Part shown: piece by piece, positions 1-64,000 of the stretch
How positions within the stretch are numbered: position 1 is the first letter of the stretch
Layout: each line of letters begins with the position of its first letter
Assembly: GCA_949361645.1 (NCBI GenBank)
Contig: OX442416.1
Span: forward strand, 9,169,129-9,233,128
From: Spongilla lacustris
Lineage: Eukaryota > Porifera > Demospongiae > Spongillida > Spongillidae
Reading direction: 5' to 3'
Length of the DNA stretch: 64,000 nt
Translations under genes and position numbers: made by a program
The notes under the pieces: model-generated
The model's database searches: none
The model's input: only the letters and a program-made list of their open reading frames with translations
Told to the model about the DNA's origin: nothing

Positions 1-299
1 ATGATTATTCTGCTGCACGAATGATCATGATGTAGCATAGCTCATGGCTATCGTTCATAGCTCATGGCTATTGTTAATGAAGAGGTTTCTTCACAGTAAC
101 TGTTCGCAGTTTTATTCTTTTTAAGAAATCGTGTCACTAGACACATTTCATTACTATGAAACAAAGGAAATATGTTTTACTTCTCAGCAAAAAGCTATTG
201 GCCAGATTGTGGCAGGCTTGCATGGGCAAACTATATTGAGGGAGAATTAGCACCACAGTTTTCCTAGCTTATCAGCATATATAGTTTTGTAATTGCTGC

Positions 300-400
300 T
301 ATGGTAACAGTTGATGTGGTAATGCCTTTATTACACACTAATGACCACACCCACCTTGGCTCTGGCAGCCAGACATAACAGCTTGGAATGGTCATATTAT
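300..400 (-). pseudogene. Partial copy of gene A exon 17 and its following intron
   Basis: Bases 312-397 closely match 1750-1829, covering the end of the exon at 1793-1900 and its GTGGGTGTGG donor. Small indels break the reading frame relative to gene A. It lies downstream of gene A on the same strand, so it could belong to a further tandem paralogue beginning left of the window or be a stray duplicate. I saw no matching copy of the next exon. Confidence 0.55.
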
Positions 401-640
401 CAGGAACTACGATAGTAGTTCCTATATAGGAAATCGACCCGGGTCGTGAAATCATTAAAAACGCGACCCGCGTATAACTCGCGTACCAGCTCTTGTTGCT
501 ATCGAAACAGAAGGCAAAGACGGTCATTTTAATGTTTTGTTCCAGTCTTCAAACTATTTGCTTTAAGGGAACGAAAAAGCTCGTGTATTTCCTCGTCCCC
601 AGGCCAATTCTTCTCCGTCGTCGTCGTCGTCGTCGTCTTC
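401..640. mobile_element. Dispersed repeat with palindromic GGAACTACGATAGTAGTTCC end
   Basis: The sequence closely matches the reverse complement of 14015-14268: the end palindrome, TATATAGGAA, GACCCGCGTATAACTCG, a block with GACGGTCATTTTAATG, and a CGTCGTCGT-type tract. It shows no coding. It borders the exon-17 copy directly at 400. Confidence 0.6.
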
Positions 641-748
641 TAGCGCGAGTACAACTCGGGATAGGAATGGTTTTAAAGAGCGTAAGTTATACCGATTGCT
701 TTAGAATCTCCTGGAAGGGCATCTTCAGCTATCAGATGTACGAATAAA

Positions 749-939
749 GGAGCCGTCCATAAAGTACGTCACGCCAGAGATAATCTGTATATAATCTCTG
801 GTCACGCGCAAGGGGGAGGGGGGGGGGGGGTCTCAGTCAGCGTGACGATGCATACATTAAGTATACCATTCAGTATGGGATAATGCGTGACGAGGGGGTC
901 CATAATAAAAAGCGCGACGTACTTTATGGACAGCCCCTC
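749..939. mobile_element. MITE with GTCCATAAAGTACGTC inverted ends, ATAAA duplication
   Basis: The left end GGAGCCGTCCATAAAGTACG and the right end (reverse complement GAGGGGCTGTCCATAAAGTA) match over about 25 bases. ATAAA occurs on both sides (744-748 and 940-944), as a 5-bp target duplication. The inside has no ORF, an inner hairpin (AGAGATAATC / GTATATAATCTCT) and a G tract. Confidence 0.7.
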
Positions 940-1179
940 ATAAAACTGATTACGTAATCATTACGAGTGCTATGTTTAACCGTTCCCATGGCGACACTTA
1001 CGTATATTTAGAATTGTGTAAACAAGAGGAGAGCTAGAGAGGAATACCTCTAAAGTCGAGACGACGAGTTAGAATTCTCCCGCGTTCCGTACAGTGATCC
1101 CAAACAAAAGCGGGTGTCTGCTCGTAACGGTAATTGAAGCGGGGGGGGTATAAAAAAATGATAATAAAAAAATAGAGGG

Positions 1180-1463
1180 AACAAGTAAAGAAAAACCGTT
1201 CTCTGACGAAAAAGTTGGTGGGATATAGGAATTGGAGGCAAAGGTGGTGTAAAAAGGAGGGGAACAAGGTTGCGACAAAAGGGAAATGAGACAAAAATCC
1301 TATATTTAGCACGTGTAAATGTAACAGAACCAAACGAAGTGCTAAATATAGTCTCATCACGCTTTTCTCAAAACCTTGTTCCCCTCCTTTTTACACCACC
1401 TTTGCCTCCAATTCCTATATCCCACCAACTTTCTCATCAGAGAATGCTTTACTTTACTTGTGG
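1180..1463. repeat. Inverted repeat (about 90-bp arms)
   Basis: Bases 1180-1272 and 1371-1463 are reverse complements with few mismatches (for example GGTGGGATATAGGAATTGGA against TCCAATTCCTATATCCCACC). Between them is a second inner pair, CTATATTTAGCAC/GTGCTAAATATAG. This is a foldback element, not a gene, although both strands give short ORFs. Confidence 0.75.
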
Positions 1464-1497
1464 CTGTAGCCTTTCCCACCATTGTTGAGGGAGGTAT

Positions 1498-1572
1498 GCG
1501 CTACTTTATGCATCATACGGTAAATTCGATGAAAGTTATAGCATTGCCATATGATGCATAAAGTAGCACATG
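1498..1572. repeat. Small inverted repeat
   Basis: GCTACTTTATGCATCATA near 1500 is mirrored by TATGATGCATAAAGTAGC near 1568. Total length is about 75 bp, so it could be a minimal MITE or a hairpin in the intron or 3' region of gene A. Confidence 0.65.
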
Positions 1573-1620
1573 CATCAAGTTTAAAAGTAACTGTAATGAC
1601 ACACACACATACACACATAC

Positions 1621-4600
1621 CTTAACAGCATATGGCACTCCACTCTCCAGGTCAGTCATCAGGTAACCATTAATTGATGCTGTGCTGTCCTCAATGCTCA
1701 TCTCTTCAATCACACTCTCCAGTTTCTTATCACGCTGTTATGGTAATAGTTGATGTGGTAATGCTTTATTGCACACTAATGACCACACCCACCTTGGCTA
1801 AGACAGCCAGGCATAACAGCTTGGACATGAACATATCATGGATCTTAACATTCCTACTATTGTTGAGGGATGCACGGTAGGTAAGCACACCATTATCATC
1901 CTGGTGAGGAAGAAATGTTAAACAGAGTGGGTGTTTTAGGGGAGTACATTCAGGAACCAAAGGAAGAGGGAGAGGGAGATTGTGGAAATGTTGGTAGTTA
2001 GAGAGAAATATAAAATAGTGTGGTAGCGTAAACATACATAATAAAAGAAGACGTCATTTCTAGTTCGATTGGTCGTATCATCAGCAAAGATGTGGAACAT
2101 AATTGGCTTCCCTGAACAGTACGAATTTTGTCTGGACTCCTTTGTGGGGACTCTCAAAGGGGGATTCCCCTATGGTGGAGTGAGGGTAAAGGGGAAGGGC
2201 TGAGAACATATATTACAACATCCTACAATTTTATATTGTGTGATGATAAGGAAACGGTCGTCACACGCACACACGCACATGTACACACATACTTGCTCTA
2301 GTCTCAGTGAAGTGGTCATGTTGTCATGGTCCACAAAGGTGACCCTTAGGTGAAGAGGTTGGGGGAGGGAAGGGTGGGCCCTACCAGCTTCATAATCGTC
2401 TTTTGGAAGGCTGTCTGGAGTGGAGGAGACATGTGGAGGTATGGAGAGGAGGTTTGCGGAGGCATGGAGGAGGTATGTGATGCAAGGAAACAAGAAGTAT
2501 AAAGATATAAAATGGTATGTACCTGCAAACTGGATAGCTAGTGTAACCCTCCAAGAAGTCCTTGAGGTGGGCTCTATATAGAAATCTGTAGTCTCCAACC
2601 ACTTCTGGCTGCACCCATCTGGCAATAGAACTTCCTTGGCTAAGAAGACCTGCTCACAGCGAATCCATGTAGTGCCATCTGCTTTGAATAAATCAAACAA
2701 ACCTGAACACAGATGCATGCATTAACACTGAGGTGTTCTTTGAACACCTCAGTGTATACATATATCATTTATATGGCAATCCCCCCACACCACTTACCAT
2801 TGCTAAGGTGCTCTACCAACACCACATACCATTGCTAAGGTGCTCTATCAACACCACATACATTTGCTAAGGTGCTCTACCAACACCACATACCATTGCT
2901 AAGGTGCTCTATCAACACCACATACATTTGCTAAGGTGCTCTCCCGACACCACATACCTTTGCTAAGGTACTCTCCAAACACCTCTCTTGTATCCATCCC
3001 AACACTTGACTGGTTGATCACACTTAGCACTGTTCTGAACAGGTTGTTCCACTTCCCTGTGAGTGGGTGCAATGGTTGCCATGGTCACCAAAAACAAGCA
3101 TTACCATTAGGCAATGTGTCCGTTGACCCCACAGTAGTATGTCCACGCTGTCTGAGCACCACTGGGCAGCTGTGTTATATCGAAGGACCATGTATCATAC
3201 AATATAACCATGGCAACCACGTTACACAGTGTAAGACAAACATAACCCCCCACACTGAAAATATACACAGCCACCCATACAAAGTTCATACATGAACAAA
3301 CACTTAGTCACACACACATAACAACTCACTCTTTAGTTCTGACACACTCATAGTCATTCTTTCTTTCTTTGGAATAATCTACTATCTCCAACTGAGGACC
3401 CTGTGGTTACCATGACACCAAGTGGGCATGAAGGGAAGAAGGATGAGAGGAAGGATCACCATGACAACAAGTCATAACATCACGAAGACTACCTCATAAG
3501 TGCTTTCAGGGAGGGGGTTGTTGATGGGGTGGAGGAAGGTGCGGTCACTGCTCTCAGGAAGGGTGTGGTCAAAAATGTCATTCTGTAAATAAATAATTCA
3601 TACGACTCACATAATGGCTGCACACACAAGCATACACACACAGATTACACACATGTACACTTACTGGAGCAGATAAACAGGTTACATGACCAGGTTTGAA
3701 GGCTCCTCCCTCAGATAAAAGCTTGAGCTCTTTGGTGAGAAGGTGATGAGGTGAGTAGGAAGAGGTGAGGGTGATACATATAGCTGTGTGATGAGAGAGG
3801 AGGTGAGGGTGATACATATAGCTGTGTGATGAGAGAGGAGGTGAGGGTGATACATATAGCTGTGTGATGAAAGAGGAGGTGAGGGTGATACATATAGCTG
3901 TGTGATGAAAGAGGAGGTGAGGGTGATACATATAGCTGTGTGATGAGGGAGGAGGTGAGGGTGATACATATAGCTGTGTCATGAGGGAGGAGGTGAGGGT
4001 GATACATATAGCTGTGTGATGAAAGAGGAGGTGAAGGTGATACATATAGCTGTGTGATGAGGGAGGAGGTGAGGGTGATACATATAGCTGTGTCATGAGG
4101 GAGGAGGTGAGGGTGATACATATAGCTGTGTGATGAGAGAGGAGGTGAGGGTGATACATATAGCTGTGTGATGAAAGAGGAGGTGAGGGTGATACATATA
4201 GCTGTGTGATGAGGGAGGAGGTGAGGGTGATACATATAGCTGTGTCATGAGGGAGGAGGTGAGGGTGATACATATAGCTGTGTGATGAGAGAGGAGGTGA
4301 GGGTGATACATATAGCTGTGTGATGAGAGAGGAGGTGAGGGTGATACATATAGCTGTGTCATGAGGGAGGAGGTGAGGGTGATACATATAGCTGTGTCAT
4401 GAGGGAGGAGGTGAGGGTGATACATATAGCTGTGTGATGAGGGAGGAGGTGAGGGTGATACATATAGCTGTGTGATGAGAGAGGAGGTGAGGGTGATACA
4501 TATAGCTGTGTCATGAGGGAGGAGGTGAGGGTGATACATATAGCTGTGTGATGAGAGAGGAGGTGAGGGTGATACATATAGCTGTGTGATGAGGGAGGAG

Positions 4601-6411
4601 GTGAGGGTGATACATATAGCTGTGTCATGAGGGAGGAGGTGAGGGTGATACATATAGCTGTGTCATGAGGGAGGAGGTGAGGGTGATACATATAGCTGTG
4701 TCATGAGGGAGGAGGTGAGGGTGATGCATATAGCTGTGTCATGAGGGAGGGGGTGAGGGTGATACATATAGCTGTGTCACGAGGGAGGAGGTGAGGGTGA
4801 TACATATAGCTGTGTCATGAGGGAGGAGGTGAGGGTGATGGAGCATTGAGAGCACACACACATGCTTGCACACATGGACACATTGTAGGCTTACATGTGG
4901 CTATGGAACCGACAGAATGAATCTCCACCTTGAGGCTCCACCCACTACTCCCTGTCTTATCCAGAGCGAGGTGAGACTGAGTAATGAGAATGTGTGGTAC
5001 AATGAAATGTATTCTGGTACTGCATTGGGGATGGGATGCAGGTTGAAATGTGTTGCCTCCATTATACCTTACCACCTCCTCCCTCTTCCCCAGCCCTTTC
5101 TTCGTATACCTCACACTGCATTAGCTCCTCCATAGTGTACTCCAGGAATGCAGTAGGCATGGTGGACTCCACCCCCAACAGGATGTAGAGAGAGTCATTC
5201 TGGGTCAACCCAACCTGACAGAAATGTAACCAATTGTAGCCAATTGTAACCATGTGACTATGTTTAACATACCTCACTCCACACACAGACATACCTCACT
5301 TCAGATACAACCATACCTTACTCCACATACAGCCATACCTCACTCCACATACAGCCATACCTCTCTCCACATACAGCCATACCTCACTCCACACACAGCC
5401 ATACCTCACTTCAGATACAACCATACCTCACTCCACACACAGCCATACCTCACTCCACACACAGCCATACCTCACTTCAGATACAACCATACCTTACTCC
5501 ACATACAGCCATACCTCACTCCACACACAGCCATACCTCACTTCAGATACAACCATACCTCACTCCACATACAGCCATACCTCACTCCACATACAGCCAT
5601 ACCTCACTCTACACACAGCCATACCTCACTCCACATACAGCCATACCTCACTTCAGCCATATCTCACTCCACACACAGCCATACCTCACTCCACACACAT
5701 GCAGCTATACCTCACTCCACATACAGCCATACCTCACTTCAGCCATATCTCACTCCACATACAGCGATATCTCACTCCACATACAGCGATACCTCACTCC
5801 ACATACAGCCATACCTCACTCCACATACAGCCATACCTCACTCCACATACAGCCATACCTCACTCCACATACAGCCATACCTCACTCCACATACAGCCAT
5901 ACCTCACTCCACATACAGCCATACCTCACTCCACACACATGCAGCCATACCTCACTCCACACACAGCCATACCTCACTCCACACACAGCCATACCTCACT
6001 CCACATACAGCCATACCTCACTCCACACACAGCCATACCTCACTCCACATACAGCCATACCTCACTCCACATACAGCCATATCTCACTCCACATCAGCCA
6101 TACCTCACTCCACATACAGCCATACCTCACTCCACATACAGCGATACCTCACTCCACATACAGCCATACCTCACTCCACATACAGCCATACATCACTCCA
6201 CATACAGCCATACCTCACTCCACACACTGCCATACCTCACTCCACATACAGCCATACCTCACTCCACACACAGCCATACCTCACTCCACATACAGCTTTT
6301 CACAAGAGGGTCCAGTAGGTCCATCTCCATCCAAATCTCCTTAGCATTATTGGACTACCAAAAATGTTGACATCATAATGACACATACATACAAACATAC
6401 GCACATGCACT

Positions 6412-6452
<41 letters not shown>

Positions 6453-9400
6453 ACACACACACGTATATATATATATACACACACCTGCTCCTTCATGCAT
6501 ATAAAGTAGTTCTCATAAGGGTAGTCTCCATGGTGCTTGCTGCGATGTCTTCCCTTCCTACACCCAGGGGGCAGGTCTGACCCACTGATCACCTTATTGC
6601 AGCACTGATAACAATAATTGCCATCGATACGTTGAGTGTGGTGCCTGCAGCTGTCTGCTGCATGTCATATAGATGTGCACCATTAAACAAACGCCCACAT
6701 GCACCAGCATGCCACTCAAATGGCTAATACTTAATAAAACATGAAGTTGAAAAATCACAATATACTATTATCACTCTTACACACTTTGGAATAGGTCGAG
6801 TGGGTGAATGGGGGGAAGGGCTGGGTAGGTACCTGCATTCAATGACTCTCTGTACTCCAACCCACACTGCACACATGTGAGCACTTGCTCTAGTCTTGCA
6901 TTCAATGAGCCCGTATCCAGATGGTCTTCTACAAATTGAACTACATGTAATGTGTGATGCATATATCAATGCATCCCAATGTACCTTTATAATGAGGGCA
7001 ATAGTTGGCACTAATTTTTTCGGCCATAACTGACTTGTCAATTTTCCTGAGGGCATCAATGAGTTTCTTCCAAGAGCATGACACATCTGACTCCAACCAG
7101 AACTGCATTAAGTCCCATCGGCAACCCGCTATCCGCCCTCCGTTATTAACATCAATCTCTTGCATCTTTGGGGCCATGACTCCCAACTGGGTCCCCAGTA
7201 ACTTCCAATCCACCATATCCTTTATAGCATTCATTATGTTTTTCAGTGTGAAGGTGGAATCTGAAGTGATACAGACCAGGTTTTCTCAATGGTCAGACGT
7301 CAAATAATTGTATCATCGTTATATCTATATTCGTTTTTTTAAAGTGTCAATACGTCGTTAGCCAAAAGACTATCCTACAATGCATAAATCATCATTCACT
7401 CACTCCTTTTACAGTAATCTCCGATAATCGTATGTTATTCTTTGCAAGGTGCTTGGAAAAATTACAGCTGCTTTGATTTCAAATAAAACTCTTTTTATTT
7501 ATTCCTACACCTTCGCATTAAGTGCTGCCGCGATGTGGTCTTTTGCCGATATCGTGACTATTAACAGGGGCGGATCCAGGATTTCAGAAAAGGGGGGGTT
7601 GTTAATGAATAATAATTAGGGGGAGGGTGCGGGAGGGGGCACCCCGCCCATCCAGCTAGGGGGTCTGGGGGAGCACTGTAAGCTCCCCCAGGGGGGTCTG
7701 GGGCGGAGCCCCAGAAGCCAACGCTTTTTTATTATATCATGCTCAAAACAGTACATAAAACTGCATGAAAATTGTATATGTATTTTTATGAATCAAATAA
7801 TTCAGCATTTTACGATTATAAGAATTGCTGGATTTATGCACTACAATCTTATGCTTGATGTGCTCGCAGATTTCATCCACACTCACAGGTACTTTTTCTT
7901 TATAGCGCACGCATGCATGGCAATCAAAGCCAAAAGATGTTGCATATGTTTTGATCCTTCTCATTGATTAACTAGCTACTTCGGCGATATTTAGCAAGCG
8001 CTCTCCATGACCATTTACATGCATACGGTGTCTCGGTCTCTCATAGGATCATTTTTCATGTATGTTTTTGGTATATATATATATATGGGATTTATTATGA
8101 TTACTACAGAAACAATAACACATTAAATAAAAATTATATTATATAGCCATAACGTTAACACTAACACTAAAAATAAACATAATCTAGAACCTAGACAACA
8201 TCGCCCTAGAGTTTGCCCTCACCAGGGAGATATTTAGCCGTGCATAAAGTTCAAAGGTTGCCATGGACTTTGGCACACAGCCATGGACAGCAAGGCGAGA
8301 TGCAAGTTTAGAAAAAGATTGCTGAGCCTCCTTGCCCCATGCCCCATAAGACTCCACCACAAGAGGGATGGAGACCCACCCACCCCAACTCTGCACACTT
8401 TGCATCATTGGCAGTGTGCTTCCTAAGCTCAGCCGCCTCTGATGCTGCACCTGCTCTTGCTCCCGCTGCAGACAAAACATTGGAGTTTAGCGGTGAGACA
8501 ACAGAGATGTCAAAGGCGGCTGGCTTTCCTCGATCCCAGTCCTGTACAAGAATATCGGCCGGTCTTGACTGGGAGTATGTTTAATCATATAGATTGATTG
8601 CTTACTTTTAAAAGTAAAAAAAAATACTTGTGTATGAGTTTTTATAAATGTCTTGTTTTGTTCTTTAGAGTGCAGTGTGATATTGTAGTATATTGTCGTA
8701 TTGGAGAAGACATCGCCTCATTACGTAGAGAGCGAGCGAAAGAAAATCGACTCCGCTATCACAGAACAAGCAATCGCTATAGCGATCGTTTTAAATCACG
8801 TAGAGTAGACTGTAAAACCTGACCGTAAATGTCAAGAAAACTTGTGTTCAAGACAAGACAAAATCGCGGGTCCGTTACACGTAACACGAGGCACGGGCAC
8901 GCTGAACTTCAGAAGCCATCTATTAGAATCGCCGTTACTTTTTGTTTAGCATCCGTACAGAAGCTATGTTGCTTGCTATTTTATATAAAGAATACAGTTG
9001 TAAAGACAAAACCGCAGGCGTCCCTTGCTTACGCAAGTAAGCACCACGCGCTTACGTAAGAATGCAATGATCTATGGTTAATAACTATACATGTGATTAT
9101 TAATAACAATTAATGATCAATGCCGGTCGATTTGGTTAGCCTTTTTGCCTTGCTAGTGTGGAAGCGCCTTTAGGAATCTTTCTCTTTTGTTCGGAATTTC
9201 CTATTAGTGAATGTTAATATTATTCATTATGGGTCTGAAAGGGGGGGTTGCAACCCCCCCAACCCCCCCCCCCCCCCCTGGATCCGCCACTGCTATACAT
9301 GTATATCGCGATATATAGCGATAAGAGTAAAATACGGCCATATTGTGTGTCGCGATATTGTAAGTATATTCATCGAGCAACAATTTTCATCGTTGAGGTG

Positions 9401-10304
9401 CGTTGTTGTGTCGGCGACAAATGAACCATCATATAAGCCGTACTATCATGCTCTAGGGCATCATTCCTATATACTACCAACTAGACAGTTATTATCAAGT
9501 GTTTCATAAAATTCATATACGCCAGTGTATTTTTGCATTTAAGGGAACTTGTTCAGTGCGGATGGGGCTGAGTGAAGTCATTAGATGCTCTCAGCAAACA
9601 GCTGATTCATAGAAGAGGACGACAACAACGACGACGATGGAGGAGAAATGAAATTTTAGATGGAACTGCATGAGTACTAATACGGACACAATGGGCACGA
9701 GAATTTTTGTTCGCTAAAATCGCGCTGTCCTATGACACGGAAAAAATTAACGCAGAGAACTGTTTTCTTTTTATATCGCTCGATTGCCACAAAGAGCGGA
9801 GTGACCCGATTCTTGGCTGTCCCGCTCAACGCGAGTGACGTTTTTTTTTTAACGACTTCAGTACCATAACCTACTCCCATAGGTTCCGATAACCGTGATG
9901 TCTTGCACGCACTCACATTTACAAACGCACACACATGCGCGCACATAAACACATAAACACGCAAATATACTTCAGCACAAGTATATTTGTTATACACACT
10001 CAAACTTATATGTATACAGTTATACCGGCAATCAGACACACTTATATGTATATACCCTTCTTTACACGCACCTGTATTAAAGGACTCTCTGTGCTCAGAT
10101 CCGTCTTGAACGCACTTGGGTGATGAGCTGGATTCCAATTTCTACATCCAAACCGGCAAATATAGAACCATGTTATAAGCATCGTAGTACGCGCGTGTGT
10201 AAAAAATCTCATACGGCCAAACGTAGCATGACATCGAATTTTACCTTCTTGCCCAGCTCTTGTACCTCCTTTTTAAGCTGCAAAAACTCCTTTCTCGACG
10301 CCAT
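1621..10304 (-). CDS. Gene A: Death-domain / CHORD-like zinc protein, multi-exon, 3' end incomplete
   Basis: I assembled 18 exons by hand on the minus strand: 10304-10245, 10141-10072, 7284-6985, 6940-6833, 6654-6485, 6354-6280, 5214-5110, 4976-4895, 3783-3665, 3582-3493, 3400-3330, 3169-3105, 3056-2958, 2702-2523, 2399-2293, 2169-2038, 1900-1793, 1734-1621. All have AG/GT borders and every phase agrees, giving 2055 nt without a stop. The start is the ATG at 10304 (MASRKEFLQLKKEVQELGKK), matching the ATG of paralogue B. Order: short helical N-terminus, half zinc motif, Death domain (about residues 44-143), Cys/His cluster (about 160-235), then about 450 residues I do not recognise. Death domains act in cytosolic adaptor signalling, so a signalling scaffold role is inference. 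No terminal exon or poly(A) signal was found; the gene may continue left of 1621. Joining the first two exons to the Death exon rests on phase only, because a transposon fills that intron. Confidence 0.72.
2792..2978. repeat. 32-bp minisatellite in gene A intron 13 (about 6 copies)
   Basis: The unit is AAGGTGCTCTACCAACACCA plus CATACCATTGCT. On the coding strand it contains CACCTTAGCAA followed by GTATGTGGTG, a copy of the end of exon 3056-2958 plus its donor. It fills most of the intron before the acceptor at 2703. Confidence 0.88.
3757..4842. repeat. 38-bp minisatellite filling gene A intron 8 (about 28 copies)
   Basis: The plus-strand unit is GATACATATAGCTGTGTGAT plus GAGAGAGGAGGTGAGGGT, with variants at GTGTGAT/GTGTCAT and GAGAGA/GAGGGA/GAAAGA. 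On the coding strand each unit has a pyrimidine tract, then CACACAG, then CTATATGTATC. The last unit supplies the in-phase acceptor (after 3784) of exon 3783-3665. All three minus-strand frames are largely free of stops, so the array can be read as a periodic peptide (YMYHPHLL, AICITLTSS, QLYVSPSP). Confidence 0.92.
5262..6297. repeat. 22-bp minisatellite filling gene A intron 6 (about 46 copies)
   Basis: The plus-strand unit is CCATACCTCACTCCACATAC plus AG, in tandem with few variants (ACACAC for ACATAC, CTTCAGATAC). On the coding strand each unit reads CTGTATGTGGAGTGAG followed by GTATGG. That is exactly the last 16 bases of exon 6354-6280 plus its splice donor. The array occupies nearly the whole intron from 6279 to 5215; only about 45 bases separate it from the next acceptor. 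Confidence 0.92.
6485..6940 (-). CDS. Gene A exons 4-5: CHORD-like Cys/His cluster
   Basis: Exon 6940-6833 ends with LTCVQCGLEYRESLNAG and exon 6654-6485 continues DSCRHHTQRIDGNYCYQCCN, then GCRKGRHRSKHHGDYPYENY. The order C-x2-C, C-x-HH, C-x2-CC, C-x4-H, HH resembles the ligand order of CHORD-type zinc modules (C..C, C.YH.G, CC, GC..GxH). Zinc binding is inferred from the spacing, not shown. A degenerate copy of the first half (KCVQDGSEHRESFNT) sits in exon 10141-10072, so this half-motif was duplicated inside the gene. The same module in gene B has 58 residues with C-x-YH. Confidence 0.6.
6985..7284 (-). CDS. Gene A exon 3: Death domain on a single symmetric exon
   Basis: The exon is 300 nt with phase 1 at both ends. 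It reads IMNAIKDMVDWKLLGTQLGV, then a stretch with KMQEIDVNNGG, CRWDLMQFWLES, and WKKLIDALRKIDKSVMAEKI. This is the six-helix pattern of invertebrate Death domains: W of helix 2, LG.QLG, K...I, a middle W, W..L..AL, and a final LA/MAEKI. Death domains bind other Death domains in receptor or adaptor complexes. The paralogue at 17.4-18.3 kb has no counterpart. It is bounded by an acceptor after 7285 and a donor GTAC at 6984. Confidence 0.85.
7565..9292. mobile_element. Inverted-end element of the GGCGGATCCAGG family (1.73 kb)
   Basis: It starts CAGGGGCGGATCCAGG and ends CCTGGATCCGCCACTG. Internally it shares blocks with the element at 38560-39363 (AGCCCCAGAAGCCAACGCTT, GAGGGTGCGGGAGGGG, AGCTCCCCCA). 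It carries poly-C/G near both ends and a nested non-LTR 3' fragment (8190-8480). The flanks 7523-7564 and 9293-9460 resemble the dispersed repeat at 35280-35480, so it appears to have landed in another repeat. I cannot see a clean target duplication. It lies within the long intron of gene A. Confidence 0.7.
8187..8480 (-). pseudogene. 3' fragment of a non-LTR-type retroelement ORF
   Basis: It reads SIPLVVESYGAWGKEAQQSF, then SKLASRLAVHG and YARLNISLVRANSRAMLSRF, ending in TAG. The same ending pattern (VESYG.WGKEA, ...YGRL.LTLVR.NA.AIL) occurs at 11240, 39489 and 63150. The 39489 copy is followed by an A-rich tail, which points to the C-terminus of a reverse-transcriptase polyprotein. The N-terminal catalytic part is absent. 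Confidence 0.6.
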
Positions 10305-10421
10305 TAATGCACATGTAGCACCCAGCCAGCGTCAAAATGGTAATAGCAATGAGAAGTGCAATACATACATACAAATGACGCCTTATATACTATACTAAAA
10401 GAATGTTCTGGAGCAGTTCAG

Positions 10422-10853
10422 CACGTGATGCCGTTACACTGCTTCCTCCTTCAAAAGGACATGTCCACATGTCATGCTAAAAATAAGTCACACTTCCAAG
10501 CCTTTCAGGAGGCTGCCTTATGCGGTTGGGACGACGTAGTTGGACCTGCTCAATCTGTTGAGGTTCCATGTCATCACCCTCCATGGCTGCGTTTTCAAGG
10601 TTGTCCCCTGCTGGCTCCTCCTGCTCAACTGGCTCCTGATTTTCTGTGTCAACTGGTGCCAACTGTGCAGTCCTATTCCGTACTACCAGCATGCCGTAAT
10701 TTTCGTCCTCTGACTCGGCTTCTACCTCCATTTTCTCCCCAGAATCTGCCTTTTTCTCTTCCCACGGCACATCCTCTGGCACATCACCCTGCTGGGAAGG
10801 ACTGGTTTCTTCTCTCTGCTCTGCCCTGTGCACATACGTGATGCCGTTACACA
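10422..10853 (-). mobile_element. Retroelement pol 3' fragment between 16-bp direct repeats
   Basis: CGTGATGCCGTTACAC appears at about 10424-10439 and again at about 10838-10853. The 400 bp between them encode, on the minus strand, an acidic tail ending in RRPNRIRQPPERLGSVTYF and a stop. A basic R-P-x-R-x-R-x-P-P-x-R-x-G ending is typical of Ty3/gypsy integrase tails. The long direct repeat looks like a target duplication or the scar of a slipped duplication. Confidence 0.55.
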
Positions 10854-11234
10854 CATAACAATAATAGCAAAGGGTCAACATGTCCAGCAATTTCGGACAT
10901 CCATACACGTCTGTATACATTGAAAACACATGTATATTGTTTTCAAACATTAACGCAGTAGGAATATGCATTCTTTTATTTTTCGCTTTCATTTTGCGAG
11001 CAGGAGAATCAACAACAAAATTAATTACTTTTGCTATTACGTAATAATTTTCTTTAAACAACACAGCCATTCTCGTCCTGCGGATGTTCTCATCTCCAAC
11101 TGGGTTCTGGGCAAAACTGCAGCCTATGATTTATCAGTTACATCACCGCTAAATTCCAAAATTCTTTCTGAATCGAAGCGGCTGCACATATCATGCCACT
11201 GAGCTCCGAAATCATGAGGCCAATGATGCTAAGT

Positions 11235-11450
11235 GTAACGATCTTGGGTGGATCTGCATCCCTCTGGTAGTGGAATCTTACGGAGCATGGGGGAAGGAAG
11301 CTTTGGAGACGTTTTCCATATTAGCCTCTCGCCTAGCCACTTCTTCATCCAGGCCCAAATCTAGGTTTTATCTGAGCAATATGGCCGGCTCAATCTCCAT
11401 TTATAGTTAGGGCAAATGTGAGGGCTATTTAGTCCAGACTTTCATGCCCT
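11235..11450 (+). pseudogene. Non-LTR-type retroelement 3' fragment
   Basis: The frame reads ICIPLVVESYGAWGKEALET, FSILASRLATSSSRPKSRFY and then a stop within 'SISIYS'. It is the same ending as at 8187, on the opposite strand. No tail is seen. Confidence 0.55.
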
Positions 11451-12279
11451 CATCAGGTATACATCTGAGTTTGCATGTCATTTTGTGACTTGTGTTTAGT
11501 TATTGCCGCATATGTGTAAAGGTTAATACACTATCAGCTGACATTTATGGCTGCCTAAACCTGACCCTAACCAGGACTGTGGCCAGGGCTATCCTGGCGA
11601 GGGGTCTAAGGCCAATATAATTAGGGAGTGCATTTATAATTCTTTACTTAGGTATGTATGTATGTTTATATCGTTCAAAAAAAAAAAGATTAATAACATC
11701 AAATTGTGGGCGCGCCCTTACTGTGCAAATTATAAATGCTGGTGCATGTGTGAGTGGGAGGAGCGTGTCGTTTTCTAAATGCTCGTAATGTACCCTTGGT
11801 TAAATACATTTGAATATTTCTTTCATCGGCGTGAATGGACGAACGTGCGCTTTAAGTGTATCTACCTATTTTCTACGACTGCGTAAGTTAACGGTCCGTT
11901 CCTACATCTTGATACCTCATCCCGGTATGCGTAATGACACACCACGCGCGCGCGCACACACGCATTCCCACATACTCCTAGCTCTTTTTCCTGGGGTGCA
12001 CATTAGGAAGAATCACTTTATAGCTGATGCTGATTAACCGGTTGGGTTGGTCTGTACCCATGGCACAATATCTCTAGCCACTAGTCAGTTGTGTCGTCTG
12101 GGTGTGGTCGTGTACCCTGGGCAAGATTGGGTTAAATCTATCTAGTTGGTTGGGTGTGGCCAGTACCCTGTGTGAAATACATGTAGCTTGCAGCTTAGGC
12201 AAAGATCATAATAATATTTTTGCATGCGCGGCAGTACAAATACACAATTATGTCACAACTCTCTTTCCAAGTCAGTGAT

Positions 12280-14010
12280 TCTCATCATCACGATAGCGTA
12301 GGGGAGGTTTCAGCTTAATGCCTGATCTCTGTTGCATCATTATGGGACTGCAAACTGAAGGTAGCTGATCAGTGTTTGACGATACAGACTCCCTCATGAG
12401 TTATCCATCCTCAGGTACTGGTTCCTTGGATGTTGTCTTTTCCTCTGGCACTGGCCTCAAATGCTGGATATTTCTCCGAAGAGGTCCAGATGGAGTATGA
12501 ACAACATATGATCTCAGAGTTTCTGCTGGTGAGGAGACTACACCACGAGTTGGCTCACATTTGTCATCAAGATTGATCACCCATACTTCACTGCCAATAC
12601 TCAGACCAGGCTACTCCCTTACCCGATGACTCATATAATAATAATCAGCCTGTTTCGCTTTGTATGCTTCGTGTTGTTTCCTCAGCTCTTTCAGGTAGAC
12701 CACTCTGGGATGAACTGCTCTTGTACTTGGGACACTTGAGTACGAAGCTGACGTCACATTAGGATTTCAGCAGGACACCAGGGCATAGGAGTCGTCCTAT
12801 AGCTCAACAGTAACATGTTCAAATTTATATGAGACAGCGAATGTTTTCATCTCACTAGACACAAACTGCGGCCTATTATTACTAACCACAATTTCTGGAA
12901 TGCCAAACCGAGAAAAAAATCGTTTTCAAGTGACCAATAACAACACCTGAGCAAGTAGAAGTCAGTTTTGCAATCTCCACATAGTGTGAAAAATAGTCAA
13001 CCACTAACAGATACTTTGTTTCTTTCAGTTCAAACAGATCAGCTCCAACTTTCTGCCATGATAAAGAGGTACATGTAAGTCGGAGGCAATCATAGGTTCC
13101 TTCCTTCATGGTATTCTTCTGGCACAGGTGTGACATTTTTTGACCCTATTCTCTATATCTTTTGAGATTCCTGGCCACCACACCGCTGACGTTGCCCTGA
13201 GTCGACATTTCAAGATCCCTTGGTGCCCTTGATGGATCTTCTCAAGTATGTCATCTTGCAATTCCTCAGGGACTACAATTCGATTACCAAACAGAAGGAG
13301 CCCATTATGCAATGTGATCTGTCCTCTCACTGACCAATAAGGTTTAATGGTAGAGGGATGTTTATGCTTCTCCGGCCAACCAAATTTGGTAAATTAGATC
13401 AGTGTTTCTGTAATTGGGTTTCTGGCTTGGGCAGTACGGTAAATCTCAAGCTCTATTGTTTAGTAGCTAGGAAGCCAGATAGAATGGCAGCAATGTGACA
13501 CTCTACTTCCTCCTGGAGTGCTGTGCTGTTTTTGTCTGCAGTCTCTACCAATGCACAGGAGAGAGCGCATGAACTTGAATAATGGAAAACTAAATCGCAT
13601 CAATCGAAGCCGGAATCTGTGGGGGAAGGCTGTCTAAATGTTTGGAACTAAGAAGTAGCACATGTGGTTTGTGATCTGTCTCAATCAATATGTGTTGCCC
13701 TAGAAAATTTTTCACAAGCCCATTTGCCGGATTGATAGTGCTTCCTTCTCAATTTGGGCGTAACGACTTTCCGTTTTTGTTAATGATTATGATGCATACA
13801 CAAAGGTTTCCATTTATTGTCATGTTCCTGCAACAAGACTGCACCCAATCCGTATGAAGACGTGTCAGAGGAAAGTTTTGTTTTTGACTATGGATTTTAC
13901 AGTGCAAGTACTGTCAGCTTCGAAAGTTCAGATTTTGAAGCTTGAAAGGACTCTTCCTGGGCTGGGCCCCAAACCCATGCTGACTTTGAGCTCATCAGAT
14001 CCCTCAACAG
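12280..14010 (-). pseudogene. Decayed Ty3/gypsy pol: RNase H, H2C2 zinc, integrase
   Basis: On the minus strand the order is an RT/RNase H junction near 13.9-13.7 kb (LLQEHDNKWKP-like with several frame breaks), then ORF 13330-13106 with GNRIVVPEELQDDILEKIHQ, GHQGILKCRLR and WWPGISKDIENRVKKCHTC (H2C2 zinc finger), then ORF 13136-12882 with KVGADLFELKETKYLLVVDY (first catalytic Asp). After a one-base slip in a T run comes VVSNNRPQFVSSEMKT. The canonical SDNG Asp is Asn here, so the integrase would be inactive even if the frame were intact. A basic/Pro-rich tail follows to about 12.4 kb. I did not find LTRs. Confidence 0.75.
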
Positions 14011-14014
14011 TTGG

Positions 14015-14268
14015 GTAATGGTGACGACGACAGAGGAGAAGAATTGGCCTAGGGACAAGAAGAAACACTAGCTTTTTTGTTCTCTTAAAACATGTAGTTT
14101 GAAGACTGGAAAAAGCATTAAAATGACCGTCTTTGCCTTCTGGTTCGATAGCAACAAAGAACTAAACTATCCGTTTCTTGGTACACGAGTTATACGCGGG
14201 TGGTGTTTTTAAATGATTTCATGACCCGCGTCAATTCCTATATAGGAACTACTATCGTAGTTCCTGAT
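14015..14268. mobile_element. Second copy of the 401-640 repeat, inverted
   Basis: It is the reverse complement of 401-640 with scattered mismatches and ends in the same palindrome (GGAACTACTATCGTAGTTCC). It abuts the 5' end of the gypsy relic at about 14010. Confidence 0.6.
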
Positions 14269-14319
14269 ACGGTAAAAAATAAACTATAAACCCAGAAGGT
14301 TGCTTTTGCTGCAAACCTT

Positions 14320-14470
14320 TATAATATGAAATTCCATGTGAATTTAGTTCTGTTTACCTGTGAACGAACAGCATCATATCTCCATGACATGTACCACCAC
14401 AAAAATGGTTGCCATCTATTCCACGTATGAGATGCAACCACAGAAGACCCCATATCAGCGGTAAAGCGTT
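14320..14470 (-). pseudogene. Possible relic of a gene A/B zinc exon
   Basis: A minus frame reads LIWGLLWLHLIRGIDGNHFC, GGTCHGDMMLFVHR before a GTAAAC donor. RIDGN.C and the H..RxIDGN spacing recall CRHHTQRIDGNYC of gene A exon 5, but several Cys are missing. Confidence 0.25.
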
Positions 14471-15465
14471 ACGCTGTACGGAGAAAATTAAAAATTTTAC
14501 GCGATAAGCACACACAATGCAGTGCATTATTGTTGTACATCAGTATCACCCTAGTGGGGTGGTAATTTTATCACAATGTATGCGTTAAATCAATATTAAT
14601 ACATATCTTCATGTGAAATTTCCTACACTTGGCCACACGTACACGCCATATTCTGTTGCACGTCACCATCTCTATCGTCCGCATTGAACTATAGCACTCT
14701 CCAGTTAATGCTTATTTCGATCCTCTAGTGTACGACACTCCCCTTCATTTTCTTTGGCCAGCCATGTTAGCTCATTTGCACCATCTTGTGTAAATTCGCT
14801 TCGCTACATTTCCGCTACTTCGTAGGAATTTCCATAATGGGTACATGCATGATGCTAGCACTAGTACTGTTCGGCGATTATAACCCAAACCTCGTTGTAT
14901 TAATCTACTTCCTAAACGACTGCTCGTGTCCTCCAAACTGTTTAGTCCATGAAGATGGGCGAAGATGATGTCCGCCCCATGATACGAAATAATTAAGTGG
15001 AACCACGACGAATTATGACTGGGAAGAACGCCGACCTTGAACATGCATTTTCATATCAGTTTTAATATGCATTTTATATGCATTTATATATATGAAAATG
15101 CGCAAAAATCACCAAGAGAATGTTCTAAACAATTTGATACCTTAAATGTGTACTGAATTGAATTTTGATTTATATACACCTAAGGGCGAAATAACACTGT
15201 TGTAGTAAGGGCACCATAACACTACGCTTATTTCTCGAATCCATACACGCAAAGAGAACGCCAAATACTTGTGCTTGATTCGTAAGAGATTGCGAATCAA
15301 ATTCACGAATGTACACGATCGACGTTATCACTCAACAAAAACGAGACAAGATCAAAAGTCATTATCATACTGCTTCTTTGGTGTGGCTGAAGACCACCTT
15401 CTGCAGGCCACATGTAGGCTAATATCATCTGACAACTGTATTTGATCGTGACAATATATATATAT

Positions 15466-16281
15466 GGGACAGTTTCCGCGAAAATGTCACCCTTTTATAA
15501 CATTATAATGTTATAAAAATGCTTCATGTTTGAATGAATATATCTTCCGAACGCTAAACGCTATCAACTTCTTATTTTCAACAGTTCATACCACACCAAT
15601 TCTCTACGAAGAATTAAATTTTGGAGTCTTGCATTTGCTCCACGCCAGTATTGCAACGTTCGATACCCAACAGGGTTCAAACCCGCCATAACTTTAGGTA
15701 GGAGTAATCAAATCGCTTCAAATTCGGTTTGTAGGTACAGAGGTCCTATACTTATCGATTTGTACTGTTCGTTAATTTATATGCCATCCGTTACGGAGAT
15801 ACAGTTGAACAAAGTACGTCCACTTTTCCCGCTCGATTCGCGCCAAAGATTTTGGCAAATCGCGTCCCGCTCAGTGTATGTGGAGGCGGTTGTTATATCA
15901 TTGGCGCGGATCGAGCGGGAAAAGTGGACGTACTTTGTTCAACTGTATCACCGTAACGGATTGCATAAAAATTAACGAACAGTACAAATCGGTGGGTATA
16001 AGACCTCTGTACCTACAAACCGAATTTGAAGCGATTTGATTACTCCTACCTAAAGTTATAGTGGGTTTGAACCTGGTCGAGTATCGAACGTTGCAATACT
16101 GGCGTGGAGCAAGTGCAAGACTTCAAAATGTAACTTGTCGTAGAGAAATGGTGTAGTATAAACTGCAGAAAATAGGAAGTCGATAGCGTTTAGCGTTCGG
16201 AAGATATAACGATTCAAACATGAAGCATTTTTATAACATTATAATGTTATAGAAGGGTGACATTTTTGCGGAAACTGTCCC
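15466..16281. mobile_element. Foldback element, GGGACAGTTTCC ends (copy 1)
   Basis: The element is almost entirely self-complementary: the left half from GGGACAGTTTCCGCG mirrors the right half ending CGGAAACTGTCCC, with the turn near 15870. TATA-rich flanks on both sides make the duplication (probably TA) ambiguous. The ORF inside reads through the inverted repeat and is not a gene. It belongs to the same family as 26781-27573 and 49769-50522. Confidence 0.85.
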
Positions 16282-16561
16282 ATATAATTATAATACTTTT
16301 TGATAATATATATATTTATACCTTTTGGTGTATGGGACTAGACAAACAAGAGCACAACGAACACAACAGATGGTAACAGGTAACAGGTAACCTTATAAGC
16401 TTGTGGCATTGTGGTAAGTAAATGTTTTTCGATTGGTCAGTTTGTGAGTTTAATAGTTTGGCAGTGATCAGGGTATTGGCTTGTTGCCAGTATGAACATC
16501 TTATATCTTGTATTGCAATTTTTTAAATTCCAATTTCAGACCTGCCTCCTAGCAGGATCAT

Positions 16562-17396
16562 ACCTCGCCTCCACATACAGCCATACCTTACTCCACATAC
16601 AGCCATACCTCACTCCACATACAGCCATACCTCACTCCACACACAGCCATACCTCACTCCACATACAGCCATACCTCACTCCACATACAGCCATACCTCA
16701 CCTCCACATACAGCCACACCTCACTCCACACACAGCCATACCTCACTCCACACACACCCATACCTCACTCCACACACAGCCATACCTCACTCCACATACA
16801 GCCATACCTCACTCCACATACAGCCATACCTCACTCCACATACAGCCATACCTCACTCCACATACAGCCATACCTCACTCCACATACAGCCATACCTCAC
16901 TCCACACACAGCCATACCTCACTCCACATACAGCCACACCTCACTCCACATACAGCCATACCTCACTCCACATACAGCCATACCTCACCTCCACATACAG
17001 CCACACCTCACTCCACATACAGCCATACCTCACTCCACATACAGCCATATCTCACTCCACACACAGCCATACCTCACTCCACATACAGCCATACCTCACT
17101 CCACATACAGCCATACCTCACTCCACACACAGCCATACCTCACTCCACACACAGCCATACCTCACTCCACACACAGCCATACCTCACTCCACATACAGCC
17201 ATACCTCACTCCACACACAGCCATACCTCACTCCACATACAGCCATACCTCACTCCACATACAGCCATACCTCACTCCACATACAGCCATACCTCACTCC
17301 ACACACAGCCATACCTCACTCCACATACAGCCATACCTCACTCCACACACAGCCATACCTCACTCCACATACAGCCATACCTCACTCCACATACAG
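16562..17396. repeat. 22-bp minisatellite after gene B exon 3 (about 38 copies)
   Basis: It has the same unit and the same position as the array at 5262-6297, directly behind the paralogous 75-nt exon at 17455-17381. A few units are shortened or have CACC instead of CAC (for example near 16700 and 16985). The array therefore either existed before the duplication or grew twice from the same junction. Confidence 0.92.
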
Positions 17397-18343
17397 CTCT
17401 TCACAAGAGGGTCCAGTAGGTCCATCTCCATCCAAATCTCCTTAGCATTATTGGACTGCCAAAAATGATGACATCATAATGACACACATGCACCTACACA
17501 AGACACACACTTGCACACCCACCCACAAACATTGGATGTACACACACACACGTACACACACACACCTGCTCCTCCATGTACTTAAAGTAGTTCTCATAAA
17601 GGTAGTCTCCATGGTGCTTGCTGTGATGCCTTCCCTTCCTACACCTAGGGGGCAGGTCTGACCCTCTGTACCCCTTCTTACAGCACTTGTAGTAAGTGGG
17701 GTAGTCCTGGAACCTCCCACTGTGGTACCTGCAGCCGTCTGCAGTGACGTCAAATACATGTTCACCTTAACCCATGCACCAGCATACCACCCTGATCGCT
17801 TACATTGTCACATATCAACATCTATCAAGGTTACATATTATCCATAGTTATTTATATACCTTCCGTTGTCACGTGCATGTAGACCTACACACTAACTGAA
17901 AACAACCTAGCTATTCAAGAAGAGATATTAGCTGTCAATATACAAGTATACAAGAAAACGTTGCACTCCTAGGGCTACATGTAGCAGTTAAAAATATCAC
18001 CACCGCGGCGGAGGGAAATAGGTAGCTAGGTATATACCGAGCAAGTGGTTAGGTACGAGCATGCAACTATAGCCTATATATATATTAAAGCTACTTAGTG
18101 AAGTTAGTCTTAGCATAGATCTTACGTACCTGTATTAGACGACTCCCCATACTCCAATCCACACTGTACGCACGTGAGCACTGGCTCCGGTGGTGCGTTC
18201 AATGAACTGGCTTCGAGCTGGTCCTCCAGTTTCTTGCGTCGTGTAGGGACCAACCGAAAGGTATCATATGCTAGCTTCCTCATCTCGCTGCGCAGCTCCT
18301 GTACCGCGCTTTTCAGCTGCAAGAAATCCTCTCTCGACACCAT
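17381..18343 (-). CDS. Gene B: 5' paralogue of gene A lacking the Death exon
   Basis: There are three exons with matching phases: 18343-18130 (ATG, MVSREDFLQLKSAVQELRSE, then LTCVQCGLEYGESSNTG), 17738-17566 (DGCRYHSGRFQDYPTYYKCC, then PPRCRKGRHHSKHHGDYLYE) and 17455-17381 (SNNAKEIWMEMDLLDPLVKS). They match gene A exons 1/4, 5 and 6, including a 75-nt exon of near-identical sequence. The zinc ligands are better kept than in gene A. After the third exon comes a 22-bp splice-donor array, and then no further homologous exon before the foldback element at 16281. Gene B is therefore either a truncated copy or an alternative 5' cassette: exon 3 ends in phase 0, which would fit gene A exon 7 at 5214. 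The N-terminal 50 residues are rich in K/E/L heptad-like spacing, suggesting a short coiled coil. Confidence 0.65.
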
Positions 18344-18536
18344 CCTGTTCTTCAGTCTCGTACCCAGACCCAGACGTACGTAAAGAAATATTATTAGTGA
18401 CCCGACCATTGGTGGTTCAGCTACTGATGGGTGGACTGTTTCCTTTATGTAACAGGACTGTCACCTTCCTTTCCTCAACCCCGGGCCCTAATGACTACGG
18501 CGCACAATTGATCGCTTACTAGTCTTCAGTGGAATT

Positions 18537-18990
18537 ATGGGGGGTGATCACTGCCATAATTCGACACGCGCTCGCTTTTCGTATTCGGGTCGCGCCATCT
18601 CGTATTCGGGTCGTGCCGTCTCGTATTCGGGTCGTGCCATCTCGTATTCGGGTCGTGCCGTCTCGTATTTGGGTGGTGCCATCTCGTTACAGCTCCGTAA
18701 CAGTACGTTATGTAAGAACGTTCTGTTACAGCTCCGTTACAGACAAGATATCTCTTAGCCGTTTATTATTGTCGTGATTGCATAATACCATTGCCATCGT
18801 TCCGTACCAGGCTACGGTTTGGATCCAGGGAATTTGTTTTGCTTGTATAGTATATATTAAAATCAGCCGAGCGCCGGCAGTACGCTCAGCTTCCTTCCTC
18901 TCCGTGCATCTTCTAATTGGACAGTACGTAGGAACGGTACGTTCTGACCATGCAAGTCACATGCATATGACGACGATCTGTATAACTCAG
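18537..18990 (+). repeat. Third copy of the palindrome-centre repeat
   Basis: It matches 40087-40510: GGGGGGTGATCACTGCCATA, four or five 21-bp units (TCGTATTCGGGTCGTGCCA/G), CGTTACAGACA, CTTAGCCGTTTAT, ATTGCATAATACCATTGCCA and GTACGTTCTGACCAT. It begins about 190 bp upstream of the gene B start codon, in the place where a promoter would be. Confidence 0.75.
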
Positions 18991-19290
18991 CTCGTCCCAC
19001 CGATAGTTTACCAATGGAAACAGTTACAGACATCAATGGTGTTCAGTTGGTAACTGTGTAGATATATTCATGCAGAGATCTAATACATCTGGAGATGTCT
19101 AGGTATGTCCCAGCGCGCTCACGAATGTCAAACGAATTCGTGTGTCAGTGAACACACAGTGCTGGCTAACAGTAGAAGGAGCTGCAAGGGGAAAATGAGA
19201 TCATGATAAAAGCTTGTAATAACCATCTTATACAAGATTGCCCCCTGCCATTGTCCCCTCTCCTCCCCAGACTTACTCAGATGTGTTAAA

Positions 19291-20010
19291 CCTTAAATCC
19301 CCAGGTCCAAGTCCCTACGCATAGGACCAATATTTGAAAATTCTGCAGGTGTTTGGCATCTAATTCTGTACTGTTGTTTGATGTGTCTATCACGCTAAAT
19401 TTCAAATCTAATTTTTAAATCACACGCTTGGTTACATGATGTAAAAAAATGCATGTGGTTCTTAAAAATGCATTGGAGAATTTAATTCTCACAGAAAAAA
19501 GAAAACGTACAACAAGTATAACTTTTTTTGAATGTTTTTTGAAGCATGATGTGTGTGCTACTTAAAACAGTCTATGGCAGTGATTGGTTTTGCTATATTT
19601 ACCAAAAACGCACTGTACGTTTTCAAGATTTTGTCCATTCTATTTGCTATTCCAGCAACAAGCGATTGACAAATACCTATCCTTCATACGTTTGTTGAGC
19701 TAGCAAATTCCAAATCTACAATGTACATTTTTATTTGCTTAGTGCTGTTTTCAGTTAACATGTTATTCTGCTCTTTGTAACATTATGTGTTGGTACTTGA
19801 AGTTGGTTTGCGATTTACCGAAAATGCATCTTTTAGCAATGCACTATTGACTGTAGTTGAATCTGAATTGCAAGGAAGCACCAGTATTTTCTGACTTGAT
19901 AACCATTTCTACAATACAATGATATTTTGATTTGTTCTCTGCTTATGTGAGTTTGCTAAAAATTAATTTTTACTTGTGTCCTACGCGTAGGACAACGGGG
20001 GATTAAAGGT
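19291..20010. repeat. Region with inverted ends containing CCTACGCGTAGGAC
   Basis: CCTTAAATCCCC...GTCCCTACGCATAGGAC on the left is mirrored by GTCCTACGCGTAGGAC...GGGGGATTAAAGG on the right. The inside is AT-rich with no ORF. It is a MITE-like candidate. Confidence 0.5.
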
Positions 20011-20329
20011 AAAATTAATTGGTTGAATATCGCGGTACAATGCACTGCAAAGCTAGTGCTAGTATGAGGAAAAACCAACTATCACATTAAAACTTTGTGT
20101 GGGAGGGCACATCTCCTCCCAAATCCTCCCCCTGCCTTGAAACTGTCCTAATTGAAATCCTAGATTTTTTCCTCATGAATTGCAAGTAGGTTTTGTAGAC
20201 ATAGAAATAAATACACCCCTGTTCCACAGAAAAAAGAGTTTACAAGCCCACAGCCTACTCAATCTGGCAAGGACATGCTGCAAACCTACTTGTGTGTTTG
20301 GGGTTGGTGGAACCAATGCTGCTTGCAGC

Positions 20330-20985
20330 TACAGTATCTGGCTACGAAGGTAACTGGGGGATGCAGAAACAGCAACTGTTGCCACAGCAGAGTAGTTACC
20401 ACCTCCAATTGACCTATCCTCCTCACTGATATATATGATTATGCACTGATGCAGCATAAAAACCATCTCTGCGCTGAAGGGAGAGGGGAGAATAGGTGAT
20501 ACAATAATACTTGCATAAGCGTCTACAATACAACCCACACTACAATAGTACCGTCTAATCCTTTATATTAATCTGCATGCATGCTATACTGTACTATGGG
20601 TATTATTTGTTTGCACACCCTTACCCAATCAATGATTTTACACCATCCCCACAATATTAGTACACAGAAAACCTACCATCCTCATATCCACCTTTATTGG
20701 TAGCCATTGGTGCACAATGAATGTGCTCAAGATGCCCAGCAGGTCACAACATACAATGTTATAGGTGGACTCAATTCCCTACACCAACACTGTTTGTGCG
20801 GGAGAGGAGGGGGTGAATAAGATGACATCACACAAGAGATTGCATACATTGTATGCTTCTACTCTGTCACACATGCACCATATACAAGGTTCATCACACA
20901 GCTTCCCCACACTGAACACCTGCTATCCTCATATCCACAGTCTGGCACACAAAAATTGTACCATACAGGTGGTACATTTTTTGGT
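20330..20985. repeat. Dispersed repeat shared with 28.0-28.5 and 48.9-49.3 kb
   Basis: Blocks such as CACACATGCACCATATACAA, CAGCTTCCCCACAC.GAACAC, CCTCATATCCACA and GGTGGAC..CC.TGCCCTACAC recur at 28020-28475 and in the matching part of the right palindrome arm. No convincing coding frame is seen. Confidence 0.45.
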
Positions 20986-22699
20986 AGCCTAAATTACACT
21001 ACTTGGTACACGCAAAACATTTACCAGGTTTGCCCACAACAGTGCATATGTGGTTTATATATACAATACAGTGTTATTAGGTCATATTGGTTTGCCTATA
21101 AGGTACACACCCATTTTGAAAGGGCCTACATGTACATGATCAAATTCGTGCATTGTTCTATTACTGAAACATCTTTAGAAACCTCAGTCATAATATACTT
21201 CAACTTTTTTAACCTCCAATCGCCCTAGGACTAACTAAGGTGCTGAAAAATAACAAATGGCTGCTTTTAAAACTCTAATAATGTTTCGTCTTATTTAGTA
21301 TTTAGCGCATGCTACTTGGTTTTCCATTATCTTTCATCTTGTGTCACAAGATGAAAGCATCTAGACATTGCACATCCATCAATTTGTGGGCATTACAGCG
21401 AAAATGAGAAACAACTTCATCGTTGGTGATGCTGTTGTAGGAAAGATTTAAAATGAAATAAAAAGAATCAGAATTGTTCTAGAAGTGTTGCACAGGTCAT
21501 CGGAGCAGGTCACCAGTGTCGGAATCACATAAAGTGGTCGGATGGCACAACAGTTCGGGGCATTGATAAAGAAGGCTTAGTTAGAGTGATGCAACAGTAC
21601 AGAAAGCGGAATTGTTGCAATCTTGATGAGGATGCCGAAGGCCTCTTTTAGTCGTTTGGAAAGTGAAACTACCCTCAGCAGTGACAAGGAGCCGGTGATA
21701 CAAGCAATCAAAGAGAACAAGTTTGTGACCGGGGGGCGGGTCCAATGAAATTACTTCCTTAATTACTTTAGTGGTAGTGCAGAACACATAAAGGGGTCAA
21801 TCTTAACCAATCCATCACACATGTGTCTGAGTTTCAGAAACAAAATACTAAACATACTAACACATATGTAAGGATATAAATCTTTAACTCTTGACCTCAA
21901 TGATTTCATGCTTTATGAGTTGACCACAATTCTAACCACTTATGTAAACAAGACTATTATCTTTTTCTACATAAGTGCCTTTGTGACTTTTTTTTTTTTA
22001 CATGCACAGCTGGCATCTATAGCTACCTTCCTATCTTTCAAATTCAGCTTAGGAACAGATAAGTACGTGCCAATATCAATTTGAAGCCTAGATTTTACTA
22101 CCAACTATAAATGGACACTTTTTTCTCATTTTTTTCTTGAAGCAATATTAAGTACCTAGTCTTGGTGTCCTATGTTCAAGATTGCTATATGTAATGCCAA
22201 GGTGCTATTGAACTGCATTGCGCTAAGTACAACTCTTAAGAATCCTTACAAAGGCTATTATTAACCTCAATGCCTCATGTACAAACAATTCCTTTAGTGC
22301 TCGTAAAATAAGAAATGTTCAGCGCATACAAGGACGAATGAGATTGGCTTGCATGTGATGCAATGACGGGGGGGGGGGGGGGCACCTTACGATTAACATA
22401 GCACTATTTTGGATCCTTGCATGTTGTACATGTCAATAGTGCCTTTTCCTCTGTGAAAACACTGGAGGCTCTAAACAGCCATGGAACAACTTAAGGTTTC
22501 CCTAAGCATTTATTAACCATGTGGGCTACAGGAGAGTCTGAGGATATGAATTGGTGATCACATTCTGCTTGAGGCAATAACTGTCCATACAGGCCAAGAA
22601 GAACCTCAAATTCATCATATCAAACTGGGCTCCACAGCCAAGCATTCATTCACCCATGTCACCATAAGAGGTAGCATGTCAAACGACCGCACATGATTG

Positions 22700-22954
22700 T
22701 GAAAACTTTAGTGTAATTGATATTGCACCAAGGTTCGCTGGCAATGGAATGTGACATGGTACACTGACTGTTGGTGGTATCACATGTTTGGAACCGGGAT
22801 CTGCACTGTCGATGCCTATATGGCCTACAAATATGAGTCTGAGCAGGCTTTTTCAGATCCCAAAGATGTTGATAGCTTTATTGCATTCATTGGCAAACTG
22901 GGTCACCAGCTGATTTTTAGAAGATGGGCGAACAGTTTGCCGACATTCAAATGA
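22700..22954 (+). pseudogene. Possible DDE-transposase C-terminal relic crossing the palindrome edge
   Basis: The frame reads MTWYTDCWWYHMFGTGICTV, DAYMAYKYESEQ and FIAFIGKLGHQLI. A W-Y...WW...(V/L)(D/N)AY...YK string is common near the end of piggyBac-like and related transposases. The assignment is weak. The right arm holds a longer version of the continuation (ILNEFLEDGRTVCRHSNEGE), so the left copy has lost about 10 codons. The right arm does not contain the WYTDCWWYH part. Confidence 0.3.
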
Positions 22955-23566
22955 AGGGGAAGTCATTGAGGAGGCAACTATAATTCTATTTCTAGATGTA
23001 CATGTATGTAAATGTATTATTTTTTCTCTGCATTTTAGGTCTATGACGGTCACACTACTCACCACTAATTATGTACAACCAATGTATCAGATGAAAACTG
23101 AATCAACACCTTATGTGCAATGAAAGTGCACAGCATGCCATTCAAAATGCTCCTACTGCTGTTGGTTGCAGTAATATTGCTGCAAACACAATAATGGTAT
23201 TCAATAATCTGTGATGAGAAAGGGTTAACCAATTCAAAGTATGTATGTGTAATTACTATTTTATATCCATGTTTAACACTTTATAACACCGCATCCACGA
23301 GAGACACGAGGAAATTTTGGGGCATTTGTGAATATTGATAATTCCCTCCTATCGTTTTTTTGACTGGAAAAAAATATGATCAGAAAGCTCACCCATTTGT
23401 AAATAGTAATTTCTACTTTTTCTGCAATGGTGCTCTATAAATAACTCCCTGTTACATGAAAATATCGAATGGGTACGTGATGTGGTAAATGCCCTCGCAT
23501 ACACTTTTTTCAGGGTCATGTTTCCCACCACCTTGAGTATTACTGAATCAAAATTGCCGGGTTATA

Positions 23567-24919
23567 CAGGTCGGACAACCCGAGAAGTTCCCCAAAATTG
23601 TTCATGAATTATTTTTCGCACCGAATGTTCAGTGCTCAATTTGATTGTACAGGCTTGTTGGGTGTTATAAATAGTTGTACCTATAAAATATAAACAAATA
23701 GCGCTCGTTTAATCTTCATGTTATGATAAATAGACGACAAAGCAGCGATCGCGCCAAAAGCGCGCGGAAATAACGTTTTCATATCACTGCTTGAGCACCG
23801 CCATCAGACTTCATATGATAAAACAAACACTGAGCGAGGGTTCTTACACGATTTCTTTAAACTCTAAACTGATTTAGAGCTGTTAATTTCAATCCGCAGT
23901 GGTGTTATAGGCCGAAGTATTACACTTACTTACCCGAGTTAGATCAGGGTGTTGGAGGTAACGCACAGACACACAAAAAAATTTACGGATACTATAATGA
24001 TATTGTAATAATGCCACAAAGAATGAAGAGGACGGCATAAAGGAGCCAATAGATATGGAGAATTAAACGTTAATGAGCTAACAACCTTAGATGTTATTGC
24101 GGCGCATAGCACGCGTGATGATTATTTAATTTGCGGTGGTACATATATAGTGACTACAGTGTACTAGCTAGAATGATATCAAACATATGCATGCAACACA
24201 GATGCCTGTACAGATTTGACGAAAGGATAACATTGCCCTGGCTGAATTCAATGCCACTGTCATACTATAAGTTGTATTTGATACGCTGCACGGCCGTCAT
24301 TCGACGAACCTGTGCTATTTTGCATGCATGCATTTAATATGATTGCACATCATTGGCTTACTGAATTAAACACGGCTTGCAATGTCTCCGCTGCTTGCGA
24401 TCGGTTGTGTTATTTGATGCTGATGAATTACTTACATGCCATGTATACACTCGTGAAATCGCGACAAAGAAGTAACTCCTGTGTCAATTAAATACACGTG
24501 TCAATGAATTTTAATTATTGTGGTTGTGGTTATGCGGCCAAGCTAGTTATAGCCTGTGCCTAATTATAGTGAACAACCTATGCTATAATCGTTTATAACT
24601 CTGTACAGGTTCACAGCCAAACCATTTAGATAATATTGGTATGACACATACTTGTTGTACTTCATAGCATAGCACTTTATTACCAGTATCGATGAGCGAT
24701 TGGTTACTACGCAAAGGTTTGAATAATTAATTAGAATTATTCATAAACTTCAAATCATCGTAGCCTATTTAGTACGAGGCTTCAACTGAATATTTTTGAG
24801 TTGTTATAGTAGTTCCTTCCCCTTTACCAGGAAGTGTTTACGGAACTGTTTGGCTGTGAATGGTTCGGGAGATACTTGAGTAGCACGCATTTGGGGAACT
24901 TCTCAAGTTGTCCGACCTG
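23567..24919. mobile_element. TA-flanked inverted-end element, left arm only
   Basis: It begins CAGGTCGGACAACCCGAGAA and ends TTCTCAAGTTGTCCGACCTG, with TA on both sides (23565-23566 and 24920-24921). The right arm has the empty site (GGGTTATACAACTATAG in this orientation) with a single TA. Size is 1353 bp, with no convincing transposase ORF, so it is a non-autonomous Tc1/mariner- or pogo-like element. Confidence 0.85.
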
Positions 24920-26780
24920 TACAACTATAGGAGGGTACATAAATTCCTTTTTCAAACAAGCCAAAGCTTCTATTGCACTCGATTTCAGCAGTAAGTTACA
25001 AGACATTTTCGCTCGCAGAAGACAGGGGGCGTGGTCCACTCATCCAAAGTGCCAGCGAAGGCAGGTTTTGCAAGTTATCCAAAGTGCCAGCGAAGGCAGG
25101 TTTTGCAAGTTCTACCAAAACATACGGTCTGTACCTGTCTGGATAGAGTCATGGTATGTTATTTAGTAAAACAGGAAGAAAGATTCTTGAAGTCCGCCCA
25201 CGCAAAATTCACTCGCGGTAATGCCGTTTTCTTATTTCATTACCTTGCACTGCATATCACACTGACCGTGAGAGTTGATAACTTAGAGCCATAATTTTAA
25301 ACCATTTTCACATAGTTTCATACAGTTTTTACACATTTATTGTAATGCTCTAGAAGCAATATGTTATTTTAAAAATCTGTACCTCTTACGCGATAACACT
25401 AGAACCAATCAACTATGCAATGATGTTTCGAGCCAATGGTATGTCTATTTGAGATACAAAAAAATGCAACATGCCTCATAATAGTACATGTAGTGAAATC
25501 TCCACTTAAAACCAAGCAATTCTATCTAGAGGGAATTAATCATTTTTCGGTTTGCCCCAAAATAGACTAAATTTCCCCGCGTTTCTCGTGGATGTGGTGA
25601 TAAATAACCACATACATTTGTGTATTAAAATCATGAAATGTAATTGGTTAATGGAAAGAGTGCTCATAAACTCACAGTGCCAAGTAGGATTGGGTATGGC
25701 TAGCTCAAATATAAATTCTCCTCCTGAATGCTAATCTTACTCTTCATGTAAATGCAATCATTTATAGTTTGAAGCACAATGTATGCCCCCTGAAATAGGC
25801 TCACATATGGGTGTGAAGTTAAAAGCAAAAAAAAAAAAAAAAAAAAAAAAAACTGATTCACTTTCTCCACTTAATTTACAAAATAAAAACTCATTCTGCT
25901 ACAGTAATATCGAAAAATAAATGAATTGTTAATGGTAGATGGAACAAACACCTACATGTAGCCTTGTAGGCAAAAAGTGCTGTTTTAGCCTACGTGTAGG
26001 TGTTCTATTGCAACTTATGGTCCTTGCATTCAATACCATATAAAATGTTGAACTTGAATAATGTAACATCATAGGGCTTCGTTTTTAATTTGCTTTGGAG
26101 CTCATTCTACCATTGGCTCTTTAGATACACAATTAAGATGGAGGAGTGTACAAAAATTGCCTACAATCCTAATGAAAGGTAGGAAATCGTGTGTGTTTGG
26201 CAAAAAGAGTTAATTATATCTGCCTAAAAAAGCGAAGAATGCTTCTTGTAAGTTTTTTGCAAATTGGAACAACTCCAGCTGAATGAGGGGCGTGCCCCAA
26301 CAGCATACATAGCACTAGCAGCATGTTGGCGTTGTTTTCTGCCGCCACTTTGCAAGTAGCCTTCTTTGGTAAATTGATCCTCATTATTTCAAACGTTGGC
26401 TAAATTGTTTGTTCACTGTTTGGAAAACAAAAAGTGATTTGCAATGCCTACATGTATGCGTAGGTGACAATCTATCATTAAAGTGTTTTCTTCTTAACTA
26501 CTATTTATCCAACTAAGATTGGAGACCATAAGTTGAAATATACAATGCTTATTTGAATTAATTTCAAAGTTGAAATGTAGTAGTTCTAGATCTAGGACAA
26601 CTAATGTTCTAGATCTAGGACCAATGAGATTAACGGTTAGTTAGTGTGAGTAAAAAAAAAGCAAATGTGCTAATGTTTCATGCAAGATACAACTCTCAGC
26701 CATTTTTAATGCACTCTATACACAGCCTTTCTCCATTATGTTTGTATACGCTGTGTACATTGGCCTATATATTATTATAT

Positions 26781-27573
26781 GGGACAGTTTCCAAGAAAAT
26801 GGCCCTTCGTTTATAATTATAAAATCTTATAATATTTGAATCGTAATAACTTCTGAACGGTTAAGGCTATCGACTTCCTATTTTCAACACTTTGTACCAC
26901 ACCATTTCTCTACAGTAGAATACATTTTGGGGTCTTGCACTTGCTCCGTGCCAGTATTGCAACGTCCGATACCCCACTGGGTTCAAACCCGCCATAACTT
27001 TCTGTAGGAGTAATCAAATCGCTTCAAATTCGGTTTGTAGGTGGAGAGGTCCTATATCTATCTATTTGTTCTGTTCGTTAATTTTTATCCATCCGTTACG
27101 GAGATACAGTTGAACAAACAACGTGCACATTTTTGCGCTCGATTCACACCACTGATTTGGGCAAATTGCATTCCGCTCAATGTATGAGGAGGCGGGGATT
27201 ATAACATTGGCGTGAATCAAGCAGGAAAACGTGCACGTAGTTTGTTCAATTGTATCTCCGTAACGGATGGCATAACAAATCGATAGATATAGGACCTCTC
27301 TACCTACAAACCTAATTTGAAGTGATTTGATTACTCCTACAGAAAGTTATGGCGGGTTTGAACTCGGTGGGGTATCGGACGTTGCAATACTGGCACGGAG
27401 CAAGTGCAAGACCCCAAAATGTATTTTACCATAGAGAAATGGTGTGGTACAAAGTGTTGAAAATAGGAAGTCGATAGCCTTAACCATTCAGAAGTTATTA
27501 TGATTCAAATGCAAAGCAATTTTATAAGATTTTATAATCATAAACGAAGGGCCATTTTCTCGGAAACTGTCCC
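26781..27573. mobile_element. Foldback element, GGGACAGTTTCC ends (copy 2, left arm)
   Basis: It is of the same family as 15466-16281, with long self-complementary halves. The partner copy is at 49769-50522, so this insertion is older than the inverted duplication (or is shared by both haplotypes). Confidence 0.85.
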
Positions 27574-28271
27574 ATATGATGTATGTATTCCTCCACTCGC
27601 TGTATACCATTTAGTGAATCCAAGTCAAAGAGCTAACTATTGCCTTGGTGAGGACATGACCCATGCTGCATGGACAGTCTGGCCAGTATGTGCGCGTGTG
27701 GAGCTTTGAGCACCCCTTAGTAGAATTTACAGGGTTTGAAATATACAGGCTGCTTTTTTCAGCACGCAGGTAGCCCAATACTTATACCTGCACTTGGTGC
27801 AGGTGAAAATTCTAGCGATTAATATGCATGCAGCATAAAAAATATGCATGTGCGTAAGTAATAAGTTACATGGCTTGGTTAAAAAGTACTGATATGCATG
27901 TACGCAAGCACAAGTGAGTACCCACAAGAGTGCTGTCTTGTTCACGTTAAAGTTACTCGCAAGTGCTGTCTTGTTCACGTTTAGCAACTTTCGTCCACAC
28001 ACTTAATAACTCAAAGGTGGACCACATGCCCTACACATCAAATTCATTTCGATACTCTTGAGAGAGAATATCACACAATTGCACAAATGATGATACCTCA
28101 CACATGCATCATATACAATATATCACATAGCTTCCCCACACAGAACACTTACCATCCTCATATCCACAACAGTCCCACACACACAATCACTCAGTGGGCA
28201 TCAACTTGTGTTGTGTAGCCTGACTTTGATGCACACTGAAAGTTCACAATGCTGTAGGTGGACCCCATGCC

Positions 28272-28475
28272 CTACACTGACACAGCATCAAATTCATCTC
28301 CTAAGGGGGGGGGGGGGGGGGGGGAGATTAGGATGACATCAGACCAGAGATAGCACACAATGATAGTTGCATGTGCTTCTACCATGCAACCCACATTGCT
28401 CATCAATGTCATACAGCCTCCCCAAACTGAAATAGAACACCTAACTTCCAAACAACACAGAAATGATGTAATCAA
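28272..28475. repeat. Dispersed repeat copy with G18 tract
   Basis: This is part of the repeat seen at 20.3 kb. A run of about 18 G at 28307-28324 corresponds to a C run of about 28 at 49012-49039 in the right arm, so the tract changed length between the arms. Confidence 0.5.
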
Positions 28476-28813
28476 CTATGTTGTTGCATTGCATGGGTAA
28501 TGATCAGCAGAAGCTAAGCTCAGAAACCCTACTGCTACGTGCAGTACACTAATAGTGCAGCACCTTACATAGTGAAATTAATGAAGGGGAATAATGCACG
28601 TAAATCAAGGTGATACCACGTGTCTTCCCTCCCGCTCATTCTAGCTCTCCCCATTTCATCTTTCAGAACAACCACTGTCTCTTACATGCGCTTGACTTAC
28701 GTCATAGCAAAGCCACATCCATATTGAGCCCTGATGTTGCATGTGATCAGATCCACAAACAAATCTGAGCCCCTTTCCTCGTCATCTGTTAATATTAAAC
28801 ACGTTAATACCAA

Positions 28814-28963
28814 TTACGTCGCTGTGAGCTCGGGTTTCATCATGTACCGTCTTAATGATGACTTCAAATTTCCACAACGGAGTATTTCTGCAGTGTTCAA
28901 GTGCTTTTCGCACCCTGGTCTGCCAGGTCGGACTGCGAGCGTTTGTTGTTGTCGCAACGCCAT
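28814..28963 (-). pseudogene. Possible short exon MALRQQQTLAVRPGRP (left arm)
   Basis: The ATG at 28963 opens MALRQQQTLAVRPGRPGCEK, then HLNTAEILRCGNLKSSLRRY, and stops at 28814. A second open block (DEERGSDLFVDLITCNIRAQ) follows to a GTAAGTC donor near 28702, but the joint does not keep frame. The right arm copy (48367-48515) keeps the same ORF with a few substitutions. Protein family unknown. Confidence 0.3.
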
Positions 28964-30609
28964 TTTAATACGCGCACGTGGCTTTGTGATTCATTTGATA
29001 CTGGTAAGTAGTTTCGGATAAAACGTTGAACAGTTCATGTCATGACTGATGTCAAACGTTAACAACTATGGAGCAAACTTGCTATTTAAAGTTTAGGCAA
29101 GTTTCGAAGCAATATAAAAAGATGATTTTTAAAAAGGCCTTGAATGAGCCGGTGTCATAGATTCAGTAGCTAAACGCTGGCCAATAATTCGCGCCAAGAT
29201 AAATAATATCACAATCTACTTGCTACTTAACATTGTATTCTGGTAACCTACTTGTGCATATTAATATATTACATTTATTTCAAAGCTGGGAAACCTTTAA
29301 TGCCCCAATATGATATGGGTATGAAGTGGTGGACTGGTGGTATTTTCGTATCACACACTGTACTCAGCAAGTGGAGCTCTTGTTCTTTAAATTCTCACCA
29401 GTTGAAAGCATTACTTAGCACATACACGAGCATTTCATTAAAAATATATATATAATGCATGGCTGAAATCTGATATGAGAGTCTGAAATATATTGAGATA
29501 AATAGGATCCATATAGTCTGAGTGTATATACTAATGTCACATAAACACAAATTCACATTGTTTGTCGTCCCTGGCATACTTCAGGAATAAGGTTATATAA
29601 TGCAAAGGTTATTCCCAAACTTGGATGTCCTTTTACTACCCAAGCCTGTTCAGTGATACGAAGATAGAAATATTGCAACCTGTACCGCCTAAATCCCCCA
29701 TGTTGCATGGAGCGGTGTTAATTGGACAAGTAGCGAAGATGAACCTTAAGCTTACATGTAATTACTGATCAGTTACGGAAAGTACACACACGCATTGGAA
29801 GTAATTGCCACTTACTGTTACATCCTTTGACAGTGTTGATTAGTATATAGGTAATTCCCTGATCCATTAATCAGTTTGTTATTTAGCATAATCCATATGA
29901 TTTATAAATTTAATAATCTATATTGCTTGTAAGCATCAGCTTTCCTTGACCAAAAATGTTGCCAGTATGTCCCATTCAAACGGTACTGAATAATATTATA
30001 AGAAACATTCGGATGCAGACATTTCACCGCCTGCCTTTACTTAGCATGATATGTGTCCCAATAATAGATTAATATGCCTTCTGCATGCACTTCACCTTAT
30101 CGGCTAAAGATTAGCAAATTATAAAAATTGTGAGCTGATTAACTAATAAAGATCTTGTCTGATAGTGCTTTTTTATTATTGAGACACGTACTTCAGTAAT
30201 GAGCTATCATTATCATCACTGTTCAGCTGTGCAGATGTTATTAGTTTGGATGACATAATGAGAACGCTGTAGGCAGGAAGAACAGTATAGGAAAACAATC
30301 GGGTGAGTCATCCTAGTGTGGAATGTAGTTACATTCTATACGGGGGGGAGGAGGGGGGGGGGGACAATTTACCCTCATGACCTATACAAGTTTCGTAACG
30401 TATAGATGTCAGTTAAATTCTGAACTAACTCATAGGCCAAGGAATTAAATTTGTCCCAGGACAGTTTGCTCTTCGCCACGAATTGATGTGCCCTATGATT
30501 TCAATATGAACTGCCATAACATAAATTAATACATCAAGGACAGGAATGAGCAGTATCACAATCAATGTTTATGAGCTATATAGGTCAGTATTCATACTCA
30601 GTTTCATCA

Positions 30610-30721
30610 CTTACATGAAGTACAAGACCACACACAATCCAACTCATTTGAGGCTCTTTCTAGAATATCCGTCACACAGTCCACAGTGGTACCACTCCTT
30701 GCATCCTGAACAGTCAATCAT
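30610..30721 (-). pseudogene. PHD-finger-like fragment (left arm)
   Basis: It reads MIDCSGCKEWYHCGLCDGYS, which has the C-x2-C-x2-W-x-H core of PHD fingers (usually M.QC..C..W.H..C). The expected final W-x-C-x2-C is out of frame and damaged by a 4-bp deletion relative to the right arm. PHD fingers read histone tails and occur in some integrase-bearing elements. Confidence 0.45.
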
Positions 30722-31609
30722 TTTCCTTTTGTCAATAGGCATTCAGAAAATTTCTATACTCAGTTGTTAATTCAGCTAGTTAACACTAACTCTTCTCTTC
30801 ATTTCTCTCCACTGGAAACTTGCATGGAGAGAACCTGTTCTTCAAGGCCTCTTGATAAATTCTGACTATAATTTCACTCTGCTGAAACATACAATGACCA
30901 TGTTGCATATATTAGCCGGGTGAGCTATAGCTGTTGCAAAATAAGCCAGGTCATTCCCCTTCTTGCTGTTAAACTTTTATCATTTTGATGCTAATCACTT
31001 TCCCTGGACATGCCAAAACAGCTGCCACCTGTCGTGCAGCTAGGCCAGTAAAAACGTTAATTCTGACACCTTATTTATAAGCTAGGATACCAACCAGCAG
31101 TATGATCACTGTGGCAGGACTTCATGATTTGCTTCCTCTGGTGTTTGCTGAAATCAGTATCACTTCCACCCACATGCCTTTCTTTGCATGTCTTGTACTG
31201 CTTTTTAAAAACTTCCACTCTGACTCTGTAGTATTAAACACAATTATTCCGTAGTAGTCTACTTCACTAAGCATGCATGCATTAAAATATTGCTCAGTTG
31301 TAACTCGTGCTACTGAACAGGAGTGTATTAACAAGTGGACGATCTATACCTGTTTGCTTTTCTTCGAGGGAAGGATTCACTTTTTATTAGCGGCGCAGGG
31401 TACCTGTGGAGTGTGGACATCAGAAAACTCTCGTTCCTCGTTCATCTGTCCTCTCATCCATTTAAGCAGCTGTAGTATAAGTCACATGCAATATCTGAAA
31501 AGCCAGCTACGCTCCTTAATCCTTATCACCTTTATCGGTGTAGTGATTCAAAACTTACACCACCTGGCTGCGGACTATGTATAGTTTGAAATCAAAATTT
31601 ACGGCACAA

Positions 31610-31835
31610 TGTCGGACCGCTTACTCCGTTGGGGGACAATTTACTCTAGAGTAAAATGTCCGGTCAGGACAATTTACTCCGGAGTAAAACGTCCGGTTTG
31701 GACAATTTACTCCGGAGTAAAACATCCGGTTAGGACAATTTACTCCGGAGTAAAACGTCCGGTTAGGACAATTTACTCCGGAGTAAAATGTCCGGTTAGG
31801 ACAAGTTACTCCGACGGACACTTTCCTCCGTGACA
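31610..31835. repeat. 33-bp tandem repeat with internal palindrome (left arm, about 5 copies)
   Basis: The unit is GTCCGGTTAGGACAATTTAC plus TCCGGAGTAAAAC. TTACTCCGGAGTAA inside it is self-complementary, so each unit can form its own hairpin. The partner in the right arm (45240-45390) has about 3 copies. Being 33 bp, it gives an in-frame 11-residue repeat, but no gene context supports coding. Confidence 0.8.
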
Positions 31836-32049
31836 GCACTGTATGTCAAAGCATGTGTACATAAAAGAGGTGTATCGAGCCTACATTTCAGCGATTTCAG
31901 AATGGAACAATATAAAAATTGAGATTCATTTGTGAATGAGGAATAATTATAAAAAATAAAAAAAACTTGTCACCATGTTTTTGGACTTATAATGATCGTC
32001 CTGGACCAAAAATTTTGGTGCAATTAAATAATTCATTTTAGATACTATT

Positions 32050-32088
<39 letters not shown>

Positions 32089-32101
32089 AAAAAAAAAAAA
32101 A
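32050..32101. repeat. Poly-C (about 29) followed by poly-A (about 24)
   Basis: This is a pure C run at 32050-32078 joined to an A run. The right arm equivalent is a T run (about 10) joined to a G run (about 22) at 44979-45011, so both tracts differ in length. Confidence 0.8.
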
Positions 32102-32121
32102 ATTGTTATGTCATAGCTATA

Positions 32122-33081
32122 CTCCGTCGTAATGATATTTGAACCGCGGAGTTAATTTGAACCACTTCTGAAAAAACGATATCATATCTCGGGATAGGAA
32201 CGGGATTTCGCTACCGGACTTTTTTCTGTATGTAGGTAATAGATTAATGGATCCCAAGACTATAAGTATTTGGCCACATGGGAAACACGTGCGCGTAAAA
32301 CAAAGGATTGGTGCACAAAAAGTTTTAATTTAATTGTTAAATTAGTCTTCCTGGCCGAAAAACGCGGCGTCATGGAGGGTAACGGCGGAAGAGGGGGCAG
32401 CTGCAGAGGGGCCTAGAAGGAGCCCACAGGGTGGGGGAGCCATCGTGTCTTACGTGACACCTAAATATTCTCCTGGAGACGCTGCTAACGGCCGTGCTTG
32501 CCTTCAAGGCAGTCGAGGTCCCAAAGGGCTCCAAGGAAGCAGACTTGCAGAAGCTGGCCAAAGATGCCCTCAAGCTGCCCATGAGCAAGGAGCCTACTCC
32601 CTTGCTTGCTCTGCCTGCCCCACCTACATGCAACTCTACCGTAGCCGCTGGGCAACCGGGCCCGAGCTCCGCAGCTATGCCAGATGAGCCCGATGATGAC
32701 GGGGGGTGGGGGGAGGAGGGAGCTAGTGATTCAAACTCTGATACCGAATGATGCCTCAATTTAGTAATGATGAGGGATCATGTGCTAGGGATGTAGGTGT
32801 GTGATTCAATTAAAATTATCTAGATAGCATCAATTTTTGCATGAATACATCGTCGCTCTGGTTCAAATTAAAAATTGCGCCTGGATTTCACTGGCCGGTT
32901 ACATGTACATGTGAGCGCCTCTCATGCATGCCAGGATCATCATGGAAGGTTGCAAATCTCACCAATCCATCCACTATCCATACACTTGTGCTGTGTATGC
33001 TCATATCCCGCCTAGGACTAAGCATTCTTAAGTAATGTGAACGGTTTTTCGCAAATAGGTTCAAATATCATAACGACGGAG
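32122..33081. mobile_element. TA-flanked element CTCCGTCGT...ACGACGGAG, left arm only
   Basis: The inverted ends CTCCGTCGTAATGATATTTG and CAAATATCATAACGACGGAG lie between TA dinucleotides (32120-32121 and 33082-33083). The right arm shows the uninterrupted site (CATAGCTATATCCCATGGG). An 85-codon plus ORF (32494-32751) ends in an acidic tail (DEPDDDGGWGEEGASDSNSD). It could be the C-terminal scrap of a transposase, which would suggest deletion of a larger parent. Confidence 0.85.
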
Positions 33082-33837
33082 TATCCCATGGGCATCACAT
33101 TTGACCCGACTGGTAGGGATGAGTTTCAATTCATTAAAAAAAACCTTTAGCAAGCATGGAGGTACTTCTATAGAGTACTAACTTGAGATGTCTACCATGC
33201 ACTTCTGGCTGCTAGATTTACTGCACTTCTGGCTGCTAGATTTACTGCACTTCAAGCTGCTATATAGGATGGAGTATAAAAGACTGCGAAACAAGGGTCT
33301 AACAATAATAAAGCCCTATATTTCAGTTAGCAAGTTGTAGTTTATCATAAGCTACATATAGGATAATTTTGAAATCACCAACTTTCTAAAGAATGCTTTT
33401 GTACTTACTTGTATATGTTATCAGTTGGGAACAATTCCATGCAAAAAGATCCATCAACAATAAAAATATAGAATTGATTCTTCTCAATTGAGCTGGGTCC
33501 ATGCATAGGTCCTGTTCAGTTATAATTATGCCAACATGATCTTGAGACATTGTCCGTTTCTCTTTGTCATGCATGTGCATTGTTTCTAGACGTGTAGTTT
33601 ACTTATTGCTAAGATTGTGTGTTCAATTTATGTGTGCATTTCCATTGTATCTTAATGGTGTCATTATGAGGCCTTTTCATAATCACCCCCAATTATACAA
33701 TGTATTCCCTTGTTTTTTTCACCCGGCACAATTGTCTAGTAACAGCTTGCAAAGCTGACATTAATATTTAATCACCGATTCACTTATCTGTCAACAAATT
33801 TATCACTGCAAAGCTGACAAATGCAATGCTATGGTTG

Positions 33838-33975
33838 TTAAGAGGATGAACGTAAGTCGTGCTGTACACCATCTGCTATGGAAGGTACTGTGTCAAACCG
33901 AGTCATAATCATCATTTTATTGTTTGGAAACAGAAAGTGGACCATTCCATATACATATTCAAATCCTCCTGCAAT
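33838..33975 (-). pseudogene. Decayed second copy of the integrase-gene C-terminal exon
   Basis: From the AG before GAGGATTTGAATATGTATAT to ATGGTGTACAGCACGACTTA, it parallels the exon at 35940-36161 but with stops and deletions. The right arm has the same relic at 44140-44275. The integrase locus had therefore been partly duplicated before the big inverted duplication. Confidence 0.5.
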
Positions 33976-35939
33976 GTATACATGTATAAGATAATACATT
34001 ATGCACGTATACGATGCAAAGTAATCATACGCATGTAACACGGGATGTAAGATATCTATTTTATTATGCATAATTTAATTTAAACAATGATACTGCATGT
34101 TAATATTACATACATTTGGATGCGAAACACGGTCACTGAATATTATATATAGGACTGTATGTTTTTCAGTGTATCATGGCCCTTGCTTTCTCGCACTGAC
34201 CAGTGTCAAATTCATCATATACATGTGGGAGTCGGACAACAAAGACCTCACAGCAAATCTGGTGCATGGCCTAAGTGAAGTATATGTTGAGCCTTGATAG
34301 CAAGTAGGTTGCATATATCTACACAGCGCCATTGGGATACAAACCCTGCAGGTTATAAGCTCGCTGTAATTCTAGTCACATCTCAAAAGTTTTACTTTGG
34401 TGTTTATTCCACATACAATTAAATATTATGCTGCATGCATTATCAGCTAGCAGCTAGAAGTACAGTTCATCCTAGCAGCTTGAAGTGCAGTGCATCCTAG
34501 TAGCTAGACTGAAGTGCATCTCATAAGTATACCTCCATGCATGCTGCAAGGGACTGATGAAGGTTTTTTGAATTTGAATTTATGAATGAGACTCATACCT
34601 CAGAGTATACCAGTCAAGAGAATTAGTCACAATGGGATCTATAGCTATGACATTAAAAGTGCTATTTGGGGGTAGTATCTAAAATGGATCATTTAATTAG
34701 AGACCAACAAATTGGCGATTGTGGTCTAGGGTTTGATGATGGAGCAGCAATCAATCCCTGTACACGGACAACAAAGAGACATTTTTATCATGTTTTCAGT
34801 AATGATTATTTATTATGATGTATATTGAACTTTGTGTACTATTACATGTATTGTGGATTCTAAAAAAATTTTTTACAAACCAAGAGACCAAAAAATTACT
34901 GACAAGTTAAGAATAAATCATTATTCACATGCAAAGAAATCTCAGTTTTTGAATTATTCCATTCGACAATCGCTGAAATGTAGGCATGCATGTATTGCCT
35001 TGATTACTCCTTCCCATATTTAGCCTCCTCATTCATCAGTGTTTTCAATAGTGCAACCACTGGCACTATAGTGGAGGAAGCTTCAGATATCTTACTGTAT
35101 TTGTATTCTACAAGAAGCCATTATTTCATACAAGGTAGATAGATTTGGTGTCTCCATTTAATGTTAACATGTTCTTTTACAAGGCCAAGACACAATAAAA
35201 TGTTTTGTATCCATATATTTAATTTCTGGTGGTGTTTCGGAAATATTGAGCGATCACTCAAGGGAATTGTATATTGTAGCTAGTGCAGCCGCGATATGGT
35301 TCTTTGCTGATATTGTCTATATCGCGATATTTCATTGTCGAATTATTTGTCAATAATCACAGTTTTCAAGTTGAAGCTGCGTTGTTGGTGACACAAGACC
35401 CAACACATAAACCGTCCTCAGTATCATGCTGTGGGGCTGCATGCAGGGGAGAGGGAGGGAGATACCGTATAGAGAAGTGAATTCAATTTCCCTTATGTTA
35501 CCAAACTGCATGGTATAGTATCTAGCTATCTTAGCCTTGAACGGGCTTGCTCCACAGCATGGTTATATACACCAGAAAAGAAATAATGGACTGAGCGACT
35601 TAATTTTAAAAACCTCTGTAAAATTACTGTGTAATTGCATGAACATAAAAAAAGTATTCCCAAAATGAATTTACAGTGAATGTAAAGTGGTTTGTATTGT
35701 AATTTTGCCCCTATACACATGATGTACAACACCCAGGCCCCCTCCCATGAAAAAAAAAAAAAAGGAAAGAAAAAAAAGGCAGTGTTTAACGATAGTATCT
35801 CCACAACCATGAACTTTTACGTGACAATATTTCATGCAGGAAATAATACGGTGAAAAAAAAAAGGTTTCATTCATGCGCGCACATGCATTTTCTTTCTCC
35901 ACAATCTACTAGTAACAAATTGCACATTTCAACATTCAC

Positions 35940-36161
35940 TTACAATCTACTACTAACAAATTGCAAAGCTGTCATGTACAAGTCAATTCGATGGTTACAA
36001 CTGTGGTCAAGAAGATGAACAGTTTCCTGCAAGTCATGTAATACACCATCTGGTAAAGGAGCTATAGATTGAATATAAGGTACTGTGACTTCATAATCAT
36101 CATCGTTTCTCGAAACAGCAAGTGGACCATTCCAGTCGATACCATAAGTATTCAAATCCTC
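35940..36161 (-). pseudogene. C-terminal exon of integrase-core gene (left arm)
   Basis: After the acceptor ATTTTGCAG it is open for 73 codons: EDLNTYGIDWNGPLAVSRND, VPYIQSIAPLPDGVLHDLQE, HRIDLYMTALQFVSSRL and stop. A (Y)GIDWxGP start and an IxLYxxxxxF end are what I recall of the tails of animal single-copy integrase-core proteins. The right arm version (42085-42255) has a 4-base insertion after YGIDWN and a deletion, so only the left copy is open. Confidence 0.55.
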
Positions 36162-36733
36162 CTGCAAAATAATTCATATAATCATGTGTGTAAGTATATG
36201 TACCAAATTTATTTCCCTTCTAGTCATATCTGTATACAGTATAGCTGGGGTAAGCATATTATTGTGCGGGCAAGTCTTAGTAACCAGCTATTAGGCATAC
36301 AATATATTACCTGTATGGTGTTGTATATGGTGTTGATAGCAACACCATACAGTAAAGTCATATAGTTTCGGCATGCAGCTTCAGAGCTCTGCAGCTGCAT
36401 GCCGAAACTATATGACTTTAGAGTGTACATTCAAATAAAATTCTACATTCATCAATCAAGGCCATGCTACATGCTGATGAGGGACAGTAGAGAGGACTTC
36501 ACAGCAAGTCAGGTAGCCTAAAGTTGAAATGAAGTATTTCAGTCAAGTCTTGACCACAGGCATTGCCTGCAAGTTATAAGATTGCTGCACATATGCTGAG
36601 TTCTGCTAACAAACACACAATTATTAGGTAGGTGTGAAACATCAGACACCTATAAGCTATCTGGTTTATACAGTGTTGTGTGCTTGTGTCTTGTTTTTAG
36701 TGATTTAAAAATGTATGCACAATTTTTCCAATA

Positions 36734-37242
36734 TCAAAAATGCCATACCTCAGGTATGTTTTCTGTATTGGATTCCCCCTGATCCATAACTGGCATGGTG
36801 AATTCAGAACTTAGAAGATGCTGATTCCATGCCTCCTTAAATACTTGTAAGCTATTATCGATACGACTTAAAAATACATAATGGAGACAACAGACGTGTA
36901 CTTGATTTTCACAATCTATCAGCCCCTCCTCTTCCATGGTATAGAACAGATTGTGCGCACAGTGTAAACACATCTCTCCATAACCTCTCAATACACTGAT
37001 TGTGGACACTCTGACCAGTAATAAAGCTACCTGGTCCATGTAATGGATGTTGTAGCATTAGTTGAACAACTTCTGTATTTTCTCCACCTCTGTCTGCACG
37101 GATTCTGGTTGGTAGCCCAAATTCTCTTACAGATGCAAGAAACAACTGCAGAACTGTGTCTGCTCGATTGTTATTGGAGCAATGTAGGTATATGATTCGA
37201 CGACTATAGCCATCAATGCCTCCATGAATAACAAACCACCAG
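36734..37242 (-). pseudogene. Integrase core (DDE) exon, frameshifted (left arm)
   Basis: After the acceptor TTTTCAG at 37243 it reads [40 protein letters not shown] and [18 protein letters not shown]. The Asp of IDGYS, the Asp of RADRGG and the Glu of IERLW fit the D,D,E triad of the retroviral-type integrase fold. The continuation [40 protein letters not shown] is in another frame, so there is a frameshift at about 36955. The same break is present in the right arm, so the gene was already dead before duplication. Confidence 0.7.
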
Positions 37243-37544
37243 CTGAAAATCAATGATATCTACATTATAATTATATAAAACATTTGGACATTCTACTAAA
37301 TTGTGGCATTACATGTAGGATCACAATAATATATCAATTTTTTATTTTGATGTCCACCAAGTTTAGTTAAACTACCTAAACAATACAGATTGCAATATTC
37401 GAAACTTGGACGACCTGGCAAAACTCCAAGTTATAGAATTTTTTAAGAAAGGCGAGAAAGAGAAATGGTACTTTTAAAGATATTTTATTTCAAAAGTGCC
37501 ACTTTTGCATGTGTGTATAAGATTTATATATCATTGCATTTTAC

Positions 37545-38265
37545 CAGGCAAGTGCCATCATAAATCTAATGAGAGCTCTGCTAAGGATGCAATCAAGGTG
37601 TTTGTATATGTACAAATATGTGTAACTCAGTTAACACCACATGCTATTGTGCAGTTACATGTACATATGTTACTGCACAGTTGTGTACACATGAACATGT
37701 AAGGATGGGTGTGACGTCCTAGCCAAAATGTTCCTCCTCCCTCCATGCTAGCAGGCTGACCTCTCCATCCCCCCTGCGCCTCAAGTACAGCAGTGTGCAC
37801 CAGAACATCACTTATGACTGTGGCAGTGGTGTTGATGGCTTCAGCAAGATGACTCCAGGCAGCTGATAGTACCACCTTCCAGTTTGGAACAGAGGTACAT
37901 GTACATCCAGTCACGTACATACATGAAAATTAAAACTCCAAATTTTATTATTGTCCTGTTTTCATCCCTCCCCCTCATGACCCCTCCCTCTTGTGGTCCC
38001 TTCCCTCCCTCCGGCTCTACCATTCTTGACCCCTCCCTACATCTCTCAACCACTCCCTCTGCTAATTTCCCTCCCTCATACTCCCCACCTACCATCAGAT
38101 GTCTGTAGAGGATTGCTGGCTAGCTCCAGGAAGATGGTTAGATGCCATCAGACGTATTGCTGTGATGGAACTCATTTTGCAGTTGCTTGCATATATACAT
38201 GCAACTAAAAAAAATTTAATGACTTCACAAACCCCTAACATATGTACTGTCATACAAACACATCT
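37545..38265. other. Left-arm-specific segment, origin unclear
   Basis: The right arm passes directly from TATCACTGCATT to GTCGTCAGGCATTC (in this orientation), whereas the left arm has about 720 extra bases. It contains C/T-rich sequence (CCCTCCCTCCGGCTC) and short plus frames (MSVEDCWLAPGRWLDAIRRI). I see no clear inverted ends or duplication. Confidence 0.5.
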
Positions 38266-38559
38266 GTATCGTCATCAGGCATTCACCGGGTATAACAGAG
38301 AAGTATACTAGAACACGAGAGTACTAGGCCTAGTATTATTGCAGGTGGGGTGTGTCTGGTTATATACATGATCTGCATGGTACCGGTCTTATTGTTAAAT
38401 TAGAAGATCGATGCAAAGTGAGCAGAGGTCCAAAGGACACGTCACTCTCGGGTTCTCATTGGTGAGCTTAACGACATTACCCTACGCATGTGTCAGTATG
38501 TACTATGGTCAGAACGTACCGTTCTTACGTACTGTCGAATGCACGGAGAGGAGAGGAAG

Positions 38560-39276
38560 CAGTGGCGGATCCAGGAATTGGGAGGGGGGGGGCACCGGCG
38601 AGGGTGTGGCAAGGGGTGGGGCGAAGTAGTAGGCGGGGCCGTCCCGGGGAGGGTGCGGGAGGGGGGCACCCCTCCCGCCCAGCTAGGGGGTGTGGGGGAG
38701 CGCTGTAAGCTCCCCCACCGGGGTCTGGGGCTCCGCCCCAGAAGCCAACGCTTTTTGCGTAGAAAACCCCCCAAAAAGTACGTGATCGAGACTGGGGAGC
38801 GACAGATCAAGAGCTCAGCCGCTATATGTTCAATGCGCCGATGCATCGCCGTTGATAGTACATGTCCTGAAGTTGAACTCACCGTTTATTCGTTTAGAAA
38901 AGATTGAAATGCTACCTTTTTCATATGGTCACATGACGCGTGGGCGTTAATTGCTTTGTTTGCCTCCACGGAAATATATGGGCTAATTTTGGGGTTATGC
39001 TCGTTTTTTTGGTACTTTTCGATATGCTCTCTAGAGGGAAAATTGAATAACATACGCTAAACGGTCGGCTAATGATCTCTGCCTGTACTTCTATTGTAGA
39101 GCCAAATGCTATTACTTCACGCGATAAAAGCAATCATATTCATACTTGGCCCTGACCCATGTATCATTATGTACGTAGGCGTACGTATATGCCGTAGCTA
39201 TATCTCTGCGCTGCGTTTGCATACGTTCGCGTACACATAGTCGTACATGTACGTGTATACGAAGGGGCGGGACCCT

Positions 39277-39326
<50 letters not shown>

Positions 39327-39363
39327 GGGCCCGTTGTGCCCCCCCCCCCTGGATCCGCTACTG
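38560..39363. mobile_element. GGCGGATCCAGG-family element with GGAAG duplication, left arm only
   Basis: It starts CAGTGGCGGATCCAGG and ends CTGGATCCGCTACTG. GGAAG flanks it at 38555-38559 and 39364-39368, and the right arm has GGAAG once (GAGAGGAAGCTGAGC). A 5-bp duplication and CAG...CTG ends suggest an hAT-like non-autonomous element; the superfamily is inference. It contains a run of 46 G at 39278-39323. Confidence 0.85.
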
Positions 39364-39488
39364 GGAAGCTGAGCGTACAGCCGGCGCTCATAAGCATGGC
39401 TGATTATATACAATTAAGTAAAACAAATTCCCTGGATCCAAACCATAGCCTGGTACGGAACGATGGCAATGGTATTATGCAATCACAA

Positions 39489-39780
39489 GAGAAGGCCCAG
39501 GAAATGTTCAACCGGATCAGCAGGAGGTTGGCAGTGGGCTCAGCATCCAGTGAAGCCGGGGTGAGGCAGGACATGTATGGGAGACTAAGCCTGACCTTGG
39601 TGAGGGAGAACGCTAAGGCAATCCTGGCAAGATCCAGCTGGCCAGTTAGCTGAACCCTTATGTGTTATAATGTGTTAGTATGAAGTTGTATTATAGTTAT
39701 GTACGTATGATGATAAAATGACTCTGTTCTTATTGTATTCATCTTTGCAAAAAAAATAAAAAATAATAATAATAAATAAA
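39489..39780 (+). mobile_element. 5'-truncated non-LTR insertion with A-rich tail, left arm only
   Basis: It starts mid-ORF (EKAQEMFNRISRRLAVGSAS, YGRLSLTLVRENAKAILARS, stop at about 39650). It then has about 95 bases of 3' UTR and a tail of AAAAAAAATAAAAAATAATA type. The right arm has CAATCACAAATAAACGGC without it. Truncation at the 5' end plus an A-rich tail is the mark of target-primed reverse transcription. Confidence 0.75.
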
Positions 39781-39783
39781 TAA

Positions 39784-40337
39784 ACGGCTAAGAGGTATCA
39801 TGTCTGTAACGGAGCTGTAACAGAACGTTCTTACCTATCGTACTGTTACGGAGCTGAAACGAGATGGCACCGCCCAAATACGAAATGGCACCACCCAAAT
39901 ACGAGACGGCACGACCCGAATACGAGACGGCACGACCCGAATACGAGACGGCACGACCCGAATACGAGATGGCGCGACCCGAATACGAGATGGCGCGACC
40001 CGAATACGAAAAGCGAGCGCGTGTCGAATTATGGCAGTGATCACCCCCCATATGGAATCAGGATCCACACTGACAGACATCATCTATGGGGGGTGATCAC
40101 TGCCATAATTCGACACGCGCTCGCTTTTCGTATTCGGGTCGCGCCATCTCGTATTCGGGTCGCGCCGTCTCGTATTCGGGTCGTGCCATCTCGTATTCGG
40201 GTCGTGCCGTCTCGTATTTGGGTGGTGCCATTTCGTATTTGGGTGGTGCCATCTCGTTACAGCTCCGTAACAGTACGTTGGGTAAGAACGTTCTGTTACA
40301 GCTCCGTTACAGACATGATACCTCTTAGCCGTTTATT
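39784..40337. repeat. Nested inverted repeat at the palindrome centre, with 21-bp units
   Basis: The arms 39784-40050 and 40087-40337 each hold 5-7 tandem units of TCGTATTCGGGTCGTGCCA/G plus TC, bounded by GAACGTTCT and CTAAGAGGTATCATGTCTGT. On the coding side the unit is a 7-residue repeat (SYSGRAI/V), but this is probably incidental. Unit number differs between the arms (7 versus 6 by my count). Confidence 0.88.
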
Positions 40338-41024
40338 TGTGATTGCATAATACCATTGCCATCGTTCCGTACCAGGGTTTGGATCCAGGGAATTTGTTTT
40401 ACTTAATTGTATATAATCAGCCATGCTTATGAGCGCCGGCTGTACGCTCAGCTTCCTCTCCTCTCCGTGCATTCGACAGTACGTAAGAACGGTACGTTCT
40501 GACCATAGTACATACTGACATATGCGTAGGGTACTGTCGTTAAGCTCATGCACCAATGAGAACCCGAGAGTGACGTGTTCTTTGGACCTCTGCTCACTTT
40601 GCATCGATCTTCTAATTTAACAATAAGACCGGTATCATGCAGATCATGTATATAACCAGACACACCCCACCTACAATAATACTAGGCCTAGTACTCTCGT
40701 GTTCTAGTATACTTCTCTGTTATACCCGGTGAATGCCTGACGACGACAATGCAGTGATATATAAATATTATACACACATGCAAAAGTGGCACTTTTGAAA
40801 TAGAATATCTTTAAAAGTACCATTTCTCTTTCTTGCCTTTCTTAAAAAATTCTATAACTTGGAGTTTTGCCAAGTCGTCCAAGTTTCCAATATTGCAATC
40901 TGTATTGTTTAGGAAACTTGGTGGACATCAGAATAAATTATTGGGATCCTACATGTAATGCCACAATTTAGTAGAATGTCCAAATGTTTTATATAATTAT
41001 AATGTAGATATCATTGATTTTCAG

Positions 41025-41518
41025 CTGGTGGTTTGTTATTCATGGAGGCACATATACCTACATTGCTCCAATAACAATCGAGCAGACACAGTTCTGCAGT
41101 TGTTTCTTGCATCTGTAAGAGAATTTGGGATACCAACCGGAATCCATGCAGACAGAGGTGGAGAAAATACAGAAGTTGTTCAACTAATGCTACAACATCC
41201 ATTACATGGACCAGGTAGCTTTACTACTGGTCAGTGTCCACAATCAGTGTATTGAGAGGTTATGGAGAGATGAGTTTACACTGTGCACACAATCTGTTCT
41301 ATACCATGGAAGAGGAGGGGCTGCTAGATTGTGAAAATGAAGTACGTGTCTGTTGTCTCCATTATGTATTTTTAAGTTGTATCAATAATAGCTTACAAGT
41401 ATTTAAGGAGGCATGGAATCAGCATCTTCTAAGTTCTGAAGGCAACCTTTCACCATGCCAGTTATGGATCAGTGGGGAATCCAATACAGAAAGCATACCT
41501 GAGGTATGGCATTTTTGA
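41025..41518 (+). pseudogene. Integrase core (DDE) exon, more decayed (right arm)
   Basis: It has the same acceptor and WWFVIHGG start, but the block holding the first Asp (IDGYSRR) is replaced by [13 protein letters not shown] sequence. A 2-base deletion precedes [10 protein letters not shown], and the shared frameshift follows. The second frame is open to ESIPEVWHF. Confidence 0.65.
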
Positions 41519-42084
41519 TATTGGAAAAATTGTGCATACATTTTAAAATCACTAAAAACAAGACACAAGCACACAACACTGTATAAACCAGATAGCTTAT
41601 AGGTGTCTGATGTTTCACACCTACCTAATAGTTGTGTGTTTGTTAGCAGAACTCAGCATATGTGCAGCAATCTTATAACTTGCAGGCAATGCCTGTGGTT
41701 AAGACTTGACTGAAATACTTCATTTCAACATTAGGCTACCTGACTTGCTGTGAAGTCCTTTCTACTGTCCCGCATCAGCATGTAGCATGGCCTTGATTGA
41801 TGAATGTAGAATTTTATTTGAATGTACACTCTAAAGTCATATAGTTTTGGCATGCAGCTGCAGAGCTCTGAAGCTGCATGCCGAAACTATATGACTTTAC
41901 TGTATGGTGTTGCTATCAACACCATACAGGTAATATATTGTATGCCTAATGCTGGTTACTAAGACTTGCCCGCACAATAATATGCTTACCCCAGCTATAC
42001 TGTATACAGATATGACTTGAAGGGAAATAAATTTGGTACATATACTTACACACATGATTATGTGAATTATATATTGTTTTGCAG

Positions 42085-42255
42085 GAGGATTTGAATACTT
42101 ATGGTATCGACTGGAATGAATGGTCCACTTGCTGTTTCCAGAAACAATGATGATTATGCAATAGCTCCTTTACCAGATGGTGTATTACATGACTTGCAGG
42201 AAACTGTTCATCCTCTTGACCACAGTTGTAACAATTTGTTAGTAGTAGATTGTAA
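42085..42255 (+). pseudogene. C-terminal exon of integrase-core gene (right arm)
   Basis: GAGGATTTGAATACTTATGG opens the exon as in the left arm. A duplicated AATG breaks the frame, and about 27 bases are missing before IAPLPDGVLHDLQE-type sequence. Confidence 0.5.
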
Positions 42256-44978
42256 GTGAATGTTGAAATGTGCAATTTGTTACTAGTAGATTGTGGAGAA
42301 AGAAAATGCATGTGCATAAATAAAACCTTTTTTTTTCACCGTATTATTTCCTGCATGAAATATTGTCACATAAAAGTTCATGGTTGTGGAGATACTATCG
42401 ATAAACACTGCCTTTTTTTCTTTCCTTTTTTTTTCATGGGAGGGGGCCTGGGTGTTGTACATCATGTGTATAGGGGCAAAATTACAATACAAACTACTTT
42501 ACATTCACTGTAAATTCATTGTGGAAATCACTTTTTTATGTTCATGCAATTACATGGTAATTTTACAGAGGATTTTAAAATTAAGTGGCTCCATTATTTC
42601 TTTTCTGGTGTATATAACCATGCCATGGAGCAAGCCCGTTCTGAAGGCACATGCAGTTTGGTAACATAAGGGAAATAGAATTCTATACGGTATCTCCCTC
42701 CCTCTCCCCTGCATGCAGCCCCACAGCATGATACTGAGGACGGTTTATGTGTTGGTTCTTGTGTCACCAACAACGCAGCTTCAACTTGAAAACTGTGATT
42801 ATTGACAAATAATTCGACAATGAAATATTGCGATATAGATGATATCGGCAAAGAACCATATCGCGGCAGCACTAGCTACAATACAATTCCCTTGAGTGAT
42901 CGCTCAATATTTCCGAAACACCACCAGAAATTAAATATATGGATACGAATTATTATATAAACATTTTATTGTGTCTTGGCCTTGTAAAAGAACATATTTA
43001 TATTAAATGGAGACACCAAATCTATCTACCTTGTATGAAATAATGGCTTCTTGTAGAATGCTTCCTTCACTATAGTGCCAGTGGTTGCACTATTGAAAAT
43101 GAGGAGGCTAAATATGGGAAGGAGTAATCAAGGCAATACATGCATGCCTACATTTCAGCAATTGTCGAATGGAATAATTCAAAAACTGAGATTTCTCTGC
43201 ATGTGAATGATGAAATATTCTTAACTTGTCACTAATTTTTGGTCTCTTGGTTTGTAAAAAATTTTTTTGAATCCACAATACATGTAATAGTACACAAAGT
43301 TCAATATACATCATAATTACTGAAAACATGATAAAAATGTCACTTTGTTGTCCGTGTACAGGGATTGATTGCTGCTCCATCATCAAACCCTAGACCACAA
43401 TCGCCAATTTGTTGGTCTCTAATTAAATGATCCATTTTAGATACTACTCCCAAATAGCACTTTTAATGTCATAGCTATAGATTCCATTGTGACTAATTCT
43501 CTTGACTGGTATACTCTGAGGTATGAGTCTCATTCATAAATTCAAATTCAAAAAACCTTCATCAGTCCCTTGCAGCATGCATGGATGTATACTTCTGAGA
43601 TGCATTTCAGTCTAGCTACTAGAATGCACTGCACTTCAAGCTGCTAGGATGAACTGTACTTCTAGCTGCTAGCTGATAATGCATGCAGCATAATATTTAA
43701 TTGTATGTGGAATAAACACCAAAGTAAAACTTTTGAGATGTGACTAGAATTACAGCGAGCTTATAACCTGCAGGGTTTGTATCCCAATGGCACTGTGTAG
43801 ATATATGCAACCCAAGGCTCAACATATACTTCACTTAGGCCATGCACCAGATTTGCTGTGAGGTCTGTGTTGTCCGACTCCCACATGTATATGATGAATT
43901 TGACACTGGTCAGTGCGAAAGCAAGGGCCATGATACACTGAAAAACATACAGTCCTATATATCATATTCAGTGACCGTGTTTTGCATGCAAATGTACTGA
44001 TGTAATATTAACATGCAGTATCATTGTTTAAATTAAATTATGCATAATAAAATAGATATCTTACATCCCGTGTTACATGCGTATGATTACTTTGCATCGT
44101 ATACGTGCATAATGTATTATCTTATACATGCATACATTGCAGGAGGATTTGAATATGTAAATGGATGGTCCACTTTCTGTTTCCAAACAATAAAATGATG
44201 ATTATGACTCAGTTGGACACAGTACCTTCCATAGCAGATGGTGTACAGCACGACTTACGTTCATCCTCTTGACAACCATAGCATTGCATTTGTCAGCTTT
44301 GCAGTGATAAATTTGTTGACAGATAAGTGAACCGGTGATTAAATATTAATGTCAGCTTTGCAAACTGTTGTGCCGAGTGAAAAAACAAGTGAATACATTG
44401 TATAATTGGGGGTGATTATGAAAAGGCCTCACAATGACACCATTAAGATACAATGGAAATGCACACATAAATTGAACACACAATCTTAGCTATAAGTAAA
44501 CTACACGTCTAGAAATAATGCACATGACAAAGAGAAACGGACAATGGCTCGAGATCATGTTGGCATAATTATAACTGAGCAGGATCTATGCATGGACCCA
44601 GCTCAATTGAGAAGAATCAGTTCTACATTTTTATTGTTGATGGATCTTTTTGCATGGAATTGTTCCCAACTGATAACATATACAAGTAAGTACAAAAGCA
44701 TTCTTTAGAAAGTTGGTGTTTTCAAAATTATCCTATATGTAGCTTATGATAAACTACAACTTGCTAAATATAGGGCTTTATTATTGTTAGACCCTTGTTT
44801 CGCAGTCTTTTATACTCCATCATATAGCAGCTAGAAGTGCATGCTTGACATCTCAAGTTAGTACTCTATAGAAGTACCTCCATGCTTGCTAAAGGTTTTT
44901 TTTTAATGAATTGAGACTCATCCCTACCAGTCGGGTCAAATGTGATGCCCATGGGATATAGCTATGACATTACCAATT

Positions 44979-45009
<31 letters not shown>

Positions 45010-45235
45010 GGATAGTATATAAAATGAATTATTTAATTGCACCAAAAATTTTGGTCCAGGACGATCATTATAAGACCAAAAACATGGTGACAAGTTTGTT
45101 TTTTTTTTAAATAATTATTCCTCATTCACAAAGAAATCTCAATATTTATATCGTTCCATTCTGAAATCGCTGAAATGTAAGCTCGATACACCTCTTTTAT
45201 GTACACATGCTTTGACGTATAGTGTTGTCACGGAG

Positions 45236-45395
45236 GAAAGTGTCCGTCGGAGTAACTTGTCCTAACCGGACATTTTACGCCGGAGTAAATTGTCCTAACC
45301 GGACGTTTTACTCCGGAGTAAATTGTCCTAACCGGACATTTTACTCTAGAGTAAATTGTCCCCCAACGGAGTAAGTGGTCCGACATTGTGCCGTA
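45236..45395. repeat. 33-bp tandem repeat (right arm, about 3 copies)
   Basis: This is the mirror of 31610-31835 with two units fewer. One unit has GCCGG for TCCGG. Confidence 0.75.
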
Positions 45396-46274
45396 AATTT
45401 TGATTTCAAACTATACATAGTCCGCAGCCAAGTGGTGTAAGTTTTGAATCACTACACCGATAAAGGCGATAAGGATTAAGGAGCGTAGCTGGCTTTTCAG
45501 ATATTGCATGTGACTTATACTACAGCTGCTTAAATGGATGAGAGGACAGATGCATATGACAACGAGGAACGAGAGTTTTCTGATGTCCACACTCCACAGG
45601 TACCCTGCGCCGCTAATGAAAAGAGAATCCTTCCCTCGAAGAAAAGCAAACAGGTATAGATCGTCCACTTGTTAATACACTCGCTTACGTCAGTGTTCAG
45701 TAGCACGAGTTACAACTGAGCAATATTTAAATGCATGCATGCTTAGTGAAGTAGACTACTACGGAATAATTGTGTTTAATACTACAGAGTCAGAGTGGAA
45801 GTTTTTAGAAAGCAGTATACAAGACATGCAAAGAAAGGCATGTGGGTGGAAGTGATACTGATTCAGCAAACACCAGAGGAAGCAAATCATGGAGTCCTGC
45901 CACAGTGATCATACTGCTGGTAACCTAGCTTATAAACAAGGTGTCAGAATTAACGTTTTTACTGGCCTAGCTGGTGCTCGCATGCATGACAGGTGGCAGC
46001 TGTTTTGGCATGTCCAGGGAAAGTGATTGAGTTTAACAGCAAGACGGGGAAAATGACCTGGCTTATTTTGCAACAGCTATAGCTCACCCGGCTAATATAT
46101 GCAACATGGTCATTGTATGTTTCAGCAGAGTGAATTTATCAAGAGGCCTTGAAGAACAGGTTCTCTCCATGCAAGTTTCCAGTGGAGAGAAATGAAGAGA
46201 AGAGTTAGTGTTAACTAGCTGAATTAACACAACTGAGTATAGAAATTTTCTGAATGCCTATTGACAAAAGGAAA

Positions 46275-46390
46275 ATGATTGACTGTTCAGGATGCAAGGA
46301 GTGGTACCACTGTGGACTGTGTGACGGATATTCTAGAAAGAGCCTCAAATGAGTTGGATTGATTGTGTGTGGTCTTGTACTTCATGTAAG
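46275..46390 (+). pseudogene. PHD-finger-like fragment (right arm)
   Basis: This is the same MIDCSGCKEWYHCGLCD core, followed in a shifted frame by SWIDCVWSCTSCK, which supplies the W...C..C end of a PHD finger. One frameshift separates the halves. Confidence 0.45.
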
Positions 46391-47707
46391 TGATGAAACT
46401 GAATATGAATACTGACCTATATAGCTCATAAACATTGATTGTGATACTGCTCATTCCTGTCCTTGATGTATTAATTTATGTTATGCCAGTTCATATTGAA
46501 ATCATAGGGCACATCAATTCGTGGTGAAGAGCAAACTGTCTTGGGACACATTTAATTCCTTGGCCTACGAGTTAGTTCAGAATTTAACTGACATCTATAC
46601 GTTACGAAACTTGTATAGGTCATGAGGGTAAATTGTCCTCCCCCCCCCCCCCCTCCCCCCCGTATAGAATGTAACTACATTCCTCACTAGGATGACTCGC
46701 CCGATTGTTTTCCTATACTGTTCTTCCTGCCTACAGCGTTCTCATTATGTCATCCAAACTAATAACATCTGCACAGCTGAACAGTAATGATAATGATAGC
46801 TCATTACTGAAGTACGTGTGTGTGTACTTTCCGTAACTGATCGGTAATTACATGTAAGCTTAAGGTTCATCTTCGCCACTTGTCCAATTAACACTCCATG
46901 CAACATGGGGGATTTAGGCGGTACAGGTTGCAATATTTCTATCTTCGTATCACTGAACAGGCTTGGGTAGTAAAAGGACATCCAAGTTTGGGAATAACTT
47001 TTGTATTATATAACCTTATTCCTGAAGTATGCCAGGCACGACAAACAATGTGAATTTGTGTTTATGTGACATTACTATATACACTCAGACTATATGGATC
47101 CTATTTATCTCAATATATTTCAGACTCTCATATCAGATTTCAGCCATGCATTATATATATTTTTAATGAAATGCTCGTGTATGTGCTAAGTAATGCTTTC
47201 AACTGGTGAAAATTTAAAGAACAAGAGCTCCACTTGCTGAGTACAGTGTGTGATACGAAAATACCGTGACCAGTCCACCACTTCATACCCATATCATATT
47301 GGGGTTGCATAAAAGGTTTCCCAGCTTTGAAATAAATGTAATATATTAATATGCACAAGTAGGTTAATGTAATACAAATTCCAACAGTGGTCAGTACCAT
47401 TTCAGGTGCATTCAGCAAAAAAGTGTTCCTCCATCATGGATGTGCACTAATTATCAATCTGTGTAAGTAGCAAGTAGATTGTGATATTACTTATCTTGGC
47501 GCGAATTATTGGCCAGCGTTTAGCTACTAGTACTGACTATGAATCTATGACACCGGCTCATTCAAGGCCTTTTTAAAAATCATCTTCTTATATTGCTTCG
47601 AAACTTGCCTAAACTTTAAATAGCAAGTTTGCTCCATAGTTGTTAACGTTTGACATCAGTCATGACATGAACTGTTCAACGTTTTATCCGAAACTACTTA
47701 CCAGTAT

Positions 47708-48314
47708 ATGGGCGTACGCAGGGGGGGGGGTCGATGGGTTCGAACGACCCCCCCTCCCCAAAATGAGGTCACCTCTTTTTAAATGAGGTCACTAGTTTTA
47801 ACGGACAGCACCCCCGCTCGTCGAATCGGCCAAAGGCGGACGCACCCACCCCCCCCCCCCCCCGCTCGTTGAATCGGCCGAAGGTGGACGCACCCCCCCC
47901 CCCCCCCCCCCCCGCTCGTTGAATCGGCCGAAGGTGGACGCACCCCCCCCCCCCCCTCCCCCCCCTCCCGCTCGTCGAATCGGCCGAAGGCGGACAGCCC
48001 CCCCCCCCCCCCCCCCCGCTCGTCGAATCGGCCGAAGGCGGACAGCCCCCCCCCCCCCCCCCCCCCCCCCGCTCGTCGAATCGGCCGAAGGCGGACAGCC
48101 CCCCCTCGCTCGTCGAATCGGCCGAAGGCGGACAGCCCCCCCCCCCCCCCCGCTCGTCGAATCGGCCGAAGGCGGACAGCCGCCGAAGGCGGACAGCACC
48201 CCCCCCCCCGCTCATTGAATCGGTCGAATCGCGTAATCCATAATTTTGCGTGACGTAAGGTCACCTTGTATAAAATTTCGACCCCCCCTTTCCCGAAGGC
48301 TGCGTACGCCCATG
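47708..48314. mobile_element. ATGGGCGTACGCA-ended element of C-tract repeats, right arm only
   Basis: The inverted ends ATGGGCGTACGCAG and CTGCGTACGCCCAT lie between copies of CAGTAT (47702-47707 and 48315-48320). The left arm has CAGTAT once. The inside holds about nine units of CGCTCGTCGAATCGGCCGAA plus GGCGGACAGC, separated by C tracts of 4 to about 20. Confidence 0.85.
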
Positions 48315-49007
48315 CAGTATCAAATGAATTCACCGTAGACCACAAAGCCACGTGCGCGTATCAAAATGGCGTCGCGACAACAACAAACGCTCGCAGTCCG
48401 ACCTGGCAGACCAGGGTGCGAAAAGCACTTGAACACTGCAGAAATACTCCGTTGTGGAAATTTGGAGTCATCATTAAGACGGTACATGATGAAGCCCAAG
48501 CTCACAGCGACGTAATTGGTATTAACGTGTTTAATATTAACAGATGACGAGGAAAGGGGCTCAGATTTGTTTGTGGATCTGATCACATGCAACATCAGGG
48601 CTCAATATGGATGTGGCTTTGCTATGATGTAAGTCAAGCGCATGTAAGAGACAGTGGTTGTTCTGAAAGATGAAATGGGGAGAGCTAGAATGAGCGGGAG
48701 GGAAGACACGTGGTATCACCTTGATTTACGTGCATTATTCCCCTTCATTAATTTCACTATGTAAGGTGCTGCACTATTAGTGTACTGCACGTAGCAGTAG
48801 GGTTTCTGAGCTTAGCTTCTGCTGATCATTACCCATGCAATGCAACAACATAGTTGATTACATCATTTCTGTGTTGTTTGGAAGTTAGGTGTTCTATTTC
48901 AGTTTGGGGAGGCTGTATGACATTGATGAGCAATGTGGGATGCATGGTAGAAGCACATGCAACTATCATTGTGTGCTATCTCTGGTCTGATGTCATCCTA
49001 ATCTCTC

Positions 49008-49039
<32 letters not shown>

Positions 49040-49768
49040 TTAGGAGATGAATTTGATGCTGTGTCAGTGTAGGGCATGGGATCCACCTACAGCATTGTGA
49101 ACTTTCAGTGTGCATCAAAGTCAGGCTACACAACACAAGTTGATGCCCACTGAGTGATTGTGTGTGTGGGACTGTTGTGGATATGAGGATGGTAAGTGTT
49201 CTGTGTGGGGAAGCTATGTGATATATTGTATATGATGCATGTGTGAGGTATCATCATTTGTGCAATTGTGTGATATTCTCCCTCAAGAGTATCGAAATGA
49301 ATTTGATGTGTAGGGCATGTGGTCCACCTTTGAGTTATTAAGTGTGTGGACGAAAGTTGCTAAACGTGAACGAGACAGCACTTGCGAGTAACTTTAACGT
49401 GAACAAGACAGCACTCTTGTGGGTACTCACTTGTGCTTGCGTACATGCATATCAGTACTTTTTAACCAAGCCATGTAACTTATTACTTATGCACATGCAT
49501 ATTGTTTATGCTGCATGCATATTAACCGCTAGAATGTTCACCTGCACCAAGTGCAGGTATAAGTATTGGGCTACCTGCGTGCGGAAAAAAGCAGCCTGTA
49601 TATTTGAAACCCTGTAAATTCTACTTAGGGGTGCTCAAAGCTCCACGCGCACATACTGGCCAGACTGTCCATGCAGCATGGGTCATGTCCTCACCAAGGC
49701 AATAGTTAGCTCTTTGACTTGGATTCACTAAATGGTATACAGCGAGTGAAGGAATACATACATCATAT

Positions 49769-50522
49769 GGGACAGTTTCCGAGAAAATGGCCCTTCGTTT
49801 ATGATTATAAAATCTTATAAAATTGCTTTGCATTTGAATCATAATAACTTCTCTATGGTAAAATACATTTTGGGGTCTTGCACTTGCTCCGTGCCAGTAT
49901 TGCAACGTCCGATACCCCACCGGGTTCAAACCCGCCATAACTTTCTGTACGAGTAATCAAATCGCTTCAAATTAGGTTTGTAGGTAGAGAGGTCCTATAT
50001 CTATCGATTTGTTCTGTTCGTTAATTTTTATGCCATCCGTTACGGAGATACAGTTGAACAAACTACGTGCACGTTTTCCTGCTTGATTTGCACCAATGTT
50101 ATAATCCTCGCCTCCCCATACATTGAGCGGAATGCAATTTGCCCAAATCAGTGGTGCGAATCGAGCGCGAAAATGTGCACGTTGTTTGTTCAACTGTATC
50201 TCTGTAATGGATGGATAAAAATTAACGAACAGAGCAAATAGAAAGATATAGGACCTCTCTACCTACAAACCGAATTTGAAGTGATTTGATTACTCCTACA
50301 GAAAGTTATGGCGGGTTTGAACCCGGTGGGGTATCGGACGTTGCAATACTGGCACGGAGCAAGTGCAAGACCCCAAAATGTATTTTACTGTAGAGAAATG
50401 GCATGGTATGCAGTGTTGACAATAGGAAGTCGATAGCCTTAACCGTTCAGAAGTTATTACGATTCAAATATTATAAGATTTTATAATTATAAACGAAGGG
50501 CCATTTTCTCGGAAACTGTCCC
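49769..50522. mobile_element. Foldback element, GGGACAGTTTCC ends (copy 3, right arm)
   Basis: This is the mirror of 26781-27573, slightly shorter because of a deletion in one half near 49850. Confidence 0.85.
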
Positions 50523-53032
50523 ATATAATAATATAAAGGCCAATGTACACAGCGTTTACAAACATAATGGAGAAAGGCTGTGTATAGAGTGCATTAAAAA
50601 TGGCTGAGAGTTGTATCTTGCATGAAACATTAGCACATTTGCTTTTTTTTTACTCACACTAACTAACTGTTAATCTCCAGGCATTGGTCCTAGATCTAGA
50701 ACATTAGTGGTCCTAGATCTAGAACTACTACATTTCAACTTCGAAATTAATTCAAATAAGCATTGTATATTTCAACTTATGGTCTCCAATCTTAGTTGGA
50801 TAAATAGTAGTTAAGAAGAAAACACTTTAATGATAGATTGTCACCTACGCATACATGTAGGCATTGCAAATCACTTTTTGTTTTCCAAACAGTGAACAAA
50901 CAATTTAGCCAACATTTGAAATAATGAGGATCAATTTACCAAAGAAGGCTACTAGCAAAGTGGCGGCAGAAAACAATGCCAACATGCTGCTAGTGCTATG
51001 TATGCTGTTGTGGCACGCCCCTCATTTAGCTGGAGTTGTTCCGATTTGCAAAAAACTTACAAGAAGCATTCTTTGCTTTTTTAGGCAGATGTAATTTTTA
51101 ACTCTTTTTGCCAAACACACACGATTTCCTACCTTTCATTAGGATTGTAGGCAATTTTTGTACACTCCTCCATCTTAATTGTGTATCTAAAGAGCCAATG
51201 GTAGAATGAGCTCCAAAGCAAATTAAAAACGAAGCCCTATGATGTTACATTATTCAAGTTCAACATTTTAAAATGCAAGGACCATGTGTTGCAATAGAAC
51301 ACCTACACGTAGGCTAAAACAGCACTTTTTGCCTACAAGGCTACATGTAGGTGTTTGTTCCATCTACCATTAACAATTCATTTATTTTTTGATATTACTG
51401 TAGCAGAATGGTTTTTTTTTTGTAAATTAAGTGGAGAAAGTGAATCAGTTTTTTTTTTTTTTTTTTTTTTTTTTTGCTTTTAACTTCACACCCATATGTG
51501 CTCTATTTCAGGGGGCATACATTGTGCTTCAAACTATAAATGATTGCATTTACATGAAGAGTAAAATTAGCATTCAGGAGAATTTATATTTGAGCTAGTC
51601 ATACCCAATTCTACTTGGCACTGTGAGTTTATGAGCACTCTTTCCATTAACCAATTATATTTCATGATTTTAATACACAAATGTAGGGTTATTTATCACC
51701 GCATCCACGAGAAATGCGGGGAAATTTAGTCTATTTTGGGGCAAACCGAAAAATGATTAATTCCCTCTAGATAGAATTGCTTGGTTTTAAGTGGAGATTT
51801 CACTACATGTACCATTATGAGGCATGTTGCATTTTTTTTGTATCTCAAACTGACATATCATTGGCTCGAAACATCATTGCATAGTTGATTGGTTCTAGCG
51901 TTATCGTGTAAGAGGTACAGATTTTTAAAATAACATATTGCTTCTAGAGCATTACAATAAATGCGTAAAAACTGTATGATACTATGTAATAATGGTTTAA
52001 TATTATGGCTTTAAGTTATCAACTCTCACGGTCAGTGTGATATGCAGTGCAAGGTAATGAAATAAGAAAACGGCATTACCGCGAGTGAATTTTTGCGTGG
52101 GTGGACTTCAAGAATCTTTCTTCCTGTTTTACTAAATAACATACCATGACTCTATCCAGACAGGTACAGACTGTATGTTTTGGTAGAACTTGCAAAACCT
52201 GGCACTTTGGATGAGTGGACCACGCCCCCTGTCTACTGCGAGCAAAAATGTCTTGTAACTTACTGCTGAAATTGAGTGCAATAGAAGCTTTGGCTTGTTT
52301 GAAAAAGGAATTTATGTACCCTCCTATAGTTGTATAACCCAGCAATTTTGATTCAGTAATACTCAAGGTGGTGGGAAACATGACCCTGAAAAAAGTGTAT
52401 GCGAGGGCATTTACCACATCACGTACCCATTCGATATTTTCATGTAACAGGGAGTTATTTATAGAGCACCATTGCAGAAAAAGTAGAAATTACTATTTAC
52501 AAATGGGTGAGCTTTCTGATCATATTTTTTTCCAGTCAAAAAAACGATAGGAGGGAATTATCAATATTCACAAATGCCCCAAAATTTCCCCGTGTCTCTC
52601 GTGGATGTGGTGTTATAAAGTGTTAAACATGGATATAAAATAGTAATTACACATACATACTTCGAATTGGTTAACCCTTTCTCATCACGAATTATTGAAT
52701 ACCATTATTGTGTTTGCAGCAATATTACTGCAACCAACAGCAGTAGGAGCATTTCGAATGGCATGCTGTGCACTTTCATTGCACATAAGGTGTTGATTTA
52801 GTTTTCATCTGATACATTGGTTGTACATAATTAGTGGTGAGTAAGTGTGACCGTCATAGGCCTAAAATGCAGAGAAAAAATAATACATTTACATACATGT
52901 ACATCTAGAAATAGAATTATAGTTGTCTCATCAATGACTTCCCCTTCATTTGAATGTCGGCAAACTGTTCGCCCATCTTCTAGGAATTCATTAAGAATCA
53001 GCTGGTGACCCAGTTTGCCAATGAATGCAATA

Positions 53033-54823
53033 CAGTGGAAATCGTGATACTTGTCGTTAAAATTTTTTGAGTGTGTTTTAATGTTAGCTTGATTTTTTAA
53101 CATTAACTGTATGCAGTATTGAAAATCTGACAACACAGTGTTGTTGACCAAACATTTGTAAACAAGTACCGGAAATAAGTAAGTGTCACGTGACTAACAC
53201 GTCTGTTTGTTTTTGTTTTTAAGTGTCCCAGTCCAAAAAACGGATTTGTAGCATATTTCTCAGCTCTGAGGCAGCAGATCAACACAAAATTTGGTATATA
53301 AGAGAAAAACAAACCTGCCAAACGTTTGGCCGAGTCATATTTCAAACCCGGGAAATACTTTGTGTGTTTTCATGGGAGACACGTTTGTTTAGGTCGAAAA
53401 GCGTTTAACATGCTGCTTTGCACAGTGGGCGTTATACGCGACAGTACATCGATTTGTATACCGAGGGATGGCTATTGAACCATAGACACCTATGTTTACA
53501 ACGTAACAGTTAATTTTACCGTCAAAATTCTGCTTGCAAACGTTGTATATTAAAAAACACGCCATTTTCGAGTGAATCTCATTACAATTGTAACAATTTC
53601 ATAATATTAATTAAAGTTTCGATGCTGTAGCTGAAGACGGGAACGGTTTCAATTGCGAAAACGGTTCTTCTAAGAACCAAACATCAACCAGCGAAAAAAA
53701 GCGGCGAGCAAGTAAAGAGGCAAGTCATGTGTGGGTACCTTTGAAGTGAAGAAAGGCTCCGAGGGGTAATCCCGAAGCTGCCGCTTCGAAGCGGTCAGCA
53801 AAGCAGGTTCCTCAAAAAGCAGAAGGACGAATGCTACTATCGCAGAGAGTGCAGCCAAGGAATTAGAGTCCCTCGCTGTACACATGCCAAATGTGTCCGA
53901 TAGTGATGCAAGAGTGTTTGCATTACGAATGTACTACATAGAGGTATCCAACGACCACTGATGCCCAAACAAATGTGAGTCACATGTTTTTGGTATGTTC
54001 CAGAACTATCGGACGCATTTGGCATGTGTACAGCGAGGGACTCCAATTCTTTGGCTGCACTCTCTGCGATAGTAGCATACGTCCTTCTGCTCTTTGAGGA
54101 ATTACCGACCACCACTTCAAAGCGGCAGCTTCCGGATTACCCCTCCGAGCCTTCCTTCGCTTCAACGATGCCCAAGCATGATTTGCCTCTTTACTTGGTT
54201 CTCGTATTCGCCGTTCCCATCTTCAGCCATAATACAAAACCTTTAATTAATTGCCAATAACGTCATAGTTGTAATGAGATTCACTCGAAAATGGCGTGTT
54301 TTCTAAGCTTCAACGTTTGTAAGCAGAATTTTGACGGTAAAATTAACTGTTACGTTGTAAACATAGGTGTCTATGGTGCAATAACCATCCCTCGGTATAA
54401 CAATCGATGTACTGTCGCGTATAACGCCCACTGTGCAAAGCAGCATGCTAAACGCTTTTCGACCTAAACAAACGTGTCTCCCATGAAAACACACAAAGTA
54501 TTTCCCGGGTTTGAAATATGACTCGGCCAAACGTTTGGTAGGTTTGTTTTTCTCTTATATACCAAATTTTGTGTTGATCTGCTGCCTCAGAGCTGAGAAA
54601 TATGCTACAAATCCGTTTTTTGGACTGGAACACTTAAAAACAAAAACAAACAGACGTGTTAGTCACGTGACACTTACTTATTTCCGGTACTTGTTTACAA
54701 ATGTTTGGTCAACAACACTGTGTTGTCAGATTTTCAATACTGCATACAGTTAATGTTAAAAAATCAAGCTAACATTAAAACACACTCAAAAAATTTTAAC
54801 GACAAGTATCACGATTTCCACTG
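53033..54823. mobile_element. Foldback element with CAGTGGAAATCGTGATACTT ends
   Basis: The halves 53033-53920 and 53935-54823 are reverse complements (paired ORFs such as MKYDSAKRL.GLFFSYIPNF on both strands). It is flanked by TA on both sides. CAGTGGAA...CG ends with TA targets resemble pogo/Tigger and other Tc1/mariner MITEs. It sits exactly at the outer end of the right palindrome arm. Confidence 0.85.
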
Positions 54824-56116
54824 TAGTTTCTATAGAAAAACCCATCATTGCGCGCGGTATGGTAAAAAACACTAAATCTACAAAATATACTTAGTTGCAT
54901 ATGGGATTGCTTTGGATTTTTGGATTTAAGCACAGTATATTAGTACCTACATTTCATGTATACATTATATATTTTTATCACCTTTTTGTGCAAAGATATA
55001 AAATTTGTGACAACCAACCTGTGTGACAACCAGCCCCGGTCTCCCCTACTGAGGTGTGGAGTGTGATGGTGTGCTGTGGATGATGTACTACATCTGTATA
55101 TCCAAGTGTTAGTATGTCACTTAGTAGTTGTCCTTTATGTATGCCCTTATATGGTGTTATTGTGGAGGGGGAGGGGCATTTCTGTCATGGTCTTGATTAG
55201 CCGGGCATATGATGAAGCTGAACTAACAACATGCAGAACCTTATATACCAGATATAGGTGCATTGAACCTTCTCTACACTATTAGTTTATGTCCTTCTGC
55301 TCCAGAGGGAGTTTAAATCATATATAGGAGGCGAAAGCTGTACATTAAAATCAACTATATTCAATATAGATTCTTTTATATACATGCATGCACCCTTTAC
55401 TAAAGTAACATTTAGCAAGGTACATGACGTTTATGCATGCATGCAGTTTTCATTCCACATAAGTGACCAACTCTCATTGTAACTATCGCATGCAAGCAGG
55501 TAAACAATTGTATATACTTCAAGCAAAGCTGCAACAAGCAAACTAGTTTGACTATAAGCAGTAACATTAGGTCTCTGATTAGCCCGACTGGTACCCAGGC
55601 CCTCCACATGTGTATAATAACCTGATAACTTATTTTTATAGTGTTAGCCAGGAATAACTGTTGGTAGTCCCCACAGAATGGTGGGGTGTGGTGGCCCAGC
55701 CCTGATGAGATGGGTCAGGGGACTAGTAATAACATGGCTGTGGTACGCTGCAATGCAAGGGCTCTCCTCATGAGGCTTCCTCTTGAGGCAGCATAACTTC
55801 CTTTTGATGTGCTGTGATTGATACATACATGTGCATACAGTTGTATGTATTTCAGTGAAGAATGAAATGAATAATGTACCATACCTTGATGGGACCCAGG
55901 CCTGGCTCTTTGTGGTCCTGTCCACTGCCCCACTCCTTCCACCACCTCACCTGGCCACTCCCCCTCCTTCATTATGGCACCTCCCCCATGATATCATGGC
56001 CCCTCCCCCGTCTTATATAGCCACACCCCTCCTGTTGATATTGTTCCACTTGTCTGTGTTACATTAAGTACATTCCTGGTACATGGTGTGATATGGCTTC
56101 CTCCTTATACATGTAG

Positions 56117-56215
56117 TATGGAAATACTGCACTTATAACGGCATCACTATATGGTCATATTGGGTGTGTGAAAGCACTGTTGGATAGGGGTGCCCAGGCC
56201 TTACCCCAGGATAAG
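56117..56215 (+). CDS. Ankyrin repeat exon (33 residues)
   Basis: The exon lies between an AG acceptor and GTGAGT, 99 nt in phase 0: YGNTALITASLYGHIGCVKA, LLDRGAQALPQDK. The G-x-TAL...AS..GH...VK.LL..GA pattern is a full ankyrin repeat starting at its canonical boundary. It is probably the end of an upstream ankyrin gene or a separate cassette, since the next ankyrin exons begin a new N-terminal-like block at 58202. Confidence 0.7.
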
Positions 56216-57200
56216 GTGAGTGCAGTTTGATGAGGAGGCTGTGAGGGTGGCCTTTGTGTAGAGTGTTGGGGGTGGGGCTTTCGAAGCATGTAAGCCAGAG
56301 TGTGGAGGTGTATGGGTTTGGGAATTACATGAACATGTGGTGTGTGAGGGATGTGTGATGGTGTGCTGTGGATGGAGTACTACATGTGTATCCAACTGTT
56401 AACTAAACATACAGCATACAAGTTAAGACAAAGCAGCTCAGTGGCTAGGAACAGCCCTAATAGTGGTGCCCAAAGTCATGGCCATTGTATTTCACCAAAT
56501 ATCATAATGGCCATCACACCCTATTGCTTCTTAACTGAAACATTTTTGTTGCCCTGGGGTAAAGTGCAGTCTTGTTTTGTTGTACATTTTGCCTAAAAGA
56601 TGCATTGTAGTTACATACATGTACATGTACATGTATGGTCAATCCATCTATTATGAATTGTCGATGGATTACATCTACATGTATAACAAGCATTGTTGAG
56701 ACCAGTTTTGAGAAAAACCGATGACATGTATACACATATACATGTAACTTCAGTTACCTCAGAAAAAACATATATCAGAACATCCAGTGTTGACTTGTGT
56801 GTGAGCTGACTAAAGTAGACAGTTTAAGAAAAGTCTCCACTTTGCATAGGCAGATCAAAATGTTCTGTTTTCTGAAGCAACATGAATGTATACATGTACA
56901 TGTATACATGTATGGCGCTAATGGAAACCAGGTCACAACAATAATTGCTACGTGTACAAACATGTACATGTATAATCAATCGACATGACAGCACTCTTGG
57001 AAGCAAAAACAAGTGCACATGCCCAAATATGGACATGTAGTTGATAAAACCACAAGGGGCAAGGGCTTGGGTAGCTGTGGTGAAGCAATTGCATAGCACC
57101 ACAAAGTTGCCAATGTCCCGGACATGCCCCTGGATTTCATACCTTTGTCCCAGAAGGGTCCCTGATGGGCCATTGTCCCGGAATTCTAATGCAGATCCAT

Positions 57201-57284
57201 TGTAGTTGGGCATGTCCCCCGACATTAGCCATGTGTACATGTACATGTATGCCACACTAATGTCGGGGGACATGCCCTACTACA
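57201..57284. repeat. Hairpin: 28-bp inverted repeat around a GTACAT loop
   Basis: TGTAGTTGGGCATGTCCCCC (then GACATTAG) is mirrored by CTAATGTCGGGGGACATGCC (then CTACTACA) with one mismatch. The loop contains GTGTACATGTACATGTATG. Confidence 0.7.
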
Positions 57285-57949
57285 TGTAGATCCGTTCTGT
57301 CACACTCCCAATTCATTAGGCCACTCCCTTGTGATGAAATCTTCATTAGCGCTTTCACATTGCGGTGGTTCCCTAGCTCGGGTACATGTAACGATCGTGG
57401 AGCCACACCCTCACCTCTGGAGCGAGGGTGGGGCTCCACAAAACAAGTACAATATTAATGGACATAGTTGCTCAATATTATAATGCACACTCTAAGTACA
57501 TCACAGCCAGTGAAATGATGTGGAAGAATTGGGTGTGGTTTCTGGTCAGTTGGCAACAATGGCACCACTTGGAACATATATTGTGTACGTAAACAATGGT
57601 GATGAGAAAAAAATAGTGCTCTCGGGTAAAATCTTGGTGCTCAGGGGTTATCAATACACACTATTTATTTCACGTCAGTCACAAGTCTGGTTCATAATAC
57701 ATGGATTGACTCTCTATCCAAATACGCTCACTTAAGTCCAATTGATTCTACGGTACATTGGCAGTAGTGGGATCGGGTATTTTACTAACTTCAAACACAC
57801 ACGTACATGTAGGTTCCGACATGTAGTAGCTGAAGTTTATAATAGCCTGGTTTCTGTTGGCCTGCAGATTTGTCCTATTTTGTTTCTATGGATACACTTA
57901 GTGCAATGCATCATAAAATAGTCATGTGTTTTGGGATTATTTTTGGTAG

Positions 57950-58040
57950 GCCTATGAGGTGGCAGCATCACATGGAGAGCATTTCCATATTCAGATCAGC
58001 ACACACAAAACCCTAAACTTGGTCATGCTTCACTTTGTGT
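57950..58040 (+). pseudogene. Possible ankyrin exon fragment
   Basis: After TTTTTGGTAG the frame reads AYEVAASHGEHFHIQISTHK, TLNLVMLHFV and stop. The AYEVAASHGH-like start is common for an ankyrin-linked segment, but no donor is clear. Confidence 0.35.
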
Positions 58041-58201
58041 AGGCACAGCTCATTGATAGGCAGTACATGGGCCATCAGCATTATGCTGGCATGTTCATTA
58101 GTGTGTAGGTGGTACCAGTAGTACAATCAGAAGTTAAAGCAGTGTGTAAAGTTGGGGAGGAGTCATTATGTAATGTGGTACATGTATTGTTTCCTTTGTA
58201 G

Positions 58202-60430
58202 GAGGAGCTTAAGGTGGCTATAAGTAATGGCCAGGTGGAGGAAGTGATGAGGCTTATTGCTAGTGGAGTTACTGCTAAGGTGAGGTCATTGAATCTGTAC
58301 ATACATGTACATACGTGTACTGGTACATGTACAGTCATAATTAGTTGGCTATTACTAGTGGAAACTTTACAATTGTTGCACTCACCTACATGTACATGTA
58401 CATGTGTACACCTTAGGACCCAGAGGAGAAGCTTCATTATGCTGCAGCAGGTGGCAGGACTGAAGAAATGATAGCACTGCTTGATGCAGGGACTAATATT
58501 GATGCCACTGATAAGGTGAGACTCTTACCTCACATATTAAGTACATGATTTATGCTAATAATGGTCACTGCAGACAAGCATAAAGGACTCCAATTCTGTC
58601 CCTGCAAACCTTAGCACTAGGGGGGCCCCTCCCACTTCCCCTGTCCCTAACACATACCATTACCACTCACTGATGATACCAGCCTTTGGCAGCCACCATC
58701 ATGGTTAGGGTGTGCTATAATTAGAAAAAATATCCAAACCCGGCCGATGCGAAATGTTATATGTACATTTACCTGCATATTTTGACCAATTTCACATACA
58801 TGTACAAAGATTAATTACAAACCTTTTTAAAGAATTGATTGGTGGATTTATTGGTAACTTTTGCTAAGGGAGATAATATGAATTAATACATTTAAATATA
58901 CTGTTGTTCATGATAACTTACAAATGTACAGTGTACATGTACACATGTACATGTACATGTAGGTGAAATATACATTAACATTCCCTTTTTTTCTTGTTTC
59001 TTGCTACAATAAATATTTTAGTATTGGTTCCGTACTAGAGTGGCATCTGTGAAAAATTACGGGTTGATTAAATAGGGTTGTCATTTTTTTCCACCATCGT
59101 GTGTGTATATATGTTGTATATCAACAGTGTATACACTGTAGTTTATTACTGCAATAATATACAGTTAAAATAGAGTTACTACACAACCTATATACATGTT
59201 ACATGCCCACGCAATGCAAACATTGTGCATTGTTGTCACAAAGGCACTCCGAAGTTGGGGGTGACTGCATGTGATTATAATGCGCTCATGACACCTACAG
59301 GTACACATTGTACACATATTGTATCGACATACATGTATGAGGTTTGTGGCAAGGATTGAGCTAAATATGTGTTGTTATGTACACTTGTGTGGGCAGGTGG
59401 TCATTACGATTGGTACATGTACATGTGTAGGTGTGCATTTATACATTAGACTAGGTGCTTGATCAAGTACAATGTATACGTACTGCACGTATTGTGTATG
59501 TTGGAAATTATAGTACTACATGTACATGTAGATACAATGTATGTTTAAGTTTTCACCTACAGCCCACATACATGTACCATGTACACATGTACATGTAAAT
59601 TTGTAGTTGACTTATGGCTTTAATGACAACAGTAACCCCCAGTACATATACGTACATGTACGTACATGTATACTTGGTCAAGCACCTACACTTGTGGGCG
59701 TGATGTATAAATAGCAATGCGCACCTAGCAATCTATAGTACCAATGGTAATGACCGCCTGCCCACACAAATGTACATAACAATTAATACACCAATCCTTG
59801 GCACAAACCTCACATGTAGATACATGTGTACTTGTGTGTACTTGTACCTGTAGGTGTCATGTAATGATAGCAGTAACCCTATTAGGGTTTACTACTTTAC
59901 AATTATATATTTACATGTACATATCAGCACCCCCCCCCCCCCCCCTTCTTGTTTTAATTGCTCTGGATGGGTGTTGGGGTGGCCTAATCAGCACCTGTTT
60001 AATAACGTTTAAAAAAAATATCCGTTTTTGTTTGACTTACATACATGTACATGTACAAGTAGTACCTGCCAATACAAGTATGCGTCAGAAAAAAGTTAGT
60101 GCCGCGCATTACGATCGAAAAGTTGTGCACTCCGTTTGGAACACATTGTGTGTGTGTAACGCAATACCTCTGAAAATAATTCCATTCTGTTACATGTAAT
60201 TATGTTTGGAATATATTATTTATGTTGATTATGTACATGTACATGTACATGTACATGTACATGTATGTGAGTGACAGGGGGGAATTTTTTTATTCCTGGG
60301 TCACGGTGTGCTATGGCTTCCCCCATTACAGAACATGTATACAGCACTGAATTTGGCATCAGGATATGGTCATGTTGAGTGTGTGAAGGTACTGTTGCAT
60401 AGGGGTGCCCAGGCCAATCTCCAGGATAAG
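58202..60430 (+). CDS. Ankyrin-repeat gene, three phase-0 exons
   Basis: The exons are 58202-58279 (EELKVAISNGQVEEVMRLIA, SGVTAK), 58417-58515 (DPEEKLHYAAAGGRTEEMIA, LLDAGTNIDATDK) and 60332-60430 (NMYTALNLASGYGHVECVKV, LLHRGAQANLQDK). All start after AG, end in AAG before GTGAG, and are phase 0, so repeats can be added or lost without frame damage. Ankyrin repeats bind proteins. The remaining exons were not found before the transposon relic at 60909, so the gene is incomplete or interrupted. The introns are full of GTACAT tracts. Confidence 0.7.
58920..59680. repeat. Dense ACATGT/GTACAT tracts
   Basis: There are repeated runs such as TGTACATGTACACATGTACA here and throughout 56.6-63.9 kb (for example 60233-60266, 63498-63515, 63650-63670). 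The hexamers ACATGT and TGTACA are self-complementary. Confidence 0.75.
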
Positions 60431-60908
60431 GTGAGTACAGTTCCATACCAGATCAATGTCTGTTGCATTTTTAAAATGCTGTTTAGCGACAAATGATACA
60501 TGTAAGTGTACATGTACATGTACATATAATTGAGAGTCCCCAAACCCATACAAGTTCACACTCTGGTGGCTCCACCTCACCAACATGCTCCAACAGCTCC
60601 ACCCACAACACTCTACACACTCCACCCTCATAGTCTTCTCATTACACAAGGAAACATGTCAGATCTACCAAATGCTACACACCAGAGATATAAATTTTTT
60701 TCTGACAGACATTGAATTTTTTTTTAATGAATTTGAGCATATAACTTCATTGTTTCTCTAAACCTTCAAATTGAAAATTGTGTTCAAAAGGTATTTTGTT
60801 ACAGTGTACTTATGCATTTTTTTGTTACAGTTTCAATAAGATATTGCTGATTTGTAGCTTTGAGAATATCAAATAGTCATTTTGCAATACATGTACATTG
60901 TACATGTA

Positions 60909-61936
60909 GAGCAAAGGGACCGAATGTGGAACGCACCCCTATTAAGGAACATTAAATCTCATTAAAAATTTAATCAAAGTTATGGGTTTGCAATGTTGGA
61001 TCATACGCAAATCAATGAATCTGATTGACCCACTAGTTGCTGGATAAATATCCTTTGGCAAGCTAGGAGTGCAGCATTGTGCTCCTTTGCGACCTCCTGA
61101 TTTCATTATAGCTTTCATGCGCTCTAATGCAGCGTTTTCTTCTAGAGCTGCTTTTATTTTTCTGCGTCGCTCTTCTTTCTCAGCTATCTCTCTCCTCTTC
61201 ATATCCTCAGCAGCCTTAAATTCATCGATCCATTGTGCTGAAGTCATGCACTGAGCTGAACCTTTCAAACGCTTAAATTGAGTACTTGTAGTAGGGATAT
61301 AGCGTTGTCCTGTGGATCTAATCTTTCGCCATCTGAATTATCAGTGGTACTTTCTGAACTTTGAGAAGAGGTCCATTCAGCATGTTGCACCTGATCAGGA
61401 CATACTGCACATGCAGCCACATAGATGGAGTGGTACTGAATTGACAATTTTAGGCATAACTGCAGATCTTCTTCTGTTGTCATTGCAGCAGCCTTGAGAT
61501 CAACCCGCCTCTTCACCTCTTGTGCCACACCATCCTCAATAAAGCTTACAATGGTCAGGAAGAGCATCTACCCCACGTAGTGGAGACAGGCCTGTCGTTT
61601 ATTGGCCATAATTAGGCAACCAGAGGATAGACGTTTCATTTTTTAGCTAGTAGCACCCGCCCCCTCCCCAAAGTAAACCCCCATGCGGTTGAGTGTTTAT
61701 ATAACAACCCTTTGATGTGGTTGTTCCTTATTCGGTACCTTTCCCATACATTGAGGTATGTTTGCCGAAAAGTGAGTTTTCGGTACCAGGATTCATAAAA
61801 ACTTTCCTATGGTTAGTATAATTGTAATCTACGTTAAATTCTCTATCCAACGGTGTTTAAATTATCTCTCTAGCATGCATAGTTTGCCTGCAGCAGTCAA
61901 GGGAAGTTGGTTGTTCCTTAATAGGTTCCTTTGCTC
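60909..61936 (-). mobile_element. TA-flanked transposon relic with KER-rich ORF
   Basis: The ends GAGCAAAGG...CCTTTGCTC lie between TA dinucleotides (60907-60908 and 61937-61938), and ATTAAGGAACA occurs near both ends. Minus ORFs 61567-61265 and 61268-60942 hold MTTEEDLQLCLKLSIQYHSI and MTSAQWIDEFKAAEDMKRRE followed by an E/K/R helix. A TSA....K..E..K...EEK.. tail is common at the C-terminus of pogo/jerky-like transposases; that assignment is tentative. Confidence 0.5.
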
Positions 61937-61949
61937 TACTACCCGTTTT

Positions 61950-63140
61950 AGGGGTGGGCAGTATTTATTTGTACACTCCAACTGTCATTCTTGGTCACAA
62001 GCCACAATACTTACTACAATTGCTTAGTTTGAGCATTATACTATACATACATGTACACATATCACATGTACACTGTACCATGGGAAGGTGAAGTCCTTAT
62101 CCACCCACATGTACCAACTGACTTGTGTTTTGAACCCTCAGTGTGACAGGGAGAGGTCAATATTTAGGTACATGTATCTACATGTAGCTTTTATGATTAG
62201 GGAGCCAATTAATTGCTGCATCCTAAATAATATCAAGCCATTTGTCCATACATGTACATGACTATGTACATGTACACTGAGCATACATTGTACATGTAGT
62301 TTGTCATCATGCCTCTATAAGCAAGCTGTGATTTGAACATCATACCACATGTAACCTACACTGACCTCACCCTTGGGACCATCTTAGCTGCTGGCCACAC
62401 CTTCTCACCAGCAGGGTAACCTCCTCACCCATGGGGCACATGCCAGCTGTACAATTCACTTAGTCTGTTCACATTTGAAGACAAAAATGATTTTTGAAAT
62501 GTCACAAAAAAAAAATACAAAAAATAAATAATAACTAGTGAATGAAAATACATGGACATGTACATGTATAGAAAATGTAACTAACTACATGTGCATAATC
62601 TTGTCGAGCCTACATGTACATGTACCTCTACTGAACATTGAAGACAATCTTACCTGCAGCTACATGTATAATGTACATGTGTACATTCACCAAAATATCA
62701 ACATTGTTAATTGTAAAACAACTGAATCAGAGTCTTCATCTTTCCGTTCTGATATCTGAAACATACACATATCATTAAAAATCACTTTAACTAGCCAAAT
62801 GGACATGCACATGTTGTATGTATTATGATGTTATTGATGGGCTGCCCCAGCAATTATCGAAGGTGGGGGGTGGGGGGGCCAAGGAAATGGGCATGCTAAA
62901 AGAGGGGCATTGTACTGTATGTAGATGATGTAGTTGTATGAGCATTGCTGAATGGGGAAAGGCTGGTGCAGAGACCTCTGGGGCCACATATTTACTAGTG
63001 AGAACATCACATGCAGGGGTACATGTATGAGCAGCTTTAACAACAGGACCACATAGAAATGGTTTGGTTGGTAAAAATCAGCCTGTCAGAAGAAACATTA
63101 CATGTACATGTGTAAAAACAATGTGATGTCCAACAATGTA
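61950..63140. other. No gene recognised
   Basis: I see GTACAT tracts, a G/T-rich patch at 62865-62880 and short broken frames only. Confidence 0.5.
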
Positions 63141-63149
63141 GGCAAGCAT

Positions 63150-63350
63150 GTCAGTGGGGGCAGCAGCACTTGGGCCCACTTGCTGTGGAGACATATGGTA
63201 ACTGGGGCAAAGAAGCTCACACCACCTTCTCCCACCTCACATCCTGCATTGCCACCACTTCTTCCTGCCACAAGAGTCAAGTCTTGGCTGAAATATATGG
63301 CAGGCTAAACCTCACCCTCGTCCAAGCCATTATTTATTTACATGTGTACA
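63150..63350 (+). pseudogene. Non-LTR-type retroelement 3' fragment
   Basis: It reads GPLAVETYGNWGKEAHTTFS, HLTSCIATTSSCHKSQVLAE, IYGRLNLTLVQAII. It has the same VE(S/T)YG.WGKEA...YGRL.LTLV ending as at 8187, 11235 and 39489. Confidence 0.55.
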
Positions 63351-63366
63351 CTATAATAAAACTCAT

Positions 63367-63473
63367 GGAAGTCAGTTATGCTTGTAGAGCTGTATGGGAG
63401 ATCAAATTTCTACCTGGTCAGGGCTAATGTCATGGGTATCATGCATACATGTAGATGCTGTGTGTAAATGCAT
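63367..63473 (+). repeat. Direct duplication, copy 1
   Basis: GAAGTCAGTTATGCTTGTAG through ATGCTGTGTGTAAATGCAT recurs at 63780-63885 with few changes; copy 1 has an extra ATGCATACATGT stretch. Confidence 0.8.
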
Positions 63474-63779
63474 TTGTTTCTTAACTACTGTGCATATACA
63501 TGTACATGTACATGTACTGTAGCAGCATAAGTGCACCAAACAAGATATATTGATGTTATGTATGGAGATCTCAACTACTGTAACATGTTTGTGGTACATG
63601 TACACTGTACATGTATGTATAGTACATATGTGTAACTCAGCATGGGTTACTACATGTACATGTACATGTAGGTTTGAATTATAACTGTTTTGTATTCCTA
63701 AAATGATGTTGTGCAAACCTCTTATCTGTATGTCCTGGTTAGAAAAACAGAGTAACAAAAACTTTCAGACTCATCAAGA

Positions 63780-63885
63780 TGGAAGTCAGTTGTGCTTGTA
63801 GAGCTGTATGGGAGATTAAATTTCTACCTGGTCAGGGCTAATGTCATGGGTATCATACTTAGATGCTGTGTGTAAATGCATTTAT
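63780..63885 (+). repeat. Direct duplication, copy 2
   Basis: This is the second copy of 63367-63473, about 310 bp downstream and in the same orientation. The intervening sequence includes GTACAT tracts. Confidence 0.8.
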
Positions 63886-64000
63886 TAGTTACATGTACTT
63901 ACATGTATTATTTAACCATTGTACACATGTACAGGCAGGGAATAATTTAACCGGATTCGCATCGCATTTTGCGAAGCAGTTTTTATAAGATGCGAAACAA

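Follow-up and report, generated by a model that had tools for sequence, protein, structure and literature searches.

Minisatellites at exon-intron borders have been described in amphioxus as "mirages," in Adh3, the globin genes BflGb6 and BflGb9, TnC, and PGBD5 (PMC3087553, PMC3902484). According to the available text of these papers, mirages are tandem repeats that span 5' and 3' exon-intron borders and carry splice signals in many copies, with units of 10-72 bp in Adh3 (PMC3087553, PMC3902484), and splicing of the genes was found to be regular by RT-PCR (PMC3087553). In humans, internal tandem repeats with ~30-bp units have been reported at the exon-intron boundaries of genes that were duplicated recently, in segmental duplications, as far as the accessible part of the source describes them (PMC2812944). 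The Rogers model, as given in the portion of text available, explains intron gain by tandem duplication of AGGT, with both splice sites derived from the duplicate (PMC4974935). Border-spanning minisatellites have not been reported from sponges in the literature searched; a sponge intron with minisatellite repeats has been described, and splice sites are not mentioned in the available text of that study (PMC2267160).

We analyzed a window, that is, the whole stretch of 64,000 nucleotides of Spongilla lacustris DNA at C2:9169129-9233128 (assembly, 248.6 Mb in 51 contigs). Gene A lies on the minus strand and was modeled from its sequence with 11 exons, GT-AG introns, and a single open frame of 384 codons. 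Arrays were located by TRF, and their overlap with exons was taken from the gene model and from one-period self-comparison. The modeled exons and the three arrays, in the order of transcription, are as follows.

6833-6928, minus strand: exon Ea, from the model; 5' limit placed at a TAG and less certain
6485-6657, minus strand: exon Eb, from the model
6280-6354, minus strand: exon Ec, from the model and homologues; ends ...SCMWSE
5268-6296, minus strand: 22-bp minisatellite, from TRF; 47.0 copies, filling a 1065-bp intron except for 53 bp
5110-5214, minus strand: exon Ed, from the model and homologues; VGLTQNDSLYILLG...
4895-4976, minus strand: exon Ee, from the model and homologues; SHLALDKTGSSGW...SIAT
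3758-4839, minus strand: 38-bp minisatellite, from TRF; 28.5 copies, filling a 1111-bp intron except for 55 bp
3665-3783, minus strand: exon Ef, from the model and homologues; begins (S)ICITLTSSYSPHH within the last 38-bp copy
3493-3582, minus strand: exon Eg, from the model
3330-3400, minus strand: exon Eh, from the model
3105-3169, minus strand: exon Ei, from the model
2958-3056, minus strand: exon Ej, from the model and homologues; ...VFGEYLSKG, its end within the first 32-bp copy
2787-2983, minus strand: 32-bp minisatellite, from TRF; 6.2 copies, filling a 255-bp intron except for 84 bp
2523-2702, minus strand: exon Ek, from the model; last modeled exon, the gene extending past it

The introns of gene A measure 175, 130, 1065, 133, 1111, 82, 92, 160, 48, and 255 bp. 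Those that hold arrays are the 1065-, 1111-, and 255-bp introns, with non-array remnants of 53, 55, and 84 bp, and those without arrays are 48-175 bp long. The 22-bp unit consists of the last 17 nt of exon Ec, GCTGTATGTGGAGTGAG, followed by GTATG; the array begins within the exon, and its exonic part encodes the end of SCMWSE (SCLWSE in the homologues). The 32-bp unit consists of the last 26 nt of exon Ej followed by GTATGT, and in self-comparison GGTGT was found in the exon and again in the intron, 32 bp apart. In the 38-bp array, the unit comprises 12 intron nt that end in the acceptor AG, followed by 26 nt from the start of exon Ef. The acceptor CACACAG and these 26 exon nt are provided by the last copy of the array, and the exon residues read ICITLTSS compared with VTISMTSS in the homologues. 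The first-pass annotation had proposed that three introns of gene A are filled by splice-junction minisatellites, and TRF, the gene model, and the homologues bear this out; self-comparison likewise confirmed its description of the 22- and 32-bp units as exon end plus donor and of the 38-bp unit as acceptor AG plus first exon bases. Its estimate of ~28 acceptors was exact (28), and its figure of ~46 donors in the 22-bp array was too high, the count being 42 AGGT, 39 of them AGGTATG. The six donors that it gave for the 32-bp array are present as GT, and only four of the six are preceded by G. In the gene model, one end only of each array-bearing intron is array-derived: the opposite splice site, an acceptor in the introns with the 22- and 32-bp arrays and a donor in that with the 38-bp array, falls outside the array.

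Of 5.8 billion proteins searched, four matched the gene A protein at E <= 0.001, one named as Ephydatia muelleri and three with Em-prefixed gene names, which we take to be E. muelleri as well. At the three array borders, the homologues show SCLWSE-VGLTQ, SIATS-VTISMTSSFSPHH, and EHLSK; they back the predicted exon sequence at all three borders, not the intron positions. No Pfam family was found at E 0.1 for the 384-aa gene A model or for P0001-P0004; P0001 carries PF26782 in the protein-search listing despite this null result. A Death-domain match (PF00531, E 3.5e-5) was located at 7005-7285 on the minus strand, upstream of exon Ea. Downstream of gene A, a 36-bp array (repeat STSDEGPSTSYV; L058 2782-3057, C2:9166910-9167185) has one reading frame open along most of the repeat tract and is perhaps coding.

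The arrays of gene A share the anatomy of mirages. The units span the exon-intron boundary, with 17, 26, and 26 exon nt, and two donor arrays and one acceptor array carry the splice signals of 5' and 3' borders in their copies. The differences are the sponge host, the presence of three arrays in one gene, and the number of copies, which reaches 28 and 47 in gene A compared with 6 and 3 in the BflGb6 haplotypes described in the available text (PMC3087553, PMC3902484). Mirages are unstable in length, between haplotypes or somatically, whereas the present comparison is within one assembly, in which the 22-bp arrays of gene A and its paralogue B have 47 and 38 copies. Also, regular mRNA splicing is reported to be undisturbed by mirages, whereas for gene A the use of the exon-attached sites is a prediction from frame analysis alone. 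The kind of array is already known from amphioxus, and the suggestion of the first-pass annotation that it was a candidate for something undescribed is superseded by the published mirages; the sponge host is new as far as the literature was searched.

Most probably, the gene A arrays are mirage-type minisatellites, in which a tandem duplication that spanned a border by chance was expanded and was tolerated by splicing. By the mechanism of duplication and expansion that we infer, a short tandem duplication would have chanced to span an exon-intron border, and the duplicated unit would then have expanded by slippage or unequal exchange. Such a duplication would be tolerated because the exon-attached copy keeps a whole splice site, and the extra copies would fall into the intron and be removed. 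A 22-, 32-, or 38-bp duplication lying wholly within an exon would cause a frameshift, and the very short introns of gene A would make border overlap likely. We favor this explanation because the units equal exon edge plus splice site, because the exons form one open GT-AG frame with homologue support, and because the introns are short. That the duplications were placed by chance is supported by the paired GGTGT of the 32-bp array, by the arrays of paralogue loci and random stretches described below, and by the amphioxus counterpart, and is opposed by the mostly exonic units, the array density in the gene A span, and an excess of donor-like motifs.

The window contains a second copy of the 22-bp array, in paralogue B, with the following features.

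17381-18343, minus strand: exon-like matches of paralogue B (18343 to ~18134, 17751-17566, and 17455-17381)
16559-17397, minus strand: 22-bp array of paralogue B, from TRF; 38.0 copies, bordered at its end by unrelated DNA

Paralogue B has its 5' exons and its 22-bp array in common with A, and tblastn detected no later exon of B in the window. A 59-base run of the 22-bp unit gave 57 genome-wide matches with three mismatches or fewer, all within the A and B arrays. Exon Ec of A (6280-6354) and that of B (17381-17455) differ at 1 of 75 positions, whereas divergence in exon Eb is clearly greater. Compared with the array of B, that of A shows a mean of 1.28 differences in its exon-proximal half and 2.72 in its distal half. 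Together, these results suggest exchange between A and B, and the near-identical Ec beside the shared array is likely a conversion tract. Since the 22-bp arrays of A and B are one and the same by descent or exchange, there were three events, not four; B does not represent a second origin, and its array does not lend the independent support that the first-pass annotation drew from it. The end of paralogue B is adjoined by a foldback element (15455-16292) with two 396-nt arms, 91% complementary and 46 nt apart.

The first-pass annotation had also read the arrays as a sign of a mechanism that targets exon-intron borders. Such a mechanism, for example breakage or slippage linked to the splice sites of transcribed DNA, would found tandem repeats preferentially on exon edges (mostly exon plus the first 5-6 intron bases); the selected exon-attached copy would serve as master of the array, and introns would grow from their own splice sites. 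We regard this as improbable. It would fit the observation that all three arrays in the gene model straddle a border and that two of the units stop at donor positions +5 and +6. However, in a chance model in which arrays were collapsed and a random unit touching a gene A intron was placed uniformly, border straddling occurred with P 0.32 (22 bp), 0.51 (38 bp), and 0.45 (32 bp), and straddling by all three with P 0.073; with introns as tiny as those of gene A, chance straddling is thus plausible. The probability for all three was 0.045 with at least 5 exon nt, 0.021 with at least 10 exon nt, and 0.0009 at the observed, mostly exonic shares of the units (17/22, 26/32, and 26/38, with 24 used for the 38-bp unit), the last being a post hoc cut chosen after seeing the data.

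Arrays at paralogue loci argue against a border bias. Thirteen arrays were counted in seven loci; eight rows without mapped exons were dropped, and the other five were used as four events, namely L055 2640-2698; a single event for the 19-bp arrays in L055 and L056; L054 1701-1764, to which just one exon, the nearer, is close; and L057 142-253. None of these four independent mapped arrays straddles a border, with L057 being ambiguous: it occupies the interval between two exon remnants read by eye, reaching to within a few bases of both, and its unit lacks both an AG acceptor and a GT donor. A similar array of 2.4 copies was found in a second copy after this count. The observation that units equal exon edge plus splice site therefore stands, but a border-targeting mechanism in this genome is unproven, given random straddling of 32-51% and 0/4 at the paralogue loci.

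The density of arrays was assessed in eight random 10-kb stretches (5 kb of L060 masked; period 10-100, at least 2.8 copies), which contained 16 arrays in 75 kb, some of them CA-rich; exons are unmapped there, so this sample gives density only. By the same density filter, the 4.4-kb span of gene A holds four arrays, one of which is a CA repeat, compared with 0.94 expected (P 0.016; P 0.07 for three arrays), and one of the eight random stretches (L062) has four arrays within 4.2 kb. The genome is minisatellite-rich. Other arrays encountered were a 19-bp array of 76 copies that spans 1.5 kb in one of the random stretches, on C1 (L062 7755-9242), and, near a paralogue, a 27-bp array of ~128 copies and 3.5 kb (L054 5767 into L067; C1:6406767-6410269). 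The 21-bp unit TCGTATTCGGGTCGTGCCATC or its complement is arrayed at 18579-18687, 39859-40009, 40128-40257, and L021 2439-2568, as a dispersed satellite at unrelated places. The 33-bp arrays at 31634-31813 and 45248-45361 are related to each other, and their unit is in part self-complementary.

Donor-like motifs were present in 7/43 array units compared with 0/43 reversed units (Fisher P 0.012), a count in which A and B, from which the question arose, are included. Outside the window, the proportions were 4/29 and 0/29 (Fisher P 0.11), which leans toward border founding. By sample, motifs were found in 2/16 units of random stretches, 2/13 of paralogue loci, and 3/14 of the window, with none among the reversed units of each; one of the three in the window belongs to the 38-bp unit and is antisense to the gene. 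The motif array in L054 lies 16 bp beyond an aligned exon end, that in L062 lies beside two inverted ORF copies rather than a mapped exon, and no exon is mapped at the other two, in L064 and L057. A master copy at the exon was also considered from the polarity of the arrays, as cleaner exon-proximal copies. With the last partial unit omitted each time, Spearman coefficients were not significant (0.24, 0.10, and 0.38; P 0.11, 0.57, and 0.06; n = 46, 36, and 27 units), and mean pairwise differences in the proximal and distal halves were 1.51 and 4.02 in A, 0.84 and 1.26 in B, and 1.54 and 1.29 in the 38-bp array. Exon-proximal purity is not a general pattern.

Furthermore, we determined the consequences for the reading frame of using other copies. 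In the 22-bp array, 38 further donors were tested; 11 preserve frame length, and all 38 lead into a stop. None of the five further donors of the 32-bp array leaves the frame open. In the 38-bp array, 6 of the 28 acceptors do so, those 0, 3, 6, 9, 12, and 15 copies upstream (the exon-attached one included), and their use would add 38 residues per three copies. Since all further donors tested break the frame, a useful product needs the exon-attached donors, and the exon-attached splice sites would be those that the cell uses. Even less probable than border founding, in our estimate, is that the arrays are a splicing device, with alternative acceptors lengthening the protein or donors tuning expression via aberrant transcripts. 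The six open acceptors speak for it, but none of the further donors tested does, the homologues are without an insertion at SIATS-VTISM, and amphioxus mirages, in the text available, are reported not to disturb regular splicing.

Several donor copies are reportedly used in transcripts of the human interferon-induced gene 6-16 (G1P3/IFI6), for which a 1995 paper is said to have described a minisatellite with multiple splice donors for one exon. A minisatellite in gene A likewise supplies many donors to one exon but, unlike in 6-16, all further donors tested break the frame (0/38 and 0/5 open). Human internal tandem repeats are tied, in the part of the source available, to novel introns and alternative splicing (PMC2812944), whereas in gene A the other end of each array-bearing intron is not array-derived. 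As in the available description of the Rogers model, the tandem duplication in gene A carries AGGT (PMC4974935). Intron gain of this type was considered and set aside because one end only of each intron is array-derived, whereas in the model both splice sites come from the duplicated exonic segment.

Least probable of all is that the true exon borders are at other positions, with the arrays being ordinary intronic minisatellites, or that the locus is a pseudogene or misassembled: paralogue B has no later exons after its array and assemblies can get array lengths wrong, but the 11 GT-AG exons of gene A form one open frame of 384 codons and homologues match the residues encoded in the array-derived exon edges.

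These results carry border-spanning minisatellites from amphioxus to a sponge. Gene A is a natural test of how the spliceosome chooses one site among 28 to 47 near-identical neighbors, and a border bias, if true, would tie splicing to intron growth.
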